This document shows, piece by piece, positions 1-64,000 of a DNA stretch of 64,000 bases; position 1 is the first letter of the stretch, and every line of letters begins with the position of its first letter. Source of the DNA: Thermosipho melanesiensis BI429 (lineage in GTDB: Bacteria > Thermotogota > Thermotogae > Thermotogales > Fervidobacteriaceae). The stretch lies in contig NC_009616.1 in the NCBI RefSeq assembly GCF_000016905.1, positions 1,550,001-1,614,000 of the forward strand, written 5' to 3'. The translations under genes and the position numbers were made by a program. The notes under the pieces are model-generated. The model was not told the DNA's origin. It saw only the letters and a list, made by a program, of their open reading frames with translations, and made no database searches.

Positions 1-99
1 GCTGAGTGGTTTAAATGTTAATTTTTTACTTAACAATTTTTGGAGTTCTATAGCTTTTTCAGGTATTAATTTCCAAGAATGAAGTTTTTTATATTCCAT
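1..99 (-). CDS. nfi: Endonuclease V, N-terminal fragment
   Basis: The first 33 codons of a gene that runs off the left edge of the window. The reading MEYKKLHSWKLIPEKAIELQ resembles the N-terminus of Thermotoga maritima endonuclease V, as recalled without a search. That enzyme nicks DNA next to deaminated bases, chiefly hypoxanthine, in the repair of deamination damage. The ATG at 97-99 follows a GGTGAT ribosome binding site lying in the last codons of the preceding gene, so it is the last visible gene of the long minus-strand operon. The catalytic residues lie outside the window, so activity cannot be judged. Confidence 0.75.
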   Translation of the reverse strand, partial: MEYKKLHSWKLIPEKAIELQKLLSKKLTFKPLS

Positions 100-100
100 T

Positions 101-808
101 TTAATCACCGTCTATGTATATTAATTTTGAAATTTCAAGCCAGATTACTTTCTTTTTTTTAACTGAATATATAAAGTGTGCAAAACCAATTTTATCTGCA
201 TGGAAGGCTCCTGAGATAGAAATATAACCTTCTAGTTCATAGGTTTTATCATTTTGAAAGTCAATTGTTTTTAGATTTGATATTCCACCAATAAATAATC
301 TTTTGTCTTTTCCTATAAATTGTCCGTATTTATTGTAGATCTTGTTTTGTATATAAAATTCTTTTTTATCTGAGAGGTCAATATATGTATAGAATTCCTT
401 GTATTTTATAATTGCTTTAAAACCATCCATAAAGAAACCAGATAAATTTACAAGTTCTTCGTTGTTTAAAATGATACCTTTTGTTAATGAATAAATAAAG
501 TATTCATTAAAATTTCCGCTGCCTCCACTATCTGCTTTTATGAATATGTCTAAAGTTTTATCACCGTCAAAATCCAGAACAAATAGTTCTGGATTATATC
601 CTCCAAAGCCTAACTTAATTTTTTTAATTAATTCAGTTGTCTTTAAAGAAATAAAAAGATCATCCCAATATATAGAGCTAATGGGTGTGCCTTCTAGGAT
701 TATTGTTTCAGGCTTATTGTCGTTGTTTATATCTATACTTGTTGTTTGTATTATTTCTGTTAAAGAGAGAATTGGTAAAAGAATAAATAATATTATTATA
801 TTTTTCAT
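101..808 (-). CDS. Secreted protein with Asp-rich calcium-loop-like repeats, unknown function
   Basis: A 235-residue protein I do not recognise as a named family. The N-terminus is MKNIIILFILLPILSLTEI, a short basic end followed by a hydrophobic stretch, consistent with a signal peptide or N-terminal anchor, so export is inferred. The mature part has two acidic loops, DINNDNKPE near residue 26 and DFDGDKTLD near residue 79. These resemble the calcium-binding DxNxDxxxE loops of FG-GAP/VCBS-type beta-propeller repeats. The rest is mostly aromatic beta-strand-like sequence. The ATG overlaps the TGA of the upstream DUF72 reading (ATGA) and follows a GGAGGTGGA ribosome binding site, so it is translated in the same operon. 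Function is unknown. Confidence 0.6.
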   Translation of the reverse strand: MKNIIILFILLPILSLTEIIQTTSIDINNDNKPETIILEGTPISSIYWDDLFISLKTTELIKKIKLGFGGYNPELFVLDFDGDKTLDIFIKADSGGSGNFNEYFIYSLTKGIILNNEELVNLSGFFMDGFKAIIKYKEFYTYIDLSDKKEFYIQNKIYNKYGQFIGKDKRLFIGGISNLKTIDFQNDKTYELEGYISISGAFHADKIGFAHFIYSVKKKKVIWLEISKLIYIDGD

Positions 809-1513
809 AAATCCACCTCCAGTAATTTTTTTAAGATTTCTGCGTTTTTAATGACATGGCAAAAATAGTCGTTATTGAAATAAACATAAGTGGTAGTGTT
901 AAATTTTTTAATTTTATTGGAAAATTCCAGTAATTTTTCGAACGAATATTTAGAAGCGTATAGCTTTGATGGACTATGGAGTCTAATATAAATAAACGAA
1001 GCGGTTTTAATCCGTGGACTTTTATATCTTTTGGATCAGTTATGTACATGGCTATGTTGTATTTTTCTAATAATGAGAATATTTTTACCATGAGTTATCC
1101 CTAAATTCAATAGTGTAGTTGTAACTTTTATCTAATTTTGTTAAAAAATTTTCTAAAAGTACTTCATCTTTTTTTAAAGATGGTGGAAGTTGCCAAAGTA
1201 TATTGGAAGTTTTTGATTTTATATATTCAATCCTTTCATAAAATTTTTTGAGAAATTCATCTATTTCTTTTAATTTTTGAATATGTGTAATTTTTTTGGG
1301 ACCTTTTATAGAAAATATAAAAATTTCAGGGATTTTTTTATCCCAAGATTTAACTATATTTTTGAAAGGTAATCTATAAAATGTAGAGTTAACTTCCACG
1401 ATGGAAAATCGTTTTGCATAGAATTTCAACCAATCGCTTTTTGGTAGTTTTTCGTGATAAAAGCAACCAATCCAGTGGTCGTAACTCCAACCAGAAGTTC
1501 CAATTTTTGTCAT
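805..1513 (-). pseudogene. DUF72 family protein, broken by two frameshifts
   Basis: Three overlapping reading frames together give one DUF72 protein of about 236 residues, a normal length for this TIM-barrel family (often near radical SAM or nuclease genes; biochemical role unclear). The N-terminal piece (1513 to 1085) starts MTKIGTSGWSYDHWIG and ends EFRDNSW followed by TAA. The middle piece continues one frame over as VKIFSLLEKYNIAMYITD. The last piece, from about 1008, reads TASFIYIRLHSPSKLYA to a TGA at 805-807. The first break is at 1087-1091, directly after the Trp codon. The second is at a run of four T (1005-1008), where a fifth would restore the frame. Both look like single-base losses. 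They could be real decay or sequence errors; the conserved protein sequence on both sides of each break shows that any decay is recent. Confidence 0.75.
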
Positions 1514-1517
1514 GATG

Positions 1518-2420
1518 TCATTCCTTTGTTTTCGGGGTGTACCAACTTAAAAATTTTTTCCCTTGATAAGTTTCTTTTTCTTTTAAGGTATTTTCTATCA
1601 TGTTTATTATCTGTATTTTTGGTTTGTTCCAATTTCCAAATATTGTTCCTGTTTTTGGTGGATCTGCAACTAGCCTGTGAATAGTAATTTTTGGAGATAA
1701 AAATTCTAAGAATCTGACAACTCTTTCAATGTAGTTTTCCAAGCTACCTATTTTTAATTTACTTTCCTTGTATAATTTTCCAAGTATTGTATTTTCGACA
1801 ATATATAATGAATGAATTTTTACACCATCTACATTTAAAACGGATAGTATTTTTGCCGTTTCTATAACGTCTAATAGGTTGTCATCTGGGAAGTTTAATA
1901 TAACGTGTGAAATAAGTTCAAATCCTCTATTTTTGATTTTCAAAGCTGCATTTATAAATTCAGAAAGTGTATGGCCTCTGTTCATTTTCACTAATGTATG
2001 GTAATTAGCCGTTTGAAGTCCCATTTCAATAGAAATATCAATATTGTTTTTTAGTTCTTCTAAAAGGTCTAAAATTTCATCGGAAATACAATCTGGTCTT
2101 GTTGAAATTGAAATTTGAACAATATCTTTATCAATTGCTTCTGAATATACCTTTTTTAATACATCAATTGGAGCATATGTATTTGTATAATTTTGAAAAT
2201 ATGCAATAAATTTTTTAACACCTCTTGATTTGTACCTTTTTTTTAATTCTTCTATTTGTGATTTTATATTTAACCCTGTAATAGTTGTAAAACCGCTTCC
2301 TGTTTCATCACAAAATAAACATCCTGGTTTTCCGTTTTCCCTATTTGGACATGTAAATCCTGCATTTATTGGTAATCTATATACTTTTTCTCCATATTTT
2401 TTCTTTAATTCTACACTCAA
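1518..2420 (-). CDS. TIGR01212-type radical SAM protein (YtqA/YhcC-like)
   Basis: A 300-residue radical SAM enzyme. The N-terminus MSVELKKKYGEKVYRLPINA is followed by a cysteine cluster CPNRENGKPGCLFC (residues about 24-37), the unusual wide-spaced CX9CX2C arrangement typical of the TIGR01212 family, which should bind the SAM-cleaving [4Fe-4S] cluster. The later GLQTANYHTLVKMNRGHT segment is also characteristic. Family substrates are not established. The start is a TTG whose bases overlap the TGA of mtaD (TTGA), indicating translational coupling. Only a few bases separate its stop from the DUF72 gene. Confidence 0.85.
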   Translation of the reverse strand: MSVELKKKYGEKVYRLPINAGFTCPNRENGKPGCLFCDETGSGFTTITGLNIKSQIEELKKRYKSRGVKKFIAYFQNYTNTYAPIDVLKKVYSEAIDKDIVQISISTRPDCISDEILDLLEELKNNIDISIEMGLQTANYHTLVKMNRGHTLSEFINAALKIKNRGFELISHVILNFPDDNLLDVIETAKILSVLNVDGVKIHSLYIVENTILGKLYKESKLKIGSLENYIERVVRFLEFLSPKITIHRLVADPPKTGTIFGNWNKPKIQIINMIENTLKEKETYQGKKFLSWYTPKTKE

Positions 2421-3652
2421 TTTTCTATACCTAAAACCTTCTTGTAAAAAATCGAAAATTGTTTGTATACCTCCTTTTCGTCTATTGTTGGAAATTTACC
2501 GGATATATATATAAACTTTCCATTAACCATTGTTGCATAGACAGTGGTTTTTGAATGAATTAAATGATGTTTTATATTTTCCAAAGGGAAATAACTTGGA
2601 GTGTTAAGCTCTATAATTGTTAAATCTGCAGGGAGATTTTCCTTTATTATTCCTCCATCAAGTTTTAGTGCTTTGTAACCATTTTCAGTAAGCATTTTTA
2701 ATGCTTGATTTGTTGTAACATTTTTTGGGTCGTTTTTCTTTTGAAGTAATGAAGCAAGTCTTGCTTCAAATAGAATGTCTAAAGAGTTGTTACTTGCAGG
2801 TCCATCAGTGCCAAGTGCAACTGGAATGTTGTTTTCAATAAATTTTGTTAATGGAGCAATACCATTTCCAAGTTTTAAATTGCTTGTTGGATTATGAGAA
2901 ATATATACGTTATAGTTTTTTAATTCTTCTATTTCCCTTTCATTTAGGTGTATGCAATGAACTGCAAGTAGATGAAAGTCTGCAATATTTGTTTCAAGGA
3001 TATCTTTTAGGGAGTACCTTTCCCTTTCCCAAGCATTTTCAAATAGGTGTATAGTAACGGGTATATTCATATTTTTTGAAAGTTTTCCAACCTCTTTTAG
3101 TGCTTCAATAGAACATGTATATGGTGCATGAGGCCCTAGGGCAACATAGATTCTATCATCGACATTGTTCCATTTCTCAAAGAGTTTTATAGCTTCTGAA
3201 AGTCGTGAAGGTTCTATTTTGTTTCCTTCAGATACTAATCCACGAGAAACAAGTGCTTTAATTCCAAAATCGTAAGCGGCCTTTGCAACGGAGTATTCGT
3301 ACATATACATATCACAAAAAGCAACTATACCATTTTTTGCCATTTCCATCATTGATAATAACGAAGAAAAGTAAACAATATCCTTATCGAGCTTTTCTTC
3401 CAGTGGAAGGATATTTTTGAAAAGCCAATCGTCAAATGAGAGATCTTCTGCAATACCTCTAAAAATAGACATAGCGACGTGTGTATGGGTATTTATCAAA
3501 CCGGGAATAATTAGCTTTCCTGAAAGGTCAATGTAATTTTCTCCTGTAAGGTTTTTTGAAATTTTTTTTATTTTTTTTTCCTCTATTTCTATATCCAGTT
3601 TTTCAACTGAAGAATTCCAATCTTTTAATACCAATGCGTTTTTTAGTATCAT
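2417..3652 (-). CDS. mtaD: 5-methylthioadenosine/S-adenosylhomocysteine deaminase
   Basis: A 411-residue amidohydrolase closely resembling T. maritima TM0936, which deaminates S-adenosylhomocysteine and methylthioadenosine to their inosine forms; it probably recycles SAM by-products in the cytoplasm. Metal-site motifs of the superfamily are present: THTHVAMSIFRG (about residues 55-66), the His in PVTIHLFEN, the His in LLAVHCIHL and the Asp in ALGTDGPASNNS. Length matches the family. The ATG shares ATGA with the rsfS stop, so it is coupled to rsfS. Placement beside a radical SAM gene, which consumes SAM, fits a housekeeping SAM-salvage role, though that link is inference. Confidence 0.88.
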   Translation of the reverse strand: MILKNALVLKDWNSSVEKLDIEIEEKKIKKISKNLTGENYIDLSGKLIIPGLINTHTHVAMSIFRGIAEDLSFDDWLFKNILPLEEKLDKDIVYFSSLLSMMEMAKNGIVAFCDMYMYEYSVAKAAYDFGIKALVSRGLVSEGNKIEPSRLSEAIKLFEKWNNVDDRIYVALGPHAPYTCSIEALKEVGKLSKNMNIPVTIHLFENAWERERYSLKDILETNIADFHLLAVHCIHLNEREIEELKNYNVYISHNPTSNLKLGNGIAPLTKFIENNIPVALGTDGPASNNSLDILFEARLASLLQKKNDPKNVTTNQALKMLTENGYKALKLDGGIIKENLPADLTIIELNTPSYFPLENIKHHLIHSKTTVYATMVNGKFIYISGKFPTIDEKEVYKQFSIFYKKVLGIEN

Positions 3653-3987
3653 CTTTTTTCAACCTCTATCCTTTTTGCATCGATCCACAAACCTTCTAAA
3701 TCGTAAAAACTCCTTGCTTCTTTTGTAAATATATGAATGACAATGTTCGATGCATCTATAATTAACCAATCGTGGTTATCTTCTTTATCATAATATATTA
3801 TATTTACACCATAACCCTTAAGCAAATCGAGAAGGTCTTCTCTCAAACTTTTCATATGAGTAGAGCTATTTGCTGTCATAATTATAAAATACTCTGTTGG
3901 TACATTTGTTTGGGACATGTCAAGTATGACAGGTTCAATGGCCTCTTTTTCTAGTAATTTTCTCCAAATTACCTTCAAAATTTCCAA
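3649..3987 (-). CDS. rsfS: Ribosome silencing factor RsfS
   Basis: A 112-residue RsfS/Iojap protein, which binds ribosomal protein L14 (uL14) on the 50S subunit and blocks subunit joining under starvation. Family signatures include PVILDMSQTNVPTEYFIIMT near the start, HMKSLREDLLDLL, and the C-terminal DNHDWLIIDASNIVIHIFT with FYDLEGLWIDA. An in-frame GTG lies nine bases upstream (3996), but it overlaps the AGGAGGTG ribosome binding site. The TTG at 3987 has the right spacing of about eight bases and is preferred. It lies between folC and mtaD, with almost no intergenic space. Confidence 0.88.
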   Translation of the reverse strand: MEILKVIWRKLLEKEAIEPVILDMSQTNVPTEYFIIMTANSSTHMKSLREDLLDLLKGYGVNIIYYDKEDNHDWLIIDASNIVIHIFTKEARSFYDLEGLWIDAKRIEVEKR

Positions 3988-3992
3988 AAGTG

Positions 3993-5291
3993 TCACCTCC
4001 TCATAAGTTCAAATTCTTCATTAATAACTCCATGTTCAAGATAACTTCTTATATATCCAACAAGATAAAATGAACCTGTTACTATTTTCAAATCAACGTC
4101 TATTGAGTTTAACTTTTCTAAAGCCTCTAAGGGATTTTCAATATACTCGCATGAATTTATGTGTTTCTTTACAATTTCATACGTTTCTCTACAATTTGTT
4201 GCCCTATGAGAAGGAGGGCAAGTAACAATTGTGTGAGATAATTGTGGTACTAGTTTTTTGATGACATTTTCTTTATCTTTATCATCTAAAATTCCAAACA
4301 CTGCTACTTTTTCCTTTTCCTTAAAATACAGTTTGAGGTTTTCAGAAAATTTTTCCGCAGATTCTGGATTATGTGAACCGTCAAATACTATACCTTTAAA
4401 CATTTCAAAACGACCTGGAATAAACGCATCTTTAAAACCTTTATATATTGCATCATCATTTAAATTGTTTGTGATTTCCAACGCCTTAATTGCAAGTGCT
4501 GCGTTTATTGGTTGGTGTGTTCCATTTAATTTTATTTTTATGTTTTTAATGGTTTTATCACCGTAATAGTTGATTATATTTTCGTTGAATTTATAATCTA
4601 CTATTTCGAAATTAAAATCTTTTCCAAGCTCAAATACCTTTGAATTTTTCTGCTTTGCCACTTCATAAATAACTTTTTTAGCTTCTTTGGGTAGACTAGA
4701 TATTATTACAGGTTTTCCATTCTTTATTATTCCTGCTTTTTCAAAAGCTATTTTTTCCAAAGAATTTCCTAATATTTTTGTGTGTTCTAGACTTATCGAT
4801 GTAATGATAGAAGCTTCTGGTATAATAACATTTGTTGCATCAAATCTGCCTCCAAGTCCAACTTCAATTGTTGAAAAATCTACATTTTCTTCCTTTCCTA
4901 TCTCAAATGCCATTGCCGTTGCAAACTCAAAGAAGCTTGGAGCAAAGTCGAGTCCTTTTTTATCTAAAATTTCTGCTACACTTTTAACTTTATCAAAAGC
5001 TTTTAAGAATACTTCCCTAGAAACGTGTTTTCCATTAATGGGAAATCTTTCTAAAATAGTTGATAAATGGGGAGATAAATATCCCCCCACTTTGTAGTTA
5101 TTTTTTAAAACGTAATGTAAAAATGTTGTTGTACTTCCTTTGCCGTTTGAACCGGTTACATGGTATTTTTTATACTTTTCTTGTGGATTATTTAAAAGCT
5201 CGAGTAATTCTTTTATTCTATAAAGTCCGATTTTTATTTTTCCGTAAGGTCTTTTAAAATATAGGTATTTTAACGCTTCTAGATAGTTCAT
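3993..5291 (-). CDS. folC: Folylpolyglutamate synthase / dihydrofolate synthase
   Basis: A 432-residue Mur-ligase-family enzyme that adds glutamate to dihydropteroate and/or folates using ATP. The P-loop HVTGSNGKGSTTTFL lies near residues 44-58. The SLEHTKILGNSLEKIAFEKA segment and the FDGSHNPESAEKF motif of the C-terminal domain are both typical of FolC. Its ATG follows a GAGGGAT ribosome binding site, and only nine bases separate it from the valS stop; the valS-folC pair is a common bacterial arrangement. Its own stop lies inside the ribosome binding site of rsfS. Confidence 0.92.
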   Translation of the reverse strand: MNYLEALKYLYFKRPYGKIKIGLYRIKELLELLNNPQEKYKKYHVTGSNGKGSTTTFLHYVLKNNYKVGGYLSPHLSTILERFPINGKHVSREVFLKAFDKVKSVAEILDKKGLDFAPSFFEFATAMAFEIGKEENVDFSTIEVGLGGRFDATNVIIPEASIITSISLEHTKILGNSLEKIAFEKAGIIKNGKPVIISSLPKEAKKVIYEVAKQKNSKVFELGKDFNFEIVDYKFNENIINYYGDKTIKNIKIKLNGTHQPINAALAIKALEITNNLNDDAIYKGFKDAFIPGRFEMFKGIVFDGSHNPESAEKFSENLKLYFKEKEKVAVFGILDDKDKENVIKKLVPQLSHTIVTCPPSHRATNCRETYEIVKKHINSCEYIENPLEALEKLNSIDVDLKIVTGSFYLVGYIRSYLEHGVINEEFELMRR

Positions 5292-5300
5292 AATTATCCC

Positions 5301-7901
5301 TCACTGAAGAGAATTGATTATACTTTTAATTTTTTCAATTTGCCCTTCTATTGTTTCAAGTTTTTCACGTGCTTCTTCAATAATATCTTCTGGAGCACCT
5401 TCTAAGAATTTTTTGTTGGATAATTTCTTTCTAAATTTTTCAGCATCTTTTTCTAACTTTTCAATTTTTTTGTTTAATCTGTTTATTTCTGAATCGATGT
5501 CAATCATATTCCCAAGCTCTACGTAAACTTCCAAATTGTTATCCACGTATGCACTTGCAGATTTTTCAGGTTTTATATTTGAAAATGTTATATTTTCTAC
5601 ATTTCCAAGTACTTTTATGTAAAGTTCTTCTTCATCGGTAAATTTTACCATTGTTGTAATGTTAACTTTTTTACTTTGTGGAATATTTATCTCTGCTTTT
5701 ACATTTCTAATGCCTTTAGTTATATTCATGATAAGTGAAAATTTTCTTTCGCTTTCCTCATCAATAAATTCTTCATCTACTTTAGGCCAATTTGATATTG
5801 TAATTGATTCACCAGAAGTTGGAAGTTTTTGCCAAAGTTCTTCTGTTATAAAGGGCATTATTGGGTGTAGTAATTTTAAGCTGTTATCTAATACATATAC
5901 TAATACATTTTGTACTAGGGATCTTTCGTTTGTTTTAAGTCTTGGTTTTGATATTTCTATATACCAATCACACAATTCATCCCAGAAGAAATTATATATT
6001 TCTTTTGCAGCAACGTTAAATTCATAATTTTCAATTGCGTGTGTAACGTTTTTAATAGTTTTTTGTAATCTTGATAATATCCATTTATCAGATAGGTTTA
6101 GGTTATCAAGATCTTGTTTTTGGAAATCTTCTAGGTTTAAAATTACAAATCTTGTAGCATTCCATATTTTGTTGGCAAATTTTTTGCTGGTTTCTATGTG
6201 TTTTAAATCTAGTTTTATATCACGGCCCTGGGCAGCTAATGTGGAAAGTGAAAATCTCATTGGATCGGCTCCATATTCTTCTATAACTTCGATTGGATCA
6301 ATACCATTTCCAAGTGATTTGCTCATTTTCCTTCCAAACTTGTCTCTAACCAATTGGTGAATGTATACATCACTAAAAGGTTTTTCATCCATAAATTCAT
6401 AACCCATCATTATCATTCTTGCAACCCAGAAGAATATAATATCAAAACCCGTTACAAGTACATCTGTTGGATAAAATTCTTTTAAATCTTTTGTTTCATT
6501 TGGCCAACCTAATGTACTAAATGGCCAAAGAGCAGATGAAAACCACGTATCAAGCACATCTTCTTCTTGTCGAAGATTTGTGCTACCGCATTTTTCACAT
6601 TTTGTTACTTTATCTTCTGAAACGTTAATATGCCCACAATCTTGACAATACCAAATTGGGATTCTGTGTCCCCACCACAGTTGTCTACTTATACACCAGT
6701 CTCTAATATTGTACATCCAGTTTAGATATACTTTTTTCCATCTTTGTGGATAAAATTTTATATGTTCATTTTCTACAGCATCGATTGCTTTTTTTGCAAG
6801 TGGTTCCATTTTTACAAACCATTGATTCATTAACATAGGTTCAATTACCGTATCACATCTATAACAGTGACCAACGGAATGTTTTAAATTTTCAATTTTT
6901 ACAAGGAAACCTTCCTTTTCCAAATCTTCCACTATTTTTTCACGTGCCTCATATCTGTCAAGGCCTTTGTATTTTCCACCATTTTCGTTAATTGTCATGT
7001 CGTCGTTAAAAATATTTATAAATTCTAAGTTGTGGCGCTGCCCAATTAAATAATCGTTAGGATCATGGGCAGGCGTAACTTTTAATGCACCAGTACCAAA
7101 TTTTGGATCTGCGTGTATATCTGCAATGATTTTTATTTTTCTGCCTACCAAAGGTAAAATAACTTCTTTTCCAACAACATCTTTATATCTTTCATCTGAT
7201 GGAGAAACTGCAACTGCGGTATCTCCTAACATGGTTTCAGGACGTGTAGTAGCAATAACTATCTCTCCTGTGCCATCTACAAATGGATATTTAATGTAAT
7301 ATAATTTTCCATCATGTTCATGGTATTCAACTTCTTCATCTGACAAAACAGTTTTACATCTTGGACACCAGTTTACAATATATTTTCCTTTATATATCAA
7401 TCCCTTTTTGTACAACGAAACAAAAACTTTTTTTACAGCTTTAGAAAGTCCTTCATCAAGTGTAAATCTTTCTCTTGACCAGTCTACCGAGGCACCTATC
7501 GCCATTATTTGTTGTTTTATCGTTTTTCTGTATGTACTTGCCCAGTCCCATACTATTTCCAAAAATTTTTTCCTTCCTAGATCTTCTCGTTTTTTTCCTT
7601 CTTTTTCTATCTTTTTTTCCACAGCAGTTTGAGTGGCAATTCCCGCATGATCTTCACCGGGAAGCCATAATGTTTTAAATCCATTCATTCTTTTATAACG
7701 AGTTAATATATCTTGAAGTGTAATATTCAGGGCATGGCCCATATGTATTTTGCCGGTAATATTTGGAGGTGGTATTACGATAGAATATTTGGGACGACTA
7801 TTGTCATTTTGGGGTGTAAAATAACCTTTTTCAAGCCAAAATTTATACCATTTTTTTTCAATAGAGTTTGGTTCATATCTTGTTCCAATTTCTTTATTCA
7901 C
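5301..7901 (-). CDS. valS: Valyl-tRNA synthetase
   Basis: An 866-residue class I aminoacyl-tRNA synthetase that charges tRNA-Val. The HIGH-type motif is in PPPNITGKIHMGHALN (about residues 45-60) and the KMSKS loop in GRKMSKSLGNGIDP. Two zinc-type cysteine pairs (CPRCKTVLSD and CQDCGHINVS...CEKCGS) and a C-terminal coiled coil (about the last 65 residues, rich in K/E) complete the family plan. The longest reading begins with a GTG at 7910, but that codon sits inside the AGGAGGTG ribosome binding site. The GTG at 7901, eight bases downstream of the site, gives MNKEIGTRYEP and is preferred. It overlaps the end of the preceding gene by eight bases. Confidence 0.94.
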   Translation of the reverse strand: MNKEIGTRYEPNSIEKKWYKFWLEKGYFTPQNDNSRPKYSIVIPPPNITGKIHMGHALNITLQDILTRYKRMNGFKTLWLPGEDHAGIATQTAVEKKIEKEGKKREDLGRKKFLEIVWDWASTYRKTIKQQIMAIGASVDWSRERFTLDEGLSKAVKKVFVSLYKKGLIYKGKYIVNWCPRCKTVLSDEEVEYHEHDGKLYYIKYPFVDGTGEIVIATTRPETMLGDTAVAVSPSDERYKDVVGKEVILPLVGRKIKIIADIHADPKFGTGALKVTPAHDPNDYLIGQRHNLEFINIFNDDMTINENGGKYKGLDRYEAREKIVEDLEKEGFLVKIENLKHSVGHCYRCDTVIEPMLMNQWFVKMEPLAKKAIDAVENEHIKFYPQRWKKVYLNWMYNIRDWCISRQLWWGHRIPIWYCQDCGHINVSEDKVTKCEKCGSTNLRQEEDVLDTWFSSALWPFSTLGWPNETKDLKEFYPTDVLVTGFDIIFFWVARMIMMGYEFMDEKPFSDVYIHQLVRDKFGRKMSKSLGNGIDPIEVIEEYGADPMRFSLSTLAAQGRDIKLDLKHIETSKKFANKIWNATRFVILNLEDFQKQDLDNLNLSDKWILSRLQKTIKNVTHAIENYEFNVAAKEIYNFFWDELCDWYIEISKPRLKTNERSLVQNVLVYVLDNSLKLLHPIMPFITEELWQKLPTSGESITISNWPKVDEEFIDEESERKFSLIMNITKGIRNVKAEINIPQSKKVNITTMVKFTDEEELYIKVLGNVENITFSNIKPEKSASAYVDNNLEVYVELGNMIDIDSEINRLNKKIEKLEKDAEKFRKKLSNKKFLEGAPEDIIEEAREKLETIEGQIEKIKSIINSLQ

Positions 7902-8310
7902 TAGGAGCACCTCCTAAAGCTTCAATTTTTATATCTGTTTCTATCTTTATATTTTTGTTTCCGTAATTTAAAAGTAAATAGTCAAGTGATTCTTTTATCC
8001 TACTTGAAATCTGTTTTGCTATTATTTCATTAACTCCGTGTAGGATTATTACAAAACCTTTTTCCGATGAACGACAGATAAAATCTTTTGGTATTCTTAC
8101 ACTGTGCTTGATTATTGACGCGATCCTTGCTATAACGAAGTTTATTTCGCTTTGTTCTTCTGATTCAAATTTTAAATCCAAATAAATTAGGTAAAAGGTC
8201 GTATTAGATTTTTTTAGTAATGGATAGATATTTTCAAAGAAATCTTTGTTAGGTAATCTTGTGATTTCATCTACCCAGTTCCCATTGAAGAGATTTAATA
8301 AATATTCCAT
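7894..8310 (-). CDS. Degenerate GGDEF-like domain protein
   Basis: A 138-residue protein with the look of a diguanylate-cyclase fold that has lost its active site. DEITRLPNKDFFENIYPLL near the start matches the family's D-LTGLPNR-F entry, and FYLIYLDLKF matches the first metal-binding strand. SSEKGFVIILHG occupies the position of the GGDEF strand but lacks the GGDEF residues. It is therefore unlikely to make c-di-GMP; a ligand-binding or protein-interaction role is inference. It is the first gene of the minus-strand operon and its stop overlaps valS. A GGGAGGAA ribosome binding site precedes the ATG. Confidence 0.55.
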   Translation of the reverse strand: MEYLLNLFNGNWVDEITRLPNKDFFENIYPLLKKSNTTFYLIYLDLKFESEEQSEINFVIARIASIIKHSVRIPKDFICRSSEKGFVIILHGVNEIIAKQISSRIKESLDYLLLNYGNKNIKIETDIKIEALGGAPSE

Positions 8311-8334
8311 AAAAATTCCTCCCGTTTTTTATTT

Positions 8335-8362
8335 ATTATATCATACAAATTATGTTTGTGAA
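8335..8362 (-). promoter_or_regulatory. Promoter for the GGDEF-valS operon
   Basis: On the minus strand, TTCACA (8357-8362) and TATAAT (8335-8340) are separated by 16 bases, with the extended -10 form TGATATAAT. The ATG of the first operon gene is 25 bases downstream. Its -35 box physically overlaps that of the divergent rnf promoter. Confidence 0.6.
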
Positions 8363-8385
8363 AAGTAAAAAAGCTGTGTTATAAT
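8356..8385 (+). promoter_or_regulatory. Promoter for rnfCDGEA
   Basis: TTGTGA (8356-8361), an 18-base spacer and a perfect TATAAT (8380-8385) lie about 40 bases upstream of the rnfC start. It shares its -35 bases with the divergent promoter on the other strand. Confidence 0.65.
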
Positions 8386-8427
8386 CTTTCATGGTGATGT
8401 AAAGTTATTATTGGGAGGTGTGGTGTT

Positions 8428-9744
8428 TTGAGATTATCGACCTTTTTAGGAGGAGTTCATCCCCCTGAAAATAAGCATTTGTCAAAAGATATTCCCATAA
8501 GGAAAGCTCCTATTCCTGAGAAAGTTGTTGTTTTTATGCAACAACATGCAGGAAGTCCCGCAAAACCTATTGTTAATCCCGGTGATAAAGTTAAAACTGG
8601 TCAGGTTATAGGTGAACCAACGGGATTTATTTCCTCGTATGTTCATTCACCAGTTACTGGAACAGTAACAGATGTAAAAAAAGTTACAAATGTTATTTTT
8701 GGTAAAGCAGTCGAGGTTGTTGAAATCGAGAGAGAAGGAGAAGATAAATGGGAGTTGTTACCACATGGTAATTTTGAAAAATTTTCTCCAGAAGAGTTGG
8801 TTGATATAATAAAAAGAGCTGGAATTGTTGGGCTTGGTGGTGCCATGTTCCCAACTCATGTGAAATTAACTCCTCCAAAAGATAAGAAGATAGATACTTT
8901 GGTTATTAACGGTGCAGAGTGTGAACCTTATTTGACCATTGACCATCGTATGATGCTTGAAAAATATGAAGAGATACTTATAGGAATAGAAATTGTGAAA
9001 AAAATTCTTGGTATAGAAAAAGCAATTATTGGAATTGAGGACAACAAATTGGATGCAATTGATCTATTAGAAAACAAATGGAAAGGAAAAGTAGATGTAA
9101 AAGCTTTAAAAACAAAATATCCGCAAGGTGCTGAAAAACAATTAATATATGCCACTACCAATAGGAAAGTGCCTAGAGGAAAACTTCCTATGGATGTAGG
9201 TGTTGTGGTATTAAATGTAAGTACATTATTTGCGATAAAGGAAGCGGTTATAGACGGTAAACCGTTAATTGAAAGGGGCTTGACTGTTACAGGTGAAGCA
9301 ATTAACAAACCAGGAAATTGGTGGGTACGAATAGGTACACCGATATCTTGGGTTATAGAAAGATTAGGAGAAGGTTTAAAAAGTGAAGCGGAAAATGTAA
9401 AGGTTCTTATGGGTGGACCAATGATGGGGATTCCAATAAATAATATTGATACTCCATTGGTGAAAGGTAACAATGGAATTACAACGATTATACCAAAAGA
9501 GCAAAAGAGTACATTTTGTATACGCTGTTCATATTGTGTAAATGTGTGTCCAATGGGCTTGCAACCTTATCTACTTGATTTACTTGGAAAGAAAAAGAGA
9601 TACGATGAAGCAGCAAAAATAGGTCTTTTAGATTGTATAGAATGTGGTTCTTGTACATACATTTGTCCTGCTAAAATAGAGCATGTTAAGACAATAAAAT
9701 TGACTAAGAAAGTATATAAAGCCCTGAGAGGGGGGAGAAAATAA
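8428..9744 (+). CDS. rnfC: Rnf complex subunit C (NADH/ferredoxin-side Fe-S protein)
   Basis: A 438-residue peripheral subunit of the ion-translocating ferredoxin:NAD+ oxidoreductase, which couples electron flow between ferredoxin and NAD+ to Na+ or H+ transport. The N-terminal barrel-sandwich part (LGGVHPPENK, then GDKVKTGQVIG) is followed by the NQR51-like FMN/NADH region (GRAGIVGLGGAMFPTHVK-like segment near residue 132). Two ferredoxin-type clusters end the protein: CIRCSYCVNVCP (Cys364 onward) and CIECGSCTYICP (about 403). The start is a TTG seven bases after GGGAGGTG. Its stop shares one base with the rnfD start (TAATG). Confidence 0.93.
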   Translation: MRLSTFLGGVHPPENKHLSKDIPIRKAPIPEKVVVFMQQHAGSPAKPIVNPGDKVKTGQVIGEPTGFISSYVHSPVTGTVTDVKKVTNVIFGKAVEVVEIEREGEDKWELLPHGNFEKFSPEELVDIIKRAGIVGLGGAMFPTHVKLTPPKDKKIDTLVINGAECEPYLTIDHRMMLEKYEEILIGIEIVKKILGIEKAIIGIEDNKLDAIDLLENKWKGKVDVKALKTKYPQGAEKQLIYATTNRKVPRGKLPMDVGVVVLNVSTLFAIKEAVIDGKPLIERGLTVTGEAINKPGNWWVRIGTPISWVIERLGEGLKSEAENVKVLMGGPMMGIPINNIDTPLVKGNNGITTIIPKEQKSTFCIRCSYCVNVCPMGLQPYLLDLLGKKKRYDEAAKIGLLDCIECGSCTYICPAKIEHVKTIKLTKKVYKALRGGRK

Positions 9745-10700
9745 TGAAGTTAATTACAGGTAATGCACCACATTTAAGGTCTAATGATACAACTGAAAAA
9801 GTTATGATTGATGTTATTATTGCGCTTATACCTGCAATAATTGGTGCGTGGTACTTCTTCGGAGAATATGCCCTGTTTTTGATTTTATTAGGAGCTTTTT
9901 CTGGTGAATTGTTTGAATTATTTGTAATGAAAGTTTTGAGAAAGGATAAAAATTTTGTTCCAAATGGAAGTGCTGCTATAACGGGGATTTTACTTGCAAT
10001 GAATGTAAGTTCTGCAACACCTTGGTGGGTATTTTTAATTGGTTTGGTTTTTGCTTTAGGTGTTGCAAAACATGCATTTGGTGGATTGGGAATGAATATT
10101 TTTAATCCTGCACTTGCAGGAAGGGCATTTTTACTTGTATCATTTCCCGTATCTATGACAACTTGGTATAAACCTGTATTTTCTTTTTCAAAGTGGGTTG
10201 ATATTCAAACAATGGCAACCCCGCTTGCTGTTTTAAAAGAAACAGGAAGTGTTAATATAAGTTATTGGGACTTGTTTATTGGTAATCGTGGAGGCTCTTT
10301 AGGAGAAACCAGTGTATTGTTGCTTTTAATAGGTTTTGCTTATTTGGTTGTTAAAAAGAGAATAAAGATTATGATTCCAATTACATATATTTCAACGGTT
10401 TTTGTAATGTCAGGCATTTTTTATCTTGTTAATTCATCTTTTGGAAGTCCTCTTTTCCACATTTTAAGTGGTGGTTTGATGCTCGGCGCTCTCTTTATGG
10501 CAACTGATATGGTTACAAGCCCAATGACGGTTAAAGGGCAGATAATTTTTGGAATAGGCCTTGGTGTTATGACTTTACTTATTAGATATTTTGCAGGGTA
10601 TCCCGAAGGAGTTTCTTTGTCTATTCTTTTAATGAATGCATTTGTTCCTCTAATTGACAGATACACTGTGCCGAAGGTATTTGGTGAGGTGAAAGCATGA
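9744..10700 (+). CDS. rnfD: Rnf complex subunit D (membrane, covalent FMN)
   Basis: A 318-residue integral membrane subunit of Rnf with about nine or ten hydrophobic segments. It starts ITGNAPHLRSNDTTEKVM, typical of RnfD/NqrB, and has the VPNGSAAITGILLAM and FGGLGMNIFNPALAGRAF segments. Thr159 in MATPLAVLKE is the expected phosphoester attachment site for FMN. It is translated directly after rnfC by a one-base overlap and shares ATGA with rnfG. Confidence 0.93.
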   Translation: MKLITGNAPHLRSNDTTEKVMIDVIIALIPAIIGAWYFFGEYALFLILLGAFSGELFELFVMKVLRKDKNFVPNGSAAITGILLAMNVSSATPWWVFLIGLVFALGVAKHAFGGLGMNIFNPALAGRAFLLVSFPVSMTTWYKPVFSFSKWVDIQTMATPLAVLKETGSVNISYWDLFIGNRGGSLGETSVLLLLIGFAYLVVKKRIKIMIPITYISTVFVMSGIFYLVNSSFGSPLFHILSGGLMLGALFMATDMVTSPMTVKGQIIFGIGLGVMTLLIRYFAGYPEGVSLSILLMNAFVPLIDRYTVPKVFGEVKA

Positions 10701-11374
10701 AAGAAACAATAAAAACAGGGATAATTTTAATGGTGTATACATTAGTGGCTGGAATGATTTTGGGATTTGTTTACCTTTCAACACAAGATGCAATAAAAGT
10801 GGCTGAATTGAAAAATACCATTGAAGCAGTTAAATTTGTTCTGACGGAAGATGGAAAACTCCTTGTTAAAGAATCAAAAATAAAAAAAGCAGTTGTTGAT
10901 GCAACCGGTGAGGAAAAGGAATTATACATTAAAGATACAAGTGCAGTACTTTCTCCTGTTTTGAATTTTGACACCGAAAAGGGTAGGATTTTTGTTTTGA
11001 AAGGATATGGTATTGGTTATGGAGGTAAGGTAATTACCGTTGCATCATTTTTGGTAAATAAAAATAGAGTAGATTTGATTGCAATAAAAGTAATAGAATA
11101 TTCTCAGGAAACGCCAGGTTTGGGCGCAAAAATTGCTGAGGATATTTCACAGAAAAGGTTTTATCCAATTCCCTATGAAGGGTTAAAAAATGGTGTGAAA
11201 GTTGATAAAGACGCGGGAAAGAGTAATTTATCTCCAGAAGAGGCTAAGGAAATTGGAGTTGTTAAGATTAGCGATGTTATGACTGGTGCTACTATAACTC
11301 CGCGTGCCGTTGCCTCCACAATAGATACCATGTTTGAATTTTTAAATAAGGAGGTGCAAAATAATGTCCAGTAA
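10697..11374 (+). CDS. rnfG: Rnf complex subunit G (FMN-binding)
   Basis: A 225-residue subunit with one N-terminal membrane helix (about residues 7-27) and an extracytoplasmic FMN-binding domain. ETPGLGAKIAEDISQKRF is the family signature, and SDVMTGATITPRAVAS carries the covalent FMN threonine of the [S/T]GAT motif, here Thr199. It lies between rnfD and rnfE with overlapping ends on both sides. Its last codons contain the AAGGAGGTG site used by rnfE. Confidence 0.92.
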   Translation: MKETIKTGIILMVYTLVAGMILGFVYLSTQDAIKVAELKNTIEAVKFVLTEDGKLLVKESKIKKAVVDATGEEKELYIKDTSAVLSPVLNFDTEKGRIFVLKGYGIGYGGKVITVASFLVNKNRVDLIAIKVIEYSQETPGLGAKIAEDISQKRFYPIPYEGLKNGVKVDKDAGKSNLSPEEAKEIGVVKISDVMTGATITPRAVASTIDTMFEFLNKEVQNNVQ

Positions 11375-11978
11375 GACTTGGAAAGAATTTTCAAAAGGTT
11401 TTTTTGCGGAAAATCCAACATTTGTGCAAGCGCTCGGTATGTGTCCAACTCTTGCAACAACGACAAGTGCAAAGAATGGATTAGGTATGGGTTTGGCTGC
11501 AACAGTAGTTTTGGTTTTATCAAATATAGTGATTTCAATTTTAAGAAGGGCTGTTCCTGAGAAAATAAGAATACCTATTTTTATAACTATAATCGCTTCA
11601 TTTGTTACTATGGTTGATCTTTTAATGCATGCTTATGTATATGATTTGTGGAAAACTTTGGGATTATTTATACCACTTATAGTTGTTAATTGTTTGATAA
11701 TGGGACGTGCAGAAGCTTATGCCTCAAAGAACAATGTATGGTATTCGATGATAGATGGATTGGGAATGGGCTTGGGCTTTACTGCAAGTTTGACATTATT
11801 GGGTGCAATAAGAGAGCTTTTAGGTAATGGAACGATATTTGATGTGGTAGTTTGGGGTAAAGCTTTTAATGTGTTTATAATGATTCTTCCCCCAGGAGCA
11901 TATTTAACCCTTGGTCTTTTGGCAGCTTTATTTGCTTTTATTGGTATGAAAAGAAAAGAAAGGGGGAAAGCTAAATGA
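11364..11978 (+). CDS. rnfE: Rnf complex subunit E (membrane)
   Basis: A 204-residue integral membrane protein with about six helices, homologous to RnfA and to NqrD. Signatures are NPTFVQALGMCPTLATTTSAKNG-type sequence near residue 14 and GLGMGLGFTASLTLLGAIRE near residue 130. The conserved Cys in the half-membrane helices (GMCP) is thought to hold an intramembrane iron centre together with RnfA. The ATG overlaps the rnfG end by 11 bases, and its stop overlaps rnfA (ATGA). Confidence 0.92.
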   Translation: MSSKTWKEFSKGFFAENPTFVQALGMCPTLATTTSAKNGLGMGLAATVVLVLSNIVISILRRAVPEKIRIPIFITIIASFVTMVDLLMHAYVYDLWKTLGLFIPLIVVNCLIMGRAEAYASKNNVWYSMIDGLGMGLGFTASLTLLGAIRELLGNGTIFDVVVWGKAFNVFIMILPPGAYLTLGLLAALFAFIGMKRKERGKAK

Positions 11979-12550
11979 AGGTATTTTTAATTTTGCTTTC
12001 AGCAATGCTTGTTAATAATTATGTTTTTATGCGTTTTCTTGGAATTTGTCCGTTTTTGGGTGTTTCAAAAAAGATGGATACGGCTGTTGGAATGGGGCTT
12101 GCTGCTACATTTGTTTTGGTAATGTCTTCTACTATTTCTTGGTTTTTAGATAAACTTTTAGTTGGCTTGGGGCTTGAATTTTTAAGAACAATTGTGTTTA
12201 TTTTGGTTATTGCTTCATTTGTACAGTTTGTAGAATTATTTTTGAGGAAAAATAATCCTAATTTATATGATGCATTGGGAATCTTTTTACCACTCATTAC
12301 AACTAATTGTATAATACTTGGTGTTGCATTAATTAACAGTATGAATAATTACAATCTACTTGAGACTATTTTCAATGCACTGGGAGCTGGCTTGGGATTT
12401 TTGCTAGCTTTGATAATTTTCAGTTCAATAAGGGAGAAGTTAGAGTTGTATGATATCCCAAAGCCGTTTGAAGGATTACCATTGGCTCTGATTACAGCTT
12501 CTTTGTTATCTCTAGCATTTATGGGATTCCAAGGTATGATTAAATTATGA
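11975..12550 (+). CDS. rnfA: Rnf complex subunit A (membrane)
   Basis: A 191-residue integral membrane subunit, paralogous to RnfE and related to NqrE. It begins with a hydrophobic stretch NNYVFMRFLGICPFLGVSKK, carrying the conserved GICP cysteine, and has FLPLITTNCIILGVAL in the second half with the matching Cys. It closes this cluster. rnfB, which usually follows rnfA, is not here; a short rnfB is 32 kb away (44512). Confidence 0.92.
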   Translation: MKVFLILLSAMLVNNYVFMRFLGICPFLGVSKKMDTAVGMGLAATFVLVMSSTISWFLDKLLVGLGLEFLRTIVFILVIASFVQFVELFLRKNNPNLYDALGIFLPLITTNCIILGVALINSMNNYNLLETIFNALGAGLGFLLALIIFSSIREKLELYDIPKPFEGLPLALITASLLSLAFMGFQGMIKL

Positions 12551-12552
12551 AC

Positions 12553-12581
12553 TTGAAATTTGGTATTTTCTTTGATATAAT
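12553..12581 (+). promoter_or_regulatory. Promoter for tRNA-Gly
   Basis: TTGAAA (12553-12558), a 17-base spacer and TATAAT (12576-12581, as TGATATAAT) lie directly after the rnfA stop and 13 bases before the tRNA, so the tRNA can be transcribed independently of rnf. Confidence 0.7.
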
Positions 12582-12594
12582 ATTTCATGGATTA

Positions 12595-12670
12595 GCGGGT
12601 GTAGCTCAGTTGGTAGAGCATCAGCTTCCCAAGCTGAGGGTCGCGGGTTCGAATCCCGTCGCCCGCTCCA
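12595..12670 (+). tRNA. tRNA-Gly (anticodon CCC)
   Basis: A 76-base cloverleaf with an encoded CCA end. The acceptor stem GCGGGTG pairs with CGCCCGC with one G-T wobble. The anticodon stem TCAGC/GCTGA closes the seven-base loop TTCCCAA, giving anticodon CCC, which reads GGG. The T arm contains GGTTCGAATCC. It has its own promoter and is followed at once by a terminator. Confidence 0.97.
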
Positions 12671-12694
12671 GGGCCATAAGTGCCCTTTTTTTTT
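12671..12694 (+). terminator. Intrinsic terminator after tRNA-Gly
   Basis: GGGC, a seven-base loop and GCCC are followed by nine T. The four-pair stem is short but GC-only and starts at the base after the tRNA CCA. Confidence 0.75.
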
Positions 12695-12718
12695 AATTTG
12701 TAGATTGGGGGGGAACAG

Positions 12719-13987
12719 TTGAGTGTAGATGCAATAATTGCATTAATAGTTTTTGTTATTGTATATTATTTAATCATTTCTGAAAAAATTCATAGATCAA
12801 TTGCCGTGGTTTTAGGAGCATTTGTTTTAACTTTTTTTGGGGTTTTTGAAGATCCAGATTATTTATTTAAAAATTATGTGGACTTTGATACTATTTTCCT
12901 GTTAATTGGAATGATGCTTTTAGTATCTGCAATAAAAAGTGTTGGTTTTTTTGAATATGTTGCTTTTAAAATTATTAATTTTTCAAAGAATTCCATTTTA
13001 AAGATATTTATATTGATTAATTTTTTTGTGGCTTTATTTTCTGCATTTGTAGATAATGTTACTACCATTATGATTTTTATACCTATTACCCTTGCTATTG
13101 CCGATGCGGCAAATATTGATCCTACTTTTTTTGTTTTATCGGAAGTTTTTAGTTCAAATATAGGTGGTACTACAACGTTAATAGGTGACCCTCCTAATAT
13201 CTTGATAGGAAATGCCGCAAGATTGACCTTTAATGATTTTATTTTTAATACGGGAATACCTTCGATTATAACCCTAATGGTTATATTGGTATTTTTTATT
13301 CTAAAGTATAGAGATTTTCTTAAGGCTGAGATAAAATTTGAGTTTAGCGAACTTGAGTTTTCAAAATCAAATTTGATAAAATCGTTTGTTTTATTAACAG
13401 TAGTTATTTTGTTATTTGTTTTTCAAGAAAAACTTAAAATTCACAGTTCAGTTATTGCATTTGGAATGGGGTTTGTTTCTATTTTGGTTATAGATCCTAA
13501 AAACTTAGAAAAACATTTTACCGAAATTGAATGGAGTACCATTTTCTTTTTCATAGGATTGTTTATAATTACCGGAGCTTTAGAAGATACTGGAATTTTA
13601 AGGCAGATTGCCTTGGTTTTGAGTGAAAATTTCGGTGATACGCCAAGTATTTTTGGTATTGGATTGATTGTTACGTCATTTTTCATCAGTGGTTTTTTCG
13701 ATAATATACCTTTTACTGCTACTATGATTCCCGTTATTAAAATGCTACCTACAATAAACGCGTCTTTTTCTAATTTAATGCCATTTTGGTGGGCTTTATC
13801 CTTAGGGGTGTGTTATGGGGGGAATTTCACACCAATTGGTGCATCAGCGAATATTGTGGCAATTACAATGCTAATTAAATATTCAAAACGTTCGGTATCA
13901 TTTAAGGAATTTTTGAAATTTTCTTTAGTTCCATCTATAATTTCACTTATAATATCAATTCTTTATGTGGAAATTAGATATTTTTAA
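12719..13987 (+). CDS. ArsB/NhaD/SLC13-type ion permease
   Basis: A 422-residue membrane protein with about ten to eleven helices of the ion-transporter superfamily that includes ArsB, NhaD and YbiR. The signature NIGGTTTLIGDPPNILIGNA (about residues 144-163) and its second-half counterpart GGNFTPIGASANIVAI (about 363-378) mark the two pseudo-symmetric hairpins. The substrate (an anion, or Na+ in exchange for H+) cannot be told from sequence. A TTG at 12719 is chosen because it follows a G-rich ribosome binding site and gives the family N-terminus. It and the next gene, another cation transporter, are 11 bases apart and probably co-transcribed. Confidence 0.8.
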   Translation: MSVDAIIALIVFVIVYYLIISEKIHRSIAVVLGAFVLTFFGVFEDPDYLFKNYVDFDTIFLLIGMMLLVSAIKSVGFFEYVAFKIINFSKNSILKIFILINFFVALFSAFVDNVTTIMIFIPITLAIADAANIDPTFFVLSEVFSSNIGGTTTLIGDPPNILIGNAARLTFNDFIFNTGIPSIITLMVILVFFILKYRDFLKAEIKFEFSELEFSKSNLIKSFVLLTVVILLFVFQEKLKIHSSVIAFGMGFVSILVIDPKNLEKHFTEIEWSTIFFFIGLFIITGALEDTGILRQIALVLSENFGDTPSIFGIGLIVTSFFISGFFDNIPFTATMIPVIKMLPTINASFSNLMPFWWALSLGVCYGGNFTPIGASANIVAITMLIKYSKRSVSFKEFLKFSLVPSIISLIISILYVEIRYF

Positions 13988-13998
13988 GAGGTGATTAG

Positions 13999-14934
13999 AT
14001 GTTTCTAACTTTGTTGGGATTAATCGTTGGATTTGTTTTGCTCGTCAAAGGTGCCGATTGGTTGGTGGATGGGGCAACTTCAATAGCCTTAAATTTAGGG
14101 GTTTCAAAAATTGTTGTTGGACTTTCTGTTGTTGCGTTTGGTACTTCACTACCTGAATTGGTTGCCTCGTTGGTTTCCGTGATAAAAGGCCACTCAAGTG
14201 TTTCCATTTCTAATGTAGTGGGAAGTAATATTGCAAATATTGCAATAGCACTGGCTTTATCTTCTTTATTTGTAAGTATAAATATAAAAAAGAATACGAT
14301 TAAAGCTGAAATGCCTTTTATGATTATTTCTACAATTGTGTTTACTGTTTTGTTTATAAAAGATAACTCTTTAACGTGGAACTATGGTGTTGTTTTCATT
14401 TCTCTTTTGGTGATATATCTATATTATTTAATAACTAGTGCAAAGAATGTTGTAGAAGAAGAGTTTAAAGATGAGGTTAAATACAAAACACATATTGCTT
14501 TACTTTTAATTGTTGTTGGAATTGTGGGAATTTGGTTGGGTGGAGATTTAACAATAGGAAATGTAATAAAGTTAGCGAAAAGTTTAGGATTAAGTGAGAC
14601 ATTTGTGGGATTAACAATTGTTGCAATTGGAACGTCTCTACCGGAAATAGTTGTTAGTATAATATCTACATTAAAAAATGAAGCAGATATTTTGGTAGGT
14701 AATATTGTTGGAAGTAATATTTTTAATATTTTATTTATTTTAGGTGTAAGTTCGTTGGTTGGAAATTTATATGTGGATGTTCAAAACTTTACAATAGATC
14801 TTATCATTATGAATTTATTTGTATTTATTTTATTTTTTACTTCTTTACTCAGGAAAAAAATTGGGAAAGTCGAGGGAATATTCTTTTTGACAATATACGT
14901 GTTTTACATATATCAAATTTCTATTAGAAAATAG
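13999..14934 (+). CDS. CaCA-family Na+/Ca2+ (cation/proton) antiporter
   Basis: A 311-residue antiporter of the YrbG type with two homologous halves of about five helices each. The two alpha-repeats are GTSLPELVASLVSVIKG with SNVVGSNIANIA (about residues 48-82) and GTSLPEIVVSIISTLKN with GNIVGSNIFNIL (about 212-250). Both keep the acidic residue of GTSLPE needed for cation binding. It is expected to export Ca2+ in exchange for Na+. The ATG follows AGAGGTGA. It lies between an ion permease and guaB. Confidence 0.88.
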   Translation: MFLTLLGLIVGFVLLVKGADWLVDGATSIALNLGVSKIVVGLSVVAFGTSLPELVASLVSVIKGHSSVSISNVVGSNIANIAIALALSSLFVSINIKKNTIKAEMPFMIISTIVFTVLFIKDNSLTWNYGVVFISLLVIYLYYLITSAKNVVEEEFKDEVKYKTHIALLLIVVGIVGIWLGGDLTIGNVIKLAKSLGLSETFVGLTIVAIGTSLPEIVVSIISTLKNEADILVGNIVGSNIFNILFILGVSSLVGNLYVDVQNFTIDLIIMNLFVFILFFTSLLRKKIGKVEGIFFLTIYVFYIYQISIRK

Positions 14935-16398
<1,464 letters not shown>

Positions 16399-16425
16399 TA
16401 AAAATTTGAATAAAAAAACTAAAAT

Positions 16426-16456
16426 CCCGGCATAGTTTGCCGGGTTTAATTATTTT
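16426..16456 (+). terminator. Intrinsic terminator after guaB
   Basis: CCCGGC (16426-16431) and GCCGGG (16439-16444) form a perfect six-pair stem with a seven-base loop, followed by a T-rich tail. Confidence 0.8.
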
Positions 16457-16653
16457 ATAAAATATAGAAAAAGTTAAAAACCGATAAATAAATGAATATT
16501 TAAAAATTCGAGTTTAAAAAATGTTTTCTAGTTATGTTAATCTTTGCTTTACAACGTATTATTAATTATGTCGTAATATTGTTAACTGAAATATAACAAA
16601 AATATTTTTTTAGGATTATAATTAATAACAAGATGAAAAAAGGAGGTATAAAA

Positions 16654-18351
16654 ATGAAGTTTAAAAGTTTATCGCAACTTTTGTTATGGTTGGTTTTAGG
16701 ATTTGTTATTCTAGTATCAGGTGTTTTCTTAATCTCTAGCTATTATAACTTTTATAATGAATTGAAAAATGAGAAAATAAAGGAGGTAAAAACTGTAGTA
16801 GAAAGTGCATATAGAGTAGTTGAACAGATCTACAAATTGGAAAAAAGCAAACAAATAACTCATGAAGAAGCGATTGATTTGGTGAAAAAATATGTTGGTG
16901 CTATGAAATTTAATGGTGGTAATTATGTTTTTATTTTTGACAATGAATATATAGGTATAGTTCATCCGACTTTAGAAGGAAAAAAGTCTGATGGGGTAAA
17001 AGATCCAAATGGTAAATACATTTTAATTGATTTAGTTGATGGTGCAAGAAAAAACGGTGAATTTATTTATGAATATGTTTGGAAAAAACCTTCTGTGGGC
17101 AAAGAGGTTGGTAAGGTTTCATTTGCTAAGTGGTTTGAACCGTACAAATTTATGATAGGTGCGGGAGTTTACGTTGATGATATAAGTGAAGTTGTAAATA
17201 AATACGTTTTCGAAAATTTGTTGATAGTTTTGGCTACTTTGGTGATTATATTTGTTTTGATTTTATTCATTGGAAAGAAGATAAAAAGAGATGTGAGGAA
17301 TCTTGAGAACGTTATCAAGAAAGTTTCTAATGGTGATTTAACCGAAAAGGTGGAAATCAATAGAAAAGATGAAATTGGAAGTATTGCCAATTATCTAAAT
17401 AAGATGATTGATGGGTTGAGGAATATTATAAATAAAATTGAGGAAAATTCTGGCACGTTGAATAAATCTACAATTAATTTAAAAAATATTTCAAGTGAAG
17501 AAAAAGAATCAATTGAGAAATTTTCTAAAACTTTTGGAAAAATAGTTTCAGATTCGCAAAATATATCTGCATCATTAGAGGAAATAAATTCAAGTATAGA
17601 AGAAGTAGCTGCAAGTGCGCAGGCTGTTTCAAAAGCATCTATGGAACTTTCTGAGCGTTCAAATGAAATTTCTGAGAGTGTTAAAGTAGGAACAGATTCA
17701 GTTAATAAAGTGTATGAGATAATAGAGAAGGGATATAGCGAAATATTGCAGACTGCTGATATGGTTAATGAACTTTCTGTTTCGGCTGGTAATATAAAAG
17801 ATATTTTGGAAACAATTAATCAAATATCAGAGCAAACTAATTTACTTGCACTAAATGCAGCAATTGAGGCTGCAAGGGCCGGTGAAGCCGGTAAAGGGTT
17901 TGCAGTTGTTGCGGATGAAATTAGAAAACTTGCAGAAGAAAGTAAAAATGCAACGGAAAATATTGCAGATATATTAGAAAAAATTAGAGAAGAAGCAGAT
18001 AAAGTAAATGAAAACACGAGAAAAACTGTTGAAAGTATAAAAGAAGCTTCTGAATTTTCCAAGGAAGTTAAAGAGAAACTAGAAAAAATAGAAGAAGAGA
18101 TTTTTGGGATAACTAATATGATAAACAATACTGCAGCGTCTGCTCAAGAACAGAGTGCGGCAGCGGAAGAAATGTCTAGTGCTGTTGATAATACAACAAG
18201 AACGTTGATTGAGCAGGTTCATGAAATAGAATCAAGCAAAGAAATGTTGGATGTTTTAGAAAATGGAGTTAACGAGATAAATGAAATGAGCAAAGATTTG
18301 GAAAGCATAACCAATAATTTAATTGAAACTGTAAGAAGATTTAAGGTTTAA
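16654..18351 (+). CDS. Methyl-accepting chemotaxis protein with extracellular Cache domain
   Basis: A 565-residue chemoreceptor. After a short basic end comes TM1 (about residues 8-28), a single Cache domain (about 30-185, with [20 protein letters not shown] and the closing [18 protein letters not shown]), TM2 (about 190-210), HAMP (about 212-262) and a long coiled-coil signalling domain. The tip [20 protein letters not shown] binds CheA/CheW. The Cache fold usually senses small organic acids or similar ligands; the ligand here is unknown. The ATG at 16654 follows AAGGAGGT; an in-frame ATG at 16633 lies upstream of that site and is rejected. Putative methylation glutamates flank the tip. Confidence 0.92.
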
Positions 18352-18369
18352 GATGTTTTTTTAAAAGGG

Positions 18370-18398
18370 GTGCACTGGGTTTTCCAGTGCACTTTTTT
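18370..18398 (+). terminator. Intrinsic terminator after the chemoreceptor gene
   Basis: A perfect nine-pair stem, GTGCACTGG with CCAGTGCAC, a five-base loop and six T. It ends about 30 bases before the GH13 start. Confidence 0.92.
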
Positions 18399-18429
18399 AT
18401 GTTATACTTTTTACCTAGGAGGTGTATTT

Positions 18430-19857
18430 ATGAGGTTTCCCATCCCATCTTGGGTTTATGATACAGTTATATACCAAATCTTTCCCGATAGGTTCTTTAT
18501 AGGAAAAGGTTTAACGGTAGAAGAAAAAAAGCAGTTGTATGAAAAAAGAGGTGGAAGAGTAGAAAAATGGGGAGTTCCACCAAAAAGAGATGAAAAAAAC
18601 GATCATGTAAGGGTATTTTATGGAGGAGATTTGTGGGGAATAGCGGAAAAAATAGAATATTTAAGAGATTTAGGTGTTAATGCGATTTATCTAACACCTA
18701 TATTTTTATCAAATTCAAATCATAAATACGATACTATTGATTATTTTAAGGTTGATCCGCAATTTGGTGGCATACGTGCTTTAAAAAGATTAATAAATTC
18801 TCTGCATGCGGAAAATATGAAGTTGATTTTGGATGGTGTGTTCAATCATGTTGGAAGAGAAAATGTTTATTTTAAAAAGGCTTTAAAGGGAAAAAATAAA
18901 TATAGAAATATGTTTATTTTTTATGAAAACAACTACAGAGGTTGGTGGGGAACAAAGAGCCTTCCTGAGTTAGTTTTAGAAGAAGTATCGGTGAAAAATT
19001 ACGTAATAGATGTTTTAATAAAGTATTTAGAGTTGGGAATTGATGGTTGGAGGTTAGATTGTGGCCAAGATTTGGGGCCAGAGTTTAATAGATACATTAC
19101 ATCAAAGGTAAAAGAATATTCTTCAGAAAAATATGTGATAAGTGAGTTGTGGACATATACTGGCGGTTGGGATATGGTTGATGGTATTATGAATTATCAT
19201 CTAAGAGAAAATATAGTTTCATATATTGAAGGTACTAATAAAAACTTTGGGTTTTATCTTGAACGTATGTATAATGAGACGGACAATATATTGGCTTGCT
19301 GGAATATGCTAGATAGTCATGATACGGAAAGACTTGCAACAACTATAAATGACAAATTTTTGAGAAAATTCGCCATTTTTATGCAGTTTACTTATCCAGG
19401 TGTACCTGTAATTTATTATGGTACTGAAGTAGGTATAAATGGTGGGCCTGATCCAGAATGTCGTAAGACAATGATATGGAATGAAGAAAAATGGGATAAT
19501 GATTTAAGGGATTTTTACAAAAAACTTATTTATTTAAGAAAAAATGAGCCTGCTTTAAGATATGGTTCTTTTGAATTGTTAAATAATGATCCTATAGTAT
19601 TTATGAGAAGGACTCCAATGGTTTTGGATACTTTGATAGTATATGGAAATATTTATGATGAACCTTTAGATATTACAATATCTATTCCAGAAAAAAGATT
19701 GTTAAGTGGAACGGAGTTTATTGATATGTTTACAGAAGATAGGTATTTTATAAAAGGTGGAATGTTAAAAATAAAGATGTTACCACATTCTTTTGGAATA
19801 CTTAAGGTGAAAAACAACATAGTAAACAACTATGATCAGTATAAAAGGATAAGTTAG
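18430..19857 (+). CDS. GH13 alpha-amylase family glycosidase (cyclomaltodextrinase/neopullulanase-like)
   Basis: A 475-residue (beta/alpha)8 glycoside hydrolase acting on alpha-glucans. The four GH13 regions are visible: DGVFNHVGREN (I), GWRLDCGQDLG with the nucleophile Asp (II), VISELWTY with the acid/base Glu (III) and NMLDSHDTER with the third catalytic Asp (IV). No signal peptide is seen, so it is probably cytoplasmic and handles imported maltodextrins. It lacks the N-terminal domain of typical cyclomaltodextrinases and starts directly with SWVYDTVIYQIFPDRFF. The ATG at 18430 follows TAGGAGGTG; the longer reading starts inside the upstream terminator and is rejected. Confidence 0.9.
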   Translation: MRFPIPSWVYDTVIYQIFPDRFFIGKGLTVEEKKQLYEKRGGRVEKWGVPPKRDEKNDHVRVFYGGDLWGIAEKIEYLRDLGVNAIYLTPIFLSNSNHKYDTIDYFKVDPQFGGIRALKRLINSLHAENMKLILDGVFNHVGRENVYFKKALKGKNKYRNMFIFYENNYRGWWGTKSLPELVLEEVSVKNYVIDVLIKYLELGIDGWRLDCGQDLGPEFNRYITSKVKEYSSEKYVISELWTYTGGWDMVDGIMNYHLRENIVSYIEGTNKNFGFYLERMYNETDNILACWNMLDSHDTERLATTINDKFLRKFAIFMQFTYPGVPVIYYGTEVGINGGPDPECRKTMIWNEEKWDNDLRDFYKKLIYLRKNEPALRYGSFELLNNDPIVFMRRTPMVLDTLIVYGNIYDEPLDITISIPEKRLLSGTEFIDMFTEDRYFIKGGMLKIKMLPHSFGILKVKNNIVNNYDQYKRIS

Positions 19858-19871
19858 AGAGGTTGGTATGT

Positions 19872-20570
19872 TTGAAAGCGTATGAGTATTATAATAAAAT
19901 AGCTAATATTTATGACCAAATGTACGAAGATAAAAGATGGATTGCTTTAAGAAAGGCAGTGAAATTTTATATAAGAAATACCTTGCAGGGAATAAGAGGA
20001 AAAGTTTTGGATATTGGCACTGGTACTGGTTATTGGATAGAATTTTTTCTTAAAGAGGGGTTTCAAGTTTTTGCATTGGAACCTTCAGAGAATATCCTTA
20101 ATGTTGCTAGAGAAAAGTATAAGGATAAAGTGGTTTATTTTTGTAGTACAATTGAAGAGTTTGAGTTTAATGAAAAATTTGAAGTTTTAAATCTACAAGG
20201 TGACGTGTTGAGTTATGTGGATGATCTGGATATTGTAATGAATAAGTTAAAAAAAATGATAAAACCTGGTGGTTATTTATTTGCAACTGTTGATAGCTAT
20301 TACTATATGAAACATTTAGTAAAAAGATATGGAAGTTTAGAAGAATACAAAATTTTTGAAAAGACCCATGTTACAACTGTAGGTTCGCAGTATGGAGTAT
20401 TTAAATCGCATTGTTTTACAATTGAAGATATTTACTCACTGGAAAGATATGGATTTAAGGTTTTAGAAATAAGGGGTTGTGGAAATTCAGATGATTTTGA
20501 AACGGAAGTTAAAAATTCCAATTTTGTAGAAAATTCAGAGCATATTTATTTTTCAATGCTAAAATTGTAA
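19872..20570 (+). CDS. Class I SAM-dependent methyltransferase, unknown substrate
   Basis: A 232-residue methyltransferase. The SAM-binding motif I is KVLDIGTGTGYW with the following acidic FALEPSENIL, and MIKPGGYLFATVDSY is the post-III segment. It resembles small-molecule methyltransferases, but the substrate cannot be inferred. An in-frame TTG at 19863 directly abuts the GAGAGG ribosome binding site, so the TTG at 19872 (MKAYEYYNKIANIYDQMY) is preferred. It follows the GH13 gene by 14 bases and is probably co-transcribed. No terminator is visible behind it. Confidence 0.75.
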   Translation: MKAYEYYNKIANIYDQMYEDKRWIALRKAVKFYIRNTLQGIRGKVLDIGTGTGYWIEFFLKEGFQVFALEPSENILNVAREKYKDKVVYFCSTIEEFEFNEKFEVLNLQGDVLSYVDDLDIVMNKLKKMIKPGGYLFATVDSYYYMKHLVKRYGSLEEYKIFEKTHVTTVGSQYGVFKSHCFTIEDIYSLERYGFKVLEIRGCGNSDDFETEVKNSNFVENSEHIYFSMLKL

Positions 20571-20591
20571 TTATATTTTTTTACTCGAAAA

Positions 20592-20620
20592 TTGACATTT
20601 GTAATTTTCAGATGTAAAAT
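20592..20620 (+). promoter_or_regulatory. Promoter and candidate operator of nadXAC
   Basis: TTGACA (20592-20597), a 17-base spacer and TAAAAT (20615-20620) precede nadX by about 20 bases. The spacer holds an imperfect inverted repeat, ACATTTG (20595-20601) and CAGATGT (20609-20615), placed to block RNA polymerase if bound by a repressor. A NAD-responsive regulator such as NiaR is a guess. Confidence 0.7.
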
Positions 20621-20639
20621 AATCTTGGAGGTGAAATGG

Positions 20640-21374
20640 ATGAAACCTTTGTTTTTAGGATTTGGAAATGCTGCAAAGATAATTTTAGAAGAACTAGAAG
20701 ATTTGATAAGTGATTTTTATTACTATGATGAGAAAAAAATCACAAATGGTTCTGGAACTATGCTTGAAGAATTTTATATTCCAGATGATAGTGATATGGT
20801 TATTGAGTGTGCCTCTGTTGGAGCAGTAAGAAAATATTACAGAGAAATTTTAAGTTCCAATAAAGATTTTTATATTTTAAGTACGGGTGCATTTGCAGAT
20901 GAAGATTTTAGAAGAGATTTTAATAATATTTTAGAAAAATCACAGTCAAATGTTTTTCTTCCTTCTGGTGCAATTGGTGGTGTTGATGTAATTTACGCAA
21001 TTAAAAAATATATTGATAAGGTATTTTTGAGAACATATAAACCACCAATTTCTTTTGGAAGGAACGACAAAGAAAAAACATTGATTTTTAGCGGGAATGC
21101 CATTGAAGCAATTAAGAGATTTCCAAGGAATACCAATGTTTCTGTTACATTATCATTTGCTGTTGGAAGTTTTGAAAAAGTTTTTGTGGAAATATATTCT
21201 GATCCAAATGTAAAAAGAAACATTCATAAGATTGAAATAAATTCAAGTGTGGGGAATTATATTTTTTCATTTGATAATATTCAGTCACCAAATCCAAGAA
21301 CAAGCATGTTAGCACCTTTATCATTGGCATCTTTGATAAGAAAAAGATTTGAAAAAGTTAAAATAGGAGGATGA
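20640..21374 (+). CDS. nadX: L-aspartate dehydrogenase
   Basis: A 244-residue NAD(P)-dependent enzyme resembling T. maritima TM1643, which oxidises L-aspartate to iminoaspartate for NAD synthesis in place of the oxygen-using NadB. The Rossmann start is LFLGFGNAAKIIL, with VIECASVGAVRKYY, the LPSGAIGGVDVIYAIKKY substrate region and the C-terminal SPNPRTSMLAPLSLASLI typical of the family. The ATG at 20640 follows TTGGAGGTG; upstream in-frame codons fall inside the promoter. It is the first gene of nadXAC. Confidence 0.92.
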   Translation: MKPLFLGFGNAAKIILEELEDLISDFYYYDEKKITNGSGTMLEEFYIPDDSDMVIECASVGAVRKYYREILSSNKDFYILSTGAFADEDFRRDFNNILEKSQSNVFLPSGAIGGVDVIYAIKKYIDKVFLRTYKPPISFGRNDKEKTLIFSGNAIEAIKRFPRNTNVSVTLSFAVGSFEKVFVEIYSDPNVKRNIHKIEINSSVGNYIFSFDNIQSPNPRTSMLAPLSLASLIRKRFEKVKIGG

Positions 21375-21378
21375 TGTT

Positions 21379-22290
21379 ATGGTTGATTTAAAGGAAAAGA
21401 TTAAAAGAATTGCGAAAGAAAAAGGGTATGTAATTCTTGCACATAATTATCAAAATAAAGATATTCAGGATATTGCGGATTATCTGGGAGATTCGTTGCA
21501 ACTTGCAAAGATTGCTACAAAGATAGAAAGTGATAAAATACTGTTCTTAGGTGTGGATTTTATGGCAGAGGCAATAAAAATTTTGAATTCAAACAAAAAA
21601 GTAATTGTTCCAATTAAGGCAGCTACCTGTCCCATGGCAAATTCACTTGAACCTGAAATGATAATAGAAGCTAAGGAAAAATATAAAGCTCCTTTTGTTA
21701 TATATGTAAATAGTACTGCAAGTTCTAAGATGTATGCAGATTATGCGTGCACATCTGCTAATGCTGTTGAAATAGTAAAAAAGATAAAAAGTGAAATAGT
21801 TTTGTTTGGACCGGATAAGAATTTGGCGGAGTTTGTTGCTGAAAAAACAGGAAAGAAAGTTATACCTATTCCAGGAGATACGGGATATTGTTATGTTCAT
21901 AATTACATAAGAAAAGAAGAGGTTTTATCTTTAAAAGAAAAGTATCCTAATGCAAAAGTTATATCACATCCAGAGGTTTCTAGTGAAATACAAGCAATTT
22001 CAGATTATGTTGGAAGTACCTCTCAGATGGAAAAATTTCCTAATATAGATGAAGGATTAGAGTATATAATAGTGACGGAGAAAGATATGGTTGAAAAGTT
22101 GAAAAAGATCTACCCTGATAGAACGTTTATTCCAATTTCAAGTGCAGTGTGTAATAATATGAAGAAGAATACTCTAAAAAATATTTTAAGTGCATTGGAA
22201 AATGAACAGTTTGAAGTTTTGGTTGATGAGGAGATTGCAAAAAAAGCTATAGTACCAATTGAAAATATGTTTAAATTAATGGAGGAATAA
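21379..22290 (+). CDS. nadA: Quinolinate synthase
   Basis: A 303-residue [4Fe-4S] enzyme that condenses iminoaspartate with dihydroxyacetone phosphate to quinolinate. The three cluster cysteines are visible in AATCPMANSLEP, DYACTSANAVEI and SSAVCNNMKKNTL. VILAHNYQNKDIQDIADYLG near the start and VISHPEVSSEIQAISDYVGS are family signatures. It starts five bases after nadX behind an AGGAGGATG site, and nadC follows one base after its stop, so the product can pass along the pathway. Confidence 0.95.
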   Translation: MVDLKEKIKRIAKEKGYVILAHNYQNKDIQDIADYLGDSLQLAKIATKIESDKILFLGVDFMAEAIKILNSNKKVIVPIKAATCPMANSLEPEMIIEAKEKYKAPFVIYVNSTASSKMYADYACTSANAVEIVKKIKSEIVLFGPDKNLAEFVAEKTGKKVIPIPGDTGYCYVHNYIRKEEVLSLKEKYPNAKVISHPEVSSEIQAISDYVGSTSQMEKFPNIDEGLEYIIVTEKDMVEKLKKIYPDRTFIPISSAVCNNMKKNTLKNILSALENEQFEVLVDEEIAKKAIVPIENMFKLMEE

Positions 22291-22291
22291 T

Positions 22292-23104
22292 ATGGTAAAG
22301 AAAATATTGGAATGGATTGAAAAAGATGAAGGATTAATGGATTTTGCTTCATATCCTTTGCGTGGGAAAAAGGTAAGTGCAAATATTATTTTAAAGCAAG
22401 ATGCTATACTTTCTGGTTTAAGTTTTGTTAAGGAAATTTTTGAACATTATAATATAAAATTTAAAACAGATTATGTGGATGGTATGATTGTAAAAAGTGG
22501 AAATATTTTGTTTAAACTTTTTGGAGATGCTTACAACATTTTGGTAATAGAAAGAACCGTGTTGAATCTTTTATCATTGATGAGTGGAATTGCTACAAAA
22601 GTTAGAAAATTTGTTGATATTGCAAGAGAATACGGAATTACAATTGCTGCAACAAGAAAAGTAATTCCATTAATAGGTGATTTTGAAAAGATTGCAGTGT
22701 TAGAAGGAGGGGGAAATACACATAGATTAAATCTCTCTGATACCGTTATGATAAAGGATAATCATAAGAAGATTTATGGTTCAATAAAAAATGCAGTAAA
22801 TGAAGTTTTGAAGATAAAACCATTTACTTCAAAAATTGAAGTAGAAGTTGAAAATTTTGAAGAATTAAAAGAAACATTATTTCTTGATGTAGATATTATA
22901 ATGTTAGATAATTTTTCATCTATGGATGTAAGAAAAGCAATAGAGGTTATTAAAAACAGGAAGAAAAATGTAATTATAGAAGTTTCTGGGGGGATTTCTG
23001 AATTGAATTTAAAGGAATATTTAATAAGAGGTGTGGATGTGATTTCGATTGGGAAATTAACAAGTGAGTTAAAGTATGTAGATATTTCATTGGAGATAAT
23101 ATGA
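22292..23104 (+). CDS. nadC: Quinolinate phosphoribosyltransferase (nicotinate-nucleotide pyrophosphorylase)
   Basis: A 270-residue enzyme converting quinolinate and PRPP to nicotinate mononucleotide, CO2 and PPi. Family features are ERTVLNLLSLMSGIATKV (about residues 88-105), AATRKVIPLIGDFEKIAV, GGGNTHRLNLSDTVMIKDNH and the C-terminal IIEVSGGISELNLKEY with VDVISIGKLT. It is the last gene of the operon and is closed by a strong terminator 12 bases after the stop. Confidence 0.94.
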   Translation: MVKKILEWIEKDEGLMDFASYPLRGKKVSANIILKQDAILSGLSFVKEIFEHYNIKFKTDYVDGMIVKSGNILFKLFGDAYNILVIERTVLNLLSLMSGIATKVRKFVDIAREYGITIAATRKVIPLIGDFEKIAVLEGGGNTHRLNLSDTVMIKDNHKKIYGSIKNAVNEVLKIKPFTSKIEVEVENFEELKETLFLDVDIIMLDNFSSMDVRKAIEVIKNRKKNVIIEVSGGISELNLKEYLIRGVDVISIGKLTSELKYVDISLEII

Positions 23105-23116
23105 AATACGAAAATT

Positions 23117-23150
23117 AAAATCCGGAGGGTTTCCTCCGGATTTTTTATTT
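23117..23150 (+). terminator. Intrinsic terminator after nadC
   Basis: TCCGGAGG (23121-23128) pairs perfectly with CCTCCGGA (23133-23140), extended by A-T pairs, with a four-base loop and a T-rich tail. Confidence 0.92.
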
Positions 23151-23227
23151 TAGATTTAATTTTTTTGCAACAATTTAAGTTTCTATTGTTTTGTTTTTTT
23201 AGTTTTTAAAAGGAACAGAGAGTTTAC

Positions 23228-23256
23228 TTGACTTAAAAAAGTTAAATTGATATAAT
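23228..23256 (+). promoter_or_regulatory. Promoter and candidate operator of the fab operon
   Basis: TTGACT (23228-23233), a 17-base spacer and TATAAT (23251-23256, as TGATATAAT) precede fabF by about 30 bases. An inverted repeat TTGACTT-AAAA-AAGTTAA (23228-23245) overlaps the -35 box and could be a repressor site. No known regulator is matched. Confidence 0.75.
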
Positions 23257-23287
23257 TTTACTGAATAATTTAAAGGAGGTAGGTAAT

Positions 23288-24511
23288 GTGAGAAGAGTGG
23301 TTATTACAGGTATGGGAACAATTAATCCACTTGGGAAGAACGTAAAAGAGTTTTCTGAAAGTTTAAAAAATAACGTTATAGGTATAGATAGAATAACAAA
23401 TTTTGATCCAAGTGATTTACCTGTACAGATTGCTGGAGAAATAAAAGGTTTTAAACCTGAAGAATTTATCGATAGAAAGTTATCAAAAAGGATTGATAGG
23501 TATTCTCAATTTGCGCTTGTTGCGGCTAAAGAAGCTATTGAAAATGCCAAAATAGATTTTAGAGGGATTGAAGATAGAGTTTCTGTAATTATTGCAAGTG
23601 GTATGGGAGGATTTTTGACCTTAGATGCACAAAATGAAGTTTTTAAAGAGAAAGGAGCAAGTAGGGTAAGTCCATTTATGATACCGATGTTGCTTTCGAA
23701 TATGGCAAGTGGTGTAGTCTCTATGTTTTTTGGTTTGAGAGGGCCAAATTTTTCAGTTGTAAGTGCTTGTGCAAGTTCTGTCCATGCTATAGCACTTGGT
23801 GCGTTGTTGATTAGACACAGGTATACAGATGTTGCAATAATTGGCGGAGCAGAAGCGACAATTGCGCCTCTTCCTATTGCAGGGTTTGCTGCAATGAAAG
23901 CGTTATCTACTAGAAATGAGGAGCCAAAAAGAGCCTCAAGGCCATTTGATAGGGACAGAGATGGTTTTGTAATGGCAGAAGGAGCAGGCGTTTTAGTTTT
24001 AGAGGCAGAGGAGTTTGCAAAGGATAGGAAAGCTGATATTATTGCAGAAGTTAAAGGATTTGGAATGAATGACGATGCTTATCATTTTAGTGCACCACAT
24101 CCAGAAGCAGAAGGTTCAAAATCTGTGATGAGGATTGCGTTAAAGGATGCAGGATTATTACCTGAAGATATAGATTTAGTAAGTTGTCATGCAACTAGTA
24201 CACCAGTTGGCGATGAATTAGAGGCAAAAGCAATACTTGAAGTATTTGGGGAAAGAGATGTGTTAGTTAATTCAACAAAGGCGTTAACGGGGCATCTTTT
24301 GGGAGCAGCAGGAGTTGTAGAAACAATAGCAGCGTTAATTGAAATGCAGGAAGGTTTTGTACATGGAATGCCAAATTTAGACAATCCAGATGAAATTCCT
24401 TCAAAACTAAACCTTGTAGAGGAAAGCAGAAACATCGAAGTAAATAATTTTATTAAGAATTCATTTGGTTTTGGTGGACACAATGCATGTGTGGTAGTGG
24501 GGAGGTATTAA
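23288..24511 (+). CDS. fabF: 3-oxoacyl-ACP synthase II (KAS II)
   Basis: A 407-residue condensing enzyme that elongates acyl-ACP with malonyl-ACP. The catalytic triad is visible: Cys161 in VVSACASSVHAIALGA, the His of VSCHATSTPVGDELEA and the His of TKALTGHLLGAAGV. The start is a GTG after AAAGGAGGTAGG. It leads the fab operon, which carries fabZ, fabK, bioY and fabD. No fabH, fabG or acpP is found in the window, so they must lie elsewhere. Confidence 0.95.
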   Translation: MRRVVITGMGTINPLGKNVKEFSESLKNNVIGIDRITNFDPSDLPVQIAGEIKGFKPEEFIDRKLSKRIDRYSQFALVAAKEAIENAKIDFRGIEDRVSVIIASGMGGFLTLDAQNEVFKEKGASRVSPFMIPMLLSNMASGVVSMFFGLRGPNFSVVSACASSVHAIALGALLIRHRYTDVAIIGGAEATIAPLPIAGFAAMKALSTRNEEPKRASRPFDRDRDGFVMAEGAGVLVLEAEEFAKDRKADIIAEVKGFGMNDDAYHFSAPHPEAEGSKSVMRIALKDAGLLPEDIDLVSCHATSTPVGDELEAKAILEVFGERDVLVNSTKALTGHLLGAAGVVETIAALIEMQEGFVHGMPNLDNPDEIPSKLNLVEESRNIEVNNFIKNSFGFGGHNACVVVGRY

Positions 24512-24513
24512 AA

Positions 24514-24921
24514 ATGAATAAAAATGAAATAATGAAAATACTTCCTCATAGAGATCCTATATTATTAGTGGATAGAGTTATTTTAAAAGAGGAAAACAAA
24601 ATAATTGCAGAAAAGGATATAACCACTGATTTGAAAGTTTTGAAAGGGCATTTTCCAAATTATCCGATTTATCCCGGAGTATATATAATTGAAGGTATGG
24701 CACAAGCTGCAGGGATTATGCTTTTAAAAGAAAATGAAACACCTTTATTTTTAGGTATTGATAATGCTAGATTTAAAAAAGAAGTAAGACCAGATTGCGT
24801 GTTAAGGTATGAAGTTTTTGTAAAAGAAGTAAAAGCAAGTGTTGTATTTGTTGAAGGAAAAGCGTATGTGGATAATCAATTAGTTGCAAAAGCCACGTTA
24901 ATGTTAGGAAAAAAGGGGTGA
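24514..24921 (+). CDS. fabZ: 3-hydroxyacyl-ACP dehydratase
   Basis: A 135-residue hot-dog-fold dehydratase. ILPHRDPILLVDRV is the family start, and GHFPNYPIYPGVYIIEGMAQ carries the catalytic His and Glu. The ATG at 24514 follows GGGGAGGT; a reading from 24487 would start inside fabF and is rejected. It lies two bases after fabF and four before fabK. Confidence 0.95.
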   Translation: MNKNEIMKILPHRDPILLVDRVILKEENKIIAEKDITTDLKVLKGHFPNYPIYPGVYIIEGMAQAAGIMLLKENETPLFLGIDNARFKKEVRPDCVLRYEVFVKEVKASVVFVEGKAYVDNQLVAKATLMLGKKG

Positions 24922-24925
24922 TTAA

Positions 24926-25855
24926 ATGAATAGAGTGTGTGAGCTTTTAAATATAAAGTATCCTATTTTAATGGGGGGGATGTCATGGGCTGGAACTGCA
25001 AAACTAGCGGCTGCAGTTTCAAATGCAGGAGGATTGGGTATAATAGGTGCAGGACCTATGAGAGCGCAAGATTTAAGAAAAGAGATAGAGAAAATAAGGT
25101 CATTAACTGATAAACCTTTTGGTGTAAATATAATTTTAGTTTCGCCATTTACAGATGAATTGGTAAACGTTGTTTTAGAGGAAAATGTGCCAGTAGTGAC
25201 GTTTGGAGCGGGAAATCCAACAAAATATATTAAAGATTTGAAAGAAAAGGGAATAAAAGTAATACCTGTAGTTGCATCTGATAGTTTGGCAAGAATGGTG
25301 GAAAGAAGTGGTGCTGATGCAGTAATAGCAGAGGGAATGGAATCAGGTGGGCATATTGGAGAGGTTACCACATTTGTCTTGGTAAATGCTGTTTCAAAAA
25401 AGGTAAAAATTCCTGTAATTGCAGCTGGTGGAATATCTGATGGAAAAGGTATGGCAGCAGCTTTTGCCTTAGGTGCGGAAGGGATACAAATGGGTACTAG
25501 ATTTATCGCTTCAAAAGAAGCCCAAGTACATGAAAATTTTAAAAAACTTATACTGAAGTCTGGAATAAGGGATACAGTAATTACCGGTGCATCCTTAGGC
25601 CATTCCGCACGTGTGATAAAAACAAAGTTTTCAAAATTAGTGAAAAATTTAGAAGTTTCAAGTCCGGTGGAAGCTGAAAATATCCTTGTAGGAAGTTTAA
25701 GAAAGGCAGTGGTATATGGAAATGTCGATGAAGGTTCTTTTATGGCAGGCCAGTCAGTTGGATTGATAGATGAGATAAAAACAGTTAAAGAGATAATTGA
25801 TGAAGTCATGGAAGAATTTAAAAAGGTTGTTTCTAATTTAAAGGAGGGTTTTTAA
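24926..25855 (+). CDS. fabK: Enoyl-ACP reductase II (FMN-dependent)
   Basis: A 309-residue FMN enzyme of the nitronate monooxygenase/FabK family, reducing enoyl-ACP in the last step of each fatty acid elongation round. It has the N-terminal IKYPILMGGMSWAGTAKLAA, ADAVIAEGMESGGHIGEV with the catalytic-region His, and the flavin-phosphate segment AAGGISDGKGMAAAFALGAE with MGTRFIASKEA. Operon position argues for FabK rather than a nitronate monooxygenase. Its TAA shares a base with the bioY ATG. Confidence 0.9.
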   Translation: MNRVCELLNIKYPILMGGMSWAGTAKLAAAVSNAGGLGIIGAGPMRAQDLRKEIEKIRSLTDKPFGVNIILVSPFTDELVNVVLEENVPVVTFGAGNPTKYIKDLKEKGIKVIPVVASDSLARMVERSGADAVIAEGMESGGHIGEVTTFVLVNAVSKKVKIPVIAAGGISDGKGMAAAFALGAEGIQMGTRFIASKEAQVHENFKKLILKSGIRDTVITGASLGHSARVIKTKFSKLVKNLEVSSPVEAENILVGSLRKAVVYGNVDEGSFMAGQSVGLIDEIKTVKEIIDEVMEEFKKVVSNLKEGF

Positions 25856-26358
25856 TGAAAGTAAGAGATATTTCATTAATTGCACTTTTTGTCACATTAA
25901 CAGTTGTGGGCTCTCAAATTAGTATACCTATTGGCACTGTGCCAATAACTTTACAGGTTTTGATGATATTTTTAACAGGATATTTTTTAAAACCCTTTCA
26001 AGCTTTATTAACGCAGATAATTTATTTATTACTTGGTATCGTTGGTTTACCTGTATTTGCAGGTTTTTCTGGAGGGATTGTGCATCTTTTTGGACCAACA
26101 GGCGGATATTTATTGGCGTTTCCCATTGCTGCGTTAATTGTTGCATTTTCCAAAAAAGATTATTTTTCAATGTTTTTGTATGGTATTTTTGGGCTTTTGG
26201 TGATATATTTGTTAGGGTTTAGTGTCCTAGCATATCATCTTAAAAGTTTTTCTAAAGCATTCATGGTTGGAGTTTTGCCGTTTATTGGTATAGATTTTGT
26301 AAAGATGATTTTAGCTGTAATAATTTCAAAAAGAGTTTTAAGGGTGGTGGAAGTATGA
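25855..26358 (+). CDS. bioY: Biotin transporter S component BioY
   Basis: A 167-residue membrane protein with about six helices, the biotin-binding S component of an ECF transporter. LFVTLTVVGSQISIPIGTVP near the start and GLPVFAGFSGGIVHLFGPTG (about residues 62-81) are BioY signatures. It needs the shared ECF energising module, not seen here. Its place between fabK and fabD fits biotin demand by acetyl-CoA carboxylase. The matching ligase gene birA is at 42327. It overlaps fabD by four bases (ATGA). Confidence 0.92.
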   Translation: MKVRDISLIALFVTLTVVGSQISIPIGTVPITLQVLMIFLTGYFLKPFQALLTQIIYLLLGIVGLPVFAGFSGGIVHLFGPTGGYLLAFPIAALIVAFSKKDYFSMFLYGIFGLLVIYLLGFSVLAYHLKSFSKAFMVGVLPFIGIDFVKMILAVIISKRVLRVVEV

Positions 26359-27245
26359 GAGCGTTTTTGTTCCCAGGTCAAGGTTCTCAATATTCTGGAA
26401 TGGCCAATGATTTTTCAGTATATCCCGATTGGGATTACTTTGGTAGAAGAGCGGAAGAAGTTTTGAATTTAAATTTAATTGAAATAATGAATGGTGATGA
26501 AGAGACATTAAAATTAACAGAAAATGCACAACCAGCAATTTATCTTGCAAGCTATGTGGCGTATAATTATTTAAGACAAAATGGTGTAGGATTTCAGATT
26601 ACTGCAGGGCATAGTTTGGGAGAATATACGGCTTTTGCAGCGGCAAGTGTTTATGATTTTGATTTTGGCATACATTTAGTTAGGAAGAGAGGAGAATATA
26701 TATCTCAAGCAATTGAACCAGGCAAAGGAAGCATGGCAGCTGTTTTGAGGGTCTCAGCAGAAGAGGTAGAAAAAATGGTAAAAAATTATGAGGGTTTATA
26801 TGTGGCAAATTATAATTCTTCGACCCAAACTGTTGTTAGCGGATTGAAAACTTCAATTGATAAGTTTATAAATGATTGCAAAGAAAAAGGAATACGTGCA
26901 ACTGAATTAGTAGTTTCAGGACCTTTCCATACACCTTTTTTAAATAGTGCAAGGGAAAAATTGATTAGAGAGATTGAGCATGTTAAGTTTAGAAAACCTA
27001 CCGTTCCCATTGTGTTAAATAGTACAGGAAAAGAATCAACAGATCCCGAAAGGTTGAAATATTATTTGTTAGAACAAATTGCAGGTCCTGTATATTGGTA
27101 TCAATCTATAAAAAGAATGTTACAGTTAGGGGTAAAAGAATTCTTGGAAGTTGGTCCAAAAAATGTATTGTCTAATATGTTAAAAAGAGAAAAGATAAAT
27201 ATAAAACATTTTAGGGAAATTGATGGAGCTTCAGCTAAGAAATAA
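26355..27245 (+). CDS. fabD: Malonyl-CoA:ACP transacylase
   Basis: A 296-residue enzyme loading malonyl groups onto acyl carrier protein. FLFPGQGSQYSGMA is the N-terminal signature. The nucleophile is Ser87 in GHSLGEYTAFAAA, the Arg is in LVRKRGEYI, and the catalytic-region His is in VSGPFHTPFL. The C-terminal EVGPKNVLSNMLKR is standard. It is the last gene of the fab operon. No clear terminator is seen before the next promoter at 27292. Confidence 0.95.
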   Translation: MRAFLFPGQGSQYSGMANDFSVYPDWDYFGRRAEEVLNLNLIEIMNGDEETLKLTENAQPAIYLASYVAYNYLRQNGVGFQITAGHSLGEYTAFAAASVYDFDFGIHLVRKRGEYISQAIEPGKGSMAAVLRVSAEEVEKMVKNYEGLYVANYNSSTQTVVSGLKTSIDKFINDCKEKGIRATELVVSGPFHTPFLNSAREKLIREIEHVKFRKPTVPIVLNSTGKESTDPERLKYYLLEQIAGPVYWYQSIKRMLQLGVKEFLEVGPKNVLSNMLKREKINIKHFREIDGASAKK

Positions 27246-27291
27246 AATTTTATTGAATTAAATTATTGTATTGGAAAAATTAAAACGGTTG

Positions 27292-27320
27292 TTGACATTT
27301 AAAATATTGTGGGATAAAAT
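27292..27320 (+). promoter_or_regulatory. Promoter of TPP riboswitch 1 / thi4
   Basis: TTGACA (27292-27297), a 17-base spacer and TAAAAT (27315-27320). The -10 box and everything to the end of the aptamer are identical to the second copy near 28.9 kb. Confidence 0.8.
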
Positions 27321-27435
27321 ATAGTTGAAAGTGAATAAGAAAACCCGAGGGGAGCTCCATAAGCCGGGGCTGAGAGGAAGGCGGAAGTCTTCGACCCTTA
27401 GAACCTGAACCGGGTAATACCGGCGGAGGGACGGG
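27313..27435 (+). repeat. Direct repeat copy 1 (123 bases, leader plus TPP aptamer)
   Basis: These 123 bases, from the -10 region to the last aptamer base, are identical to 28852-28974. Identity covers the leader between promoter and aptamer, which has no known constraint, so the duplication or a gene-conversion event is recent. Confidence 0.95.
27344..27435 (+). ncRNA. TPP riboswitch (THI element) 1, upstream of thi4
   Basis: A canonical thiamin pyrophosphate aptamer. P1 is CCCG/CGGG, P2 is AGCTCC/GGGGCT, the pyrimidine-binding junction is CTGAGA, and the J4/5 region is AGAACCTGA followed by the P5 hairpin CCGG-GTAATA-CCGG. The 3' strand GCGGAGGG (27423-27430) is the exact complement of CCCTCCGC (27470-27477) in the 5' arm of the terminator just downstream. 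Without TPP this pairing can prevent termination; with TPP bound, the terminator can form and thi4 is shut off. Confidence 0.97.
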
Positions 27436-27466
27436 AATGAAAATTGTTGAAGAAAATTTAATTGCA

Positions 27467-27496
27467 TTGCCCTCCGCATGGAGGGCAAAATTTTTT
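27467..27496 (+). terminator. Riboswitch-controlled terminator before thi4
   Basis: TTGCCCTCC pairs with GGAGGGCAA around the loop GCAT and is followed by AA and six T, 17 bases before the thi4 ATG. Its 5' arm is the partner of the antiterminator strand in the aptamer. Confidence 0.9.
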
Positions 27497-27512
27497 GTGG
27501 AGGTGTTATTAT

Positions 27513-28289
27513 ATGTGGGATTTAGAAATTTCTAAAATTATTGTAAATGGTTTTTTTGAAAAATTTAACGATGCATTAGATGTAGATGTTGCAATTGTAG
27601 GAGGAGGCCCCAGTGCACTAACTGCATCTTATTTTTTAACAAAAAATGGATTTAAAGTCGTTATATTTGAAGAAAAGAATGATCCAGGTGGGGGTACTTG
27701 GGGTGGGGGAATGCTGTTTAATGAATTAGTTGTAGAAGAAGAGCTTGAATGGATGTTGAAAGAATTTGGGATGAATTATAAAAGGTTGAATGGTTTTATT
27801 TCTATTGATTCAGTACATTTTGCTTCATCACTTTTGTATAATACAACCAAAGTTGGTACAAAGATATTTAATAACGTTATAGTAGAAGATATTTTAATGG
27901 AAGAAAACAGATTATGTGGGGTTGTAATTAATTGGGCACCAGTCATTAAACAACGACTCCATGTTGATCCAATAACTGTGAAAGCAAAGTATGTAGTTGA
28001 TGGAACGGGACATCCTGCAAGTGTTGTTCAAATGATTATAGATAGAAATTTAGAAGTTGAGTTACCTTTGGATAAAATAAGAGAATTTCCAATGAATGCA
28101 AAAGAAGGAGAGAATTTTGTGCTTAAAAATACGAAAGAAGTATTTCCTGGGTTATTTGTGATGGGAATGGCAGCAGTTTCAGTAGGTGGTGGCCCAAGAA
28201 TGGGGCCGATATTTGGTGGAATGTTAAAATCGGGCGAAAAAGTTGCAAATGCTATAGTAGAAAAGTTAAGTGTTGAAGTCAGTAAATAA
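27513..28289 (+). CDS. thi4: Thi4-type thiazole synthase (sulfide-dependent)
   Basis: A 258-residue Thi4-family enzyme that makes the thiamin thiazole from NAD-derived ADP-ribose, glycine and a sulfur source. The dinucleotide fold VDVAIVGGGPSALTAS (about residues 24-39) and GGGTWGGGMLFN are intact. The position of the sacrificial Cys of yeast Thi4 is His150 in the QRLHVDP segment, as in archaeal enzymes that use free sulfide catalytically. That suits a sulfidic anaerobe. The ATG at 27513 follows TGGAGGTG; upstream in-frame readings begin inside the riboswitch terminator. TPP riboswitch 1 controls it. Confidence 0.92.
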   Translation: MWDLEISKIIVNGFFEKFNDALDVDVAIVGGGPSALTASYFLTKNGFKVVIFEEKNDPGGGTWGGGMLFNELVVEEELEWMLKEFGMNYKRLNGFISIDSVHFASSLLYNTTKVGTKIFNNVIVEDILMEENRLCGVVINWAPVIKQRLHVDPITVKAKYVVDGTGHPASVVQMIIDRNLEVELPLDKIREFPMNAKEGENFVLKNTKEVFPGLFVMGMAAVSVGGGPRMGPIFGGMLKSGEKVANAIVEKLSVEVSK

Positions 28290-28311
28290 TTTTTGAATTA
28301 ATACAAAAATG

Positions 28312-28345
28312 GTCCAGGCTTAGTTTTTATGGCCTGGGCTTTTTT
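28312..28345 (+). terminator. Intrinsic terminator after thi4
   Basis: GTCCAGGC (28312-28319) pairs with GCCTGGGC (28332-28339), one G-T pair included, followed by a T run. It ends the riboswitch 1 transcript before the next promoter. Confidence 0.85.
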
Positions 28346-28351
28346 GTTTAT

Positions 28352-28380
28352 TTGACATTATAGAAAAAGTTTAATATACT
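28352..28380 (+). promoter_or_regulatory. Promoter of the small membrane protein gene
   Basis: TTGACA (28352-28357), a 17-base spacer and TATACT (28375-28380), 28 bases before the ATG. It lies after the thi4 terminator, so this gene has its own start of transcription not governed by riboswitch 1. Confidence 0.75.
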
Positions 28381-28408
28381 TTTTCATGGGAGAGGAGATG
28401 ATTTTTGG

Positions 28409-28834
28409 ATGGTTTTCTTTTATATAATATATACAATATTTTCTTTGTTATCGAATATTTTGTACTTTTTGTATGAGAACATTTCTCAAATGCTTTTAGG
28501 AATATCTTCTGTTTCGTTTTTAGTATTGTTATATTTAATTGGAAATAGATTAAGAAAAAAATTAAAAATTAATATACTTTCTATTTATTATGTTGCGTTA
28601 ATATTAACTATCTTTTCTTTTTTTCCACTTTATTTGACTAACTCTGTGATTACTTACTTTATTGCTCAATTTTTTGCGTTTTTATTTATACTTTTTTATT
28701 TAAAGGTAATTTTATCTGTTCTAAAGTCAGACTTGTCAGTTTTTAAGTTGCTGATATTTTCAATATTAACTTTTGGAATATATTCGTACTTTTTCTTTTT
28801 TAGATTAATAAAAGAAGTTAAAGAAAAAGTTTGA
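28409..28834 (+). CDS. Small membrane protein, DUF4234-like C-terminus
   Basis: A 141-residue protein made almost entirely of four hydrophobic segments (roughly residues 3-22, 28-45, 58-98 as two, and 108-133). The ending FSILTFGIYSYFFFFRLIKE resembles the DUF4234 signature of a helix with a TFGIY motif followed by aromatic residues and a basic end. Function is unknown. It sits between the two thiamin units with its own promoter, so a link to thiamin (for example uptake) is only positional. The ATG follows GAGAGGAG at a rather long spacing. Its stop codon lies just after the -35 box of the second riboswitch promoter. Confidence 0.6.
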   Translation: MVFFYIIYTIFSLLSNILYFLYENISQMLLGISSVSFLVLLYLIGNRLRKKLKINILSIYYVALILTIFSFFPLYLTNSVITYFIAQFFAFLFILFYLKVILSVLKSDLSVFKLLIFSILTFGIYSYFFFFRLIKEVKEKV

Positions 28835-28859
28835 CAATGGATATGATAAGAGATAAAAT
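28831..28859 (+). promoter_or_regulatory. Promoter of TPP riboswitch 2 / thiC operon
   Basis: TTGACA (28831-28836) overlaps the last codons of the membrane protein gene; a 17-base spacer leads to TAAAAT (28854-28859). Confidence 0.8.
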
Positions 28860-28974
28860 ATAGTTGAAAGTGAATAAGAAAACCCGAGGGGAGCTCCATA
28901 AGCCGGGGCTGAGAGGAAGGCGGAAGTCTTCGACCCTTAGAACCTGAACCGGGTAATACCGGCGGAGGGACGGG
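28852..28974 (+). repeat. Direct repeat copy 2 (123 bases, leader plus TPP aptamer)
   Basis: Identical base for base to 27313-27435. The two copies lie 1,539 bases apart in direct orientation. Recombination between them would remove thi4 and the small membrane protein gene and leave a single intact riboswitch in front of thiC. Confidence 0.95.
28883..28974 (+). ncRNA. TPP riboswitch (THI element) 2, upstream of thiC
   Basis: Same aptamer as copy 1, with no base differences. The downstream platform differs in sequence but keeps the same logic: CGGAGGG (28963-28969) at the aptamer 3' side complements CCCTCCG (29001-29007), which begins in the 5' arm of the terminator. TPP binding should free the terminator arm and stop transcription of thiC, the TIM-barrel gene and thiDN. 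Confidence 0.97.
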
Positions 28975-28997
28975 TAGAGAAAATTTCAAAAAAGATT

Positions 28998-29029
28998 TCC
29001 CCCTCCGAAGTTGAGGGGGATTATTTTTT
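28998..29029 (+). terminator. Riboswitch-controlled terminator before thiC
   Basis: TCCCCCTC (28998-29005) pairs with GAGGGGGA (29013-29020) around a seven-base loop and is followed by a T-rich run. It lies 30 bases before the thiC start. Confidence 0.88.
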
Positions 29030-29058
29030 AGAAAAACGAGATGGAAAGAGGTGAAAAA

Positions 29059-30336
29059 ATGACTTTGATTGACAGGATAAAAAAAGGTGATATACCAGAT
29101 TTTTTGGAAGAAGTTGCAAAATCTGAAAATGTAAGTGTTGATTTTTTAATAAGTGGAATTTTGAATGGAACTATAGTTATTCCAAACAATAAAAATCATT
29201 CTTCACTAAGAAAGTACATGGCAATAGGGGAAAGTTTAAAGATAAAGGTTAATGCAAATATTGGAACTTCACTTGGATATGATGATTTTGAGTATGAATT
29301 AAAAAAGTTTCATACTGCACGAAAATTTGGTGCAGATAGCGTTATGCTGTTATCTACTTGGGGGGATATTGAAAAGCAACGTGAGAAAATAATAAATATG
29401 TCTGATATTCCAATTGGGACTGTTCCTATATACGATGTTGCAGTTGTTGCGTATATGGAGCATAAGAATGTGGTTGATTTTTCTGAAAAAGATTTTTTGA
29501 AAATTTTGGAAAACCATGCAAAACAAGGTGTTGATTTTGTTACATTACATGTGAGTATAACTAAAGATATAGTGAAAAAATTAAAAAATTCAAAGAGAAT
29601 AATGAGAATCGTTAGTCGTGGTGGTTCAATTATTTCTGGTTGGATAATTAAAAATGATTTAGAAAATCCCTTTTATAAATACTTTGACGAAGTATTAGAT
29701 ATTGCAAGAGAATATGATGTGACATTGAGTTTAGGTGATTCACTTAGGCCAGGAAATCTTTTTGATTCTATGGATAAACTACAATTGGAAGAATGGTTTA
29801 TATTTGAAGAATTAGTTGAAAAAGCGCGAAAAAAGAATGTACAGGTAATTTTGGAAGGGCCTGGTCATGTGCCAATTAATCAGATAGAATCTACAGTTCA
29901 ACTAATGAAAAAATATGGGAAAAATTCTCCTGTATTTTTACTTGGACCAATTGTTTTGGACATTGCACCTGGTTATGATCATATTACTTCTGCAATTGGA
30001 GCCGCAATTGCAGCCAAAAGTGGAGCAGATTTTATCTGTTATGTAACACCATCAGAACATCTTTCATTGCCATCTGTGGAGGATGTAAAATTAGGGGTTA
30101 TTTCTTCAAAGATAGCAGGTATGGCTGTTGATTTTTCCAGAGGAAAGCATATAGAAGAAAATTATAAACTAGCACTCTTTAGAAAGAATTTAGATTGGGA
30201 TGGAATAAAAGATGTAGTTTTAGATAGGGAAATTGTGGAGGAGTATTTGGACAGTAAGCCATTTAAAGGAGAAGGCTGTTCTATGTGTGGGCCGTTTTGT
30301 TCGTTAAAAATTGTAGAGGAGTATTTAGAAAAGTGA
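29059..30336 (+). CDS. thiC: Phosphomethylpyrimidine synthase ThiC
   Basis: A 425-residue non-canonical radical SAM enzyme converting aminoimidazole ribotide to HMP-phosphate. Family segments include FHTARKFGADSVMLLSTWGD, LSLGDSLRPGNLFDSMDKLQ, ILEGPGHVPINQIES and YVTPSEHLSLPSVEDVKLG. The C-terminal cluster motif is CSMCGPFCSLK, a CX2CX3C spacing; many bacterial ThiC proteins have CX2CX4C (CSMCGPKFC). The enzyme also lacks the long N-terminal domain of many bacterial ThiC proteins. The ATG at 29059 follows AGAGGTG and is preferred over an in-frame ATG at 29041. Its TGA overlaps the GTG of the next gene. Confidence 0.93.
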   Translation: MTLIDRIKKGDIPDFLEEVAKSENVSVDFLISGILNGTIVIPNNKNHSSLRKYMAIGESLKIKVNANIGTSLGYDDFEYELKKFHTARKFGADSVMLLSTWGDIEKQREKIINMSDIPIGTVPIYDVAVVAYMEHKNVVDFSEKDFLKILENHAKQGVDFVTLHVSITKDIVKKLKNSKRIMRIVSRGGSIISGWIIKNDLENPFYKYFDEVLDIAREYDVTLSLGDSLRPGNLFDSMDKLQLEEWFIFEELVEKARKKNVQVILEGPGHVPINQIESTVQLMKKYGKNSPVFLLGPIVLDIAPGYDHITSAIGAAIAAKSGADFICYVTPSEHLSLPSVEDVKLGVISSKIAGMAVDFSRGKHIEENYKLALFRKNLDWDGIKDVVLDREIVEEYLDSKPFKGEGCSMCGPFCSLKIVEEYLEK

Positions 30337-31049
30337 GATTAGGAGTATCAACGAGTGTTATAAGAAGTGATTTAAGGTTTTTAGGATATTTTTTAAAGAA
30401 GTTTAGAAGTTTTGATTTGTTTGAATTGGGGTTTTTAGATCCCACTTTTTTAAATAGCATAAATAATATAAAGAAACCTTATGGTATTCACGCTCCGTTC
30501 ATTTTTAAACTTTCTTCTCATCCAAAATTTACAAGTGGTGACTTTGAGGAAACATTTCGAAAAATATTAAAGAGTGCGCTGTTTGCTAGGAATTTATCTG
30601 CTGAGTATTTGATAGTTCATTATCCAGATACTCTACAAACAAAAGATTGGAGAAGTAATTTTAGATTATTAGAACAATTGAGCAATATCATTAAAGTTAG
30701 AGTAGAAAACACATTTGGAAATAGTTTTTTTTACAAAGCAAGTGATTATAGATTTTTATGCAAGGAATTAAATTTAGGGCTCTGTATAGATTTAGGTCAC
30801 CTTTTAATAGATGATCGATTGAATCCATTTGAATTTATAGAACAATTAGCTGATTTTATTGAAGAATTTCATGTGTATTATGCAAATAGTAAGACATATA
30901 AAACGTGTCATCATATGCCTTGGTATGAAGATAAAGTGTATATTGACTTACTTAGGTTAATAAAATCATTTAACGTGGATATTGTTATTGAATCTACTCC
31001 TGAATGTAATGGTATTGAAAAACTTATTGATTTTTTGGGGGTGAGATAG
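30333..31049 (+). CDS. Xylose-isomerase-like TIM-barrel protein in the thiamin operon
   Basis: A 238-residue protein of the sugar phosphate isomerase/epimerase (AP endonuclease 2-like) TIM-barrel superfamily. Probable metal and active-site residues are visible in order: YGIHAPF, YLIVHYP, VRVENTFG, CIDLGHLL, EFHVYY, THH-type CHHMPWYED and IVIESTPE. It starts with a GTG overlapping the thiC stop (GTGA), and its TAG shares a base with the thiDN GTG, so it is translationally locked between two thiamin genes. That placement argues for a role in thiamin synthesis or in disposing of a ThiC by-product, but no such activity is known to me. The substrate is unknown. Confidence 0.75.
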   Translation: MRLGVSTSVIRSDLRFLGYFLKKFRSFDLFELGFLDPTFLNSINNIKKPYGIHAPFIFKLSSHPKFTSGDFEETFRKILKSALFARNLSAEYLIVHYPDTLQTKDWRSNFRLLEQLSNIIKVRVENTFGNSFFYKASDYRFLCKELNLGLCIDLGHLLIDDRLNPFEFIEQLADFIEEFHVYYANSKTYKTCHHMPWYEDKVYIDLLRLIKSFNVDIVIESTPECNGIEKLIDFLGVR

Positions 31050-32248
31050 TGAAAAAGATGTTGATTATTTCTGGTTTTGATCCATCATCTGGTGCGGGGT
31101 TGATTCAGGACGTTGGGGTTGCTACTGCAATGGGAATTAGTGTTTATTCATCAGTTAGTGCTTTTACTAAACAAACTTTGGAAAAAACGTATAGTGTGAA
31201 ATTTAGAGGTTTAGATGAAATTTTAGATGAGATAGAAATTTTTCACGATGTTAAGGTTATAAAAATTGGAATAGTTTTGCCAGAACTTTTAGAAAAATTG
31301 AGAAAAATGTATAAAGATTCAATTATAGTGTGGAATCCTGTTTTGGAATCATCTAGTGGATATAAGTTTTTAGATGAAAATGATGTAAAAAAATACATTA
31401 ATTATGCAGATTATGTAATTGTAAATAGTTTAGAGGCAAAAAAAATAGGAATAAGTGACAATATGATAATAACTGGAGGACATGATAATAAAGACTATAT
31501 TGAAATTAAATACAAAGATAGAGTTGTAACCCATGAAAGGATTAATGGAGAATTTAGAGGAACAGGTTGTGTGTTTTCAACTTTATTTTCCAGCCTATTG
31601 GTATTAGATTATGAGCCATTTGAGGCAATAAAAAGAACTTCTGAAATTATGGTAAAAGTTTTGAAAAAATCTAATAAAAGATTCCAAGTTGAATTGTTAT
31701 CAAGAGATTGGCAAAAGTGGGAAGTGTTGGATGAACTAAATAGAATAATTTTAGATATTATGGAGATTGGACATTTAACCATTCCAGAAGTTGGACAAAA
31801 TGTTTCATACGCACTGCCTTGGGCTGAAAATGAAGAACAGGTTGCAAAATTTCCAGGTAGAATAAGACTTGTATTTGGAAAGCCTCATTTTTTAGGGGAT
31901 GCAACCTTTAAAGGGAAGTCCCATACTGCTAGGATGACTTTGGAAATGATGAAAAAGTTTCCTTTTGTAAGATGTACAACCAATATTAGATATGAAGAAA
32001 GATATGTTGAAAAAGCCAAGAAAGTGGGATATAAGGTTTATGAACATGTGAGAAAATTAGAACCAGATGAGGTTAAACTTAAAGAAGGCCAATCATTAAG
32101 ATGGGGTATTGCAAACATAATTGAGAGTCTGGAATATCCACCAGACATGATTTATGATAAGGGTTTTTGGGGGAAAGAAGCAATGATAAGAGTATTTGGT
32201 AGAAATCCTAAAGAAGTTGTTGAGAAGGTAAAGAATATAATCTTTTAA
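31049..32248 (+). CDS. thiDN: Bifunctional HMP-P kinase / thiamin-phosphate synthase (ThiDN)
   Basis: A 399-residue fusion. Residues 1 to about 230 are ThiD, with SGFDPSSGAGLIQDVGVATA at the start, converting HMP-P to HMP-PP. Residues about 232-399 are ThiN (EIGHLTIPEVGQNVSYALPW, VFGKPHFLGDATFKGKSHTA, RYEERYVEKAKKVGY), which couples HMP-PP to the thiazole phosphate in place of ThiE. The kinase part ends with a shortened GEFRGTGCVFSTLFSSLL anion-hole segment. It is the last gene under riboswitch 2. No thiE or thiL is in the window. Confidence 0.92.
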   Translation: MKKMLIISGFDPSSGAGLIQDVGVATAMGISVYSSVSAFTKQTLEKTYSVKFRGLDEILDEIEIFHDVKVIKIGIVLPELLEKLRKMYKDSIIVWNPVLESSSGYKFLDENDVKKYINYADYVIVNSLEAKKIGISDNMIITGGHDNKDYIEIKYKDRVVTHERINGEFRGTGCVFSTLFSSLLVLDYEPFEAIKRTSEIMVKVLKKSNKRFQVELLSRDWQKWEVLDELNRIILDIMEIGHLTIPEVGQNVSYALPWAENEEQVAKFPGRIRLVFGKPHFLGDATFKGKSHTARMTLEMMKKFPFVRCTTNIRYEERYVEKAKKVGYKVYEHVRKLEPDEVKLKEGQSLRWGIANIIESLEYPPDMIYDKGFWGKEAMIRVFGRNPKEVVEKVKNIIF

Positions 32249-32284
32249 TTTTTGCCTCCTTTTAAAAATATTTCCGAATATTTG

Positions 32285-32312
32285 TTGAATTTGTCTTATT
32301 TTGTGGTATTAT
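32285..32312 (+). promoter_or_regulatory. Possible promoter of pfkA
   Basis: TTGAAT (32285-32290), a 16-base spacer and TATTAT (32307-32312). TATACT at 32312-32317 is an alternative -10 box. Confidence 0.45.
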
Positions 32313-32348
32313 ATACTTGTGAAAACTTTTTGAAAAGGGAGGCATTTT

Positions 32349-33308
32349 ATGAAGAAAATAGCCGTTATGACTAGTGGAGGAGATGCCCCAGGAATGAATG
32401 CCGCCATTAGAGCAGTGGTTCGTTATGCAGTTAGAAATGATATAGAAGTTGTTGGAATTCAGAGAGGTTATGCCGGTTTATTAGACGAAGATTTTATTAA
32501 AATGAATTTTGCTTCTGTAGGTGGCATAATGGAGAAAGGTGGTACCATTTTAAGAAGTAGTAGATGTCCTGAATTTGTAAGAAAAGAAACAAGGAAAGAA
32601 GCTGCTGCTATTTTATCCAAACATGGAATTGAAGGACTTGTTGTAATTGGTGGAGAAGGTAGTTTGCACGGTGCCATGTTTTTGGAGGAAGAACAAAAAG
32701 TACCTGTAGTTGGTATTCCAGGAACAATTGATAATGATATTGCAATGACTGATATGAGTATTGGGGTAGATACGTGTTTAAACACAGTGGTAGATGCTAT
32801 TCAGAAATTGAAAGACACTGCGTCTTCTCATGAAAGGGCATTTATTGTTGAAGTTATGGGAAGATCATCAGGATACATTGCTACTGTTGCCGGGTTGGTT
32901 ACTGGGGCTGAAGCTATAGTAATTCCAGAGATTCCGGTAAATTACGAGGCTCTTGGTAATAAAATATTAAAAGAGAGGGAAAGAGGAAAGATAAATTGTA
33001 TAGTAGTTGTTGCAGAGGGTGCGGCAAGTGCATATACAGTTGCAAGACACCTTGAACATAGAATAGGTTATGAAACAAGAATTACGATTTTAGGACATAT
33101 TCAAAGAGGTGGTTCTCCAACTGCATTTGATAGGTTACTTGCATCGAGAATGGGTGTTGCAGCTGTTGAGTATTTAAAAAGAGGGCAAAGCTTTGTAATG
33201 ACAGCACTTCAAGGAGGAAAGATTGTTCCGGTGAGATTTGATGAGGTTTTAAAGCAAAAGAAATCTTTAAATATGGAATTGGTGGAGTTGACAGCTTTAT
33301 TATCATGA
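32349..33308 (+). CDS. pfkA: 6-phosphofructokinase (ATP-dependent)
   Basis: A 319-residue glycolytic kinase phosphorylating fructose 6-phosphate. [42 protein letters not shown] with the catalytic-base Asp, and [16 protein letters not shown] are all in place. The second Gly of GGEGS points to ATP rather than pyrophosphate; Glu replaces the usual Asp of GGDGS, as I recall also for the T. maritima enzyme. The ATG follows GGGAGG. Its end overlaps the amidohydrolase gene (ATGA). Confidence 0.95.
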
Positions 33309-34615
33309 AAATTAGAGAATATAAAAATGCCTGTGTATGGGATAGTGGAAGATTTGTAAAAAAGAGTTTTTATGTAAAAGATAATAGTTTTTTTGGTGGG
33401 AATTTTAATGAAAAAGAGGTTGAAACAATAGACCTGGAGGGGAAGTATGTCCTTCCAGGTTTTTCTGATTCTCATGCCCACGTTTTAGGTGTTGGAATAA
33501 AAAAGTTAACGTATGATGTATCTAATAACTCATTTGATGAAATTTTTGAAAGAAAAGATGAGATTATTATAGGTAGAGGATGGGAAAGAATTGAGAACGA
33601 AAAACTTTTTGATGAACTAAATTCAATGGTTATATTAATTAGAAAGTGTGGTCATGTTGCTTTTCTTAATAAAAAGTCACAAGAGTTTTTGAATATAGAT
33701 AGATATTATATATTTGAGGAAGAGTTAGAAAAAATTTGGAATTTTTTACCTGAAGAGTTTTTTTATAGGGCGTTTAAGGTTGGAGAGAGAGAATTTTTAA
33801 AGCATGGAATTACAAGTGTACACTCGGATGATTTTCACGGAATTTCTTTTAATTTATTGGAAAGATTGTTAAAAGATAGTAAATTACGTATATTTGAAAA
33901 ATTATACACAAACACACCATGGAATTTTGAATACAGAGATTATGGCGTTTCAAAGATTATAGGAATAAAGATTTTTGCAGATGGATCTTTGGGTGGAAAA
34001 ACTGCTTATTTATCAAAACCATATAAAAATACGAATGGTTATGGCGTATTTACACTTCCAAAAAATTTTAAAGAAATAGTTTCTTTTGCGGAGAAAAATA
34101 ACTTACAAGTTTGTGTACATGCAATAGGCGATGAAGCTTTGTCTAAAACTATAAAAGCATTCGGAAAGTATAGTGGCCATAGGATAATCCACGCTCAACT
34201 TGTAAAGGAAAGTGATTTTGAAAAATTACGAGCTTTTAATTTATCTGTTCAACCTCATTTCTTTTTTGAAGATCTTGAGATAGTCGATAATATTAACTTG
34301 GAAAACATTTTAATTTATCCGTTTAGGAGAATGTATGAAGAAGGGATTTTGCTCTCTTTTTCAAGTGATGGACCTGTATCTCCCATTGATCCCAAATATG
34401 TAATTAATGCAGCGTTAAAACTTGGTTTTTCCTTTAAAGATGCAATTTTGCTATATACAGAGAGCTCAGGAAACATTATAAAAGAAAAAATTGGGCGCAT
34501 TGCACCCAATTATTTAGCGGATTTTGTAGTATATAGCGATAAAAATTTGACTAAATTAGAAAAAGTATTTGTTAATGGGGAACTTGTTTATGATACTTTT
34601 ACCCTAGAACCATAG
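33305..34615 (+). CDS. Amidohydrolase family 3 protein (YtcJ-like), unknown substrate
   Basis: A 436-residue metal-dependent hydrolase. [20 protein letters not shown] (about residues 45-64) carries the first HxH metal pair. [38 protein letters not shown] and [14 protein letters not shown] supply the remaining ligands typical of the family. No signal peptide is present, so it is cytoplasmic. Substrate is unknown. It is translationally coupled to pfkA (ATGA), an unusual partner. Its 3' end overlaps the convergent hydE gene by 28 bases. Confidence 0.85.
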
Positions 34616-35613
34616 TTTTTTCCTATTATTCTATTTAAACTTGTTATCATACCTTTGACACATTCAATACAACTTGTATCTTTTTCAAACAAACATATTT
34701 TATTTGGATAAAGTGTATAATGAGGTCTATAAGGATTTGGAGTTAAGTTTGGCATTATTACATTTGCACCTGCCTTTAATGCCATTTGTCTTCCAAATGG
34801 ATGTAAACTGCCCATAGCAGTTGTTGCGGGAATATTTGCTGTTGGGATTAATATCCTTGCTAGTGCGATTATTTTTAACGTTGTTTTTAAATCTCCGCCT
34901 TTTTCATTCTTTAGTGGGGTGTCTGGATTGGGGATAAATGGGCCTATTCCTATCATATCAGAGTCAAGCTCCTTTAAAAACATAAGATCCTTTGCAAGTT
35001 CTCTAGGTCCTTGTCCGGGAAGTCCTACCATGCAACCTGCTCCAATTTCATATCCAATTTCTTTTAATTTAAGAAGATGTAATTTTCTGTTTTCGAATGT
35101 ATCATGTGGATGAAGATAGTTGTATAATTTTTCATCTGCTGTTTCATGTCTCATTAGATACCTATCTGCACCTGTTTCTTTCCAAATTTTGTATTCTTCA
35201 AAGTCTCTTTCTCCTATGCTTAGTGTTATTGCTATATCAAGTGATTTTATTTTTATTATTAAATCTTTGAGGATATCTGTAGTGTAGAATGGATCTTCAC
35301 CAGATTGGAGTACAATAGTTTTTATATTTTTTTGTGCAATTAGCTGTGCTCTTTTGTAAATTTCTTCGGGTGTCATTCTATATCTTTTTAAATTTTTATT
35401 TGGTGCTCTGAGCCCGCAATATAAGCAGTCCATTTTACAGTAATTTGAGAATTCTATTATTGCTCTTATATGTACTTCATTTCCAACGTATTTTCCCCTT
35501 ATTTCATCTGCAAGAGATAGAATTTCATCGTTATATTTATCTGTTGAAATCAGATATTCAAGATCATCAATAGTTACACTATCTTTTTGTATTTTTTTCA
35601 ATATTTCTTGCAT
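34588..35613 (-). CDS. hydE: [FeFe]-hydrogenase maturase HydE
   Basis: A 341-residue radical SAM enzyme needed to build the dithiomethylamine bridge and diiron unit of the H-cluster. The cluster motif is CKMDCLYC (Cys59, Cys63, Cys66) in FSNYCKMDCLYCGLRAPN. TIVLQSGEDPFY and AGCMVGLPGQG are typical, and the accessory C-terminal cysteines of KICLFEKDTSCIECV are present. It closely resembles T. maritima TM1269. The ATG follows GAGGTGAT inside the end of the upstream small gene (35-base overlap). It is the last gene of the maturation operon; hydF is not in the window. Confidence 0.94.
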   Translation of the reverse strand: MQEILKKIQKDSVTIDDLEYLISTDKYNDEILSLADEIRGKYVGNEVHIRAIIEFSNYCKMDCLYCGLRAPNKNLKRYRMTPEEIYKRAQLIAQKNIKTIVLQSGEDPFYTTDILKDLIIKIKSLDIAITLSIGERDFEEYKIWKETGADRYLMRHETADEKLYNYLHPHDTFENRKLHLLKLKEIGYEIGAGCMVGLPGQGPRELAKDLMFLKELDSDMIGIGPFIPNPDTPLKNEKGGDLKTTLKIIALARILIPTANIPATTAMGSLHPFGRQMALKAGANVIMPNLTPNPYRPHYTLYPNKICLFEKDTSCIECVKGMITSLNRIIGKNYGSRVKVS

Positions 35614-35848
35614 ATTCTATCACCTCATGTAATATCTTTTTAAGGAAATCATCATCCTTTTTGTTTAGATTTTCGGAAAAAATTATAAATTCTTCGTCTT
35701 CGTAAATAACTTCTGGTGGCAGATAATATTCATTCCCCGCTTTTTCAACAAAGGAAGTACGTTTCCCAATTTTTTTGTTAATCCATATTTTACAATTGTA
35801 TTTTTTTACAATTGTGTTTAATAATTCTTTTAATCTAGAATCTGACAT
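35579..35848 (-). CDS. Small protein encoded between hydG and hydE
   Basis: An 89-residue basic-acidic protein with no domain I can name. It begins MSDSRLKELLNTIVKKYNCK and ends in a charged helix (KKILHEVIEYARNIEKNTKR). The start is the ATG at 35848, seven bases after AAGGTGA; an in-frame GTG at 35857 overlaps that site. It overlaps hydG by 14 bases and hydE by 35 bases, so it is firmly embedded between two H-cluster maturases. I recall that T. maritima has a small unknown gene at the same place. A role in H-cluster assembly is inference. Confidence 0.7.
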   Translation of the reverse strand: MSDSRLKELLNTIVKKYNCKIWINKKIGKRTSFVEKAGNEYYLPPEVIYEDEEFIIFSENLNKKDDDFLKKILHEVIEYARNIEKNTKR

Positions 35849-37250
35849 CTCTCTCACCTTTATTAATTTTATCTAATCCACTAATTACAGCTTCTTTTTG
35901 TTTCCCACTTAATTTTTCTATTTCTTTCTGAATAACTTTTTTCCCAATTTCATAAGTTTTTTCTGATGCATAATCGTTTAAGTATTCATTGAGAGTAAAC
36001 AAAGCATTTGGAGTACAAAATCTTTTTACGAAACCTGGTATTGCAAATTCCATAAAGTGTTCACCAGTTCTTCCTGCTCTATAACATGCAGTACAGAATG
36101 ATGGAATATAGTTTTCTTGGAGTAATTCATAGATTACTTCATCCAAGGTACGTGTGTCTCCTAGGATAAACTGACTTTTCTTTATTAATTCAGGATCTTT
36201 ATCAGAGTATGAACCTACTCCTATACTTGAGCCAGCGTCTATTTGTGATACGCCTAATTTTAAGACTTCGCGCCTTATTTCCACAGGTTCTCTTGCAGTT
36301 AAAATCAATCCTGTATATGGTACAGCAAGTCTTAACACCGCAACTATTTTTTTAAAGTCTTCATCATTAACTTGATATGGTGGCCTTTCTGCAATAGGAG
36401 TACCTACTGCTGGTTCAATTCTTGGAAACGAAATCGTATGTGGACCGACTCCAAATCTTTCTTCAAGGTGGATAGTGTGATAAATTAGTCCCATAACTTC
36501 GAATTTCCAATCGTATAATCCGAAAAGTGCTCCGATTCCCACATCATCAATACCGGCTAACATTGCTCTATCAAGGCCGTATAACCTCCAGGCAAAGTTT
36601 GATTTTGGTCCACGGGGATGTACTTTTTTGTATGTAGGTATATGGTATGTTTCTTGGAATATTTGAAAGGTTCCAATTCCAACTTCTTTTATAATCTTAT
36701 ACCCTTCTATAGTTTGAGGAGCGGCATTTACGTTTACCCTTCTTATCTCACCGTTCCCATATTTTGTGTTATATATTACATCTATTGTTTTTGCGATAAA
36801 TTCCGGTGAATATTTGGGGTGTTCTCCATATACCACGATTAATCTTTTGTGTCCTTTGTTAACTAAAGCTTTTATCTCTTCTTTTAATTTTTCAATAGTA
36901 AGAGTTTGTCTAACTACCTTTTTGTTTGAAACTCTAAAACCACAGTATTCGCAATCGTTTACGCATTCATTACCAATGTAAAGCGGTGCAAATAATACAA
37001 TTCTGTTTCCATAAATTTTTTCTTTTAACTTTCTTGCTGCATCAAAAATTTCTTCCCATAGTTCTCTGGAATTAGCGTTTAGTAATGTGGCAACTTCAAT
37101 TGGAGAGAGTTTTTCTTTATTTAAGGATTTTCGGAGAATATTGCGAATTTTTTCACTATCTGGAAACTTGGTATTTTCTAATAATTCCTCTATTTCTTCA
37201 GTATTAATGAATGTTTTTTCACAATATTTTTCCTTTGTAAATATGTACAT
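35835..37250 (-). CDS. hydG: [FeFe]-hydrogenase maturase HydG (tyrosine lyase)
   Basis: A 471-residue radical SAM enzyme cleaving tyrosine to the CO and cyanide ligands of the H-cluster. The SAM cluster is CVNDCEYC (Cys96, Cys100, Cys103) in YIGNECVNDCEYCGFRVSNK. The auxiliary C-terminal cluster is in FCTACYRAGRTGEHFM and VKRFCTPNAL. EEVGIGTFQIFQETYH-like sequence and GPKSNFAWRLYGLDRAMLAG are family signatures. The ATG follows AAGGAGGGAT and lies one base after the TM1266-like stop. Confidence 0.95.
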   Translation of the reverse strand: MYIFTKEKYCEKTFINTEEIEELLENTKFPDSEKIRNILRKSLNKEKLSPIEVATLLNANSRELWEEIFDAARKLKEKIYGNRIVLFAPLYIGNECVNDCEYCGFRVSNKKVVRQTLTIEKLKEEIKALVNKGHKRLIVVYGEHPKYSPEFIAKTIDVIYNTKYGNGEIRRVNVNAAPQTIEGYKIIKEVGIGTFQIFQETYHIPTYKKVHPRGPKSNFAWRLYGLDRAMLAGIDDVGIGALFGLYDWKFEVMGLIYHTIHLEERFGVGPHTISFPRIEPAVGTPIAERPPYQVNDEDFKKIVAVLRLAVPYTGLILTAREPVEIRREVLKLGVSQIDAGSSIGVGSYSDKDPELIKKSQFILGDTRTLDEVIYELLQENYIPSFCTACYRAGRTGEHFMEFAIPGFVKRFCTPNALFTLNEYLNDYASEKTYEIGKKVIQKEIEKLSGKQKEAVISGLDKINKGERDVRF

Positions 37251-37251
37251 A

Positions 37252-37503
37252 TTATCCCTCCTTCTTTATTAGCATACTTTTTACTTTTACATATTTTATT
37301 TGTCCTAATTTTCCAGTAAAACTTCCTAATATATCGTTGTTACCTTTAAATAGTATAAATATTACCGCGCTATCTTCTTCTTCAATTGGATAACCTACTC
37401 TTAACTTTATATATTTTGAAAAATTGTGTAATATTTCGTTTACTTTATCATAGGATTCACTTCTTTTTCCAACAACTATGTTTATTGAATAGAAGTTTTC
37501 CAT
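37252..37503 (-). CDS. TM1266-type iron-only hydrogenase system regulator
   Basis: An 83-residue ferredoxin-like-fold protein of the TM1266 family found beside [FeFe]-hydrogenase maturases (MENFYSINIVVGKRSESYDK, then GRVGYP-type strand and ILGSFTGKLGQIKYVKVKSM). It is thought to be a regulatory or ligand-sensing protein; it has no DNA-binding segment of its own. The ATG at 37503 is preferred. Its ribosome binding site AAAGGGGGA forms the 3' arm of a terminator-like hairpin whose six T directly precede the ATG (see 37504-37544). It is the first gene of the hydG-hydE operon. Confidence 0.8.
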   Translation of the reverse strand: MENFYSINIVVGKRSESYDKVNEILHNFSKYIKLRVGYPIEEEDSAVIFILFKGNNDILGSFTGKLGQIKYVKVKSMLIKKEG

Positions 37504-37544
37504 AAAAAATCCCCCTTTCCATTTTTTAACCAAGGAAAGGGGGA
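37504..37544 (-). terminator. Terminator/SD-sequestering hairpin before the hyd maturation operon
   Basis: On the minus strand TTTCCCCCTTTCC-type sequence (37544-37534) pairs over 11 bases with GGAAAGGGGGA (37520-37510), followed by six T (37509-37504) and at once by the ATG at 37503. The 3' arm is also the ribosome binding site. Formation would end transcription or hide the start. Confidence 0.75.
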
Positions 37545-37608
37545 AATTATACCCTTAATTTTCTCCCCTTTCCTTGGCCTCAGGTAATGTCCCTCAGCCT
37601 CAGAAAGG
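37504..37608 (-). ncRNA. Candidate cis-regulatory leader RNA of the hyd maturation operon
   Basis: Four segments on the minus strand can pair in competing ways. D is CCTTTC (37608-37603), A is CCAAGGAAAGGGG (37577-37565), B is CCCCTTTCCTTGG (37542-37530) with one more C at 37543, and C is GGAAAGGGGG (37520-37511). A and B pair perfectly over 13 bases (antiterminator); B and C form the terminator; D can pair with six bases inside A and so release B. Between D and A is a 30-base stretch that can fold as GGC-TGA-GG-loop-CC-TGAG-GCC. The topology is that of a riboswitch or attenuator. No known class is recognised. Confidence 0.5.
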
Positions 37609-37636
37609 CATCTTATTTACTTTTAAAAGAAAACAA

Positions 37637-39385
37637 TTACTCAACAATTGCTTTGCTTTTTACTGTTCTATCTGTGTAATATGTGTGTAATAGCTCGTGA
37701 GCAATATGGCTATTTGGTTTTTCAAGAAATTCTTCGTATAGTTTTTGAATATCTGGGTTTTCGTGAGATTTTCTAAGTGTACTAAGCTCATCAATTGAGT
37801 ATATTGCCATTGCACGTTTTTTAAGAATATCTGGATCAAGGCTTTTTGGTTGCCCTCCACCACCAATACAACCACCGGGACATGCCATAATCTCAATGAA
37901 GTCATAGTATCGCTTTCCATCTCTAATATCATCTAATAATTTTCTTACATTTGCGGTTCCATGAGCTATTGCAACCTTTACCTTCTTTCCTTCTATGTCA
38001 ATCTCAGCTTCTCTTATTCCATCTAATCCTCTTACTGCGGTGAATTCTAATTTTGGTAATTCTTTATTTGTGATGACTTCATAAGCGGTTCTAAGGGCTG
38101 CTTCCATAACACCGCCGGTAACACCAAATATTGCAGCGGCACCAGTCGATGTTCCAAGAGGATTGTCAAATTCCGCATCTTGAAGACCAGCAAAATTAAT
38201 TTCCTTGAGTTTAATAAGTTTAGCAAGTTCTCTGGTTGTTATTACATAATCTGTAGTTTGAATTTCTCTGCCATCTTCTAGTTTAATCTTTTGTTGTGGT
38301 CTTTTTATTTCGTCTTTTTTTGCTGTACAAGGCATAACTGATACCATAATTATATCTTCCGGGTCAACACCTATTTTTTTTGCAAAGTATGTTTTTACAA
38401 CAGAACTCATCATTTGTTGTGGAGATTTTGCGCTTGAAACGTTTGGAATAAATTCGGGATATATTTTTTCAAGAAGGTTTATCCAACCAGGGCAACAACT
38501 TGTAAACATTGGGAATGGACCGCCTTCTTTGAATCTTTCAACTAATTCAGTTCCTTCTTCTACAATTGTAAGGTCAGCCGCAAAATTTGTATCAAAAACG
38601 TAATCGAAGCCTAATTTTTTTAGTGATGCAACCATTTTTCCCGTGCTTACTGAACCTGGCTCCATACCAAATTCTTCTCCTAAAGCAACTCTAACTGATG
38701 GAGCAGTTTGAGCAACCAAAATCTTTTCCTTTCTTTCTAATAGTTTTAACACTTTTTTCCAATCTGGGGTTTCATAAATTGCACCAACTGGACATAGGTA
38801 AGCACATTGACCACATGATATACATTCTGTTTCATAAACAGGTTGATCAAATGCGGTTTGTGGAACAGTTTTGTAGCCCCTTTCAACCATTGAGTAGATG
38901 TTCATACCTTGGATTTCGCTACATACCCTTACGCATCTTTGACATTTAATACATCTTGAAAGATCCCTTTGGATAGATGGACTACTATCATCAAATATAT
39001 CTGATAAATCTGTGGGATTAAAAATAGGTCTTACATCGTATTTATGGACCAATTTTTTTAATTCACATCTTTGATCAGCTTCACAATACATACAATCATT
39101 TGGATGGTTTGCCATTATTAGAGAAAGATTAAATTTAACTGCATTTTCAACTCTATCTGAGTTCGTTTTGATTTTCATTCCATCTGTTATTTTTGTCGTA
39201 CATGCAGGTTGTAAGGTTCTTGCTCCTTCAATTTCTACAACGCAAACCCTACATGCTCCAATTGGTTCAAGCTCTGGATGGTGACAAAGTGTTGGGATCT
39301 TTACACCTAGCTTCTCAGCAGCTTCAAGGACGGTTAAACCATCAGGAACTTCATATTCACGTCCATTAAGGAAAATTTTGGCCAT
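37637..39385 (-). CDS. [FeFe]-hydrogenase catalytic subunit, HndD-like
   Basis: A 582-residue hydrogenase. In order it has a [2Fe-2S] domain (Cys34, 45, 48, 62), the His-ligated [4Fe-4S] motif (His94, Cys98, 101, 107), two [4Fe-4S] clusters (CIKCQRC...C at 145-155 and CISCGQC...C at 188-198), and the H-cluster domain. The last holds TSCCPGW (295-301), MPCTAKKDEI (351-360) and EIMACPGGCIGGGGQP. The length matches HndD of NADP-reducing hydrogenases; the extra C-terminal cluster of T. maritima HydA is absent. No NADH-binding partner subunits are nearby. Two adjacent ATG codons exist; the second (39385) is better spaced from AGGAGGG. Confidence 0.93.
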   Translation of the reverse strand: MAKIFLNGREYEVPDGLTVLEAAEKLGVKIPTLCHHPELEPIGACRVCVVEIEGARTLQPACTTKITDGMKIKTNSDRVENAVKFNLSLIMANHPNDCMYCEADQRCELKKLVHKYDVRPIFNPTDLSDIFDDSSPSIQRDLSRCIKCQRCVRVCSEIQGMNIYSMVERGYKTVPQTAFDQPVYETECISCGQCAYLCPVGAIYETPDWKKVLKLLERKEKILVAQTAPSVRVALGEEFGMEPGSVSTGKMVASLKKLGFDYVFDTNFAADLTIVEEGTELVERFKEGGPFPMFTSCCPGWINLLEKIYPEFIPNVSSAKSPQQMMSSVVKTYFAKKIGVDPEDIIMVSVMPCTAKKDEIKRPQQKIKLEDGREIQTTDYVITTRELAKLIKLKEINFAGLQDAEFDNPLGTSTGAAAIFGVTGGVMEAALRTAYEVITNKELPKLEFTAVRGLDGIREAEIDIEGKKVKVAIAHGTANVRKLLDDIRDGKRYYDFIEIMACPGGCIGGGGQPKSLDPDILKKRAMAIYSIDELSTLRKSHENPDIQKLYEEFLEKPNSHIAHELLHTYYTDRTVKSKAIVE

Positions 39386-39482
39386 CATATCCCTCCTCTA
39401 ATATATTAACACTAAACGATATTTTTCACATTTTCATTGTAACATTAAGCTAAAAAAGATTTGGTTTATTCCCTCCAAGTAA

Positions 39483-39491
39483 ATTATATCA
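39483..39491 (-). promoter_or_regulatory. Promoter of the hydrogenase gene
   Basis: On the minus strand an extended -10 box, TGATATAAT, about 100 bases before the start. The -35 region (TTTCAT at 39506-39511) is weak. An inverted repeat TCACAAA (39489-39495) and TTTGTGA (39521-39527) brackets the -35 region and could bind a regulator. The rest of the 39386-39566 gap is AT-rich with no gene. Confidence 0.5.
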
Positions 39492-39566
39492 CAAAGTATT
39501 GTAAAATGAAAAGACTTAAATTTGTGAAATTTTTAGAAAAATAATATTATTTAATGATAAATTGTT

Positions 39567-40448
39567 TTAAATAAACCTTTCAATAAGAAATACCCAAATG
39601 GGAATTGTAAATGCTGAAATTAATGTAGTTGCCGCTACTGTTAAGCTTATGTCTGATGAATCCCCAGTTATTGCATCTATAAGTATTACGCTGTTTATTG
39701 CAGTTGGCATTGCACTTTCCAAGATAAAAACCTTTCCCAAGCTTTTTTCCATTGAAGTGATGAATACAAAAATTAAAGCAAGTGTTGGGTAAATAAAGAG
39801 TCTTATTAAAATTGTTGATATGACAATTTTAAAGTTTATTTTTTTGAAATTTATTTTTGATAGGGATAGTCCAACATACAATAACAAGAGGGGTATAGCT
39901 GCATTTTTTAGTAGTAAAATTGTTTCGAGGATTGGTTTAGGAAAATTTTTGTAACTTATACCACTTATTGACAGGATATAAGCAATTGTAATTACATAGA
40001 TATAGGGAAGTTTAAATATATTTTTTACATTTATATTTTTTCCCAAAAACATTGGAACAAATATAGATCCTAGTATCATATTGAGAATTGAGTAAATAAC
40101 GCCATACGAAAGAGCTTGTTCTCCCCAAACAGATAAAAGTATGGGATAACCAAGATATCCTGTATTAATATACACGCTATTTGTGAAAATTAGGGATTTG
40201 TATTCTTTAAACATTAACGAAACAAAGTAAAATATAATAAACAGTATTGCAACACCAAAACCGTAGGTATTTAATTGGGAAAGCTTTGGTGGATAATCGT
40301 TTATAAAGGTGAATGTTAAAATTGTTGCCATTATCCATAAAGATAATTTTGAAACAATTTTTATATCAAAAGAAAAAGCTTTACCAAAGATGAATCCAAT
40401 TAATATTATTAAAAATGGTGGCAAAATATTGAAAAATGTTGTTATCAT
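39567..40448 (-). CDS. Auxin efflux carrier (AEC) family permease
   Basis: A 293-residue membrane protein with about ten helices in two halves, of the AEC family that exports organic acids such as malate or other anions. FNILPPFLIILIGFIFGKAF at the start and ESAMPTAINSVILIDAITGD with a C-terminal helix pair are typical. The ATG at 40448 shares ATGA with the stop of the upstream small gene; an upstream TTG (40466) has no ribosome binding site. The substrate is unknown. It ends the minus-strand operon that begins with murJ. Confidence 0.82.
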   Translation of the reverse strand: MITTFFNILPPFLIILIGFIFGKAFSFDIKIVSKLSLWIMATILTFTFINDYPPKLSQLNTYGFGVAILFIIFYFVSLMFKEYKSLIFTNSVYINTGYLGYPILLSVWGEQALSYGVIYSILNMILGSIFVPMFLGKNINVKNIFKLPYIYVITIAYILSISGISYKNFPKPILETILLLKNAAIPLLLLYVGLSLSKINFKKINFKIVISTILIRLFIYPTLALIFVFITSMEKSLGKVFILESAMPTAINSVILIDAITGDSSDISLTVAATTLISAFTIPIWVFLIERFI

Positions 40449-40693
40449 TTTTCTAATTTGCTCCAAATCGTATTGTTTTTGTATTTTATTTCTTTTATTT
40501 CATTGGGAAATGTGATGTTATTTCTTTCAAGAATTTCTAGAATTAGATCAATTGGTAGTGAACTTTCTACCCAAAGCTCTTCAACTGTTACAATTTCAAG
40601 TCCCCTATTTGCGAAATCTTGTAATATTTTTGATATGGCTTTTTCATACCTTTCCCAAGTGATATTGTATTCCGCTAATTTTTTATTTTCCAT
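40445..40693 (-). CDS. Small protein of unknown function
   Basis: An 82-residue soluble protein, not recognised. It begins MENKKLAEYNITWERYEKAI and contains a predicted helix-turn-helix-like stretch EELWVESSLPIDLILEILER, which is only suggestive of a small DNA- or protein-binding domain. The ATG follows GGAGGAAAAAT, overlaps the rnc end by 11 bases, and its stop overlaps the AEC gene. Overlap at both ends supports real translation. Confidence 0.6.
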   Translation of the reverse strand: MENKKLAEYNITWERYEKAISKILQDFANRGLEIVTVEELWVESSLPIDLILEILERNNITFPNEIKEIKYKNNTIWSKLEK

Positions 40694-41378
40694 ATTTTTC
40701 CTCCTCCTTTAATTTTTCATATGCAATTTTTGCTGCTAATTTTTCTGCATCTTTTTTTGAACTTCCTTTTGCTTTTGAGTATATTTTATTATTTATCTTA
40801 AGTGTAGTAATAAATTTCCCTCCAACTGTGGTAGTTTCATAAACGGGTAATTGTTTGAATTTATCTTGAGTTAATTCTTGTAGTTTTGTTTTGTAATCAA
40901 AAATTCTTTTACCCGTTAAAAAGATATCAATATAATCTTTGAATATTTTAGAAAATAGGTTTTCTATAAGTTTTAAATTCTTGTTTGAATCTAAGTATAT
41001 TGCTGCAATAAGTGATTCGACAACGTCTGCAAGGATAGATTTTTTTTCTGAACCTCTGCTTCTTCTTTCACCTTTACCTAAAAGTATGTATTTTCCTAGA
41101 TTAAATTTTTTGGCAATTTCAAAAAGTATATCCTCACTTGTTACGGCTGATTTTATTTGAGCCATTGTACCTTCGTTTAGTGTTTGATATTGTTCGTAGA
41201 GAATTGTACAAACAAGTATATCAATTACTGAATCACCTAAAAATTCAAGTCTTTCATATGACTGTTTTTTGTTTTCGTTAGCATATGAGGTATGAGTTAA
41301 AGCAGTGAACAAGAGTTCTTTATTTCTAAATCTGTATCCAATGACATGTTCAATTTCTCCTTCTCGAAATCTTTCCAT
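40683..41378 (-). CDS. rnc: Ribonuclease III
   Basis: A 231-residue double-strand-specific RNase that processes rRNA precursors. The catalytic signature is ERLEFLGDSVIDILVC (about residues 41-56), with the second acidic site in ILADVVESLIAAIYLD. The C-terminal double-stranded RNA-binding domain (about 158-226) has SSKKDAEKLAAKIAYEKLKE. The ATG follows GGGGTGGAAGA. Its first 82 bases overlap the end of the upstream PP-loop gene in another frame, an unusually long overlap. Confidence 0.94.
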   Translation of the reverse strand: MERFREGEIEHVIGYRFRNKELLFTALTHTSYANENKKQSYERLEFLGDSVIDILVCTILYEQYQTLNEGTMAQIKSAVTSEDILFEIAKKFNLGKYILLGKGERRSRGSEKKSILADVVESLIAAIYLDSNKNLKLIENLFSKIFKDYIDIFLTGKRIFDYKTKLQELTQDKFKQLPVYETTTVGGKFITTLKINNKIYSKAKGSSKKDAEKLAAKIAYEKLKEEEKYGK

Positions 41379-42325
41379 TCTTCCACCCCAACTACTTGAA
41401 TGGTTCTAAGCTTGTTGTTTTTTGATTCTTTCCATATAACTTTTATAGGTACAGCAAATTCAGGTTGTAATTTTCCTTTTTCAATCCAATATCTTGAATT
41501 TTTAACTCTGTATATTGATGGGTTTGCTATTACGTGTAAGATTAGAGGTTTTTTTGCAATTATTACCTCATCTATCACAGCAAGGTTTCTTATTTTTTTT
41601 GCTATTTTTTCAATGTTTTCAACCATAGGTTTAACGTTTATTATGGCTATGTTTTTTGATAACGGACCGATTATTTTCACATTTGCAAGTTCGATGTTTT
41701 TTGGAACGTTTTCAATTAATATTTCATTTGCAATATCTACAGCTTTTCCATGATAATCTAGGTTGGTCATTATTTTCAATAAATGTTTTAGCTTACAGCC
41801 TTCTCTTTTGGCATTTTCTCCTATTCTTTCAAGTTTAAATGAGAAATAGTTAAGTATATCATTAATTTCCCTTTTGTTTAGATTAGCAAGTGGTGCGTAA
41901 AGACCGTTAAAAACTTTTAAACCAGTCTTTCCCCAGCTATCGCTTTGATTTGAACCTGTAACTACAAGATTGTCTTTTGCATACATTTTTACGGTATTCA
42001 TTTTTACACTTTTTGTACACATATTGCATGATGGACCATTTTTCCATATTTCTTTTTGGTAGAGAGATTCTAAAAAAGTGATTTTTAATCCCAGCCTTTT
42101 GGCTGCATCTTTTACTATTTGTATACTACGTTTGTAGGTAAATGGACCGTAAACCACATTTACCAACTCAACATTTCTGGGTCCCAAAGCCTCTCTGCAC
42201 AAGATAGCTGTAACGGTACTATCAAGTCCTCCCGAAAATGCTACAATTAATTTGTCTTTTTTTAATGATTTTACAGTTTCTCTTATCTCATTTATTATCA
42301 AATCAATTTTTTCTTTTATATTCAA
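41297..42325 (-). CDS. PP-loop ATP-pyrophosphatase (LarE/ExsB-like)
   Basis: A 342-residue protein of the adenine-nucleotide alpha hydrolase fold. The PP-loop is LIVAFSGGLDSTVTAIL (about residues 26-42), followed by a two-cysteine motif GPSCNMCTKSVKMNTVKMYA and VVTGSNQSDSWGKTG, a layout recalling LarE sulfur-transfer proteins and related tRNA-modifying ATPases. It probably adenylates a substrate for sulfur or amine transfer; the target is unknown. Its last 27 codons lie inside rnc in another frame. The ATG is one base after the birA stop. Confidence 0.72.
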   Translation of the reverse strand: MNIKEKIDLIINEIRETVKSLKKDKLIVAFSGGLDSTVTAILCREALGPRNVELVNVVYGPFTYKRSIQIVKDAAKRLGLKITFLESLYQKEIWKNGPSCNMCTKSVKMNTVKMYAKDNLVVTGSNQSDSWGKTGLKVFNGLYAPLANLNKREINDILNYFSFKLERIGENAKREGCKLKHLLKIMTNLDYHGKAVDIANEILIENVPKNIELANVKIIGPLSKNIAIINVKPMVENIEKIAKKIRNLAVIDEVIIAKKPLILHVIANPSIYRVKNSRYWIEKGKLQPEFAVPIKVIWKESKNNKLRTIQVVGVEEWKDFEKEKLNMSLDTDLEIKNSCSLL

Positions 42326-42326
42326 T

Positions 42327-43010
42327 TTATCGCTCCTTTTCTAATTTATGAATACTATTGATTTTTAACGTAATTTTGCCTTTTTTTACGATAAGATATT
42401 CTGGTTTAATTTTCAAAATTTTATATCCGTTTACAAAATTTCTTTTTCTAAATGTTAAATTTTTTTTCCACTTAAGATTCAATAAAAATGGTAGGTTTCT
42501 GTAATGATAATAATTTTTATTGAATTCTTTTATAAATTGTTCAAGGAGAAAATCCAAAGATAACCTTTCTTTCAAAAGATTTGAAAGCGATACCCCATTT
42601 TCAGGTGTTTCGTTATTCACATTTATACCTATACCTATTATAATACATTTTATGTTATTGTTAACTGTAACAGCTTCGGTTAATATACCAGAAAGTTTTT
42701 TTGAATTTACATATATATCATTTGGCCATTTTATTTTTGCGTTTATTTTTAACCTTTTAAGTATTGATATAATTGATATTGAAGACAATTTTGTATAAAA
42801 ACTTGGTTTTTTAATGTCTTTTTTGATTAGTATTGAAAACCATAATCCTCCTTTTTTTGATACCCAAGTTCTCCCCAGCCTTCCCCTACCTTTAGTTTGA
42901 ATATCGGCAACTACAACTGTACCATTTTCCACTTTTTCATAATTTTCCTTTAAAAAGTTATTAGTACTTTCAATTGTTTTAAACCTTAAGATATTATTTT
43001 TTCTTAACAT
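42327..43010 (-). CDS. birA: Biotin-protein ligase (monofunctional)
   Basis: A 227-residue enzyme attaching biotin to carboxylase or decarboxylase subunits. FKTIESTNNFLKENY starts the domain, TKGRGRLGRTWVSKKGGLWF is the adenylate loop, IKWPNDIYVNSKKLSGILTE holds the catalytic Lys region, and IIGIGINVN follows. There is no N-terminal helix-turn-helix domain, so it cannot act as the classical BirA repressor. It overlaps murJ by 17 bases. It complements bioY at 25855. Confidence 0.92.
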   Translation of the reverse strand: MLRKNNILRFKTIESTNNFLKENYEKVENGTVVVADIQTKGRGRLGRTWVSKKGGLWFSILIKKDIKKPSFYTKLSSISIISILKRLKINAKIKWPNDIYVNSKKLSGILTEAVTVNNNIKCIIIGIGINVNNETPENGVSLSNLLKERLSLDFLLEQFIKEFNKNYYHYRNLPFLLNLKWKKNLTFRKRNFVNGYKILKIKPEYLIVKKGKITLKINSIHKLEKER

Positions 43011-44403
43011 TTATTGCCTCCTTAATCAAATTTCTATAAAATATATATGAAACAAAAAAATAAATAATTATAGCGAGCAATATTTGAATTAAAAAGTGAA
43101 CGTTTTTCAATACTACTATTCCAAATAACATTATAATGCTACTTGAAAATATTTTGAACAAATCGAGTATTGGAAAAGTTTTTATTTTAAAAATTAGATA
43201 GATTGAACCAATCATTCCTGCAATGCTTGTAGCAAATGCAACACCGGTTGGGCCCCATTTAATTCCGAATATAAGGTCTAATGCAATATTTGATATAGAA
43301 ACGTATAAAGTGGCATAAAACGGTATCTTTGTATTTTTCATTGCATGGAAGCTCCTTGAAATTGTTGAGTAAATGCCGTAGAAAGGTAATCCTATAGAAT
43401 AAGCTATTAGAATTTTTGAGGTAATAAGCGTATCATTTTGGCTAAATTGCCCGTGTTCGTAGAAGAATTTTATAATTTCCTGTGATAAATATATTAATCC
43501 AACTGAAGATGGAATAGTAAATAAAAGCGTGGTTTTTAATGCGTTGTTTACATGGTTTTTGAATAGATGTCTATTTGAAGAAATTTTTGAAAGTACCACA
43601 GTTGAAACGGAAACTGCAAATAATCCATAGGGTAATAAATAAAATCTTGAGGCATATTGTAGATATGAAATGCTTCCCTCACTAAAGAATGAAGAAACAT
43701 TCATGTCAACTATGGTATTTACTTGAGATATGGTCATTGTAAAAAAAGTTGGTATAAAGTATCTGATAAATTCCGGGAAATATTTTAACGTAAAATAGTA
43801 TCTGTGAGAAAACAAGGATTTAGAAAGGCTAAAAAACATTATTATACTTCCTATTAAAAATCCAATTGTTGGTGCGTATATCCCGTACTTTTTGGAAAAT
43901 AAAATACCGATTATTATAAATATATTTGAAATACTGGGAGTTAATGCAGGCCAAAAAAAACTGTCTTTTGTGTTATAGATGGAATAAGATATTGCCCAAA
44001 GAAAAATAAAGTATGTTGCTGGGGCGGTAATAAAAATAAGATTTGCAGCGATTTCTTTCGTTTGTTGAGTGGCACCTGCGCCAAATAAATTGACAATTAT
44101 TTCCGGAAATATGTAGGTAATTGAAAGTAATGTAAATATTATTAGAGAAAATCCATTTATTACAGAAGAAAGAAATTCATCTTTCTCCTTTTTTTCAGAA
44201 TAAAGTGGTACGAAAGCAGATGACATAGCACCTTCGCCAAATACCTTTCTTAAAAAAAATGGAAACATTATTGATATAAAGTATGCATCTAGCAGATAAG
44301 ATACTCCGAAGTATTTTGCAAAAAAAACATCTCGTAAAAGCCCCAAAATTCTTGAAAAAAATGTTGCAAAAGAAAATAGAAGACTACTTATTAATATTGA
44401 CAT
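42994..44403 (-). CDS. murJ: Lipid II flippase MurJ (MviN)
   Basis: A 469-residue MOP-superfamily membrane protein with about fourteen helices that flips lipid II for peptidoglycan synthesis. FFSRILGLLRDVFFAKYFG near the start, FFLRKVFGEGAMSSAFVPLY (about residues 50-69) and the HAMKNTKIPFYATLYV segment are typical. The ATG follows AGGAGGCTA-type sequence. It is the first gene of a minus-strand operon. Confidence 0.93.
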   Translation of the reverse strand: MSILISSLLFSFATFFSRILGLLRDVFFAKYFGVSYLLDAYFISIMFPFFLRKVFGEGAMSSAFVPLYSEKKEKDEFLSSVINGFSLIIFTLLSITYIFPEIIVNLFGAGATQQTKEIAANLIFITAPATYFIFLWAISYSIYNTKDSFFWPALTPSISNIFIIIGILFSKKYGIYAPTIGFLIGSIIMFFSLSKSLFSHRYYFTLKYFPEFIRYFIPTFFTMTISQVNTIVDMNVSSFFSEGSISYLQYASRFYLLPYGLFAVSVSTVVLSKISSNRHLFKNHVNNALKTTLLFTIPSSVGLIYLSQEIIKFFYEHGQFSQNDTLITSKILIAYSIGLPFYGIYSTISRSFHAMKNTKIPFYATLYVSISNIALDLIFGIKWGPTGVAFATSIAGMIGSIYLIFKIKTFPILDLFKIFSSSIIMLFGIVVLKNVHFLIQILLAIIIYFFVSYIFYRNLIKEAINVKKK

Positions 44404-44433
44404 TTTTAGCCTCCTTTTGATTTTTTCAAAGAT

Positions 44434-44442
44434 ATTATAGCA
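44434..44442 (-). promoter_or_regulatory. Extended -10 promoter of murJ
   Basis: TGCTATAAT on the minus strand, about 30 bases before the murJ ATG. No good -35 box is seen, which the TGn extension may make up for. Confidence 0.45.
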
Positions 44443-44445
44443 TTA

Positions 44446-44475
44446 ATGACAATTTTTATCTATTTGTGGTAAAAT
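44446..44475 (+). promoter_or_regulatory. Possible promoter of rnfB
   Basis: ATGACA (44446-44451), an 18-base spacer and TAAAAT (44470-44475), 36 bases before the rnfB start. Confidence 0.45.
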
Positions 44476-44511
44476 AATTTTAGATTAACAATTGAATTGG
44501 AGGTGTTAAAA

Positions 44512-44790
44512 TTGGTAGTACTTTATTCTGCAATTGTTATGGGTGTATTGGGATTGGGATTCGGTTTGTTTTTGGCTTTCAGTAATGAAAAATTCAAAGT
44601 AGAAGTTGATCCAAGAATAGAAATGATTACGAAGGTTTTGCCAGGAATAAATTGTGGGGCATGTGGATATCCCGGATGTGAGGGCTATGCGTCGGCTATC
44701 GTAAAAAAAGGTGATGCTATTGATAAATGTTTGCCCGGAAAAAAATCCGGTGTTCAAGAAAAAATTAAAGAAATTCTTGAAAATAATTAA
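44512..44790 (+). CDS. rnfB: Short RnfB (membrane anchor plus one [4Fe-4S] domain)
   Basis: A 92-residue protein matching only the N-terminal part of RnfB. It has one membrane helix (VVLYSAIVMGVLGLGFGLFL) and the Fe-S domain INCGACGYPGCEGYASAIVK with a fourth Cys in AIDKCLPGKKSG. The two-cluster ferredoxin domain that follows in typical RnfB is missing; a stop comes right after KIKEILENN, with no frameshifted remainder before dprA five bases on. The TTG at 44512 follows TTGGAGGTG; an earlier TTG overlaps that site. It is the only rnfB in the window and lies 32 kb from rnfCDGEA. Confidence 0.82.
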   Translation: MVVLYSAIVMGVLGLGFGLFLAFSNEKFKVEVDPRIEMITKVLPGINCGACGYPGCEGYASAIVKKGDAIDKCLPGKKSGVQEKIKEILENN

Positions 44791-44795
44791 AGACA

Positions 44796-45590
44796 ATGGA
44801 TCTTCGAATAGCTATTTGGCACTATTTGGGGCATTCTTTAAAGGAAATAAGGAAAAAATTAGCTTTGGTTAAACAAGTTGAAAAAGATGAATTATATTTT
44901 AAACTAAAATCTTGGCTTTCAAAAGAAGGAAATTTTTTAGTCACTTATTTTGATGAAGATTATCCAGAAAGTCTAAAAAATATCTGGAATCCACCGGTTG
45001 TTTTATTTGGTAAAGGAAATAAGGAGCTTTTATCCAAAAAGTCGTTTGCTATTGTTGGAACAAGATTGCCAACTGAGTATGGGAGAAAGGTTGCATATAG
45101 TTTTTCGAAAAGATTATCGAGCTATTTTGTGATTGTTAGTGGGATGGCAAGAGGTATTGATGCTTTTGCACATAAAAATGCTAGAGAAACTATAGCAGTT
45201 TTGGGAAATGGAGTGGATTATTGCTATCCTAAGGAGAATAGAGAACTTTATTTGAAAATAATCAAAGAAGGTTGTGTAGTAAGTGAGTATTTACCTTGGG
45301 AAAGACCAAGAAGGGATAATTTTAGGGCAAGAAATAGAATTATTGCCGGGATATCTGAAGGTGTTTTGATCGTTGAAGGAAAATTAAAGAGTGGGACGAT
45401 GATTACTGCAAATTATGCGCTTGATTTTGGAAAAGATGTTTTTTGTGTGCCAGGAAATATTTATTCGGAAAATTCTCAGACTCCGAATTTTTTGATAAAG
45501 AACGGGGCATTTTTGGTTACTAATCCAGATGATATTGTTGAGTATTATTTTATGAGGGGTGTTCTTTATGGAAGTAATAAAAAGTATTGA
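44796..45590 (+). CDS. dprA: DNA-processing protein DprA (Smf)
   Basis: A 264-residue single-strand DNA-binding protein that loads RecA during natural transformation. The extended Rossmann fold shows [68 protein letters not shown] and [20 protein letters not shown]. The C-terminal winged-helix domain found in many DprA proteins is absent. It lies five bases after rnfB and overlaps panC by 23 bases. Confidence 0.92.
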
Positions 45591-46410
45591 TAAAATGAAA
45601 CAGATATCTTTTGAAAATATTTTAAAAGGAAAAAAGATTGGTTTTGTTCCAACAATGGGTTATTTACATGAAGGGCATCTTTCGTTGGTAAGGGCTGCAA
45701 GAGAGGAAAACGATATATTAGTTGTTAGCATTTTTGTTAATCCTACACAATTTGGCCCCAATGAAGATTTTGAAAGTTATCCCAGAGATTTGAAAAGGGA
45801 TTTAAGTCTTTTGGAAAAGGAAAACGTTGATTATGTTTTTGTGCCCGAAGTATCTGATATGTATCCAAATGATTATTCAACTTTTGTTGAGGAAGTAGTT
45901 CTATCAAAATTTTTATGTGGAGCTTCACGACCGGGGCATTTTAGAGGAGTGTGTACAGTTGTTACTAAGTTTTTTAACATCGTTAAACCTACAAGGGCTT
46001 ATTTTGGACAAAAAGATGCACAACAGTTTAGAGTATTGAGAAGAATGGTAAGGGATTTAAATTTAGATGTTGAGTTAAGGGAAATGCCAATTGTTCGTGA
46101 ACTTGATGGGCTTGCTATGTCGTCTAGAAACACGTATTTAAACGATGTTGAGAGAAATGAGGCCACAAGACTTTATAAGTCACTTTTAAAGGCTAAAGAG
46201 CTTATCGAGAAAGGCGAAAAAGATGTTTTAAAAATAAAAGATGAAATGAAGAAAATACTAGACCATCCTTTGTTAAAGATTGATTATATTGAATTTGTAG
46301 ATGAAGAAACACTCCGTCCTGTTGAAAAAATAGAAGGAAAAGTTATAGTTGCAATTGCAGTATTTGTGGGGAAGGCAAGATTAATTGATAACATAATTGT
46401 TGGAGGTTAG
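45568..46410 (+). CDS. panC: Pantothenate synthetase
   Basis: A 280-residue enzyme joining pantoate and beta-alanine with ATP, for CoA synthesis. [20 protein letters not shown] has the HIGH-type site, followed by [35 protein letters not shown] and [10 protein letters not shown]. The ATG at 45568 follows GAGGGGTG within the end of dprA. It lies six bases before the GH31 gene. Confidence 0.95.
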
Positions 46411-46416
46411 TGAAGT

Positions 46417-48525
46417 ATGATTTATAAAATAACCTACGGTGTTCCTGATGTAAGTAGTGAAGCAATTGTAAATGAAAAAAAAGTAAAAGTTGTTTTTTTG
46501 GAATTTTTAAACAAAATATTTGATGGATATTCGTTTGAAAAGTTAGACGGAGGTTTTTTAGAATTAAAAATAAGTTTAAAAGAAAAGACTGGATATTATT
46601 TTGGTTTTGGAGATAAAGTAGGACCATTTAACAGGAAAGGCAGAAAGTATGTTTTTTGGAATACAGACGATTTTACGCACCATCCAGGTGCTGATCCTTT
46701 ATACAAGAGCTTTCCGTTTTTTATTTATATAACCAAAAACTTTAAATTTGGTGTCTTTACGGATTATCCTGGATTTATGGAAATTGATTTAGATAGTGAG
46801 GGAATTGGCGAAATTTCTTTCAGGATAAAGGGAGAAGGTTTTAATCAATATATAATTTTGGAAGATAATGTAAAGAGGATCTTAAAGAATTATCTTTATT
46901 TAACTGGAAAAAATGTTGCGTTTCCTTTTTGGAGTTTTGGATATCAGCAAAGTAGATGGAGCTATTTTACACAAGATGAGGTTTTAAAAGTTGCTGAGGA
47001 ATTTAGAGAGAGGGGAATACCTTGTGATGTAATTTGGTTGGATATTGACTATATGGATAAGTACAAAGTTTTTACTTGGAGTCAAGAAAACTTTCCAAAT
47101 CACAGAGAAATGTTAAAAAAACTACATGATATGGGGTTTAAGGTTTCAGCCATACTAGATCCGGGTGTAAAGGTGGAAAAGGGATATGATGTTTTTGAAG
47201 AAGCAAAAGAAAAATATTTTTTAAGGGATAAAACTGGAAAGGATTTTGAAGGAGCCGTATGGCCTGGAAGAGTTAGGTTTCCAGATTTTTCTGAGAGGAA
47301 AGTAAGAAGTTGGTGGGGCAAAAAGGTGAAAAAACTTTTTGATGGTGGAATAGATGGATTTTGGAATGATATGAATGAAATAGCTATTTTTGCAAGTGAA
47401 AAGGACTTGGAAAATGTGAGCGAAAAGTTGAAATGTTTAAAGTTAGAAGATGGGATTAAAGTTGCTGGTGCACTTGGGGAGATTGGTGAAATAAAGAAAA
47501 AGGGTAGAGGCGATGAAATAATTCATCTTTCTGGAAAAGAACATTATAAATTAAAAAATATTTATGGATTTAATATGATTCGTGCAACTTTTGGAGGTTT
47601 TCCTAAAAACAAAAGGAAGTTATTAATTACAAGATCTGCTTATTCTGGTGTACAAAGATATGGTGGTGTTTGGACAGGTGATAATCATAGTTGGTGGGAG
47701 CATATTCTTTTAGAAATGCAAAGAATAAATTCTCTCTCATTGGTTGGGGTATTTAACACGGGATTTGATGTTGGCGGCTTTGGAGGAAATGTTTCTCCAG
47801 AGTTGATGATAAGATTCATGCAACTTGGTCTGTTTATGCCGTTGTTTAGAAACCATTCGGCTATTGGCACAAGACGGCAAGAACCATGGAGCTTTGCCAA
47901 AGAATATGAAGATGTAATGAAAAAAATAATTAAATATAGATACGAATTAATACCATATTTGTATACGAAATATATGATGGGAATTTTAAATGACACCCCT
48001 TTAGTTGTTCCTATGTTCTATCACTTTGAAAAAGATGAGCTATCATATCAGATTTTTGATGAGTTTTTAGTAGGAAGAGATTTATTAGTAGCACCTGTTT
48101 ACAACCCGGGGGTTAATAAAAGGATGGTTTATTTACCGAAAAGGGCGCTTGATTTTAATGAAAAAAACTTTTTAAAGAAAGGTTGGCACTTGGTTGATGC
48201 ACCGTTAGACAAAGTACCGCATTTCGTGCTTGATGGTTCAATAATCTTTACTCAGAAACCGGTGGAATATTTGAAGAATTCATATAATGAAGAATTGACG
48301 GCACATATAGTTGCGTTTAACGATAGGGCAATTGGGTATCTTTATGAAGATGATGGAGAAAGTTATAACTACAAAAAAGGAATGTATAATATATACAAAA
48401 TAGTGTACGATAAAGGAAAGGTTAATATTTTGCCCAGGAAAAATGGTTATGTGCATAAAAAGAGAAATATAAGATTTAAAGTTTATACTAAGACCAGTTT
48501 GAAAGAATTTGATATGGAATTTTAG
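46417..48525 (+). CDS. GH31 alpha-glucosidase family protein
   Basis: A 702-residue glycoside hydrolase of family 31. The nucleophile is Asp318 in [14 protein letters not shown] and the likely acid/base Asp422 in [14 protein letters not shown]. Other family segments are [34 protein letters not shown] and [10 protein letters not shown]. No signal peptide is present, so it acts on imported alpha-glucosides, consistent with the GH13 enzyme (18430) and MalFG-type permeases (54276). The ATG follows GGAGGTTAGTG. The exact specificity (alpha-glucosidase, xylosidase or other) is not clear. Confidence 0.9.
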
Positions 48526-48536
48526 GAGGTGTTGTC

Positions 48537-50636
48537 ATGCTGAAGTTTAGGGAATGGAGCAAAGAATTTTTTGGAAGAAAATTAACAATCCAATATGGAA
48601 AGGTTGCTAAGCAATCTTCAGGAGCCGCTTGGGTGCAATTTGGAGATAGTGTTGTTTTGGCAACAGCGAATATTTCAGATAGAGTAATTGAAGGAGTTGA
48701 TTTTGTACCTTTAACAGTGGAATACCAAGAAAAGTTTTATGCGGCTGGAAAAATTCCAGGAGGATTTATTAAAAGAGAAGGAAAGCCCACGGAATCTGCT
48801 ATTTTGTCTGCAAGATTAATAGATAGACCAATAAGGCCATTATTTCCAAAATACTTGAGAAATGATGTACAACTTATTGTAACAGTTTTGTCTGTAGATG
48901 GAGATACACCACCAGATGTTACTGGAATTTTTGCCGCTTCTTTAGCGTTGAATTTTTCAAAAATTCCTTTTCAAGGTATAGTTGCTGGTGTAAGGATAGG
49001 GTATGTTGATGGGGAATTTGTAATTTTTCCAACGGAGGAGCAGTTGAAAAATAGCAAGTTGGATATAGTTGTTGCAGGAAGTAAAGATGCAATTACTATG
49101 GTAGAAGGTGAAGCAAAAGAAGTTACTGAAGAGGAAATGGTGCAGGCTTTAATGGTTGCACATGAAGCTATAAAAAAATTAATTGAGTTTGAAGAAGAGA
49201 TTTTGAGGGAGTTTAATGTTGAGAAGATGGAAATAGAAGAACCTAAACCAAAAGATGAGTTAATTGGACGTTTTGAAGAATTGTTAGTTGAAAACGAACT
49301 TAGAAAAAGGTTATTGATAAAGGAAAAATTAGAAAGATCTTTAAAGCTAAAAGAATACAAAGAAGAATTGATTTCAAAGATTTTTGAAGAGTTTGAGATA
49401 GATGATGAAGAAAAATTAACTCAGGAAATGCTTTTGAAAGAACTTTTTGATGAAAAAGCAAAAAAACTGATGAGAAAAATAATTATTAATGAAGGAATTA
49501 GAGCGGATGGAAGAACACCTGAAGAGATAAGACCTATAACATGCGAAGTTGGAGTTTTACCAAGAACACATGGTTCAGCTCTTTTTACTAGGGGAGAGAC
49601 TCAAAGTCTTGGTATAGTTACTTTGGGAGCTCCAATGGAAGAGCAAATAGTTGATACAATTATGGAGGAAGGAACGAAAAGATTTATTCTCCATTACAAT
49701 TTTCCGCCTTTTTCAGTTGGTGAAGTTAAACCTCTAAGGGGTCCTGGACGACGTGAAATTGGACATGGACATTTGGCAGAAAGGGCTTTGAAAGCTGTAG
49801 CACCAGATGAAGAAGATTTTCCATATGTTGTTCGTGTGGTATCTGAAATTTTGGAATCTAATGGTTCATCTTCAATGGCAACTGTTTGTTCCGGTTCATT
49901 AGCATTAATGGATGCAGGTGTTCCTATAAAAACGCATGTTGCAGGTGTGGCGATGGGTTTAATTGTAGATGAGGAAAATGAAGTAGTTTTAACAGATATC
50001 CAAGGTTTGGAAGACCATTGGGGAGATATGGACTTTAAGGTTGCAGGTACGAGAAATGGTATAACGGCTTTTCAGATGGATTGTAAGATAGCAGGTGTTG
50101 GAGAAGAGCTTTTAAAGAAAGCGTTAAAACAAGCACGTGTTGCAAGAATGAGAATACTGGATATAATGTTTGAAACAATTAAAGAACCAAGAAAATCACT
50201 ATCTCCTTATGCACCTTTAATTGCAAATATTGAAATTGATCCAATGAAGGTAGGAGAACTTATTGGACCTGGTGGAAAGGTAATAAAATCTATTGTAAAG
50301 GAGTTTGATGTTGAAATTTCGATTGATGATGTAACAGGTAAGGTTTCAGTGTATGGCAAAGACCAAAATAAGGTGAATCAAGCAATTGAGTATATTAAGA
50401 CCTTAACGAGAGAAATAGAAGTTGGTGATATGTTTGAAGGAAAAATTACGAGGATAGAACCTTATGGTTTATTTGTGGAATTAATGCCTGGTAAAATTGG
50501 ACTTGCACATTCAAGTAAATTAGGAAATGATTCAAAGGAATTTAGAAAAAAGTACAAAGTTGGTGATGTAATAAAAGTTGTGGTGGTAAATATAGATGAC
50601 AGTGGTAGAATTCAGTTGGGAAAAGCAGAGGAGTGA
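48537..50636 (+). CDS. pnp: Polyribonucleotide nucleotidyltransferase (PNPase)
   Basis: A 699-residue phosphorolytic 3'-5' exoribonuclease. It has two RNase PH-like domains (about residues 10-220 and 315-540), with [20 protein letters not shown] and [20 protein letters not shown], an intervening helical domain, then KH (about 555-615, [20 protein letters not shown]) and S1 (about 620-695, [20 protein letters not shown]). The ATG follows TTAGGAGGTG. Confidence 0.96.
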
Positions 50637-50641
50637 TTTTA

Positions 50642-51883
50642 TTGGAAAAAAAGTGCTTATCTAATGGAATAGAACTTTATATACATCATCTTGAAAATAT
50701 TCGCTCTGCAACTATAGCATTTAATGTTGGTGTAGGTTCAGTTTATGAACCAGATGAAATTTCTGGTATTTCTCATTTTATAGAACATTTGTCATTTAGA
50801 GGTACGAAAAATTATACAATGAAAGAGTTAAAGCGTGTTGTTGAGGAAGTTGGAGGACTTTTGAATGCATGGACTGATAAAGAAAATACCGTATATTATG
50901 CGAAGGTCCCTTCATCTACTCTTTTTGATGCTTTCAATGCGTTGAAAGAAGTAGTGTTTTATCCTATTTTTAAGACAGAAGATTTAAAGTTGGAAAGAAA
51001 TATAATCTTTCAAGAATATTTATCAAATAAAGAAGATCCAATGAGTAATCTTTTTGAGTTAATGTACACTAAAGGATTAAACGGACCACATGCCAAACCT
51101 GTTATTGGAAGAGAAGAGACTATAAAAAGTATTAATTTGAAAGATATAAAAATATTTCATGAAGAATATTACGTTCCATATAACGTAAAGGTGATTATAG
51201 TAGGTTATATAGAAGATGAAGTTTTGGAAAAAGTAGTTGATGAGTTAGAAAAAATAGATGGAAATTCAATGAAAACTTTAAAACACAGAAGTATTGTAAA
51301 CACTGGTTTGATTGAAGGTAAGGTAATGGAAAATACAAAACAAGTTCATTTTCTTTATGTGACAGAAGGGTTTTCACTGGAACAAGAGGATAGATACCCT
51401 GCAATTGTTTTAAATACGATTTTGAGCAGTGGAATGAGTTCTTATTTTTTTGAGGAGATCAGAGAAAAAGAGGGACTTGTGTATGATATTTTTTCAACAA
51501 ATTTATCGCAGAAAGATTGGGGAATTTTTAATATTTATGCTGCAGTATCAATTGAAAATGTTGAAAGATTTCAAAATCAAATGATTAACGTAGTAAGAAA
51601 GTTCGAACTTTCTGATGAACTTTTTAATTACGGTTTAAGGAGAATAATTGGAAAATTGGAACTTTCAACAGAAAGTACTTCTACAGTAACTAATTTAATA
51701 ATCGAGTATTTATCAAATGATATTAAACCTGAACTTCCTGAAGAAATAATTGAAAAAATAAAAAATGTTGAAAGAAGTGACGTAGAAAGAGTTTTTAAAA
51801 AATTATTCTCACGTAAGTGGTCACTGTTTTATGTGTCTCCTGAAGAGATAAAAAACATAACCTTTAAGGGGGAATTTATTTGA
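50642..51883 (+). CDS. M16 family zinc peptidase (processing-protease-like)
   Basis: A 413-residue pitrilysin-type metallopeptidase. The inverted zinc motif is HFIEH (His45, Glu48, His49) in GISHFIEHLSFRGTKNYT, and the downstream Glu ligand region LERNIIFQEYLSNKEDP is present. The C-terminal half is the usual inactive repeat. It resembles the peptidase placed after pnp in many bacteria. The TTG at 50642 is eight bases after GAGGAG; an upstream GTG abuts that site. Its stop overlaps the HD-GYP start (TTGA). Confidence 0.9.
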   Translation: MEKKCLSNGIELYIHHLENIRSATIAFNVGVGSVYEPDEISGISHFIEHLSFRGTKNYTMKELKRVVEEVGGLLNAWTDKENTVYYAKVPSSTLFDAFNALKEVVFYPIFKTEDLKLERNIIFQEYLSNKEDPMSNLFELMYTKGLNGPHAKPVIGREETIKSINLKDIKIFHEEYYVPYNVKVIIVGYIEDEVLEKVVDELEKIDGNSMKTLKHRSIVNTGLIEGKVMENTKQVHFLYVTEGFSLEQEDRYPAIVLNTILSSGMSSYFFEEIREKEGLVYDIFSTNLSQKDWGIFNIYAAVSIENVERFQNQMINVVRKFELSDELFNYGLRRIIGKLELSTESTSTVTNLIIEYLSNDIKPELPEEIIEKIKNVERSDVERVFKKLFSRKWSLFYVSPEEIKNITFKGEFI

Positions 51884-52875
51884 TTATTTGGAAAAATTTG
51901 GACTTGGTTGAAAAAGGTGAAATTGTTGGAGAAGATGTTTATGATCCTTCAGGATTTATTGTTTTATTAAAGAAAGGGACGGTTTTAAAGGAAGGAGATA
52001 TATATCTTTTGAAAAACAGGGGAGTACACATGCTTCCCATATATGTTGAAGAAGTTTTGGTTTCTGATGATATTGAGCCAACTATTGAATATGAAACATT
52101 CAGAGAATTATCTGAAAATTTAGATAATACTTTTGAGGAAATTAAAAGAGGAGAGGTTAAAATAAAAAAGGTAGTTGAACAATCGGAAAAAATAATAAAG
52201 AACGTTTTGGAAAAATACGAGGAGAAAGTTTTAAATTTAGTTAGAAGAGATCAAAAACCATTAATAAGACATGTAATAAATACTTCGATAATTTCCTCTA
52301 TATTGGGAATTAGTTTGGGATTTGATGAAGAAATGTTAAATAAGTTAGCAATTTCGGCGTTATTACACGATATTTCACTTGACAAAAATGTTCGAGATGT
52401 TTTAGACTATTATGATACGCATCCCATTAGAGGAGCAGGACTTTTGAGAAAATATTTCAGTGTAAATGATGAAATATTGCTTGGAGTTTTGCATCACCAT
52501 GAAAGATTCGATGGTAAGGGTTATCCGAGAAATTTAAAGGGCTCAGCTATTCCAATTTTTTCAAGGATTATTGCTGTTGCAGATGTTTTTGACACGTTAA
52601 TAAGTAAAGATTTTGAAGGTAATCCCAGTACACCTTATGAGGCAATAAGATTTATTGTTTCAAATTCCGGTAAGATGTTTGATCCAAATATAGTGGAGAA
52701 ATTCGTGCATTATACGGGAATTTATCCAACGGGTACGTTAGTTGAATTGAGCAATGGTAAAAAAGGGGTGGTAATAAAGGTATCATCGGGTATTTTGCCA
52801 TTGGTAAAAGTTGATGATAATATAGTTGATTTGAAAAAAGGAAAGATTTATATAAAAAGGGTAATTAATGATTAG
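51880..52875 (+). CDS. HD-GYP domain protein (probable c-di-GMP phosphodiesterase)
   Basis: A 331-residue protein. The N-terminal about 120 residues form a DUF3391-like/unknown domain (LVEKGEIVGEDVYDPSGFIV). The HD-GYP domain (about 125-285) has RHVINTSIISSILG, ALLHDISLDKNVRD, HHERFDGKGYPRNL and IIAVADVFDTLIS; all metal ligands and the GYP loop are kept, so it is probably active. A small beta domain ends the protein. The start is a TTG after AAGGGGGA. It is the only intact cyclic-di-GMP enzyme in the window, in contrast to the degenerate GGDEF protein at 7894. Confidence 0.88.
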   Translation: MIIWKNLDLVEKGEIVGEDVYDPSGFIVLLKKGTVLKEGDIYLLKNRGVHMLPIYVEEVLVSDDIEPTIEYETFRELSENLDNTFEEIKRGEVKIKKVVEQSEKIIKNVLEKYEEKVLNLVRRDQKPLIRHVINTSIISSILGISLGFDEEMLNKLAISALLHDISLDKNVRDVLDYYDTHPIRGAGLLRKYFSVNDEILLGVLHHHERFDGKGYPRNLKGSAIPIFSRIIAVADVFDTLISKDFEGNPSTPYEAIRFIVSNSGKMFDPNIVEKFVHYTGIYPTGTLVELSNGKKGVVIKVSSGILPLVKVDDNIVDLKKGKIYIKRVIND

Positions 52876-52885
52876 GAGGGAAACT

Positions 52886-54265
52886 ATGAAAGATTTTGAT
52901 AAATTGACACCTAAAGAAATTGTACATGAGCTTGATAAATTTATTGTAGGTCAGAGAGAAGCAAAGAAAGCTGTTGCAATAGCGATTCGGAATAGGATTA
53001 GAAGGCAAAAATTGCCTGAGCAATGGAAAAAAGAAATTACACCTAAAAATATTTTAATGATAGGACCTACAGGAGTTGGTAAAACAGAAATCGCAAGGAG
53101 GCTTGCTCAGCTTTCTGGTTCGCCTTTTTTAAAAGTTGAAGCAACGAGATTTACAGAAGTTGGTTATGTAGGTAAAAATGTTGATTCAATGATAAGAGAG
53201 TTAGTTGAAATTTCTGTAAACATGGTAAAACAAAGAAAAATGAAGAAAGTAGAAGAACGGGCAAAAGTGAATGTGGAAGAGAGAATATTAGATGCATTAC
53301 TTCCAAGTAGAAAGAAAACACAAATTCCATTTGCGAATATTTTTGGGATGCAGCCTGAAAAGGTTCAATCTATTGAAGAAAGTGAAAATCTATCTGCTAA
53401 AAGAGAAGAGTTAAGGCAGAAGTTAAGAAAAGGAGAATTGGATAACGACGAGATAGAAATAGAGATTGAAACTTCAAATACTCCCATAGGCTTTATTGGG
53501 CTTCCTGAGATGGAAGATATTGGAATGGATTTATCCAATGTGTTGGGAAATATTTTTCCAAAGCAAAGGAAAAAAAGAAAAATGAAGATATCTGATGCAA
53601 AAAAGATATTATTACCAATTGAAGAAGAAAAATTAATTGACATGGATGAAACTATACAGGAAGCTTTGGAAATTGCACAAAATCGTGGGATTATATTTAT
53701 AGATGAAATGGATAAGATTGCCGCAAAAACTTCTGGAAGTGGACAAGATGTTTCAAGGCAAGGTGTTCAAAGAGATTTATTGCCTATTGTTGAAGGTACC
53801 ACAATAACCACAAAATATGGTCCCGTAAGGACCGATTTTATCTTGTTTATTGCCGCAGGAGCATTCCATGTTTCAAAACCTTCAGATTTGATACCGGAGC
53901 TTCAAGGGAGATTTCCAATTAGGGTTGAGCTTGAGCCATTGACTGAAGAAGATTTCGTAAGAATTTTGGTTGAGCCTGAAAATGCACTAACTAAACAATA
54001 TCAGGCTTTGCTTTATACGGAAGGTGTACAGCTTGAATTTTCTATGGAAGGAATTAATGAAATTGCAAAAGTTTCGTATAGGTTGAATCAAAAGCTTGAA
54101 AATATTGGTGCAAGAAGATTGTATACGGTAATAGAGAAGATTCTTGAAGACGTTTTGTTTGAAGCTCCTGAAATAAGTGAAAAAGTTATAATAGATGATA
54201 AGTTTGTTACTGAAAGGTTAAAGGATATAATAGAAGATGAGGATTTGACTTCGTATATTTTATAG
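52886..54265 (+). CDS. hslU: ATP-dependent protease ATPase subunit HslU
   Basis: A 459-residue AAA+ unfoldase partnering the HslV peptidase. LTPKEIVHELDKFIVGQREA begins the protein, MIGPTGVGKTEIARRL is Walker A, EVGYVGKNVDSMIREL holds the substrate pore, the intermediate (I) domain spans about 110-240, and GIIFIDEMDKIA is Walker B. The C-terminal tail ends DLTSYIL, the type that inserts into HslV. The ATG at 52886 follows TTAGGAGGGA. hslV is not adjacent; it usually precedes hslU, so it must be elsewhere. Confidence 0.94.
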   Translation: MKDFDKLTPKEIVHELDKFIVGQREAKKAVAIAIRNRIRRQKLPEQWKKEITPKNILMIGPTGVGKTEIARRLAQLSGSPFLKVEATRFTEVGYVGKNVDSMIRELVEISVNMVKQRKMKKVEERAKVNVEERILDALLPSRKKTQIPFANIFGMQPEKVQSIEESENLSAKREELRQKLRKGELDNDEIEIEIETSNTPIGFIGLPEMEDIGMDLSNVLGNIFPKQRKKRKMKISDAKKILLPIEEEKLIDMDETIQEALEIAQNRGIIFIDEMDKIAAKTSGSGQDVSRQGVQRDLLPIVEGTTITTKYGPVRTDFILFIAAGAFHVSKPSDLIPELQGRFPIRVELEPLTEEDFVRILVEPENALTKQYQALLYTEGVQLEFSMEGINEIAKVSYRLNQKLENIGARRLYTVIEKILEDVLFEAPEISEKVIIDDKFVTERLKDIIEDEDLTSYIL

Positions 54266-54275
54266 GAGGGAGATT

Positions 54276-55565
54276 GTGAAAGCATCTGTAAAAAGAAAAG
54301 TTAAAGAATCCATTTTGGCATATTTGTTTTTATTGCCGTCATTGATTGTTTTGGGAATTTTTGTGTTCTGGCCGGTTGGGTTTTCATTTGTATTAAGTTT
54401 TTTTAAATGGGATTTTCGAAATATGAAATCTCCTTATTTTAATGGAATTGATAATTACCTGAAGATTTTTGAGTTTAATTATCCCCCAAAGTTTTCGTTT
54501 TGGAATGGATTGGTATATTCAATTTCCTATGTGTTTTTGGCAATTGTTATTGTTTTAATTTTTTATTCTATTTTAAATCTTTTAAAAAGAAAGAATTTTT
54601 CCATCTTTTTAATTAATATCGGAGTAATTTTTATATCTTTGTTTTTTATAAGTAAAGCTAATGTATATTTAATGTTGTTACTTGATATTTTTCTGTTTGG
54701 AGTTGTTTTATTTGATTTTAGAGATAGTTCAATAAAAAGTATGTTTAGAAAATTAGTTTGGATAAATGTTTCATCAATAATATTTGTTTATGTCTTACTG
54801 GAAACTAGTAAAATTAGTCAGAATGGATTATTTATGTTTTTTATGGATGCAAAAGATAAAAATTTATTTATGAAGGCGCTTGTCAATACCTTTTATTATG
54901 TTATTTTAACAGTTCCTATAACCCTTTTGTTATCATTAATTGTCGCAGTGCTTTTAAATTCGAATGTTAGATTTAAGGTGTTTTTTAGAACTAGTTATTT
55001 TATCCCATTTGTTACTTCAGTGGTTGCTGTTTCTTTGGTTTGGAAGTGGATTTTTAGCGATGAATTTGGTCTGTTAAATTATTTTCTTTCATGGTTTAAC
55101 ATAGAAGGAATAAGATGGTTGAAAGATGAAAAATGGACAATTCCTACAATTGCGATTGTTTCTATTTGGAAACAAATTGGGTATGACGCAATTATATTTC
55201 TAGCTGGTCTTCAAAATATTGATCAATTTTATTATGAAGCTGCTGAAGTGGATGGTGCAAATTCTTGGCAAAAATTTATTAAAATTACCTGGCCCCTTTT
55301 ATCTCCTACAACTTTCTTTTTATTAATAGTATCAATGATAGGTGCGTTTAAGGTATTTGCACAGGTTTATGTTTTGTACGATGGACTTCCAGGACCTTAT
55401 AATAACAGTGGAATGACTATGGTATATTATGTGTTCGATTTGTTTTACAGACAGCAAAGGATGGGTATAGCAAGTGCAGCTGCTTATTTGTTGTTTGCGG
55501 TAATTTTAGTGTTTACTGCAATTCAATATAAAGTTGGTAATAAAGTTGTAGAATACGTGTCGTGA
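54276..55565 (+). CDS. ABC sugar transporter permease, MalF-like
   Basis: A 429-residue inner-membrane permease. TM1 (about residues 12-38) is followed by an inserted region with about four extra helices (about 65-175), then the core with the EAA loop EAAEVDGANSWQKFIKITWP (about 325-344) that contacts the ATPase. A GTG follows TAGGAGGGAGA. Its partner permease follows 11 bases later. No binding protein or ATPase gene is in the window; the substrate is probably a maltose/maltodextrin-type sugar by family resemblance. Confidence 0.85.
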   Translation: MKASVKRKVKESILAYLFLLPSLIVLGIFVFWPVGFSFVLSFFKWDFRNMKSPYFNGIDNYLKIFEFNYPPKFSFWNGLVYSISYVFLAIVIVLIFYSILNLLKRKNFSIFLINIGVIFISLFFISKANVYLMLLLDIFLFGVVLFDFRDSSIKSMFRKLVWINVSSIIFVYVLLETSKISQNGLFMFFMDAKDKNLFMKALVNTFYYVILTVPITLLLSLIVAVLLNSNVRFKVFFRTSYFIPFVTSVVAVSLVWKWIFSDEFGLLNYFLSWFNIEGIRWLKDEKWTIPTIAIVSIWKQIGYDAIIFLAGLQNIDQFYYEAAEVDGANSWQKFIKITWPLLSPTTFFLLIVSMIGAFKVFAQVYVLYDGLPGPYNNSGMTMVYYVFDLFYRQQRMGIASAAAYLLFAVILVFTAIQYKVGNKVVEYVS

Positions 55566-55576
55566 GGTGAAAAGGA

Positions 55577-57727
55577 ATGAAGAAGCTGATTATATATTTA
55601 TTGCTTTCAATTGGCTTTGTAACAATGATTATGCCTTTTGCATGGATGTTAATTACGTCATTTAAGATGCCAAGTGAGATACAGCAATGGCCTCCAAAGT
55701 GGTATACTAAAAACTTCTTTAGTAGTAGGCAAGTTAAAGTTAAAACAAAGATTGGTGCAGTAAGAACTTTAAAGGGGATTAGTTTAAGTGAGGCGTTGAG
55801 TTTTACATCTTCAAAGATGGAGGATAACATATTGAGTATCTCTGTAGAAGATGACCCATTCTATAGAGGGACTATGACATTGAATATTAAAGGATTTGAT
55901 TATACGGATAGATTATCCAAAGAAGAGTTTGAAAAGTGGTTAAAAAATGTAAGTATACCAATTCAATTGGATTATGACACACCTGAGGAATTCTTTGAAG
56001 AAGTGTTTTTGTACTTTAAAAGTGGTTCAAAACCTTATTTTAATAGGTTAAGTTATTTTTCTGAGCTAGATAATAAATTTAATTCCGTTCTTTCAGCAAT
56101 TGATTTGATACTTAGATTTGTAGATAGAAGAATTAAAGATGAAAATGAAAGGGAAATTTTTAGTAATTTTTTGTCAAAATTGAAAGAAGATATTGTTTTA
56201 ATTAATGAAAAAGCAAAAATATACAAAGCAGGAAAATATTTGGTGCTAGAAGATAATGAAATAAAAGAAATTTACAATTTATTATCAAGTTTAAATTTGA
56301 ATTATACACGTGAAAATTCGTTGATTAAAATCTTTGAAAGCAAAGTAGTAGATGTAATTAATTATGAAAAAGAGCTGTTAAACTTTTATTTAAAAGTTTA
56401 TAAATACTTCAAGAATATTCAGAATAAAAAAGTTGAAAGTTTTATAGTTGCAAAAGTAATGTCCAAAGATGAAAAAATTAAACTTTTAAAGGAAAATATA
56501 AAAAAAATTAACAATCCATTACTTGAGAAGTTGTTGGAGAATGATGAAATTGAAAACTTACCTGAGAAGTTTTCAAAAGAGGTTGATAGCTATTTTGTTA
56601 ATGAATATAATATTAATACAGCGCAGCTAAATAGTTTAAAAAGTGTGGTTGTGGGGTACAAAAACTTGTTAATTGAAAAGGGTATAGGTTATATAGACAT
56701 ATTGAAAAAATATGGATTTGAAAAACTAAAATTCATTTCAGATGAAAAATTAAGAAATAGTAGTACTTATAGGATTTTTCTTGCTAAAGTAGAGAGTATT
56801 TCAAGCAAGATTTCAAGTATAGATGACTTCTTGAGTGAGTTTATTTTATTTACAGATTATGTAGATGAAGTTAGAAGAATATACAATAATTCAATGAACG
56901 AATGGAAAATCATAGAAGCACCAGAATTTGTAAAAAGTGTTAGAGTAAAAAATGGAGAGGTTATAGAAATAGAACTTTCTGGTGTTTCACCTGTTTATTT
57001 AAGTGATAATAATTTAAGTGTTGCAAGTTTAAAGTTTTCACTTATAGAAGTGTTTAAGAATATATTCCAAAATTATGTTGATGCATAGCATGCTGCACCA
57101 TTTGGGAGGTATTATTTAAATACTGTTTTTGTGGCAACTGCAACAACAATTCTTGAAGTTATTCTTGCTTCAATGGCTGCTTATGCTTTTTCCTGGATGA
57201 ATTTTCCTGGAAGAAATTTAATTTTCGGTATATTCTTGGCTACTATGATGGTACCTGGGGAAGTTTTACTTGTTCCTAATTTTATAACAGTTTCCAAATT
57301 TGGATGGATTGATACTTATTATGCTTTGATTATTCCATGGATTGTAAGTGTTTTTGCTATATTTTTGATGAGACAGCATTTTTTGGCTATTCCTCGTGAA
57401 TTGTTTGACGCATCAAAGATAGATGGTTGCTCACATTGGAAGTTTTTGTGGAGAATAGTGGTTCCATTAAGTAAGCCGGTGATTATTACAGGTGCTTTGT
57501 TGAAGTTTGTGGGAAGTTGGAATGGATTTTTATGGGTGTTGATTGTTACAAATTCAGATAAATACAGAACTTTGCCAGTTGGATTGCAAAATTTCAGTTC
57601 TGATGTGGGAACCTTGTATAACCAATTAATGGCTGCTGCTACCTTTTCAATACTTCCAGTAATATTACTATTTTTATTCACACAACAATATTTTGTTAGA
57701 GGTATTGCTAGAACAGGTTTAAAATAA
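55577..57727 (+). pseudogene. MalG-like ABC permease interrupted by an in-frame TAG
   Basis: The full reading is 717 codons in one frame with a single TAG at 57086-57088 (codon 504). It encodes TM1 (about residues 4-25), SFKMPSEIQQWPPKWYTKNF, a very large extracytoplasmic insertion (about 45-495) rich in helices, then the permease core with the EAA-type loop FDASKIDGCSHWKFLWRIVV. Around the stop the sequence is NYVDA-stop-HAAPFGRYYLN, where related permeases have Trp (TGG) after A, so one G-to-A change explains it. Without read-through only TM1 and the insertion are made. The downstream part could start at GTG 57131 but lacks a well-spaced ribosome binding site. Confidence 0.85.
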
Positions 57728-57733
57728 TTGTAA

Positions 57734-58396
<663 letters not shown>

Positions 58397-58401
58397 GTGT
58401 T

Positions 58402-60147
58402 TTGTACAGAACGCATAATTGTGGGGAATTAAGGAAAAAAGATGTAGAAAAAGAAGTAATACTTTCAGGATGGGTTGACAGGATAAGAGATCTTGGAGGA
58501 ATTAAGTTTATAATTTTAAGGGATCGTTATGGAAAAACTCAACTTGTTGTTAACCCAAATTCTCCGGCTTATGAAATTTCTCAAGAACTTGGAAGAGAAT
58601 GGGTGATCCAGGTTTATGGGAAGGTTTTAGAAAGGCCGGATGAAACAAAAACAGAAATGGTAACTGGTGAAATTGAGGTTGAAGTAAATAAGATAAAAGT
58701 TTTATCAAAATCAGATGTGCCTCCATTTTATCCTGGAGAAAATGTTTCTGAGGATTTGAGGTTAAAGTATAGGTATATAGATTTAAGAGATGAGAGAATG
58801 CAAAAAAATTTGATTATTAGGCATAAGATGGCACAGGCAGCAAGGGAATTTTTAAACAAACATGATTTTCTTGAAGTTGAAACTCCATATTTAACCAAAA
58901 GTACACCAGAAGGAGCAAGGGATTTTCTTGTACCATCTAGATTGCAGAAAGGAAAGTTTTATGCTTTACCACAATCTCCACAGTTGTTTAAGCAAATTTT
59001 AATGGTATCAGGTTTTGATAGATATTATCAGTTTGCGAGATGTTTTAGAGATGAAGATTTAAGGGCAGATAGACAACCTGAATTCACGCAAATTGACATT
59101 GAAATGTCTTTTGTGAAAATGGATGAAATTTTGGACTTAATGGAAAGTTTTGCAAGATTTGTCTTTGGAAAAGTAGGAATTAAGCTTCCTGAAAAGTTTG
59201 ATAGATTGAGTTATGAAGAGGCAATGGAGTTATATGGAAGTGATAAGCCAGATAGAAGATATGGAATGCAATTGCAAGATTTTACGAATTATTTTGTAAA
59301 TACTGAGTTTAAAGTAATAAAAAATGTTTTGGAGAGATCAGGTAGTGTAAAGGGGTTTATAACAACCATTCCTATCAGCAGAAAGATAGCATCTCAATTT
59401 GAAGAGTTTGTAAAGCAATACGGTTTGGGTGGATTGTTGTGGTTTAAGTTGGATGATGAGATTGTTTCACCAACAGCAAAATTCTTAAAGGAAAGTTATA
59501 AAAAAATTGTGAAAGAATATAATCTAGATAAAGGGTCTGTGGTTTTACTTGCTGCACATGAAAACAGGGAAATTTTGAATACTGCCTTAGGAGCATTGCG
59601 TTTAAAAGTTGGAAAAGAGTATTTTAATGAATTGGAAAAAGTATTTGATGCTCTTTGGATAGTTGATTTTCCATTTTTAGAGTGGAACGAGGAGGAAAGT
59701 AGATTTGAAGCAAGGCATCATCCTTTTACTATGCCAAAAAATTTGGAACAAAAATTGGAAGATATAAAAGCGTATGCATATGATATGATATTAAATGGAA
59801 TGGAAATTGGTGGAGGTAGTATAAGAATACATGATAGTGAAGTTCAAAAAAGAGTGTTTGAAATTATTGGACTAACTGAAGAAGAGGCTAATGAAAAATT
59901 TGGCTTTTTTATTAGTGCATTAAAGTATGGTGTTCCGCCGCATGGGGGTATAGCGTTTGGTTTTGATAGGATGGTTTCAATTGCGGCAAATGTTGCATCA
60001 ATTAGAGATGTAATTGCATTCCCAAAAACCTCTAGTGGAATCTGTCAGTTAACTGGAGCACCATCCACCGTTGAAGAAAAACAGTTAAAAGAACTATCAA
60101 TTCAAATTTTTAAGGGAGGTATTGAAAATGAAAGGAACGAAAGTTGA
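58402..60147 (+). CDS. aspS: Aspartyl-tRNA synthetase
   Basis: A 581-residue class IIb synthetase charging tRNA-Asp. The anticodon-binding OB fold is at about residues 1-105 ([20 protein letters not shown]). The catalytic core has [19 protein letters not shown] (motif 1), [20 protein letters not shown] (motif 2) and [20 protein letters not shown] (motif 3), with the bacterial GAD insertion between motifs 2 and 3. The TTG at 58402 gives [11 protein letters not shown], the expected start; an in-frame GTG nine bases upstream overlaps the AGGTGA site. The end overlaps the STAS gene by 20 bases. Confidence 0.95.
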
Positions 60148-60460
60148 ATTTATTAATGATGAAAAATATTTAATTGCAAAAGTTTCTGGAGATATCGATG
60201 CTTATCATTCAGCGGATATAAAGAAGGAAATACGTGAAAATATGATTTCTTCAGATAAGGAAAAGGTTATAATTGATCTTTCGGAAGTAAATTACATAGA
60301 CAGTGCAGGTTTGGGAAGTTTAGTGGCTATATTAAAGGATGCGCGCATGAATAATAAATTATTATATTTAATGTCTCCTAAACAATCGGTTATGAGGGTT
60401 TTTGAAATGACGAGATTAGATAAGGTTTTCAATATTATATCCAGTGTTGAAGAAATTTAG
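60128..60460 (+). CDS. STAS-domain anti-sigma factor antagonist
   Basis: A 110-residue SpoIIAA-like protein. [20 protein letters not shown] carries Ser59 at the position normally phosphorylated by the partner anti-sigma kinase. It probably takes part in a partner-switching regulatory circuit, but no kinase, phosphatase or sigma factor gene is nearby. The ATG at 60128 follows GGGAGGT inside the end of aspS; cmk starts nine bases after its stop. Confidence 0.88.
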
Positions 60461-60468
60461 GTGATAAA

Positions 60469-61122
60469 ATGCCTTGTAGAATAGCAATAGATGGACCAGC
60501 TGGTTCAGGAAAAACTACTGTTGCAAAATTACTTGCTGATGCTTTAGGTATATTTTATTTAGATACGGGAGCAATGTACAGAATAGTGGGGTTGTACTTA
60601 TCTGAAAATAATGTTGAAAGCGATGAAGAAATAGAAAGAAAGTTAAAAGAATTAAAAATTACATTTTCAAATGGTAACTTTTTTCTTAATGGGAGAAAAA
60701 TCGGTAATGAAATTAGAACACCAGAAATTGGGATTTATGCATCAAAATATGCGAAAAGGTTACCTGTGAGAAATTATCTTACAAAAATCCAAAGAGAAAT
60801 TGCCAAGAATCAAAGTATAGTAGTTGAAGGAAGAGATATAGGTACTGTTGTATTGCCTGATGCAGAGGTAAAAATATTTCTTGTAGCTTCCCAAGAAGCA
60901 AGGGCTAAAAGGCGATATAAAGAGTTAATGGAAAAAGGGGTAGAAGTTACATTTGAAGAAGTATTATCTGAGATTGTTTTAAGAGATAAACAAGATTCTG
61001 AAAGAGATGTAGCACCTTTAAAAAAGGCAAAAGATGCTATTTTAATAGATACTACCAATTTGTCAATAGAAGAAGTTATTGAAAGGATTTTAAAGGTGGT
61101 AAAAGAAAAATGCAAATTGTAG
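60469..61122 (+). CDS. cmk: Cytidylate kinase
   Basis: A 217-residue nucleoside monophosphate kinase for CMP/dCMP. The P-loop is IAIDGPAGSGKTTVAKLLA (residues 4-22), followed by FYLDTGAMYRIVGLYL and VVEGRDIGTVVLPDAEVKIF; the lid is in RRYKELMEKG. It precedes ispH-rpsA with a 13-base overlap, the cmk-ispH-rpsA-der order known from Clostridia-like genomes. Confidence 0.95.
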   Translation: MPCRIAIDGPAGSGKTTVAKLLADALGIFYLDTGAMYRIVGLYLSENNVESDEEIERKLKELKITFSNGNFFLNGRKIGNEIRTPEIGIYASKYAKRLPVRNYLTKIQREIAKNQSIVVEGRDIGTVVLPDAEVKIFLVASQEARAKRRYKELMEKGVEVTFEEVLSEIVLRDKQDSERDVAPLKKAKDAILIDTTNLSIEEVIERILKVVKEKCKL

Positions 61123-63542
61123 TTGCTGAAGGTATAGGGTTTTGTTTTGGTGTTGAAAACGCCGTTTCAAAAGCAAAAGAACTTTTGAAGAAGGGATTAA
61201 GTGTTTGGACTGATGATGATATAGTACATAACAAATCAGTGATGAAAGAACTTTACGATATGGGTTTATCTAAGGAAAAAGGTGATGTGTTTCTGGTTAG
61301 AGCTCATGGACTGCCGAAAGATGTTTTGGATGATTTGAAAAAAAGGTATAAGGTAGAGGATTTAACTTGTAGTATTGTTAAGAATTTATTTAAAACTGTT
61401 GCTGAGATTGAAAAAAAAGGATACAAAATTGTTGTCTTTGGAAAAAAAGAACATCCAGAAATGAAAGCATTAAAAAGTTATTGTGAAAATGCGACTATAA
61501 CGGATATTCCACTTCCGATAAATGCAAAAAGGATAGCAATTGCTAGTCAAACAACTATGTCATATACAGATTTTGAATTTTTTGTAAATAAGATTACTGA
61601 GATGTCTAAATTTGATGATATTAAAATAATTAACAGTATTTGCAATATAACGTATAACCGAGAAAAGGAAGCGGAAAAGATTTCGAAAATAGTTGATTTA
61701 ATGGTCGTAGTTGGTGGTAAACATAGTTCAAATACAACAAAGTTGTATAAAATCTCTTCGAAATATACTAAGAGTATGCATATTGAATTACCAGAAGAAT
61801 TAATTGAATTACCCAAGGGGGTAAAGAAAATAGGTGTAATAAGTGGGACTTCTACACCGAAAAATATAGTTGAAAAAGTAATATTAAGATTAAAAGAATT
61901 AGGAGGGATGCTGCAAATGGATGGTAACTTTGAAAAACTTTTAGAAAGCTATTTGTATGACGACGTAAGAAGAGGAACAGAAGTTATGGGAACAGTTTTA
62001 AGAAAGGGAGAAACAGAGCTATTTGTTAATTTTGGTTGGAGAGCGGAGGGGATAGTTTCAAGTGATGAATTGGTAAAAGATTTAAGTGAATATAATATCG
62101 GTGATAAATTAAAATTGTTAGTAATAAAGATTGATGAAGAAGACGGTATGGCATTTCTTTCGGAAAAAAGGGTTTATCTTAAAAATATAAGAAATATATT
62201 GAGAGAGAAATTTGAGAAAGGCGAAAAAGTTATTGGGAAAATAATATCAAGAAATAAGGGTGGCTATGATGTATTAATAGATAATGTATTCAAGGCATTT
62301 TTACCCAAGAGTGAATCAATGATTTATGGAGATAATATCCCAGATTATACTATGGAATTTAAAATAATAAAGTTTGAAGATAAAAGAAAATTAAATGTAG
62401 TTGTATCGCGAAAAGCATTAGTTAAAGAACAAGTTGAGAGATTTTTCAAAGAGAGAAAAAAGGGAGATATAGTGGAAGGTATTGTAAAAAGAATAGAGGA
62501 TTTTGGTGCATTTGTCAGGGTAGCAGAAGGTATTGAAGGTTTATTACCAAATTCAGAAGTATCTTATGATTATGAAATTAGCGCAATGGATGTATTAGGT
62601 GAAGGACAAAGTGTAAAGTTATATTTAAAGGAAATCGATCCAACAAACAAGAAGTTAATTTTCAGTTTAAAAGAGTTAATGCCAAATCCGTGGAATAACG
62701 TTGAAAAGAAATATAAAATTGGTGAAGTTGTTAGTGGAAAGGTGAAAAAGATAATGCCTTATGGTTTTTTTGTTAATCTTGAACCTGGTATTGATGGTTT
62801 TGTGCATATCGATGATGTATTTTGGGGAAAAAGAGGGAATATAAAAGATATAATTAGTGAAGGTGATTTTGTTAAGTTAGTTGTAAAAGAAATAGATAAA
62901 GAAAATAAAAAGATAAGATTAAGTTATAAAGAAGTAAAAGGTGATCCATGGGAAAATATTGAGGAAAAATATCCATTAGGAAATGTAGTTACTGGAATTG
63001 TAAGAGTAGTATTTGATAAAGGGGTTATTATTGACATTGAAGAAGGAATAAGTGGGTATTGTCCTATTTCGGAAATTTCATGGAATTATATTTCTCATCC
63101 CACTGATGTGATTGGGGAGGGAAATAAAGTTAAAGCTGTCGTTTTAGATTTAGATAAGGAAAATAGAAAGATAAGGTTGAGTATAAAAAGAACAGTTGAA
63201 AATCCATGGGAGAAATTTAAACAACAGCACAAAGTAGGGGATATAATAAAAGTTAAATTGGTAAAGGAATTAAAAAATGGTTATAGTGCAAATGTAGAAG
63301 GTATTGAGGTTTATGTGCCAAAATCACACATTGTTTCTGATATTAATGTGAGTGATGATTTAGAAGTGAAGATTATTAATATAAAAACAGATGGAGAGAT
63401 TTTACGAGTAGTTGTAAGTGAAAAAGAAAAAGAAAATGAAAAAGTTCTTGACGAGATAAAAAATGAAGCTGAAAAGGAAAGATATACCTCCATTGAAAGG
63501 AAGGTAAAAAATGGCGACAGTTCTGATAGTGGGGAAGAGTAA
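61110..63542 (+). CDS. ispH-rpsA: IspH (HMBPP reductase) fused to ribosomal protein S1
   Basis: An 810-residue fusion. Residues 1 to about 272 are IspH, the last enzyme of the non-mevalonate isoprenoid pathway, with cluster ligands Cys12, Cys87 and Cys178, His40, His66 and His115, Glu117 (KEHPEMK) and SSN at 206-208. From about 288 there are six S1 RNA-binding repeats; repeats 3 to 5 (GIVKRIEDFGAFVRVAEGIE, GKVKKIMPYGFFVNLEPGID, GIVRVVFDKGVIIDIEEGIS) are the most regular. No frame break lies between the halves. An internal AGGAGGGATGCTGCAAATG at the junction (about 61900) could give separate S1. It overlaps cmk and der. Confidence 0.93.
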   Translation: MQIVVAEGIGFCFGVENAVSKAKELLKKGLSVWTDDDIVHNKSVMKELYDMGLSKEKGDVFLVRAHGLPKDVLDDLKKRYKVEDLTCSIVKNLFKTVAEIEKKGYKIVVFGKKEHPEMKALKSYCENATITDIPLPINAKRIAIASQTTMSYTDFEFFVNKITEMSKFDDIKIINSICNITYNREKEAEKISKIVDLMVVVGGKHSSNTTKLYKISSKYTKSMHIELPEELIELPKGVKKIGVISGTSTPKNIVEKVILRLKELGGMLQMDGNFEKLLESYLYDDVRRGTEVMGTVLRKGETELFVNFGWRAEGIVSSDELVKDLSEYNIGDKLKLLVIKIDEEDGMAFLSEKRVYLKNIRNILREKFEKGEKVIGKIISRNKGGYDVLIDNVFKAFLPKSESMIYGDNIPDYTMEFKIIKFEDKRKLNVVVSRKALVKEQVERFFKERKKGDIVEGIVKRIEDFGAFVRVAEGIEGLLPNSEVSYDYEISAMDVLGEGQSVKLYLKEIDPTNKKLIFSLKELMPNPWNNVEKKYKIGEVVSGKVKKIMPYGFFVNLEPGIDGFVHIDDVFWGKRGNIKDIISEGDFVKLVVKEIDKENKKIRLSYKEVKGDPWENIEEKYPLGNVVTGIVRVVFDKGVIIDIEEGISGYCPISEISWNYISHPTDVIGEGNKVKAVVLDLDKENRKIRLSIKRTVENPWEKFKQQHKVGDIIKVKLVKELKNGYSANVEGIEVYVPKSHIVSDINVSDDLEVKIINIKTDGEILRVVVSEKEKENEKVLDEIKNEAEKERYTSIERKVKNGDSSDSGEE

Positions 63543-64000
63543 TGTTGGAAAATCCACACTTTTCAATAAACTTATTGGAAAGAAAAAGTCAATTGTAGAT
63601 AATAAAGAAGGGGTTACAAGGGATGCGGTTAGTGACCGCGTCTCCTATTTTGGAAAATCGTTTAAATTAATAGATACCTGTGGAATTTTTGAAAGACCTG
63701 AGGATATAATTTCTGAAAGGTTGAAAAATTTAACTTTAAATATGTTGAGTGAAGGTGATATAATAATATTTGTTGTTGATGGAAAATATGGTCTAACATC
63801 AGAAGATTATCATCTGGCGGATTTATTGAGAAAATCAAATTCAGATGTAATTTTGGTAGTAAATAAATCTGAGAATGAAAAAAAAGTTTTTGTAAATTTT
63901 GATGATTTTTATAGTTTAGGTTTTGGAGAACCTTTGTTTATATCAGCTGAACAGGGAAAAAATATTGATAGGTTAATTGAAGAGGTTATAAAAAGACTTG
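63511..64000 (+). CDS. der: GTPase Der (EngA), N-terminal part
   Basis: The first 163 codons of Der, a double-GTPase for 50S ribosome assembly, cut by the right edge of the window. MATVLIVGKSNVGKSTLFNK holds the G1 P-loop (with KSN where most have RPN), VTRDAVSD is G2, IDTCGIFERP is G3 (DTCG for DTGG), and VVNKSE is G4, with Glu for the usual Asp. I recall the same DTCG and NKxE changes in T. maritima Der, so they are lineage features. The ATG lies 32 bases inside the end of ispH-rpsA, after GAAAGGAAGG. Confidence 0.93.
   Translation, partial: MATVLIVGKSNVGKSTLFNKLIGKKKSIVDNKEGVTRDAVSDRVSYFGKSFKLIDTCGIFERPEDIISERLKNLTLNMLSEGDIIIFVVDGKYGLTSEDYHLADLLRKSNSDVILVVNKSENEKKVFVNFDDFYSLGFGEPLFISAEQGKNIDRLIEEVIKRL

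Follow-up and report, generated by a model that had tools for sequence, protein, structure and literature searches.

A putative RNA switch with twin internal loops in the leader of the TM1266-hydG-hydE operon

In Thermosipho melanesiensis BI429, the genes for [FeFe]-hydrogenase maturation are preceded by a leader that carries a conserved hairpin with two purine-rich internal loops, followed by an antiterminator and an intrinsic terminator that exclude one another. Comparison of genome sequences establishes the structure of the hairpin, its covariation, the mutually exclusive pairing, the association with hydrogenase-assembly genes and the co-occurrence with the small protein TM1266. The leader is regarded here as an RNA switch of the cis-acting attenuator or riboswitch-like kind with an unusual twin-loop sensor, apparently undescribed. 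It very probably belongs to a new class of regulatory RNA in at least four phyla, which would be either the RNA target of TM1266 or, the two cases being counted jointly, a riboswitch class for an H-cluster-related ligand. The preferred reading, given a probability of roughly 0.55 on comparative grounds, is that the leader would act as a repressor switch under autogenous control, with TM1266 as its binder.

The leader and its neighboring genes

The analysis concerned a window of 64,000 nt (NC_009616.1, positions 1,550,001 to 1,614,000), to which all coordinates refer. The hairpin (37612-37563) lies 3′ of the stop codon for a group A6 [FeFe]-hydrogenase and 5′ of the start codon for a TM1266-family protein. 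An initial annotation of this DNA had placed the leader between the hydrogenase gene and the genes that mature it, and family matches on both sides bear this out (NF040763 on the 5′ side; TM1266, HydG, and HydE on the 3′ side). The genes are as follows:

37637..39388, minus strand: [FeFe]-hydrogenase group A6 gene on the 5′ side of the leader (NF040763, 867 bits)
37252..37503, minus strand: TM1266-family gene (TIGR03959 / PF21699), the first gene after the leader (95.5 bits against a cut-off of 60.8)
35835..37250, minus strand: hydG, H-cluster radical SAM maturase (TIGR03955, 531 bits)
35579..35857, minus strand: 92-aa ORF between hydG and hydE, found at the same place in most Thermotogota
34588..35613, minus strand: hydE, H-cluster radical SAM maturase (TIGR03956, 363 bits)

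Neither Pfam nor NCBIfam gave a significant match for the 92-aa ORF. The small protein TM1266 matches the C-terminal part of NikR weakly, and the structure of a relative is solved (2NZC); features conserved across 33 sequences are an arginine, a GKLG motif, and a C-terminal lysine.

The hairpin consists of P1, a UGA..RRR internal loop, a 4-bp P2, a RAR..UGA internal loop, and P3. Its parts and the arms that follow it are:

37563..37612, minus strand: conserved regulatory hairpin, 50 nt (model R2, 49.2 bits in the window; model R3, 25.5 bits)
37608-37603, minus strand: segment D, CCTTTC (sequence)
37603..37607, minus strand: P1 5′ strand CUUUC, partner 37568-37572 (compensatory changes at 4 of 5 P1 pairs)
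37600..37602, minus strand: internal loop 1, 5′ side UGA, facing AAG 37573-37575 (UGA/UAA nearly invariant among 71 distinct sequences)
37596..37599, minus strand: P2 5′ strand GGCU, partner GGCC 37576-37579 (P2 pairing and both-side changes)
37593..37595, minus strand: internal loop 2, 5′ side GAG, consensus RAR (sequence comparison)
37583..37592, minus strand: P3 (GG/CC) with variable terminal loop ACAUUA (loop varies freely in length and sequence)
37580..37582, minus strand: internal loop 2, 3′ side UGA (sequence comparison)
37576..37579, minus strand: P2 3′ strand GGCC, in part shared with arm A (covariation)
37573..37575, minus strand: internal loop 1, 3′ side AAG, consensus RRR (same 71-sequence comparison)
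37568..37572, minus strand: P1 3′ strand GAAAG, shared with antiterminator arm A (covariation and antiterminator complementarity)
37565..37577 (37577-37565), minus strand: arm A of the antiterminator, CCAAGGAAAGGGG (A-B complementarity in 36 leaders)
37530..37542, minus strand: arm B, CCCCTTTCCTTGG, the antiterminator 3′ arm, whose 5′ part doubles as the terminator 5′ arm (A-B complementarity)
37510..37520, minus strand: arm C, the terminator 3′ arm, partner 37534-37544
37504..37509, minus strand: T tract (T6) of the intrinsic terminator, abutting the start codon (sequence)

Segments D, A, B, and C were read directly from the minus strand at the places where the initial annotation had put them. 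Arms A and B form the perfect stem of 13 pairs that had been described (37577-37565 with 37542-37530), and arms B and C form the terminator of 11 pairs (37544-37534 with 37520-37510), whose T6 (37509-37504) runs up to the ATG (37503-37501) of the TM1266-family gene. The terminator 3′ arm had been thought to double as the ribosome binding site, in agreement with the Shine-Dalgarno-like GGGGG at 37511-37515 within arm C. The pairing of D with A does enclose a hairpin, but the single internal loop assigned to it proved to be two purine-rich loops, one at 37602-37600/37575-37573 and the other at 37595-37593/37582-37580. A description of these loops as tandem G·A pairs with a bulged U was rejected, since the G or A at the third position is able to pair with the U.

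Folding of the window leader beats 200 of 200 dinucleotide shuffles (z −3.9). Energies computed at 37°C are −22.6 kcal/mol for the hairpin, −28.7 for A-B, and −20.8 for B-C; at 70°C they are −7.2, −13.2, and −9.9 kcal/mol, respectively, with −17.0 for hairpin and terminator together. On the 70°C values, an incomplete transcript would favor A-B unless something holds the hairpin, and the complete leader would favor the off state, a pattern that may reflect the logic usual for attenuators under kinetic control.

A model R1 search found the element to be unique in its own genome, and a model R2 match at window 4310-4354, inside an ORF, was judged false. A promoter between arms A and B was also considered and rejected, none being called there: the TATAAT-like hexamer in the A-B loop has no −35 and, on inspection of upstream sequences, is not retained in relatives. 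Elsewhere in the window, two TPP riboswitch aptamers lie 1.5 kb apart on the plus strand, at 27338-27448 and 28877-28987 (77.7 and 79.8 bits).

Conservation, expression platforms and distribution

Upstream DNA of the TM1266 gene (TIGR03959) was gathered from 46 Thermotogota genomes, and 37 of the 46 regions contain the same element. Its consensus is C-UGA-(P2, 4 nt)-RAG-(P3 hairpin)-C-UGA-(P2′, 4 nt)-RRG-G with P1 on both flanks, the two internal loops being mirror images about P2. In a MAFFT alignment of 32 distinct Thermotogota sequences, 90.6% of cells are paired and both-side changes occur at 10 of 13 pairs; the shuffle control gave a mean of 5.4 both-side pairs, with 0 of 500 shuffles reaching 10, and slid structures were 46-63% paired. 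A wider set of 73 sites agrees with this picture, in an alignment that had been fitted to the model. P2 cells are paired at 98.6-99.2%, and three of the four P2 pairs have both-side changes. The first P3 pair is G-C in 32 of 32 aligned sequences, and the second shifts from G-C to A-U. Near-fixed letters are mainly the purines of the internal loops, the U of UGA, and the adjoining pairs, with variation in P1, in most of P3, in the terminal loop and, once Clostridia are added, freely in P2 (18 distinct P2 sequence pairs in that class). The first P3 pair, which the search did not require, is paired in 24 of 24 Clostridia sequences with both-side changes. The compensatory changes that the initial annotation proposed to look for in related genomes are thus present, and they accompany the retention in relatives of the order it had described, from aptamer-like hairpin to antiterminator to terminator. 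As in other structured cis-regulatory RNA families, compensatory changes go together with a consistent place before related genes.

The element is coupled to two expression platforms. Among the 37 Thermotogota leaders before TM1266, 36 carry a terminator (mean stem 11.8 bp) with a mutually exclusive antiterminator, the combination of an intrinsic terminator before the first gene and a conserved exclusive antiterminator that defines a transcription attenuator. In these 36 leaders, A and B share a mean of 12.7 uninterrupted pairs, compared with per-leader means of 5.6-7.5 when arm A is shuffled, and from genus to genus the sequences of A, B, and C vary in concert. The one terminator-less leader (G046) and its relatives carry the Shine-Dalgarno sequence in the 3′ strand of the hairpin, as do three Marinisomatota leaders (L160, L161, and L169). 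Family f5 has no terminator, its hairpin 3′ strand being GAGGAGGU or similar, a few bases 5′ of the start codon. At four f5 loci (L122, L145, L151, and L123), the hairpin and Shine-Dalgarno sequence lie behind hydA and are followed by a short, non-conserved ORF, after which a terminator-like hairpin precedes either hydG or an unrelated gene. This ORF may be what is left of a lost TM1266 gene, or it may be a coupled leader ORF.

Within the Thermotogota, model R1 detects the element in 64 of 103 genomes. A pattern scan of a species genome collection pointed to Ignavibacteriales and Neomarinimicrobiota, and model R2 finds the element in 13 of 245 genomes of the phylum Marinisomatota and in 7 of 294 of the class Ignavibacteria. 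Model R3, built from 22 Clostridia sequences and two outgroups, finds it in 35 of 381 Clostridia genomes and, though almost wholly Clostridia-built, recovers the window site at 25.5 bits. A structural descriptor with free P2 places the hairpin in 23 of 109 Clostridia TM1266 upstream regions, with 0.42 in dinucleotide shuffles and 0 on the opposite strand. The Clostridia form may be either a homologous or a convergent version of the same fold.

The genes behind the element are consistent at almost all sites that were inspected. Thermotogota sites lie immediately upstream of TM1266, hydG, hydE, hydF (second copies), or hydA, apart from L123 behind hydA, L132 before an apparent inserted element, and the weakest matches (E 0.05-0.07), which are false. 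In Marinisomatota and Ignavibacteria, 18 of 21 sites precede TM1266 and one precedes hydG, the other two being extra copies with no assigned gene; all 30 Clostridia loci that were checked precede TM1266, hydG, or hydE.

Several individual loci deserve separate mention. At L132 (G058:C38), after 17920, the expected hydF is absent behind the hairpin, and the sequence past the Shine-Dalgarno resembles the start of an inserted element. The Marinisomatota genome G316 has two further copies (L166 and L170) with no query hyd gene in the flank, along with a standard copy before TM1266. Tandem hairpin pairs precede TM1266 in the Clostridia G715 and G1000 (L311 and L312) and probably in G835 (L206). Five other Clostridia leaders (L196, L205, L208, L182, and L187) contain a second conserved segment before TM1266, GCACGAGGGUUAGUCCCAAGUGGUAAGGCGGUGC, after or instead of the hairpin; it has no Rfam match in these leaders and is perhaps a variant second copy of the hairpin. 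The Butyrivibrio pattern matches L069 and L078 were attributed to chance, since the sequence has no hyd context and G105 lacks TM1266, and the R1 matches L120 and L129 (E 0.05-0.07), in coding-like sequence with no hyd gene near, were discarded as false.

Proposed mechanism and candidate effectors

The sensor of the switch would be the hairpin, whose two purine internal loops mirror each other on either side of a 4-bp helix. An effector that holds the hairpin would hide arm A, the hairpin 3′ strand, leaving arm B to pair with arm C, and transcription would stop just before TM1266-hydG-hydE. With no effector, A would pair with B, no terminator would form, and the operon would be made. In terminator-less lineages, where the hairpin 3′ strand is the Shine-Dalgarno sequence, binding would instead block translation, so that the two platforms would share one polarity, a formed hairpin turning the genes off. 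The effector would most likely be TM1266 itself, in autogenous negative feedback, and TM1266 perhaps reports a small molecule or the assembly state of the H-cluster. As in autogenous leaders, the candidate effector is encoded inside the regulated operon, TM1266 being the first gene after most copies, and the RNA is pseudo-two-fold symmetric, which would suit a symmetric protein dimer. We infer both that TM1266 is the binder and that the genes are off when it is bound.

The choice of TM1266 as the preferred binder follows from co-occurrence, including genomes in which gene and element are unlinked. TM1266 is encoded in 118 of 119 element-bearing genomes: above the family cut-off in 64 of 64 Thermotogota (away from the element in G049, G056, G058, G061, G062, G063, G069, and G070), in 20 of 20 Marinisomatota and Ignavibacteria (including G556, where it is unlinked), and in 34 of 35 Clostridia. 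The exception is the Clostridia genome G836 (assembly completeness not given), which has the element before hydG and no TM1266 match; both are present in its relatives G792 and G1019. No element was found near the unlinked TM1266 genes of G049, G056, G061, G063, G069, and G070, nor in searches of G048 and G094-G098. The latter five genomes are HydG-positive and have neither TM1266 nor the element between a shared tRNA gene and hydG, an interval in which their sister G099 has both, and this pattern likewise points to TM1266; since element and gene are adjacent in G099, the joint loss could be one deletion. TM1266 occurs in 234 of 391 Clostridia against an R3 match in 35 of 381, and the many TM1266-positive Clostridia without an element match likely reflect low R3 recall.

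A serious rival, though one given less than even odds, is a metabolite riboswitch in which a small molecule or ion connected with H-cluster assembly is bound by the twin loops and TM1266 is merely regulated. Conservation is confined to the internal loops, with helices and terminal loop varying, which makes the loops the likely binding site, and the order of aptamer, antiterminator, and terminator, the two alternative platforms, the tandem copies in some Clostridia, and G836 with an element and no TM1266 match all fit a riboswitch. A metabolite handled with mere help from TM1266 would also yield a similar distribution. However, TM1266 is retained in 118 of the 119 element genomes even when unlinked, and in most phyla the element precedes TM1266 also at sites with no maturase match behind it (e.g., L172). 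Conservation is moreover low for an aptamer, and a metabolite riboswitch would leave TM1266 without a function.

It is unlikely that the hairpin is instead bound by another assembly-sensing protein or complex, such as apo-HydA, HydF, HydG, or a general RNA-binding protein. The products of hydA, hydF, hydG, and hydE are possible feedback readers because these genes are among those regulated, and HydG is present in 64 of 64 Thermotogota element genomes. Yet G094-G098 keep HydG without the element where TM1266 was lost, and the Ignavibacteria copies precede TM1266 with no maturase match within the flanking ~1.5 kb.

The simpler alternative named in the initial annotation, a plain overlapping terminator whose perfect repeats permit several chance pairings within a single sequence and which has no sensor, is contradicted and rejected as highly improbable: P2, P3, and both internal loops are superfluous for a terminator and yet are kept in four phyla, A-B is maintained by co-changing sequence, and versions without a terminator occur. 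The idea that the element is a divergent copy of a known Rfam family such as TPP, presumably suggested by a superficial CUGAG/ACCUGA likeness to the TPP core and by the two genuine TPP aptamers in the window (27338 and 28877), has next to no probability and is refuted at Rfam 15 sensitivity, given that neither the window element nor its homologues match at gathering score or sensibly at relaxed thresholds and that the fold is a single hairpin rather than the three-way junction of TPP.

In the first of the two cases that were counted jointly above, TM1266 would be a small NikR-like protein with no DNA-binding domain that binds RNA as a symmetric dimer and, perhaps in response to an H-cluster intermediate, halts the maturation of [FeFe]-hydrogenase either through termination or by masking the ribosome site.

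Relation to known regulators and significance

The initial annotation recognized no known riboswitch class, and an Rfam 15 covariance search at gathering score agrees, no family matching the element in the window or in its homologues. In a relaxed Rfam search, the ylbH and PyrR matches were far below threshold; the PyrR site (RF00515) was rejected at 24.8 bits against a gathering score of 54, with mainly the terminator aligned and downstream genes that are hyd rather than pyrimidine genes. In the pyr attenuator, the PyrR-binding hairpin is an anti-antiterminator that overlaps the antiterminator and is followed by an intrinsic terminator, the effector being encoded in the controlled operon. The present leader resembles the pyr attenuator (RF00515) in its hairpin over an antiterminator and the terminator behind it, an effector in the operon being here a proposal, but differs in its two symmetric 3x3 purine loops and in the Shine-Dalgarno platform of some lineages, and the two show no homology. 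Autogenous ribosomal-protein leaders similarly place a motif before the operon that encodes the presumed binding protein, and RNA and protein occur together, whereas here the genes are for hydrogenase assembly, TM1266 is only a putative RNA binder, and no Rfam leader matches. With terminator-type metabolite riboswitches, the element has in common the order of aptamer, antiterminator, and terminator and the alternative translational platform; it departs from them in that the conserved part consists of two small internal loops and in its tight tie to one small protein.

Kink-turn and UAA-GAN internal-loop motifs contain tandem G·A-type purine mismatches adjoining a U·R pair. The loops described here share these mismatches by a U·R pair, but they are symmetric 3x3 loops, form a mirror-image pair 4 bp apart, and have no 3-nt bulge; the kink-turn class was rejected for their symmetry and the missing bulge. 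No literature on this leader or on TM1266 function was found, and hydG is unmentioned in the main text of five RNA-motif discovery papers (PMC8632094, PMC11109978, PMC6429828, PMC2864571, and PMC7266159). A survey of 224 motifs (10.1093/nar/gkx699) was outside the scope of this search, so that an earlier sighting is possible.

Control of these genes at the DNA level has been described in Caldicellulosiruptor bescii, where a Rex operator lies 181 bp before a unit of a CopG-annotated gene and hydG (PMC6391272). Many Thermotogota, in Thermotoga-type leaders (e.g., G029 and G050), have a TATAAT-like box and GTGA-N6-TCAC sites 5′ of the hairpin; these sites fit the core of the Rex operator that the same paper gives as TTGTGAANNNNTTCACAA, so DNA-level redox control may act upstream of the RNA switch. 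In this window, no Rex-type operator is conspicuous next to the element. Rex control of hydG operons has identical target genes but works on promoter DNA, whereas the RNA switch would be a separate downstream layer.

[FeFe]-hydrogenases produce much of the hydrogen of fermentation. To our knowledge, how bacteria decide on building the costly H-cluster is largely open. A conserved switch in Thermotogota, Marinisomatota, Ignavibacteria, and Clostridia points to shared feedback control, and it gives a testable role to TM1266, whose family is called a putative regulator. It would also offer a defined RNA handle to tune hydrogenase maturation in laboratory hydrogen producers. Since the element is found in at least four phyla ahead of the same genes, almost always with TM1266, it provides a route into the control of hydrogenase assembly, and with it a concrete way of learning how bacteria control the synthesis of their hydrogen-producing enzyme.
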